From a virus, in the IMG/VR virus record IMGVR_UViG_3300009548_000035, positions 1-21,210 of that record: a DNA stretch of 21,210 nt. The stretch is one strand, 5' to 3'. Shown one piece after another: positions 1-21,210 of this stretch. Position numbers and translations under genes: made by a program. Position 1 is the first letter of the stretch; the number at the start of each line of letters is the position of its first letter. The notes beneath the pieces are model-generated. The model did no database searches and had not been told where the DNA came from. It saw only the letters and a list, made by a program, of their open reading frames with translations.

Positions 1-362
1 GGCGTGCCGCCCGCGCCGTTATAGAGAACCGGAGCCCCTGGGGAACCGATGTTGACGCCAAGCGCATTTAAGATGCCATTTCCTGGCAGCGTGAACGTGG
101 TTGGATTTGACGCCCCATTGGCGACAACAATCCCTGAACCGTTCAGGATGTTCGACGTATCGGCCTGGGTGATTTCCGAATTGATGATATTTTGCAGGAC
201 GGAATTTAAAATCGGCCCGGTGATGGCGCCGACACCATTCGTTTTGATGAATGTGTTGACATCATTAGAGAGCTGGGCGCGCGTCAAGATTGTCTGCGCC
301 CATGCCGCCGGGGCCGCGAACAGCGCCGCGGCGAAGGCAATGCGTCGGATTATCGTGCGCAT
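1..362 (-). CDS. Secreted-looking tail-fibre-like protein, 3' part outside window
   Basis: The first 120 codons are present; the rest lies beyond the left edge. The ATG (360-362) is one base after the TGA of the upstream tail fibre gene, so translation is probably coupled. The protein opens with a textbook Sec signal peptide: basic n-region MRTIIRR, an Ala/Phe hydrophobic stretch, and an AWA-Q cleavage site around residue 22. The mature part then has a segment reading NGVGAITGPILNSVLQNII, which resembles the 'G-a-I-T-p-x-x-L-x-x-v-L' motif common near the N-terminus of phage tail and virion fibre proteins. A Gly/Asn-rich beta-type stretch follows. I infer a virion or cell-surface fibre component. 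The signal peptide is odd for a virion protein, so a secreted accessory protein is the alternative. Confidence 0.75.
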   Translation of the reverse strand, partial: MRTIIRRIAFAAALFAAPAAWAQTILTRAQLSNDVNTFIKTNGVGAITGPILNSVLQNIINSEITQADTSNILNGSGIVVANGASNPTTFTLPGNGILNALGVNIGSPGAPVLYNGAGGT

Positions 363-363
363 T

Positions 364-1947
364 TCAATAACTCCACGTCGCGGAGAGGTGCTGCGTCTGA
401 CCGGTGCCTATGCCGGAGCCGTAAAAGGTCTGGGTGCCGCCCGCGCTGTATTCGAGCGCCTGGAAATACTGCAGGCCGACGGTTCCATAGCCGCTGACGC
501 TCGCGCTTTGCAACGCGACCGTAACGCCGCCGGGGGTTACGCCTAATGTCCCCTGGAACGGCGTCGAGGTGCTGTTATAACCGATGCCGATCTGCGTGAT
601 CTGCGATGAGGATTGCGTTCCGAAACAGACGTAGATCGCGGCGAGCGAAGCATTTTCGACGTTGCCTAAGACGAACGTCACGCGATTGTTGGCGCTGGCG
701 TCGGCCTCGCGCCAAGAGGCGGTCGACCATGTCCACGACGCGTTGCTGTCCTGCGCGAGGGCAGTGATCGGGATGCGTTGGTATTCGTTCCACAGGCCGA
801 CCCATGCTCCGCCGCTCGGACCGCCGCTCGCCGCCGCCGGATAGGGGTTGTACGTCACGGTTCCCCCACCGGGATCACAAGCGATGGTGCCGACATAAAG
901 CCCATAGCCAATCGCCGGTCCGTTGGTGATTGCGCTGGCGTTGGTCAGGAACCCCTGTACTCTGGTCAGGGCGAGCGAACGGGTCGTCGAATTGGTCCAG
1001 GCCGGCCCACGGGAAAGAACCCACCTCCCCGCTGTGGGTTGCCAGATGAAGTAGTCATAAAGTCCATTCGCCACCGCTGCGGCGGGCGAATAGGTCGTCT
1101 CGCTCAATAAATCGGACAATTCGGCGAAGGTCGCCATACCCCACGCCGAGCCGTTCCAAAGAGGGGCTTGGTTTCCATTGATTGGAGTAAAAATGACGCT
1201 GGTCGCGGCCGAGACCGGGCTAACGAGAATCGGCGTGCCGCTGGTCAGAGTAAGACGGCCAGTTGGGGCGACGATTGCGCCACCAAGCCCAATGTACGCC
1301 GCCGCCGTCGATGCCGCCGTCACGATCGGCAGCATCGCCGCTGTGATGCCTAGCGCCGCCAGCGAAAACGACGCGATAAGTTGCCATCCCCCCGTATTGC
1401 TATTCAGCGACGATGAAAACATAAACAGATACATCGTTTGTGCTTGTATTTCCTGACCAGCCAATAACGCTGGTCCCGCACTTGTCGGCTGATAGACGTT
1501 GTACACGCCAGACCCTGTGTTAAAGGTCATGGCTCCGGTATTAGTAAACCCAGCCGTGAATATTACTGCTTGCCCATTTTGGGCGATACCAGGTCCGGTA
1601 ACGACTTGCGCGTTCGCAGTCCCCGTCGACACTCCGCATACATTAAGTCCTTGGATCGATGATGCAGCGAAGGGATACACTGGATCATATGTCCAAATCG
1701 ACGCCCCCGCCGAATTTTCCAAAACTATCTTATAGACGATTGATGGATCGAGAAAAACATTCCCAGCATTTCCAGACGAATCAAGAATTACCGGATTTGT
1801 GTTTGGCGTCGTCAATCCGGAATCTGCATAGGTTGGCGTTGGCGTATTCGTCCCAGACAAATAGAAAAATAACTGTCCGCCAGTATATGGCAATCCTGTG
1901 GACTGCACTGGCTGCTGCGAAGGAATGACGAGACGAGAACCAGCCAT
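364..1947 (-). CDS. Tail fibre protein, 527 aa
   Basis: The N-terminal ~93 residues (GGQLFFYLSGTNTPTPTYAD, then NPVILDSSGNAG, then YKIVLENSAGASIWTYDPV) match the virion-attachment head domain of many phage tail fibres and spikes, which starts with a G-[GA]-x-L-x-F-Y-xxGT-x-TP-x-xTY pattern. Residues ~95-290 are Ala/Thr/Gly-rich shaft sequence. Residues ~295-527 look like a C-terminal fibre domain seen in many phage proteins: YDYFIW, RGPAWTNS, YVGTI, WNEYQRI, a WTWSTASWREA run and IGIGYNST. Its likely role is host-surface recognition. It sits directly after the ejection-protein genes, the usual place of the P22 tailspike. AGGA precedes the ATG. No catalytic residues of a depolymerase were recognised. 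Confidence 0.85.
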   Translation of the reverse strand: MAGSRLVIPSQQPVQSTGLPYTGGQLFFYLSGTNTPTPTYADSGLTTPNTNPVILDSSGNAGNVFLDPSIVYKIVLENSAGASIWTYDPVYPFAASSIQGLNVCGVSTGTANAQVVTGPGIAQNGQAVIFTAGFTNTGAMTFNTGSGVYNVYQPTSAGPALLAGQEIQAQTMYLFMFSSSLNSNTGGWQLIASFSLAALGITAAMLPIVTAASTAAAYIGLGGAIVAPTGRLTLTSGTPILVSPVSAATSVIFTPINGNQAPLWNGSAWGMATFAELSDLLSETTYSPAAAVANGLYDYFIWQPTAGRWVLSRGPAWTNSTTRSLALTRVQGFLTNASAITNGPAIGYGLYVGTIACDPGGGTVTYNPYPAAASGGPSGGAWVGLWNEYQRIPITALAQDSNASWTWSTASWREADASANNRVTFVLGNVENASLAAIYVCFGTQSSSQITQIGIGYNSTSTPFQGTLGVTPGGVTVALQSASVSGYGTVGLQYFQALEYSAGGTQTFYGSGIGTGQTQHLSATWSY

Positions 1948-1955
1948 GACAATTC

Positions 1956-4900
1956 CTAGTGTTGCTGATTGGCGAGCATACCCGCCGTTGACATTTGACG
2001 CAATCGAAGACCGAGCAACGCCGCCGTATCCCGGTTAGGTTGTCTTGGAAGTTCTTTCATCAGGGCAAGACCGAGATCGGGATTCAAAACGGCCTCGCTA
2101 CGAAGTTGTCTCACGCGGTTCATACCGGATTCCCGCATTGCGCCCATGACCTTATCGCCGATATATTTTCCGATGACGAGGCCAGGTAGTCCGCCGACGA
2201 CATGGCCGGCTCCCGCCAATGCTGCATCAACCGCAATATGCGACATCATCGAACCCTTACCCGACTGCGCCAATTTCGCCGCCATCGCCTGATTCGCGAG
2301 TGTATCGGAGCCGCCCTTCGATTTGATCGCCGAAACCGTTCGATTGGCCTGCAACCCATCCTCCGTCACCGCGCGAAGCAAACCGATTTGTTGATCGGAA
2401 AGTCCCGCCGCTTTGAGCGCATCGGTTTTCGTATCCATAAACGATTTCAAACCAGCGCGTCTCAGTTCCATTTGGCCCGAAACCCCCGCTTCCGTTGTCG
2501 ACGAGAAATCGCGCTTGATCACTTCGGTAACGGCCTTTTTCAGGGCATCAGACGCACCGGGAACCTTAGCTGCCTCGCTGGCGATCATCTGCATCTTCGC
2601 GGCGCCGTCTTTCGCATTGAGAACGCCGCGCATAGTGTTAAGAATGTCGCCTTCGGCATTTACGCCTTTCAGCTGCCCGAGAACGCCGCGATCGTACTTC
2701 GACAGCGCTTCTGCGCGCGCTTGGGCCGCAGCGCCAACGGCTTCTTTTCCGGCTTGCTGTACGCCTTTCAGCCCCTCGGCCCTGCCAGTCTGCGCCGCTT
2801 CGACACCGACTTTAGCTGCGCTCGCCGCGGCGACGCGATCCGACACAGCCCTGAGTTCATCGGGAGAGAGGACCTTCGACAAGATTGGCCCTTTGATTCC
2901 AAGATATGTCTGAAGCGCATCGGTTTTTGGTTCTGCCCCCTCCGGTACGAATTTGTTGAGAACATGTTCTATCACAGCGCGTTTCAAGCCATCTTGAGCG
3001 GACGGGTTGGTCTTGGCCGCATCGGCAAGTTGCGCCAGTCTTTGTTCGGGAGCCGTCTTACTGTCGATAATCGAACCGACATGTTTGACGATATCGCCTT
3101 CGTGACCGAGACCGGCAATCGTTCCGGCTTCGCTCTTGTTGAAGTTCGACATCGTGTCACGCTGCTTTGCCAGCGCATCGCCAACAGCCTGCTGCGCATT
3201 CGCCGCATTCTCGAATTTGCTGCGCACATCGGCCGGAAGTTCGTTCAACGCCAACTTATGATCATCGATCCATTTCGCCGCCTTGGCTGCGTCGAACGTA
3301 CCATCAGGGCGTGTCGCCGCTTCATGAAGCGAATAGGCTGCGGCGTCCGACATGGCGGGAATGCCTTGTGGACCAGCGGCCTTCAAATATCCGCGAACAT
3401 CTTCCCCCTCTGTCTGGCGACCATGAAGGAATTGTCCTGCCACCTCGGCATTGGATAATTTTGGCTCCCCACGTCCTGTTTTGGCCAATACATCGCCAAC
3501 TGCGCCTTCGCCAAAAGTCTGTTTCATTTCGCGATAAGCAGCATTAGCCTGACGCAGTGGCGCAGCCGTGGCTTCCCCTTCCGCAGCCAATGGAGTCGGC
3601 GCCCCAACGTGCGCCTCGGCTTCATGTTTAAGAAATTCCGCCTCGTTATGCGGATAGGGCTTCGTATAGAGATCACTCGGCGGATTGGTCGGACTCTCGC
3701 GCTGTGTCTGCGCAGCCATCTTCTGCATTTGCTCTTGGTAGCCGTTCCAATTGATCCCATCGCCTTCGACTGCGGCTTTTTCTACATTTAGCGCGGCGCG
3801 ATGCGCGGTTTCATAAGGCTGTCCATTAATAGTCATCTCATGATTCTCGCGCAACTCATGAACCATGAGATATTTTCGCGGATCGAATGTCTTATCGCCG
3901 ACAGTCATCGTCGCGGGCACACGGCGATCGATGTAGACCGTCTTGCCATCATTGCTCGATCCGGCGAGATAGGGAATATCGTGAGAATTATCTACGGCAA
4001 TTGAGCGCGCCCCAACTCCTGCAATTCCTGGCGCATTCGCTCCTGTTCCTGCCGGTATGCTTTGATTGCCCGAAGGCATTCCAAGTCGGCCGTTCTCACT
4101 GCCCACGCTTGGAGCGCCGCTAACGTTCCCACTTTCTGATCGTCCGGGACCGGGTCCAATACCGCTTTGACGGGGAGCCACAGCGGCGGTTGATTCGCTT
4201 GGGGCATTAAGGACATTACGCACCTTTTCCAATTTCCCTTGAACTGTGCTTTGCGGCGATATCACACCGCGTCTCGCGGCGATCTGGTCCAATGCCGCCC
4301 TATTTTCCACAGCATGATCGACGGCCCCCTCGACAACGCCTTGCAATTGGCCGAGACGACCAAACGCCTGTGGATCGCTCTGACGCAACGTCGATCGCGC
4401 CGTGAGAATGCTCCCCCGCAACGCATTGACGTTGGCGAGAGGCATCGTGTCGCCATAGTCTTGGGCTAGCCCATACAGCCGGGCTTCCTCGCCGGAAATC
4501 GGGGAATGTTCCGGCAACTGCGCGGATTGGATAGCGTTGGCCTTTGCCGCAATATCAGCCGTCGGCGCGACCATATCCTTGGGCAGCGCGTTATACAGCG
4601 CCGTCGTCGCGTCTTGCGCCGAGACATTCGCGGCTTGCACCGGCGCCCGCAACGCCCCGCCGACCTGTTCTGGATTTTGCGCAATTGGCGCACTCATTGA
4701 ACGGGCCTGAGCCGCCGCGCCCTGCGCTGCATTGACGTTTTTCGCGCTTTCCTGCTCGACTGCATCCCGCATCGCGCGAAATTGCATCGCGGTTTCTAGA
4801 GGAGACGCATCGGGTTTTAGCGCCTGGATATTAGCCAAAGCCGATTGCTGGGCTTGCTGAGCGCCTTCGACATGAGATTGTGTTACGTCGCCTACCAATT

Positions 4901-5957
4901 GCTCATTTGCCGCCGCTTTTGCTTGAGCTGCGACAAGCGCTTGTTGCGTTGCGGTATCGACGGCCGCGGCATTGGCGCGAATCGCTACTGGCAACTCGCC
5001 GATATTGCCTTGCGGCTGGACCGCTGCGATGGCGTTTTGTCGCGCTGCATTTTGCTGAGCGAGACGATCGGCATATGCAGCTTTGCCTTCGGGAGATTCC
5101 GCAACCGCCTTCTCATAAGCGATTAAGCCGGTATCTCCCGCCATTGGGCCAAGAGTGCCTTGCGAACCGGGAATAATTTCACGTGGCGCGGTTTCCAGCG
5201 CGGCCATCGCTGCTGGCGCATTCGTTGCACTCGTTGTCAATTCCTGGCCTACTTGTCGTCGCGCGGCGGCAATCTGACCTGCTTCTGTGATCGCCGGCAA
5301 TCCCGCCGCTACAGCGCGAACGCCTTGTGCGGCCAGAAGAGGAGCGCCAAGCGCAACCGTGGGGGCCAATATTCCGCCGGCAACCCCGGCGAGTGGCTTG
5401 TACTTATCTGGGGCCACATCGGCGGCAAGCTGTCCGCCCGCGCCAGAAACTGCGCCAACGCCGGCATTCGTCGCCAATCCCGCACCTGTCGCCTCGCCGA
5501 CGTATGGCGCGGCGGCGGCAAGCGCTCTTTCTCCTAGCGATGCAGCACCGCCAACTGGGATTATAGCGCTCGCGGCGCCCGCCCCGGCTCCCTGTAACGC
5601 GCTTTCTAATTCGTTATGGATCGGAAGCGGAGTAGGCAACGCATGTTTTTCAATCCATTCCGAACCGAGGAACGGCGCTGGAGCATTCTCACCGGACGGA
5701 TAAATCCCGGCCTTTTTCATCGCCCATGTGGCAAGATCGACGGGCGCGCCAATAGTCTGCGCAACGCCACGATTGAACCCCGACGCCACGCTCGCAGCGC
5801 CATAAGGGATCGTCGTACCGCTCGGCGCATTGTCATTTGTCGCTACTTTGTCGAATTGATCGAAAGGATTTGCGGCAATGGCAGGCGCAGCGGTTGCCCC
5901 AGCCGAAGGGCCGCTATCGAATTGATCAAACGGATTTGCGGCTGCGTCGGCCATCAT
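1956..5957 (-). CDS. Very large internal virion / DNA ejection protein with peptidase-like domain, 1333 aa
   Basis: By size and position, after the transglycosylase protein and before the tail fibre, this is the largest ejection (pilot) protein, playing the role of P22 gp16. Its ATG overlaps the previous stop as ATGA, with no strong Shine-Dalgarno, so translation is probably coupled. The N-terminus carries NPFDQFD twice (residues 8-14 and 30-36). Residues ~115-230 are a Gly/Ala-rich hydrophobic region that could enter membrane. Residues ~290-470 and most of 800-1250 are Ala/Gln/Lys-rich helical sequence. Residues ~655-780 form a compact domain with YLMVHELRENHE, then YETAHRAALNVE, then LYTKPYPHNEAEF, resembling an HE..E / AH..A...E putative zinc-peptidase-like domain known from phage proteins. 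The C-terminus has another Gly-rich hydrophobic segment (VDAALAGAGHVVGGLPGLV). The ejection role is inferred. Confidence 0.8.
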   Translation of the reverse strand: MMADAAANPFDQFDSGPSAGATAAPAIAANPFDQFDKVATNDNAPSGTTIPYGAASVASGFNRGVAQTIGAPVDLATWAMKKAGIYPSGENAPAPFLGSEWIEKHALPTPLPIHNELESALQGAGAGAASAIIPVGGAASLGERALAAAAPYVGEATGAGLATNAGVGAVSGAGGQLAADVAPDKYKPLAGVAGGILAPTVALGAPLLAAQGVRAVAAGLPAITEAGQIAAARRQVGQELTTSATNAPAAMAALETAPREIIPGSQGTLGPMAGDTGLIAYEKAVAESPEGKAAYADRLAQQNAARQNAIAAVQPQGNIGELPVAIRANAAAVDTATQQALVAAQAKAAANEQLVGDVTQSHVEGAQQAQQSALANIQALKPDASPLETAMQFRAMRDAVEQESAKNVNAAQGAAAQARSMSAPIAQNPEQVGGALRAPVQAANVSAQDATTALYNALPKDMVAPTADIAAKANAIQSAQLPEHSPISGEEARLYGLAQDYGDTMPLANVNALRGSILTARSTLRQSDPQAFGRLGQLQGVVEGAVDHAVENRAALDQIAARRGVISPQSTVQGKLEKVRNVLNAPSESTAAVAPRQSGIGPGPGRSESGNVSGAPSVGSENGRLGMPSGNQSIPAGTGANAPGIAGVGARSIAVDNSHDIPYLAGSSNDGKTVYIDRRVPATMTVGDKTFDPRKYLMVHELRENHEMTINGQPYETAHRAALNVEKAAVEGDGINWNGYQEQMQKMAAQTQRESPTNPPSDLYTKPYPHNEAEFLKHEAEAHVGAPTPLAAEGEATAAPLRQANAAYREMKQTFGEGAVGDVLAKTGRGEPKLSNAEVAGQFLHGRQTEGEDVRGYLKAAGPQGIPAMSDAAAYSLHEAATRPDGTFDAAKAAKWIDDHKLALNELPADVRSKFENAANAQQAVGDALAKQRDTMSNFNKSEAGTIAGLGHEGDIVKHVGSIIDSKTAPEQRLAQLADAAKTNPSAQDGLKRAVIEHVLNKFVPEGAEPKTDALQTYLGIKGPILSKVLSPDELRAVSDRVAAASAAKVGVEAAQTGRAEGLKGVQQAGKEAVGAAAQARAEALSKYDRGVLGQLKGVNAEGDILNTMRGVLNAKDGAAKMQMIASEAAKVPGASDALKKAVTEVIKRDFSSTTEAGVSGQMELRRAGLKSFMDTKTDALKAAGLSDQQIGLLRAVTEDGLQANRTVSAIKSKGGSDTLANQAMAAKLAQSGKGSMMSHIAVDAALAGAGHVVGGLPGLVIGKYIGDKVMGAMRESGMNRVRQLRSEAVLNPDLGLALMKELPRQPNRDTAALLGLRLRQMSTAGMLANQQH

Positions 5958-8566
5958 TGACCCGTGTAATAGCGTGAGAGATCAGGACCATATTTGGCGT
6001 CGAACTGCGACGTGAGTTTGGGATTTTTCTGCAAGAATTCAATTGCGGCCTGCGGAATGGCCGCCAATGCACGGGCTTCCTGAACGTACTTCGATGGCGG
6101 ATTTGCGCGATTGAACGCAAGATCGGCATCTGGCGCATTGCCATTGGCCGAAAGGAACGAATAGAAATCCTTCTGCCGTTGCAATCCCGCATTGATCGCC
6201 GCCGCGACCGTTCGCGCGCCCTGCGGTGTGTTTTGAATGCCAGGATTGAGAGAAATAGCCTGTTGAACGATTTGCGCGGCCTCGCGAGCGCCAAGCGTCC
6301 GGCTCATATCGAAGCCGAGACCGCCGTTGATTTTCTGCGCATTCTCAGCGGCGGAGATTTGATTTGGATCAAATGCCGGCGATGCGCCGACACCGGTCAG
6401 AAGCGTATTGACGTACTTGGCCAAACCGAGACGTTCCGTTGCACCGGAACCAGGTGTCAACAAGCTCGCCCCCGTTGGCAATTGATCAAGCGAATGTTGC
6501 AACTCGCCGAGTTTCATTTGAGCCGTCGATGCAGTTTGATATGCCTCTTTGGCCTCTCCGAATTGCTTCACTTGCGCTTCTGCGACGCCGCGCCCCGTCG
6601 CTTCCTGCGCGGCCTTTTGGGCCAAGGTCATGGCCGGTTGCATCGTTGACCAGCCTTGCGGCGCGGCTAATGGCGTCGTGCTGTCGGCGGCAAGCCCTGT
6701 AGGAGCGGCGGTAACGCCCGACGCAGCGGTTGCCGCTGTAGCCGCCGTGGGGATCACAGGCGGAGCGCCGGGAGGCGACGTTGGCGCTCCCGGTAACGGC
6801 GCGGGCGGCGACGGCACGATCGGAGCCACGCCGTTTTGTGCAGGAATTGGAGCGAGCGGATTATTTCCTTTGAGATTTGCAGGAAAAGAAAGCGCGGCCG
6901 CTTGCTCCAATGTGCCCGGCGCTCCTGGCTGGATAAAACCGCCTGGAACTGAACCGCCGGGTTGAGCCAAAGGCGCGCCCTGCGCCATAACTGCGCCTTC
7001 CGAGGGCGTCGCGCCATTGGCGGTTAGACCATTGCCGAAATTCCGCGTCATCACGGCGTAGACTTGGCTCAGCGTCCGCGGCTGAGACCCGGCATAAAAG
7101 ATCGTCGGATTTTGCTTAGCCTCAGCGGGGAACAGCGCCGCAGCGTCAGCGTTTGGGTCTGCCGCTCCAGCCTGTATGAATTTCGCCGCACCGCCAGCGC
7201 CGAGAAAATGCGCCATGAAGAGATTTTTGTCGTTGACGGCAACTCCCGAGCCGGCGAGCGCCTTGGCATTGTCAGCCGTGAATGCCTGCATGGCTTTTGC
7301 AGCTTGTGCGGGGTCCGTCGCGCCATTCGCGGTCAATCCGAGTTCCGGATGCTGTTGCATCAATGTGCGCCATGTTCCCGGCATGAACTGATAAAGTCCC
7401 GCCGCACCACCATTCGGATTGACAATTCCAGGAACATTTCCACTTTCATGCGCCGAAACGACGCCATAATAATTTGGGCCGTTCGCGGCAGGCGCAGCGC
7501 TCAGCGCAGCCGTCGGCGCAAAACTATTTGCCGCGACGGGAGCTGCTAATGGCTGAACTGGACGCGCATTTGGGCCGCTAGATGGATTGACGATTGCCGC
7601 GGGAAGAGCGGGCATAGCCGTAGGCGCGCCACTTTGCGCCATGATCGGCAGTGCGTTTGGCCCTCCCGGCGCGGCAGGGGCGGCGCTCGATAACCCCGGC
7701 GCGGCGCCGAACGGCGCGGGCGCGCCGCCTGGACGTGCGATGTTCGCCAATCCGGGCGGCAGAAAGACGCCCTGTTGCGGTTCGGTTACGATCGGCTTGT
7801 AATTGGCCGTAGCCGCCGCCCCAGCTGCCGCCGCCCCCCCCGAGACTTCGGCGTAATCCTTCGACGCCATACCAGCCGCCTGCCAGGATTTGGCGATCGT
7901 GGCGAACTGCCCATCGGACAGTTGGCTTTCCTGTTGCGCCTGTTGCGGCGTAATCAATCCCGCTTTGATGGCCTGTTGCAACGCATTCTGGCGAATCTCC
8001 GGAGGAATGCTCCCATCCGCTCCTATCCCAGAGACAACGCCATTTCCGATCTGACCCATGATGGTGGCGCGTTGGATTGCCGTTTCACCCCCCGTCTTGA
8101 TCGCATTCATTGCCGTGCTGTACCCCTCGGCGCCAGCTCCGCGTAATGCATTTGGATCGCCTGTGGCGGCGAATTGCTGATTGGCCTGCGTCGTCATGCC
8201 TTGCTGCACAACTCCGGGCCCCATGATCGCGAGACTATTCGGATCGCCGCTGGTGGCATAGGCCGCACTCGCTTTCAATGCCCGTGCGGTCTGGATATTA
8301 CCGAGGATAGCGTTAGCGCCGGGCGCATCGGTCGCGGCGAGATTGCTGCTTTGCAGAGCATCGATTGGATCGGTTCCGGCCGCCACTGCCGAACCGTAAT
8401 CACGAAGGGACTGCACCTTCTGGCCAAGAAACGCCGCATTGGCCTGCGCGACTCCAGTTTGGGCCGCGAGATATTGAAGCTGCGCAAGCGAGCTGATCTG
8501 CCCGATGACATCAGGAGCCTTGGTGGGCTGAACTCCTAAAGCGATGGAATCGTTAATATCCGGCAT
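5954..8566 (-). CDS. Ejection protein with internal lytic transglycosylase domain, 870 aa
   Basis: Residues ~364-512 carry a soluble lytic transglycosylase-type fold: YYGVVSAHESGN with the likely catalytic Glu374, then GGAAGLYQFMPGTWRTL (the family's GLMQ/GLYQFM-like block), and a later AMQAFTADNA helix. Such domains cut peptidoglycan so that the ejected proteins and DNA can cross the cell wall. The ~360 residues before it are Ala/Gln-rich and helical. The domain is flanked by Pro/Ala/Gly-rich linkers (~residues 256-362 and 520-640), and the C-terminal ~200 residues are helical again (LGFDMSRTLGAREAAQIVQ). Start: ATG one base after the upstream TAA, with AGGA nearby. The stop overlaps the next gene's ATG. 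The combination of position, size and domain makes a virion-associated ejection protein the best call. Confidence 0.88.
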   Translation of the reverse strand: MPDINDSIALGVQPTKAPDVIGQISSLAQLQYLAAQTGVAQANAAFLGQKVQSLRDYGSAVAAGTDPIDALQSSNLAATDAPGANAILGNIQTARALKASAAYATSGDPNSLAIMGPGVVQQGMTTQANQQFAATGDPNALRGAGAEGYSTAMNAIKTGGETAIQRATIMGQIGNGVVSGIGADGSIPPEIRQNALQQAIKAGLITPQQAQQESQLSDGQFATIAKSWQAAGMASKDYAEVSGGAAAAGAAATANYKPIVTEPQQGVFLPPGLANIARPGGAPAPFGAAPGLSSAAPAAPGGPNALPIMAQSGAPTAMPALPAAIVNPSSGPNARPVQPLAAPVAANSFAPTAALSAAPAANGPNYYGVVSAHESGNVPGIVNPNGGAAGLYQFMPGTWRTLMQQHPELGLTANGATDPAQAAKAMQAFTADNAKALAGSGVAVNDKNLFMAHFLGAGGAAKFIQAGAADPNADAAALFPAEAKQNPTIFYAGSQPRTLSQVYAVMTRNFGNGLTANGATPSEGAVMAQGAPLAQPGGSVPGGFIQPGAPGTLEQAAALSFPANLKGNNPLAPIPAQNGVAPIVPSPPAPLPGAPTSPPGAPPVIPTAATAATAASGVTAAPTGLAADSTTPLAAPQGWSTMQPAMTLAQKAAQEATGRGVAEAQVKQFGEAKEAYQTASTAQMKLGELQHSLDQLPTGASLLTPGSGATERLGLAKYVNTLLTGVGASPAFDPNQISAAENAQKINGGLGFDMSRTLGAREAAQIVQQAISLNPGIQNTPQGARTVAAAINAGLQRQKDFYSFLSANGNAPDADLAFNRANPPSKYVQEARALAAIPQAAIEFLQKNPKLTSQFDAKYGPDLSRYYTGQ

Positions 8567-8567
8567 T

Positions 8568-9416
8568 TTACGATCCTATCCCAAGGCTGGACAATAGGCC
8601 GCTCGTCTGATTTTCCGTCCCGAGATAATTGTTCACATTTGTGCTGTATGCGCTCATGAGATTGTTCGCGCCGCCGAGATTTCCGCTGAGCGCGCCAAGC
8701 AAGAGCGGCGTCGTCACGCTTCCCGCAGCACCCGTCAGCGCCGACGATAAGGCATTCGCCGACCCCACCGTGCCGGAAGCCTGAGCTTGTCCAATCGCCT
8801 GTTGCGAATTGGCCTGCGAATTGCCAGCGTTAAGCGAATTGCTCGCCGTCCCCGCCGCCGCGCTCTGTCCGATCTGAGACAAGGAGAGCAGTCGGCTGAA
8901 ATAATTTCCAAATTGCTGCGATGCGAGGCCTTGGCCATATTGCTGAGCGGCCTTGACCTGGCCGCCAGATTGTAGATTCCCTGAAGCAGCGGCCGACCGA
9001 TCAAGCGCTTGCATTCCCTGCTGAAAAGCGAATTGATAATCTGGAGACTTAGTGAAATTTGTCATCGCCGCATTGATGGCGCTCTGGCCCCCGGCGCTCG
9101 AAACGGTCGCATTGACGTTTCCTGGGGTTACAACTCCAGTCGATGACGTAGTCGGGGCCGCGCTGCCCGTCGCGTTGTAGGCGATGCCGTAGAGATTGGC
9201 CAAGCTATTGGTAGCGCCCGTCCCGACCTGATTGTAAGGAGCGAGGGCGGCGAGCGACGTGTTCTCCGCCGAGACTTGCGTGTTCAGCGCATTCTGCGCA
9301 GCCGTGGCTTGCTCGCCAGCGGCCTTCGACGCCGCGTTAGAGCCGATCAGACCAGAGGCGAGCGACGCCGCTCCACCAATCGCCGAAGCGCCGAGAATTG
9401 CCGCCCCAACGCCCAT
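8568..9416 (-). CDS. Small Ala/Gly-rich DNA-transfer (ejection) protein, 282 aa
   Basis: The N-terminus is a glycine-zipper-like hydrophobic stretch (GAAILGASAIGGAASLASGL) followed by an Ala/Gln/Asn helical region (SKAAGEQATAAQNALNTQ) and a 'APYNQVGTGATNSL' segment. This layout is common in the first ejection protein of P22-like phages (gp7-like) and in related podovirus 'DNA transfer' proteins. The remainder is Ser/Gln/Ala-rich with low hydrophobicity. It is first in a run of three ejection-type genes, its ATG directly follows the TAA of the preceding gene, and a strong GAGGAGG lies five bases upstream. Function is assigned from composition and position, not from a catalytic motif. Confidence 0.75.
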   Translation of the reverse strand: MGVGAAILGASAIGGAASLASGLIGSNAASKAAGEQATAAQNALNTQVSAENTSLAALAPYNQVGTGATNSLANLYGIAYNATGSAAPTTSSTGVVTPGNVNATVSSAGGQSAINAAMTNFTKSPDYQFAFQQGMQALDRSAAASGNLQSGGQVKAAQQYGQGLASQQFGNYFSRLLSLSQIGQSAAAGTASNSLNAGNSQANSQQAIGQAQASGTVGSANALSSALTGAAGSVTTPLLLGALSGNLGGANNLMSAYSTNVNNYLGTENQTSGLLSSLGIGS

Positions 9417-10493
9417 TTAGGCCTCCTCAAGGGAAAGACGATATATTTCACCATCATGCGCCGCTCCAAGGCGCTGGTAAAGAACGCCTGTTCGAGGCCC
9501 AGAACCTCGTGGACCAGCGCGAAAGAAAACCTCGCTTACGCCGCGTCGCCGCAACGGCGGCAGCGCAGCTCGTTGCAACTTCAAGCCGAGGCCAGGAAAT
9601 TCCGACGAAGCAAAAAACGCCGTGTGAATTGCGGATCGGATCGTCGTCGATTCAAGCGACGGACAGAGGATCGTCATGAGATAACCGAACATTCGTCCAT
9701 TGGATCGAGCCGTAACGATTTGCATGTCGTCACGTTGCTCGATTGCCCGCATGACTGGAATGTTCTTTTGCAGGAAAGAATCTGGAGATTCCCCGACGGC
9801 GCAGGAATGCTCGGCGAAAAGTCGCGCGCCATCGCGAAGAAAGACATCGAATCGTTCTTCTGCGATCGTAACGCCATTCGGGACCACGACCGGATGTCCC
9901 GCCATATCGGCGAGGATGACTTGCTTTGCTTGCGCCGCCAGTCTAGCCATTTGCGGCGCATAAGCACGGGCGTAGCGGACCATTGCCGGCATTGAGCACT
10001 GAATATTGATCGAAGCGAGAGAAGCCCACCATGCGCCATCGTAGGGCATTTGCAGGCAATGCTCGAAAAGACGAACGCAAGTTCTTTCGTCGGCCAATTC
10101 ATCAAATCGGATAGAAAGCGCATTCGTAACGCGACGTTCGATCTGATCAAGTTTCGCATCCAAGCGCATTATTTGCTCTGCCAACGCACGGCGATCGAAC
10201 GAAAAGACGCCCTGCATATCAAGCGCCATGACGCTATCGACAACTTCCGGAACAGGTCGCCGGACAACGGCGACGTGAAGATCGGAACGGTATTTCATCA
10301 CCAAGCGCCACCATGGCGCAGCGTTTGTTTCGACGGTTCCTGTGTAATTTTGCGAAAACCATGCCTTTACATCGTCGAGCGAACGCATATGGCGCAGTTC
10401 ATCATGGCCGCAATTCCATTCGCGATAACTTAGAAACCGTGACAGCCAAGCCGTCCGGCTTCTTGGTAGAGCGAACACGATGAATGGCCGCAC
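9417..10493 (-). CDS. Sulfotransferase-like / GNAT-like fusion protein, 358 aa
   Basis: Two halves can be seen. Residues 4-20 (FIVFALPRSRTAWLSRF) match the 5'-phosphosulfate-binding P-loop at the start of sulfotransferases (PRSGTTWL in the family). Residues ~74-90 (VAVVRRPVPEVVDSV) resemble the 3'-phosphate-binding R-x-P...S motif. The C-terminal ~120 residues look like a GNAT acyltransferase: a strand-rich start with GRMFGYLMTIL, then FPGLGLKLQRAALPPLRRRG in the position of the acetyl-CoA loop and helix, then RLGAAHDGEIYRLSL at the end. The typical R/Q-x-x-G-x-G/A signature is only approximate. The start is GTG with GGAG nine bases upstream. It lies between a second GNAT-like gene and the ejection genes. 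The target of either activity is unknown. Confidence 0.7.
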   Translation of the reverse strand: MRPFIVFALPRSRTAWLSRFLSYREWNCGHDELRHMRSLDDVKAWFSQNYTGTVETNAAPWWRLVMKYRSDLHVAVVRRPVPEVVDSVMALDMQGVFSFDRRALAEQIMRLDAKLDQIERRVTNALSIRFDELADERTCVRLFEHCLQMPYDGAWWASLASINIQCSMPAMVRYARAYAPQMARLAAQAKQVILADMAGHPVVVPNGVTIAEERFDVFLRDGARLFAEHSCAVGESPDSFLQKNIPVMRAIEQRDDMQIVTARSNGRMFGYLMTILCPSLESTTIRSAIHTAFFASSEFPGLGLKLQRAALPPLRRRGVSEVFFRAGPRGSGPRTGVLYQRLGAAHDGEIYRLSLEEA

Positions 10494-10496
10494 TGC

Positions 10497-11270
10497 TTAA
10501 TGCTCCGTTTTTGAAGCGAGCGAGAAAATAAAGAAATGACTGCCGTGCAATTCCAACACGCAATCGCCGATGTCGATCATCAATGGTTCTCGATTGACGA
10601 TTGCAATCGGGCTTCGGTTCGCCATTGCCGCCCACCGATTATAGAAAACCGCGCCCTTGTCGGGCTGTCCGCATCGGATCATCTCGACGGCGCAACCGAC
10701 AAAACGGTCTCCGGCCTCGTCAACGTCGCGAACCGCGCGCGGCGCGCTGAGACGTTCATACTCCGCATCGATGCCGGTCCGATAGGACGCGCCGATCTCC
10801 GTCATTTCTCGTGCGGCGAGCATCCAATCCTGAATGACGAGCGAATAGATATCGGCGTAGATGATCTCGCCGTCCATAATCCAGCCGCGCTCGGCGCGAA
10901 ATTGAAACTTGGCTCCGATCGCTTCGACAAGCGCTTTGGCCGCGTCGAAACCTTTTGGCGCCCGAATGAGAATTTCGACGGCTTCGGTATGCGTAAAAGC
11001 CCATGCCAAGGCGGCACGAGCCATCTCTACGGTCCATGCTCCACGACCCCGCGGAAGCGCCTGGACATGAGCCTCGTAAATTCCCGGCTGCTGCTGATCG
11101 AGAATGACCCCTCCCCATTGTCCAAGCAGCGCAACATTGCGATCATCGGCAAGAGGAAGCGTTAGATCAAGCGGCCCTTCGCTTTGACCATGCACGAATG
11201 GATAGATCGACGGATCATTGATGATCTCGTTAATCCTGACCGCATCCGTCGCCCTGACGAGGCTGATCAT
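10497..11270 (-). CDS. GNAT-fold (acyltransferase-like) phage protein, 257 aa
   Basis: The N-terminal half fits a GNAT acyltransferase: an opening MISLVRATDAVRINEIINDP, strand GGVILDQQQPGIYEAHVQAL, then PRGRGAWTVEMARAALAWAF (acetyl-CoA loop plus helix, with R-G-R-G), strand VEILIRAPKGFDAAKALVEA, and GAKFQFRAERGWI. Proteins of this look are frequent in podovirus late operons near the tail-hub genes. The C-terminal ~120 residues (from IQDWMLAAREM) are less familiar and include a Cys-containing beta-rich end. The ATG overlaps the preceding stop as ATGA. Whether it is an active enzyme or a structural use of the fold cannot be decided from sequence. Confidence 0.7.
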   Translation of the reverse strand: MISLVRATDAVRINEIINDPSIYPFVHGQSEGPLDLTLPLADDRNVALLGQWGGVILDQQQPGIYEAHVQALPRGRGAWTVEMARAALAWAFTHTEAVEILIRAPKGFDAAKALVEAIGAKFQFRAERGWIMDGEIIYADIYSLVIQDWMLAAREMTEIGASYRTGIDAEYERLSAPRAVRDVDEAGDRFVGCAVEMIRCGQPDKGAVFYNRWAAMANRSPIAIVNREPLMIDIGDCVLELHGSHFFIFSLASKTEH

Positions 11271-11581
11271 TTATTCCCCCATCCCACTTTAAGTCCGGAA
11301 GAAGATTCCTTAACCCAAAGCGTTTGTCCGGAACCGCCATTCGTATTCACATAGAGATCGCCGATGTTACCAGCAACACGGCCGTTTGGCGAGCCAGAAC
11401 CGGCACTTATCGTCACGCCGTTTCCTAACACATTTTGCGATACTCCGCTCGCTGTCGTGCCGTTGATCGCCGCGCAGATGTTTGTCAGAAAGCGAAACGC
11501 CTGCGCGGTCAAGACGAGCGATTGCGCGGCGCCGGCTTGGACGAAAGCAATCGTGGCGTTCGGAGGAATGATCGCAGCCAT
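11267..11581 (-). CDS. Small structural protein, fibre-tip-like, 104 aa
   Basis: The N-terminal half (IPPNATIAFVQAGAAQSLVL, then a helix AFRFLTNICAAING) is followed by a beta-type C-terminus with GSPNGRVAGNIGDLYVNTNG and TLWVKESSSGLKVGW. The G-x-x-GDLY...-LWVKE...GW pattern recurs at the ends of many phage tail and fibre proteins. It directly follows the gp10-like hub gene, sharing one base (TAATG), and overlaps the next ATG by four bases. This is the slot of the P22 tail needle gp26, but the protein is less than half that length and lacks an extended coiled coil, so identity with the needle is not supported. Confidence 0.7.
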   Translation of the reverse strand: MAAIIPPNATIAFVQAGAAQSLVLTAQAFRFLTNICAAINGTTASGVSQNVLGNGVTISAGSGSPNGRVAGNIGDLYVNTNGGSGQTLWVKESSSGLKVGWGNK

Positions 11582-13518
11582 TAAACCTCCTCCAAATCGG
11601 CCGTGATGAATGTATCGATGAAATTTCTCGGGACGGGATCGGAAATCGTGACCCTAAACCGCCAATCCCGCGCCTTCCCCATTTTCTTCCAAATCAAGCG
11701 CGTCGCATAAGCGCCGATCGCTCCCAAGCTTTGCCACATCTGGAAAAGTCCATAGGTGCGTCCTTGATCGCGCGAGACCTGCAGCATGACCTGTGGATTT
11801 GCTCCTTGTCCCGTTTGAAGCCCGACGCCAGTCTCCATGTTGATTTCCAACTTCGAAATGAACACCCGTTTTCGGTCCTTGTGAACCGGCGGCGAATCCA
11901 TCAATCCGATCATCGGCGAGCCGAACTCGGTGTACGTCGTATCCGAGAGATAGCCGATCTGGCCGCTCATAGAATCTCCAATCAAGGTCTGTTCGTTGAA
12001 TACGACCGAACAATTTCCTCGCCAGCGTCCAGAAAACGGCGTCGCGGCGACATAGGAAACACGCTCATGCCATAGATTTGACGCAATATCGAATATCCAA
12101 GTCGCATTGGCGCTTGGGAAGGTAACGACAATGAATTTATGTCCACCAAATGTATATGAGAATACGTTAGCGTCTGAAATCAATAGATACGTCGCCCATG
12201 TCTTTTCTATTGCAAACGTGCTCATCCGCCTCAATAGCACTCCGTCCAAGCGATATAATATCAAATCGTTACCAAGAAAGAATACGGCATTGTCTTCCTT
12301 GACTATTGCCAATGACGCCGCGCATCCTCTCTCGATCGTCGCACCGTCATAACGTGAAAACGGATCGTTGTTCGCTCCGGTATCGTACCATGTTTCGATC
12401 GATCTCTGCTTAAATATCAACAAGTTTTCCTGTTGATTGACTGTAGCCAGCACATAACTGGAATCGACCTCGGCTGTGTTATAGTCCAAGGCGTTATATG
12501 TGGTTCCGTCAAGAATGGCGGAATAAAACCATTGATTTGTACCAGCCCAATCTAAGACGAAATATTCGTCATAGAACGTTACCGTATTGGCAGCGTTGAA
12601 ATTTGCGTTCTCAGAGATGTTTGTAAACCCAAGAGGAGGACCACCCCACGTCATCGTAAATTCCGCGCCGTTTCCAACTCCCGTCGTCGAAATCTCATTT
12701 GCCGGATTAGGAGGCGTCTCGCTATATTGTCCCGCCGTGCTGATATCCACGCTTTCAATCGCCCCATTGCCCACTGCCGTGACCTCGAGGACTAATTGCG
12801 TCGTCGAGGTTCCTCCAGCAATTGGGATGGTGTCGCCGACTTGATAGTTGGCCCCCCCGAAGACGAGCGCCGCTGTCGAGGCAACGTAGGGGCTTGTCGA
12901 ACCCCATGTAATATCAAAAATTGCTCCGCTGCCTTGCCCGGACGTGCTTGCTTGACTGACTGGATTAGAGGGGAGCACCGTATAAGAACCGGCGACATAA
13001 ATTGCAATTTCCGAAATGGGGGCAAGAACGCTATCGACTTGCAGGATCGCGGCGGTCGAGTAGATTCCCCCTCCGATCGTCACTTGATCGCCAACCGCAA
13101 AATCGCTTCCGCCATTTACTGGAACGGCGGCCGTTGCGTAAAATGTCGATTTCGGCGCATAAACCCATCCTCCGACGCCATTGACAATCTCGACCTGGAA
13201 TCCATTATTGGCCATCGACACGACGCCAAAGCCCTCTATGCCAGTACCCAGACGCGTGACGATGCCAGCGACGCTAACCGAATACAGTGCATTTCCCGAA
13301 ACAACGTAAAGCACGTTGTTCATTACGTTGGCGCCGCGGATTGGACCGTTGCCGACGGTCACCCATGGTAGAATTCCAGGGCTGGCCAAAACCGAAATTG
13401 TGTCTTTGGCGTCCTGTGGTTCGCGCTCAGCATAATAATTGACGCATCGTTGCGATGAAACTGGGAGCGCATCGAGCTTATAGCTCTGCGTCGCCCAAGG
13501 AATGCGAATCGGGTCCAT
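11581..13518 (-). CDS. P22 gp10-like tail hub / DNA-stabilisation protein with duplicated insert, 645 aa
   Basis: The N-terminal ~120 residues follow the gp10 family pattern: QRCVNYYAE, LASPGILPWVTVGNGPIRGA, LYVVSGNALYSV and VSMANNGFQVEIV. The core resumes near residue 297 with TVTFYDEYFVLDWAGTNQWF, ALDYNTAEVDSSYVL, SIETWYDTGANNDPF and GATIERGCAASLAIV, all typical of gp10. Between them (~122-294) is an insert built from two similar ~70-residue beta-rich units. The family seals the portal after DNA packaging and forms the hub that carries the fibres. It follows the gp4-like gene with a three-base gap, as in P22. The start ATG is preceded by codons of the adaptor's end and is supported by the conserved N-terminus. 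Confidence 0.9.
   Translation of the reverse strand: MDPIRIPWATQSYKLDALPVSSQRCVNYYAEREPQDAKDTISVLASPGILPWVTVGNGPIRGANVMNNVLYVVSGNALYSVSVAGIVTRLGTGIEGFGVVSMANNGFQVEIVNGVGGWVYAPKSTFYATAAVPVNGGSDFAVGDQVTIGGGIYSTAAILQVDSVLAPISEIAIYVAGSYTVLPSNPVSQASTSGQGSGAIFDITWGSTSPYVASTAALVFGGANYQVGDTIPIAGGTSTTQLVLEVTAVGNGAIESVDISTAGQYSETPPNPANEISTTGVGNGAEFTMTWGGPPLGFTNISENANFNAANTVTFYDEYFVLDWAGTNQWFYSAILDGTTYNALDYNTAEVDSSYVLATVNQQENLLIFKQRSIETWYDTGANNDPFSRYDGATIERGCAASLAIVKEDNAVFFLGNDLILYRLDGVLLRRMSTFAIEKTWATYLLISDANVFSYTFGGHKFIVVTFPSANATWIFDIASNLWHERVSYVAATPFSGRWRGNCSVVFNEQTLIGDSMSGQIGYLSDTTYTEFGSPMIGLMDSPPVHKDRKRVFISKLEINMETGVGLQTGQGANPQVMLQVSRDQGRTYGLFQMWQSLGAIGAYATRLIWKKMGKARDWRFRVTISDPVPRNFIDTFITADLEEV
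12643..12849 (-). repeat. Second unit of tandem beta-rich repeat inside gp10-like gene
   Basis: Codes for residues ~224-292, with NYQVGDTIPIAGG at the start, VTAVGNGAIESVDISTAGQY in the middle and NGAEFTMTWGG at the end. It aligns by eye with the preceding unit (FAVGDQVTIGGG, VAGSYTVLPSNP, SGAIFDITWG). The order of motifs is the same: VGD..-.I.GG, a V-x-x-V strand, an AG.Y...P.NP turn, and GxGA.F.-TWG. Confidence 0.65.
12901..13104 (-). repeat. First unit of tandem beta-rich repeat inside gp10-like gene
   Basis: Codes for residues ~139-206. Shared landmarks with the second unit are VGDQVTIGGG, the SEIAIYVAGSYTVLPSNPVS stretch and GQGSGAIFDITWG. Both units interrupt the otherwise recognisable gp10-type sequence, so the pair is an insertion plus duplication rather than part of the core fold. 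Confidence 0.65.
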
Positions 13519-13521
13519 GCC

Positions 13522-14484
13522 CTATCGCCCCGTCTGATCAAAATTGACGCCGAAATATACGCTCTCGGGCTCGCGGTCCCATCCCTGGACGATCTCCAAC
13601 GATTTTGCCGCCTTTGCCGCAATGACGCCCATGCGCTGCTGGCCAACGCCATATTCTGGAGCAAGTTCCTCAGCCAGATTCCAAGCAAGCGCGTTAAGCC
13701 ACTCCTGGGGAAAATCCGGCGTATCGCTCGCGTTGGCAAAATCGAGCAAAGCCGTTTGCGCCGTGAATTTCATTGCACTGAGAGAATCGGGCGGCGCTGG
13801 CCATAGCCAATTTTTGCCAATCGCCAATTGCGGGTCATAGAAATATTGCGTGATCGTTCCCGTCGAAAGCTTGTCAGGCAAGTCTCGATAATCGAGACGA
13901 GCCATGCGAATCAACGGCGTCTCGATCCCAGAGGAAAGATAAAATCGTCTCGCGTCCATAATGCGCAATGGGCGCGTGAATTTATAGGCTGGCGCGTAAT
14001 CGACGACGATCGAACCGACATTGACCGGAGAGGGCAATCCTGTCGCAATCGTGACCGCGCCTCCCGATGGGGGCGCCGTAACCGTCGTCCAAAACAGCGC
14101 GTTCGTGTACAGCAAAATCCCGATATTGTCGCCGCTGTTGATCCCGGCCGTAGAAGCGAGTGGGATCGAAGTTGCCGCGGCAAGCGCGTTGGCCGAAAGC
14201 GATGTCTGCACCCAATTCGCATCGGTGCAGCTAAAATCAGTGTTTGTCCCGCCAAGCGAATATGAAATTTGATTAGGCTGCGTGAACAGAACCCCCTCGG
14301 TTTCCGTCCAAAGATGCAACCCCGTCGCTTGCCATTCCGCCACCATAGCATTGAGCGCATCAAAGGCGTCGCTGTATTCCTGTGCGCCAGGCGTCTCGCC
14401 GGATTGGATAGCAATGCATTGGCGCAACGCGCGCCGGATGATCGTATCGACCGTGGGAGAGTATGTGCTGGACGCGATGCTCAT
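13522..14484 (-). CDS. P22 gp4-like head-to-tail adaptor protein, 320 aa
   Basis: The first ~70 residues fit the gp4 / head-completion adaptor family: TVDTIIRRALRQCIAIQSGE, then YSDAFDALNAMVAEWQATGL, a helical layout that docks on the portal ring. The middle is beta-rich (~85-160). The C-terminal part has IRMARLDYRDLPDK, YFYDPQL, LWPAPPD and LNALAWNLAEELAPEYGV, features seen in longer adaptor proteins of podoviruses infecting proteobacteria. The order adaptor then gp10-like hub is that of P22. Its ATG overlaps the preceding stop by four bases. P22 gp4 also has peptidoglycan hydrolase activity; nothing here shows that directly. Confidence 0.82.
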   Translation of the reverse strand: MSIASSTYSPTVDTIIRRALRQCIAIQSGETPGAQEYSDAFDALNAMVAEWQATGLHLWTETEGVLFTQPNQISYSLGGTNTDFSCTDANWVQTSLSANALAAATSIPLASTAGINSGDNIGILLYTNALFWTTVTAPPSGGAVTIATGLPSPVNVGSIVVDYAPAYKFTRPLRIMDARRFYLSSGIETPLIRMARLDYRDLPDKLSTGTITQYFYDPQLAIGKNWLWPAPPDSLSAMKFTAQTALLDFANASDTPDFPQEWLNALAWNLAEELAPEYGVGQQRMGVIAAKAAKSLEIVQGWDREPESVYFGVNFDQTGR

Positions 14485-15002
14485 GATACCCCGCCTCCAG
14501 GATAAGACTGAGGTTGAACGCCAGCGTATGCGGTATTGGTCACAAGCGCTCCATTTGCTGCCGGCTGCGGCAATGGCTGGGCAATGCCCAAAGCGTCGAC
14601 GAGGAGAAAATCTTGATTGAAATCGGGGCTGTAATCCCCTCCTACCGCGACAACTGCGACAAAGAAGTTTGATCCGTCTTCAAGAATGATGGTCAGAACA
14701 TTTCCGACCGCGACTGGAATCCAAGTCGCGGGATATATCGTTGTCGATTGAATAGGAGCCGACACGGCTAACGTCGTACTGTAGCCAAGAAATATGTTGG
14801 TCTGCCGAGGCCGCGGTTCCGGAACCGTCTGGTCATCACGACGACCACGCACGAAGTCTTGTGCATTTCGCGGTTCCCATGACTTCGTCCGAACGAAATA
14901 TCCTTGCCACGTCTTTTTCGTCGCTTCGGCGCGTTCCGGAAAACCCGTCAAATCGTCTACACGATAGAACGATCCCGGCTTATAGCGTAGTTTCGTTCCC
15001 AT
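14481..15002 (-). CDS. Conserved phage structural-type protein, 173 aa
   Basis: No enzymatic domain is recognised. The N-terminus reads as a short module often seen beside podovirus adaptor genes: KPGSFYRVDDLTGF, KTWQGYFVRTKSWEPRNAQD and FVRGRRDDQTVPEPRP, rich in Arg and aromatic residues. Residues ~70-150 are beta-rich (TIYPATWIPVAVGNVLTIIL, then SNFFVAVVAVGGDY). The C-terminus is Pro/Gln/Gly-rich. It lies immediately upstream of the gp4-like adaptor and overlaps its ATG, suggesting a neck or head-surface role. The AGGTGG before the ATG fits the chosen start. Confidence 0.7.
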   Translation of the reverse strand: MGTKLRYKPGSFYRVDDLTGFPERAEATKKTWQGYFVRTKSWEPRNAQDFVRGRRDDQTVPEPRPRQTNIFLGYSTTLAVSAPIQSTTIYPATWIPVAVGNVLTIILEDGSNFFVAVVAVGGDYSPDFNQDFLLVDALGIAQPLPQPAANGALVTNTAYAGVQPQSYPGGGVS

Positions 15003-15027
15003 GGCCCACCTGAAATAAGCCCAATAA

Positions 15028-15420
15028 TTATTTGAACGAAACCGTCATGTCGCTGCCGTTTGCCGTTCCGGTGATGATCGTCAGTCCATTGACGAATCCA
15101 ATATCGAAAATCTCGCATCCCGGCACGGCAATTCCTGTCGTCAGCGGCACGGCGATAACAGTTCCCGACCCCGTCGCGTTGTCGTAAACCGTCGTTACGT
15201 TCGACGCGGTCGATGGGCCATTATAGCATATCGAATGCAGCCAGCCGGCGCTCGCCTTGATCACAAACGTCGCCGCCGTTCCCGCCGCGATGTGGGAATA
15301 GGAGTAGCCCCCGCTCGCCGCCGCTTGCGGGGATACAGGATTGAGCGCCTGCGCAAAAGCCAGCGCTGGCGCGAGAACAAACGCCAGCGCCGAGACCGCG
15401 CGAAGAGCGAGCGATTTCAT
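15028..15420 (-). CDS. Small protein with Sec signal peptide, phage structural-like, 130 aa
   Basis: The N-terminus MKSLALRAVSALAFVLAPAL-AFAQA is a classic signal peptide: Lys/Arg n-region, hydrophobic core and an A-x-A cleavage site near residue 23-24. The mature ~105 residues are beta-rich with two Cys (SICYNG, VPGCEIF), and end in GLTIITGTANGSDMTVSFK, a pattern like that of small phage head or fibre accessory proteins. The ATG has AGGGAG upstream and follows the 128-aa gene by three bases. Either it is exported to the periplasm or the signal sequence is used in another way in assembly. Function unknown. Confidence 0.75.
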   Translation of the reverse strand: MKSLALRAVSALAFVLAPALAFAQALNPVSPQAAASGGYSYSHIAAGTAATFVIKASAGWLHSICYNGPSTASNVTTVYDNATGSGTVIAVPLTTGIAVPGCEIFDIGFVNGLTIITGTANGSDMTVSFK

Positions 15421-15423
15421 TGA

Positions 15424-15810
15424 TCAAACTCCCTTGATCAAATCGAGCGTGATCGTGCATCCCGATCCGTTGACCTGACCGCTCGTGGTCATGGTGATAT
15501 TGCCCGTCGGCGTCACCGCGTTGTTCGGAAAGCCGCCCGCATAATCGTCGGTAAAATCGAGAATATCCATGCCCTGCCCGATATAGGCGATATCGCCCGG
15601 CGTAGCGCCCGCCCATTGCAGACGCACATACATATTGAGGATCGAGTATTTGATCCTCCTGATTTTCATGTGGGCGCCCGGCTTGGGCGTCAGAGCCGAA
15701 GCCGTCAAGATGACATAGGCCGACAGGCCGGTGCCGTCGGAAACGTCCACCACCTTCAATTGGCAATTGCGGGCGCCGTCGTAGAGCGAAATCGACACAG
15801 CGTCGGCCAT
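15424..15810 (-). CDS. Small beta-rich phage protein, 128 aa
   Basis: I do not recognise a named family. The chain is beta-rich and Gly/Thr/Asp-rich: VSISLYDGARNCQLKVVDVS, AYVILTASALTPKPGAHMKI and YVRLQWAGATPGDIAYIGQG, ending NITMTTSGQVNGSGCTITLD. It has no signal peptide, unlike its downstream neighbour, and two Cys residues. A strong GGAGG lies five bases before the ATG. It sits between the long beta-rich protein and the signal-peptide protein, all three placed after the capsid gene, so a head-surface or decoration role is a reasonable guess. Confidence 0.7.
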   Translation of the reverse strand: MADAVSISLYDGARNCQLKVVDVSDGTGLSAYVILTASALTPKPGAHMKIRRIKYSILNMYVRLQWAGATPGDIAYIGQGMDILDFTDDYAGGFPNNAVTPTGNITMTTSGQVNGSGCTITLDLIKGV

Positions 15811-15830
15811 AAGAGCCTCCTATCGAGAAC

Positions 15831-15854
15831 GGCGCGCCCTTTCCAGAGCGCGCC
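15831..15854. other. GC-rich inverted repeat (hairpin) between two late genes
   Basis: GGCGCGC (15831-15837) pairs with GCGCGCC (15848-15854) around a 10-nt loop, in the ~54-bp gap between the 469-aa and 128-aa genes. There is no T-run after it in the transcribed (minus) direction, so it is at best a weak or factor-dependent terminator or an mRNA-stabilising hairpin. Confidence 0.4.
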
Positions 15855-15864
15855 AGAGAGGCCA

Positions 15865-17274
15865 TTACGAAACCGTGATGCCCGGCCCCATGGCGCGATA
15901 TTTGATGTAATGGCTCCATGTTCCCGTAGTCGTCGGGCCCGAACCTACCGTGATCTTGATAGTGCCGGGGGGAATGATGACGGCTGATCCCGCTACCGTC
16001 GAGGCAAGCAACTGAGTGCCGCTGGCGCTGTAAACCGCCTGCGCCGCCGAACCGGTACCGGCATAGGTGACGGTGGCATTGACTGGTGCGCTAGCAACCG
16101 AAGCGGACGCCGTCGAGATCGGGACCGCGGAAAGACCCGTCGGCGTCGTCGTATAAAGCAGCGTCGCCGCCGTAGCGTCACCGCCAGTCGTACACATCGA
16201 GCAGATATAAAGCAGCTCGATCGGGCCACCCGCAATCGTAAAGATCGTGGTTCCCGTCGCAAGAACGCCTGTCACCGAGGAAATAGCGCATCGATCAGCG
16301 GTATCCAAGATACCCTTGACCATCGCCACAAGCGACGCCGTGCTGCTCGGCGTGAAGAGTTCGGTGTCGGTCTTATTGCCGATAACGTCGCGCTCGGTCG
16401 CGTTCGTCGTTGCATTTGCGGTCGGTACGTTCAATGCGGCCGGCAAGATCGCCGCCACAGCCGACCCGGAACCACCCGAGAAGGGATAACCGCCGACGCC
16501 ATCGAAGCCATCGACAAACCACGTCGAGCCTGCGATCGTATCGACGACATCGTGTGACAGCGCTCCAGTGTAGTTGTAAAAATAGCCCTGGACCTGGATA
16601 TTAACGCAAGCCGTCGTTGCAAAATCGACGACCGCCGTGGCCCACGCACCATAGGCATTCACGGTGATGTTGCCGTTGACAACACCCGTGAGGATGATCA
16701 TCGACGTTCCAAGCACCGACGCGGTAAAGCCGACGTGGTCGATGTTGAGCGTCAGATTGGCCGCAGCCGAAGTCGCTACGACATCCGACAACAGCCCGAC
16801 CGTCGCGGAAGTATCGTAAATCGTCACGTCGATCGAGACGTTTGCCGCCGTGACCGAGAAAAACGTGACCTGGCTCGCGATGTTGCAAATCGCATTGACG
16901 TTGCCGCCAATGACGGTATTTGCCGCCGAAATGAGGAAGGTCGCCGCAGTCGAGGTTGTCGAGGTGAACGTCGGCGCGGTCTTGCCTTCGCCAAGTCCCC
17001 AGAACGTCAACCCGTTATTGTTGACCGTAATGCTTCCGGCGGCCGTAATCTTTTCCGCGTGGCCGGCCATCCATACGATAACATCGCCAGCGGACGCCAA
17101 AACAATCGCTCGCGCCGTCGTCGCGAGCGGCTGGGCAAAGCTTCCCGCGTTTCCATCGAGGCCAGTGTTGGAGTTAACAAACCAGACCCTTCCGCTCGTC
17201 GGCGGAATGCTCGCCATCCCCATCGTCGGGACACCAAAGCTCGTAATGCCGAATGGAAAATTGGTGAAACCCAT
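15865..17274 (-). CDS. Long repetitive beta-rich virion-type protein, 469 aa
   Basis: The N-terminus (SGRVWFVNSNTGLDGNAGSF, then AQPLATTARAIVLASAGDVI) has the start-of-beta-helix look: a 'wfV-s..G.dgn.Gs...P..T...A...a..gD.I' pattern shared with pectate-lyase-like and phage beta-helix proteins. Residues ~75-250 continue with short Thr/Val/Asn-rich strand repeats (ITVNNNGLTFWGLGEG, NLTLNIDHVGFTASVL, NGNITVNAYGAW), consistent with helix coils. The C-terminal ~180 residues are Ala/Thr/Ser-rich and end IKYRAMGPGITVS. No catalytic triad was seen. AGGAGA is seven bases before the ATG. It follows the major capsid gene, so a capsid-surface protein is likely, but a fibre or spike is possible. Confidence 0.75.
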   Translation of the reverse strand: MGFTNFPFGITSFGVPTMGMASIPPTSGRVWFVNSNTGLDGNAGSFAQPLATTARAIVLASAGDVIVWMAGHAEKITAAGSITVNNNGLTFWGLGEGKTAPTFTSTTSTAATFLISAANTVIGGNVNAICNIASQVTFFSVTAANVSIDVTIYDTSATVGLLSDVVATSAAANLTLNIDHVGFTASVLGTSMIILTGVVNGNITVNAYGAWATAVVDFATTACVNIQVQGYFYNYTGALSHDVVDTIAGSTWFVDGFDGVGGYPFSGGSGSAVAAILPAALNVPTANATTNATERDVIGNKTDTELFTPSSTASLVAMVKGILDTADRCAISSVTGVLATGTTIFTIAGGPIELLYICSMCTTGGDATAATLLYTTTPTGLSAVPISTASASVASAPVNATVTYAGTGSAAQAVYSASGTQLLASTVAGSAVIIPPGTIKITVGSGPTTTGTWSHYIKYRAMGPGITVS

Positions 17275-17290
17275 TGCCGTCTCTCCTATG

Positions 17291-17334
17291 AGTGCCCCGA
17301 GGACTCGAACCTCGGCTTACCCCGCCAGGGACAC
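17291..17334 (-). pseudogene. tRNA 3'-end-like fragment (T-arm and acceptor half)
   Basis: On the minus strand a perfect 5-bp stem CGAGG / CCTCG encloses the 7-nt loop TTCGAGT, exactly the TPsiC-arm consensus (G-TTC-R-A-N-Y-C), followed by GGGCACT and C73 as an acceptor 3' strand. A full tRNA could not be folded: no canonical D-arm plus anticodon arm lies at the right distance. The only good match to the acceptor strand is GTGTCC at 17329-17334, which leaves room for just 14 nt before the T-arm. A tRNA remnant or tRNA-like mimic is the best reading. Confidence 0.35.
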
Positions 17335-17360
17335 AAAATGCGCTTCACGGGCCGCTTGCG

Positions 17361-17380
17361 CTAGGATTTAAGCCTCCTAG
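17361..17380. other. Short inverted repeat CTAGGA / TCCTAG
   Basis: Six base pairs (17361-17366 with 17375-17380) enclose an 8-nt loop. In the minus-strand transcript it encloses an AGGAGG sequence with no start codon at useful distance. It could be part of a folded RNA together with the neighbouring hairpin and T-arm. Confidence 0.3.
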
Positions 17381-17404
17381 AGGCCTATGCGTTCTTCGCG
17401 TCGG

Positions 17405-17433
17405 GCAGCGGGCATAATCGGTTCGCCCGCTGC
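17405..17433 (-). terminator. Strong hairpin after the capsid gene, possible partial terminator
   Basis: GCAGCGGGC (17405-17413) and GCCCGCTGC (17425-17433) form a perfect 9-bp stem with an 11-nt loop, starting ~18 nt past the capsid stop. No T-run follows in the direction of transcription (CCGACGCG), so it is not a standard intrinsic terminator. Highly expressed coat genes often have such a hairpin that stabilises the upstream mRNA or lowers downstream expression. Confidence 0.4.
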
Positions 17434-17451
17434 ATTGACTTGTCGGAACAC

Positions 17452-18360
17452 CTATACGCCAGGAGTCCCATATATACCGCGGAAGTCCGACCAGCCGCAT
17501 GAGTATCTTTCGTAGCAAGCTGCTTTGGCGTTCTTTGTGTCAAAGTCATTATCTTGGTCGAAGCTTATCGCCTCGCGCTCGAACCACGTCATGCCACGCG
17601 GTACATTGGTTCGAATGAACCACGCCGTCGCCGAGGCGAAATAATGCGAGGCGAAGATGCCCTTCGGGAAGGCGCCCATGGCTCGCATGACGTTGATATT
17701 GTTGTTCGCCGTGTCGCTCTGGAGAACGGACTTGTAAATCCGGTTCGCTTCGAAGATGAGCTGGTACGGAATGTGCAAGCTCTGGGCGAGCGCCGAGATT
17801 TTCATCCCGCGTGAGTTGACGGTCAAACCAACCTGAATCAGCAAATCTTCAATCGCGGTTTCGGACAAGTCCGCCGCCGTGGTCAAGAGATTGGACTGAT
17901 TGCCGGAAACCGTGGGATGCGCATTGTTGATCATGCACGTCCCGTCGCCGCCGGTGTAGGCCGCGGTGAACGCGCGGTTGTAGACATTCGCCGCGATGTT
18001 TTCTTTGGTCTGGCGCATCGAAAAGGCGAGTTGCTGAGCCCGGCGCTTCGACACGACTTCGTAGAGATCGTCCTTCAACTCTTCATAGGTAACGATATAG
18101 CCCAGAGCGTAAGCGACGTTCGTATACCGGGTGATAGAGCCCTGCGTTTCCGTGTCGTAAACGATGGCGGTGCCTTCGGGCTTGACCGGGGCGAGGCCAA
18201 AGCCGGTGATTTCGACCTCTTCCTCATACGCCTTGTCCGAAGTGTCCTGTTCGAACAAGTCGCTCCATTCCTGGATATGCTCGTCGTAGGAACGTCCCCA
18301 CCAAGCCTTGATGCCGGGCCAGAGTGCTTTGGGATGGGTGCCAGTGGTGATTACGGCCAT
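17452..18360 (-). CDS. Major capsid protein, 302 aa
   Basis: The sequence follows a major-capsid family of proteobacterial phages: an N-terminal VITTGTHPKALWPGIKAWWG, a helical YVTYEEL-like region (IVTYEELKDDLYEVVSKRRA), then MINNAHPTVSGNQSN, DLSETAIEDLLIQVGLTVNS, LQSLHIP-like ISALAQSLHIPYQLIFEANR, YKSVLQSDTANNNINVMRAM, and the ending FDQDNDFDTKN with ERYSCGWSDFRGIYGTPG. An HK97-type fold is expected. It lies behind the scaffolding and decoration genes in the order typical of head modules. GGGAGAAG precedes the ATG. Length is normal for the family. Confidence 0.93.
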   Translation of the reverse strand: MAVITTGTHPKALWPGIKAWWGRSYDEHIQEWSDLFEQDTSDKAYEEEVEITGFGLAPVKPEGTAIVYDTETQGSITRYTNVAYALGYIVTYEELKDDLYEVVSKRRAQQLAFSMRQTKENIAANVYNRAFTAAYTGGDGTCMINNAHPTVSGNQSNLLTTAADLSETAIEDLLIQVGLTVNSRGMKISALAQSLHIPYQLIFEANRIYKSVLQSDTANNNINVMRAMGAFPKGIFASHYFASATAWFIRTNVPRGMTWFEREAISFDQDNDFDTKNAKAACYERYSCGWSDFRGIYGTPGV

Positions 18361-18372
18361 GGAACTTCTCCC

Positions 18373-18999
18373 TTAGGTGCCGGTGGTGGAGGTGAGCTGG
18401 CTCAGGTTGATCTGGCAGAGCCACTTGGCATAGGAGCCGAGAGCGTTGTCAGCCTGTTCCAACATGCGGATAACGCGCATTTGCAGCGCGTTGGCGGAAA
18501 GAGAAGACGAATTGAGCGTCCACCCGGAATATCCCGTCGTTGTCGAACCCGTGCCGGAGGCAAGGTCGACATTCTTGCCTGGCCCGAGATACGAGCCCGC
18601 AGGCCCGGTGCCGGCCATGTTGCCGTTTTCCTGCGCCCAAAACAGCAGCCCAGGGTCATCGGCGACGAGGATATAGCCCGCCGTGCTCGCCGGATGATAG
18701 ACGGTAGAATTCTGCACAATGCCGATGATCGGCTCGCCGCCCGAGACGATGCCCACCATGGCGCCCATGACGCCGTAGGTCGCAATGCCCGTATCGGTCC
18801 CGTTGCCGGCCGCCGCGATCGTCACGCCGGGAATGCCGTTTCCGTCCGCCGTTCCCGCCACAAGCAGGATCGGGTCGCCGACGAACAGATTGACGGCCAC
18901 ATTCGCCGGAACATAGTAGATATTGGCGGCCCCATTGTACGGCTCGCCCGATGTGCGGCGATACGGAATGAGCCCGCGAGGTGCATTGGCGTTAGCCAT
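18373..18999 (-). CDS. Probable head decoration / minor capsid protein, 208 aa
   Basis: The start is placed at the ATG giving MANANAPRGLIPYRR, because AAGGAG lies seven bases upstream; the longer frame would need a TTG inside the region of that Shine-Dalgarno. The opening 'ANAPxGl.P.r...G.pYNGa...Y.vPa..a..lfvGDPi' matches a family found just before the major capsid gene in many phages and annotated as structural or decoration. The rest is beta-rich with many Gly, Val and Thr (GVMGAMVGIVSGGEPIIGIV, STAGYILVADDPGLLFWAQE), and the C-terminus is helical (MRVIRMLEQADNALG). It sits 12 bases upstream of the capsid gene. The virion location is inferred from family and position. Confidence 0.8.
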   Translation of the reverse strand: MANANAPRGLIPYRRTSGEPYNGAANIYYVPANVAVNLFVGDPILLVAGTADGNGIPGVTIAAAGNGTDTGIATYGVMGAMVGIVSGGEPIIGIVQNSTVYHPASTAGYILVADDPGLLFWAQENGNMAGTGPAGSYLGPGKNVDLASGTGSTTTGYSGWTLNSSSLSANALQMRVIRMLEQADNALGSYAKWLCQINLSQLTSTTGT

Positions 19000-19017
19000 G
19001 GCACAGCTCCTTGCCAA

Positions 19018-19137
19018 ACGAATTGCGTGAGCGTCAGGCCAAATGGTCTAACGCGCGAATCGTCCGACGGGCTTGGTATCGTCTTCGACGTTTATCGGTC
19101 CGAATATCTGCGCCGATTGCAGAGCCGCGCTCAATGG
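19018..19137 (-). other. Gap with open in-frame extension of upstream gene
   Basis: About 120 bp without an assigned gene. From the TAG stop of the upstream 179-aa frame (19138-19140) the same frame stays open for 29 more codons to a second TAG at 19048-19050, reading P-LSAALQSAQIFGPINVEDD and TKPVGRFAR. No Shine-Dalgarno precedes its TTG codon. It may be the relic of a longer C-terminus, a readthrough extension, or a very small gene with a TTG start. Confidence 0.35.
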
Positions 19138-19665
19138 CTAGCGGCGTGGCGTCCTGATCTGGATATTCCTGCCTTGGGCGCTAGGATAGAATTTGCTCTG
19201 ATCCTCAGGTCGTTTTGCTATGACCTGGCCCCGACGAATGGCGTCATCGCGAGAAGCGGCTTCCTGCTCATACCTCGCCATGTCATCATTAAACCATTCT
19301 TCGGGAATTTCAAGCAGAAAAGCAGTTATGGGCGCGCCGCCTTCGCGAGTGCCTACGACGCGGCAAACATTCTTGCCGGTCTTTGCATCGACGACATGCT
19401 TATATCCAGCCTCCTCCACGGCGAAGTCGATGCGCCCCGGATTGTCGTTGAACCAATGACGATGAAAGCCGGCGCGCGGAGGATAGGCCAGCTTCTGCGC
19501 CATGGCGCCGAACGGACGACGTGAAGACCGCGTTAACGGTTCGACATCAGACGATGTCGGGACAGCCGCGGTTGCTTGCGGTTCCGCTGGCGGCGCCGAG
19601 CTGGAACGGATCGCGCGTGCCTCACGAGTACGCCCATCGATGCGGTTTTCTGTGTCATCGCTCAT
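19138..19665 (-). CDS. Conserved phage head-module protein, 175 aa
   Basis: The start is the ATG at 19663-19665, which overlaps the scaffold stop as ATGA; an in-frame TTG four codons upstream is less likely. The first ~55 residues are disordered and Ser/Ala/Arg-rich. From there RRPFGAMAQKLAYPPRAGFH, RHWFNDNPGRIDFAVEEAGY, KHVVDAKTGKNVCRVVGTRE, AFLLEIPEEWFNDDMARYEQ and a DDAIRRGQV helix follow a conserved phage family found between scaffold and capsid genes. Its role is not known to me; a capsid-assembly or minor head protein is plausible. The frame stays open after its TAG stop. Confidence 0.78.
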   Translation of the reverse strand: MSDDTENRIDGRTREARAIRSSSAPPAEPQATAAVPTSSDVEPLTRSSRRPFGAMAQKLAYPPRAGFHRHWFNDNPGRIDFAVEEAGYKHVVDAKTGKNVCRVVGTREGGAPITAFLLEIPEEWFNDDMARYEQEAASRDDAIRRGQVIAKRPEDQSKFYPSAQGRNIQIRTPRR

Positions 19666-20522
19666 TGATCGCCCCAATCGTAATTCGCGACATATTCTTC
19701 GCGCGTGAACGGTTTCTTGTGACCTTTGAATTGCGCAACGATCTTATCGCACGCCTTCTTGGCCTCGGCCGGCAAATTTTCATAACTCTTGGCAGCAGGG
19801 CGTCTCGGCGTCACACCATTGGAACCCGATACCGCGCTCGCCGCCTCCCGTCTCGGATTGCCGAATTTTTCGGGGAATCGCCGCTGAACTTCCTCCTTGA
19901 CCATGGCGAGGCGGTCGCGGATCGGCAGACCTGGCTTTTCTGTCTGAATAGCGACATCGATGCTTTGCGCCACGCCATGCAAAAGACTGTCAGAATTGAA
20001 CCATGAATTTTCCGCAACCCATTCCGTGATCGCCGGATCGGGCGCAACGGCGCGATCTGTCTCGGCTGCTGACCTTTTTTCAACCGGCGCCGATGGCTTC
20101 GCGGTCTTGTCAAGGTCGGCGATCTGCGTCTCGACAGAACGGACGGTTTCGATATCCGCATGCTGAATGGCCACGTCGCGTTGGGCCATTAATTCTTTTT
20201 TGGCCTTCTCATACGCCCGCATATCGGCTCGCGTCGCATATTCGCGGAAATCCACAAGGACTTGCTCGGTATCGGCGAGCTTACGCTCCAATCGTTCGCT
20301 ACGCTCTTCCATGGTCTTGAGCGTGCGTTTGAGCACAGGAAGCGTTTCGGTCACGCGCTCGACAAATTGGTCGGCAGGAATCCAGTCTGCTTCCGGACCC
20401 TTGTATTGGTCCTTCGGGCGCCATCCCATTCGGAATGCGCGTGCTTCAATGTCAACCGGCTGCCCTGTCGGTTCAGCGACGGTTTCGGCCGCCGCTTGTT
20501 CGGCATCCGCCTTAACTGCCAT
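19662..20522 (-). CDS. Scaffolding-like protein, 286 aa
   Basis: The composition is charged and helical: after an Ala/Glu-rich head and a RAFRMGWRPKDQYKGPEADW motif (typical of phage scaffold-like proteins, also with WIPADQFVER), residues ~65-140 form a long coiled coil (LKRTLKTMEERSERLERKLA, YEKAKKELMAQRDVAIQHAD). A disordered stretch rich in Ala/Pro/Glu follows. The end is a basic-helical segment (KKACDKIVAQFKGHKKPFTR, then EEYVANYDW) that suits coat-protein binding. It lies two genes before the decoration and capsid genes. AAGGAGG is seven bases upstream of the ATG, inside the end of the previous gene, which it overlaps by one base (TAATG). Confidence 0.83.
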   Translation of the reverse strand: MAVKADAEQAAAETVAEPTGQPVDIEARAFRMGWRPKDQYKGPEADWIPADQFVERVTETLPVLKRTLKTMEERSERLERKLADTEQVLVDFREYATRADMRAYEKAKKELMAQRDVAIQHADIETVRSVETQIADLDKTAKPSAPVEKRSAAETDRAVAPDPAITEWVAENSWFNSDSLLHGVAQSIDVAIQTEKPGLPIRDRLAMVKEEVQRRFPEKFGNPRREAASAVSGSNGVTPRRPAAKSYENLPAEAKKACDKIVAQFKGHKKPFTREEYVANYDWGDQ

Positions 20523-20926
20523 TATTCAGCCTCCTTAAATGATCGGTCGTAATCCGTCGGAGTCGCCCAAATAACCGGCCTATCCGATACCAGAAGACGG
20601 GCATAAGCCGTCCAGCCAGATTTGGGTGTCTCTTGCTCGAACTCTGGCATGACACGCCAATAGAGTGCCCCGGTTTTCCCAGCACAATAACCGGCGATGT
20701 GCATCGTCAACGCGATTAACGCCTGTTCAGCCGACCCACGCGGGCTTTTTTCTCGCTGCGGTCCAAGAAATCCGCCATCGATAATTCCATCTTGGTCGAA
20801 GGCGATATACGGCTCTCCGGTGTTAGAAAATGCCATCGGTAGCCCAGGGACGATCATGAAACGACACGATAATTCCGTTTCTAGGGCCTTGACGATGGCG
20901 CTGGCGGCTGAGCCTTCCGCGCTCAT
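20522..20926 (-). CDS. Conserved phage protein of unknown function, 134 aa
   Basis: The start is the ATG at 20924-20926, overlapping the co-chaperonin stop as ATGA; an upstream in-frame GTG would extend it by 15 residues into the co-chaperonin gene without support. It begins MSAEGSAASAIVKALETELS, then FMIVPGLPMAFSNTGEPYIA, FDQDGIIDGGFLGPQ, a helix ALIALTMHIAGYCAGKTGAL with YWRVMPEFE, and YARLLVSDRPVIWATPTDYD. This pattern recurs in phage late operons near portal and scaffold genes, but I know no function. No membrane segment or signal peptide. Confidence 0.75.
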   Translation of the reverse strand: MSAEGSAASAIVKALETELSCRFMIVPGLPMAFSNTGEPYIAFDQDGIIDGGFLGPQREKSPRGSAEQALIALTMHIAGYCAGKTGALYWRVMPEFEQETPKSGWTAYARLLVSDRPVIWATPTDYDRSFKEAE

Positions 20927-21210
20927 TTGGCCGTCTCCGCTCTCACGGCCCCGATGCACTTGTCCGAACACAGTCGATAAATCTTGCCGTCATCGCCATG
21001 CAAAAGTTGCCCGGAATATCGCTCCATGTACACCCGATCGCCGGGATGGGGCTTCGTCCCTTCCCATTTGCGCGTCCGATCGCCATTCCATAAAAACGCG
21101 TCTGAGCCAAGCGCCACGATAACGCCGGTCTCGGCGCTGAGTGTCATTTTTTCCGTCATGTCCTCCGGCAAGATAATTCCGCCGCTCGTCACATCGGACG
21201 CCACGTCGAA
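20923..21210 (-). CDS. Phage GroES-like co-chaperonin, 5' end outside window
   Basis: The frame is open to the right edge (reading F-D-V before ASDVTSGGIIL), so the true start is beyond it; the GTG at 21202-21204 is more likely internal. SGGIILPEDMTEKMT matches the GroES mobile loop with its hydrophobic tripeptide (IIL, compare GGIVL), which binds the GroEL rim. Then come TGVIVALGSDAF, KPHPGDRVYMERYSGQLLHG, DDGKIYRL and CIGAV, laid out as in Cpn10 (G-x-Vva.G, GDrV, y.g....dg..y.l......a.v). Phage co-chaperonins help host GroEL fold coat proteins. The gene stands ahead of scaffold and coat genes, which fits that job. Confidence 0.82.
   Translation of the reverse strand, partial: FDVASDVTSGGIILPEDMTEKMTLSAETGVIVALGSDAFLWNGDRTRKWEGTKPHPGDRVYMERYSGQLLHGDDGKIYRLCSDKCIGAVRAETAK

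Follow-up and report, generated by a model that had tools for sequence, protein, structure and literature searches.

A sulfotransferase-like protein fused to a GNAT domain, encoded immediately upstream of the ejection gene in P22-like podoviruses

The window analysed here is the whole 21,210-nucleotide stretch of IMG/VR virus record IMGVR_UViG_3300009548_000035 (positions 1 to 21,210), and the gene under study, at 9417-10493, belongs to the late gene block of a P22-like podovirus. The gene order is head-tail adaptor, head closure protein Hc3, a 104-aa gene, a P22 gp14-like gene, the fusion gene, a gp7-like ejection protein and two large proteins. An earlier note on this DNA had called the same open reading frame, without giving its strand, and had placed it between tail-hub and ejection genes; the reading frame is borne out and lies on the minus strand, and the position agrees, with Hc3 upstream and the ejection gene directly downstream. 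The genes of the block are as follows.

13522-14484, minus strand: head-tail adaptor of the P22 gp4 / SU10 adaptor type
11581-13518, minus strand: head closure protein Hc3, P22 gp10-like (phrog_578, 4.4e-100)
11267-11581, minus strand: small 104-aa gene in the tail-needle position, judged by comparison with the position of P22 gene 26 (phrog_21909, a function-less label)
10497-11270, minus strand: P22 gp14-like gene, directly upstream of the fusion gene (phrog_651 'head morphogenesis', 1.2e-4)
9417-10493, minus strand: fusion gene with sulfotransferase-like and GNAT domains, 358 aa (ORF call, GTG start)
8568-9416, minus strand: ejection protein, P22 gp7-like, beginning at the stop of the fusion gene (phrog_598, 8.7e-34)
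5954-8566, minus strand: 870-aa protein of the ejection block, bearing a transglycosylase (SLT) domain

The GTG start of the fusion gene is preceded by GGAG and lies 3 bp past the preceding stop, while its TAA is followed at once by the ATG of the ejection gene, and the Shine-Dalgarno sequence for that ATG falls inside the fusion reading frame; no promoter or terminator belonging to the fusion gene was detected above shuffled expectation. The placement recurs among relatives. Among the matches listed, the next gene is a P22 gp7-type ejection protein in 77 of the 95 fusions with enough downstream sequence, mostly across a gap of 0-1 bp, and 64 of 76 have Hc3 no more than 2.5 kb upstream. P22 gp14 itself matched the profile of the 10497-11270 gene at 8e-8, and the product of this gene carries a C-terminal extension of about 100 aa that is absent from P22 gp14. 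A GNAT fold for the same product looked likely by eye but is not proposed here, as its profile matched no GNAT structure in the PDB. Hc3 is 645 aa long here, compared with roughly 450-520 aa in many relatives, and there is a weak match between its residues 221-261 and the profile of a tail-sheath domain, which suggests an inserted decoration-type domain.

Within the 358-aa protein, the following elements were delimited.

9984-10493, minus strand: sulfotransferase domain, residues 1-170 (model pLDDT 97; TPST1/TPST2 as best PDB matches; Sulfotransfer_3/4 in relatives)
10446-10475, minus strand: 5'-PSB-type P-loop FALPRSRTAW, residues 7-16, including Arg11 (sequence; Arg11 conservation)
10404-10406, minus strand: His30, candidate catalytic base (conservation in relatives)
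10233-10259, minus strand: 3'-PB-type motif RPVPEVVDS, Arg79 to Ser87 (conservation in relatives)
9885-9983, minus strand: linker, residues 171-203, mainly helical, with lower confidence near residue 200 (AlphaFold2 model)
9420-9884, minus strand: GNAT domain, residues 204-358 (fold search; Acetyltransf_1 in relatives)
9576-9593, minus strand: putative GNAT acetyl-CoA loop GLGLKL, residues 301-306 (Gly303 conservation)

The earlier note had read a sulfotransferase-type N-terminus with a P-loop, LPRSRTAWL, and a later R-x-P...S segment, followed by a GNAT-like C-terminal part, and had proposed structure prediction of the whole chain as a check. That prediction contains both folds, and the two motifs correspond to residues 9-17 and to RRPVPEVVDS (Arg79 to Ser87). 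The full-chain AlphaFold2 model, built from 26 sequences, reached pLDDT 89.1 and pTM 0.77, and the model of the N-terminal domain (67 sequences) reached pLDDT 97 and pTM 0.92. The best PDB fold matches of the N-terminal domain are the human tyrosylprotein sulfotransferases (TPST) 1 and 2 (E 6e-5 to 5e-4), with moderate TM-scores of 0.56-0.60 of the query; SULT7A1 and CurM-type sulfotransferases are also among the best matches, and other P-loop folds such as shikimate kinase score closely after the sulfotransferases. The GNAT half matched many GNATs in the PDB by fold (E about 1e-6, TM of target 0.6-0.74). Among the Pfam matches listed, Sulfotransfer_3 was matched by 45 of 91 P-loop relatives (best 1e-7) and Sulfotransfer_4 by 26 of 91, and Acetyltransf_1 was matched by 13 of 37 GNAT relatives (best 8e-9) and Acetyltransf_6 by 14 of 37. 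The fold of each half is thus assigned with near certainty.

Annotation misses the 358-aa protein because, taken alone, it falls below the Pfam cut-offs: Sulfotransfer_3 is matched at 0.039, under the curated cut-off, and the GNAT domain matched no Pfam GNAT family. In the PHROG profiles, residues 3-168 match phrog_10855 'hydrolase' (1e-9), as does the N-terminal half of all 26 aligned fusions, and residues 225-353 weakly match the acetyltransferase family phrog_1249 (0.014). NCBIfam contained no relevant family for the fusion. A sequence search of the PDB with the 358-aa protein gave no meaningful match, and direct searches returned near-identical contigs only, with no phage record matched.

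Three residues are described as essential in sulfotransferases (PMC6637879): the 5'-PSB contributes a positively charged one, the 3'-PB contributes a Ser, and a His/Glu base lies between these motifs. Their counterparts in the fusion are Arg11, Ser87 and His30. As relatives had been collected with a scan that selected LPRSRTAW, conservation was retested on 75 distinct proteins fetched by a motif of the GNAT half only. Among these matches listed, Pro10, Arg13, Trp16, His30 and Arg79 are kept in all 75, Arg11 in 74 (with one Lys) and Ser87 in 74, whereas Thr14 and Ala15 vary; an artefact of the fetching motif is thereby ruled out for Pro10, Arg11, Arg13 and Trp16. His30 is also kept in all 91 of the P-loop relatives listed. 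Loss of the Ser/Arg pocket in close homologues, which the earlier note had named as evidence against its reading, was not seen, and the residues are near-invariant. The individual roles of Arg11, His30, Arg79 and Ser87 are assigned by analogy with the sulfotransferase family, and the sulfotransferase half is predicted, with good confidence, to be catalytically competent. On the GNAT side, all 27 listed proteins fetched by the sulfotransferase half retain Gly303; GLGxKL, by analogy with the GNAT family the putative acetyl-CoA pyrophosphate loop, is strongly kept in fused forms and more variable in split forms, and the leading Q/R of the GNAT motif A pattern Q/R-x-x-G-x-G/A is not evident.

The DNA of three further contigs is near-identical to that of the window (99.9+%), and because of this near-identity they and the 358-aa fusion prove little alone. 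Viral contigs were scanned at the DNA level for [AG]LPRSRTAW and then by profile searches, with at least 120 matches; the motif scan yielded at least 26 non-redundant fusions and, besides them, split pairs on neighbouring genes and many P-loop proteins that stand alone. A second, independent scan used the motif of the GNAT half alone, and among the 99 new loci listed, 96 were fused, two were cut by the contig end and one had the halves separate. In total, at least 119 full-length fusions were found, representing at least 101 distinct proteins and at least 51 clusters at 70% identity, so that the pairing, which had been thought uncommon, proves to be a stable family in P22-like podoviruses. This number of clusters also rules out a sequencing or assembly artefact as the origin of the fusion. 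Median dN/dS over 380 pairs, calculated with a simple Nei-Gojobori script on ungapped pairs of equal length, is 0.10 for the sulfotransferase half and 0.064 for the GNAT half, values that place both halves under purifying selection and, together with the 51 clusters, make the reading frame more than a product of chance.

In other relatives the two domains are adjoining, overlapping genes in the same order as in the fusion; in one locus found via its ejection protein (L014), they are two open reading frames of 184 aa and 158 aa with a 4-bp overlap. A quickly built tree for the P-loop half grouped 25 of the 28 fusions together, with L036/L080 and L135 falling among split pairs, and its well-supported branches imply that the fused label changed at least twice, through joining or splitting. 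Several proteins labelled as standing alone in those tree groups are truncated or split and do not represent true losses. Some related podoviruses lack both halves, and the pair is therefore dispensable in general. Fusions also occur in bacterial genomes, as found by a genome scan in a 622-kb contig of an Azospirillum rugosum isolate and in MAG contigs named Sphingomonas, Beijerinckiaceae and Nevskia; the bacterial hosts are mostly alphaproteobacteria.

A third enzyme occupies the same slot in related loci, where an Asp/Asn beta-hydroxylase (PF05118, H-x-D...H) is encoded between the ejection gene and the gene for the sulfotransferase or GNAT (L159, 8422-9009; L160, 4398-4994; L119, 4070-4615; also L043, L054, L055, L077, L081 and others). 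The hydroxylase adjoins a stand-alone sulfotransferase in about 10 loci, the fusion in L119, L225 and L048 (cut off), and the GNAT in the cultured Pseudomonas fluorescens phage PfAn1. The PfAn1 gene upstream of the GNAT had been taken for a sulfotransferase, which was wrong, as it is this hydroxylase. In L225 (1136-3302), a fusion, a hydroxylase and an extra, separate GNAT follow one another ahead of the ejection gene. One neighbouring enzyme alone could be chance; the exchange of three enzyme classes capable of acting on side chains in one pre-ejection slot is what argues most strongly for a protein target.

Given the folds, the conserved motifs, the purifying selection, the place in the operon and the recurrent coupling that the analysis established, we infer both activities, a protein substrate and a virion target. 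The fusion may be a soluble, cytosolic, late-expressed, two-activity enzyme that modifies virion proteins during assembly, a proposal that in our judgement stands about an even chance of being right. In the N-terminal half, PAPS would be bound with Arg11 on the 5'-phosphosulfate and Arg79 and Ser87 on the 3'-phosphate, and His30 could act as the base for sulfation of a virion-protein side chain, plausibly tyrosine. The C-terminal GNAT domain would bind acetyl-CoA and could acetylate an amino group on that virion protein or on a neighbour of it. The best candidate targets would be the co-assembled products, namely the ejection proteins and the needle or tail-hub proteins, and the modification may alter assembly, packing or passage through the envelope. 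Of the targets named in the earlier note (host surface glycans, virion proteins or small molecules), the placement favours virion proteins and disfavours the other two. The ejection protein was scanned for a Tyr/Asp/Lys signature tracking the sulfotransferase, a comparison that involves few enzyme-free loci and is confounded by relatedness.

It is unlikely that the protein instead serves as a chaperone or scaffold for the ejection proteins, as proposed for T7 gp13, with its enzymatic folds as relics. The same place, immediately upstream of the first ejection or internal virion protein, is indeed filled in T7 by gp13 ('probable scaffold') and in P22 by gp14 ('head morphogenesis'), and a Cobavirus study that likened a GNAT encoded beside internal virion proteins to T7 gp13 suggested a part for the GNAT in virion morphogenesis (PMC6775973); relics would drift, however, whereas the catalytic and cofactor-contact residues of the sulfotransferase half are near-invariant. 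The Pfam families of P22 gp14 (DUF2824) and T7 gp13 (Phage_T7_Gp13) differ from those of the fusion, and P22 gp14 did not match the profile of the GNAT half.

Modification of the host surface appears decidedly unlikely, the pair, with or without the hydroxylase, then altering LPS, lipid A or capsule precursors in the cytosol so as to change receptors or block superinfection. Sulfotransferases and acetyltransferases act on glycans in other systems, and a surface-lipid target is conceivable because LpxO-type lipid A hydroxylases are members of the Asp/Asn hydroxylase family; the relatives in bacterial contigs, one of them from an isolate genome, also fit such a role. Typical conversion genes, however, stand apart from virion genes, whereas this gene is locked among them in stop-start contact with the ejection gene and with no promoter of its own detected, its best fold matches are peptide sulfotransferases, and no TM segment was found in the protein by a crude hydropathy check. 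Modification of small molecules or nucleic acids (detoxification, or nucleotide or DNA hypermodification) is highly improbable, for although small molecules are frequent GNAT substrates and stand-alone P-loop relatives lie close to MazG and cysteine dioxygenase genes in Casjensviridae regions that look early and metabolic, the fused and split forms lie in the virion block and not in replication or nucleotide modules. A defence-system reading was rejected, with no match to the PADLOC models.

The proposed modification of virion proteins can be compared with known systems. The N-terminal half has in common with TPST1/2 the P-loop fold, the 5'-PSB Arg, the 3'-PB Arg...Ser and a base between them, but it is much shorter (about 170 aa), has His as the candidate base, is fused to a GNAT domain and probably cytosolic, and its peptide substrate is putative; bacterial RaxST provides a functional precedent for a tyrosylprotein sulfotransferase. 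Phage proteins of the 'sulfotransferase family' (Sulfotransfer_3), as in OM43 phages (PMC10580990), BFVD A0A6J5NPC3 and Xanthomonas phage FoX4, likewise contain a phage-encoded sulfotransferase-type domain; the passages on them describe auxiliary genes and note neither a GNAT partner nor an ejection-locus position. Phage sulfotransferases are mentioned as auxiliary genes in passages of PMC10580990 and PMC8290583, and their function is called unclear in the former. The podovirus GNATs of Zobellviridae, Pam1, PfAn1 and Cobaviruses lie, like the fusion, directly after Hc3 or before the ejection protein but, unlike it, stand alone without a sulfotransferase half. No paper on a phage sulfotransferase-GNAT fusion was found in open-access full text, and no family model was found; the domains are known, and the fused architecture and its fixed position at the ejection gene appear undescribed.

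More broadly, and only tentatively, P22-like podoviruses may possess an exchangeable, often fused cassette of a tyrosine-type sulfotransferase, a GNAT and an Asp/Asn beta-hydroxylase before the ejection genes that modifies proteins co-injected with the genome. If this is true, sulfated or hydroxylated, acetylated ejection proteins would be the first of their kind. To our knowledge, protein sulfation has no known part in phage particle assembly, and the fusion, locked to the ejection genes, offers a testable place for it in the injected proteins, as well as an angle on P22 gp14 and T7 gp13, the long-unclear genes in the same position.

Stand-alone forms of the N-terminal domain are found in other phages. 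The phrog_10855 'hydrolase' proteins of Abidjanvirus-type Pseudomonas phages are an example, and the proteins called 'hydrolase' or 'nucleotide triphosphate hydrolase' in Pseudomonas phages Ab18, Ab19, PaMx11 and relatives are distantly related to the sulfotransferase-like half; the 'hydrolase' label of phrog_10855, which likely comes from proteins of this type, is probably wrong. Stand-alone P-loop sulfotransferase-like genes, annotated as 'hypothetical', are also present in early-looking regions of the Casjensviridae phages Suzuki, Clavibacter 33 and AhaSv (L025-L027), and in Clavibacter 33 and AhaSv they lie near cysteine dioxygenase, MazG-like and DNA topoisomerase genes.
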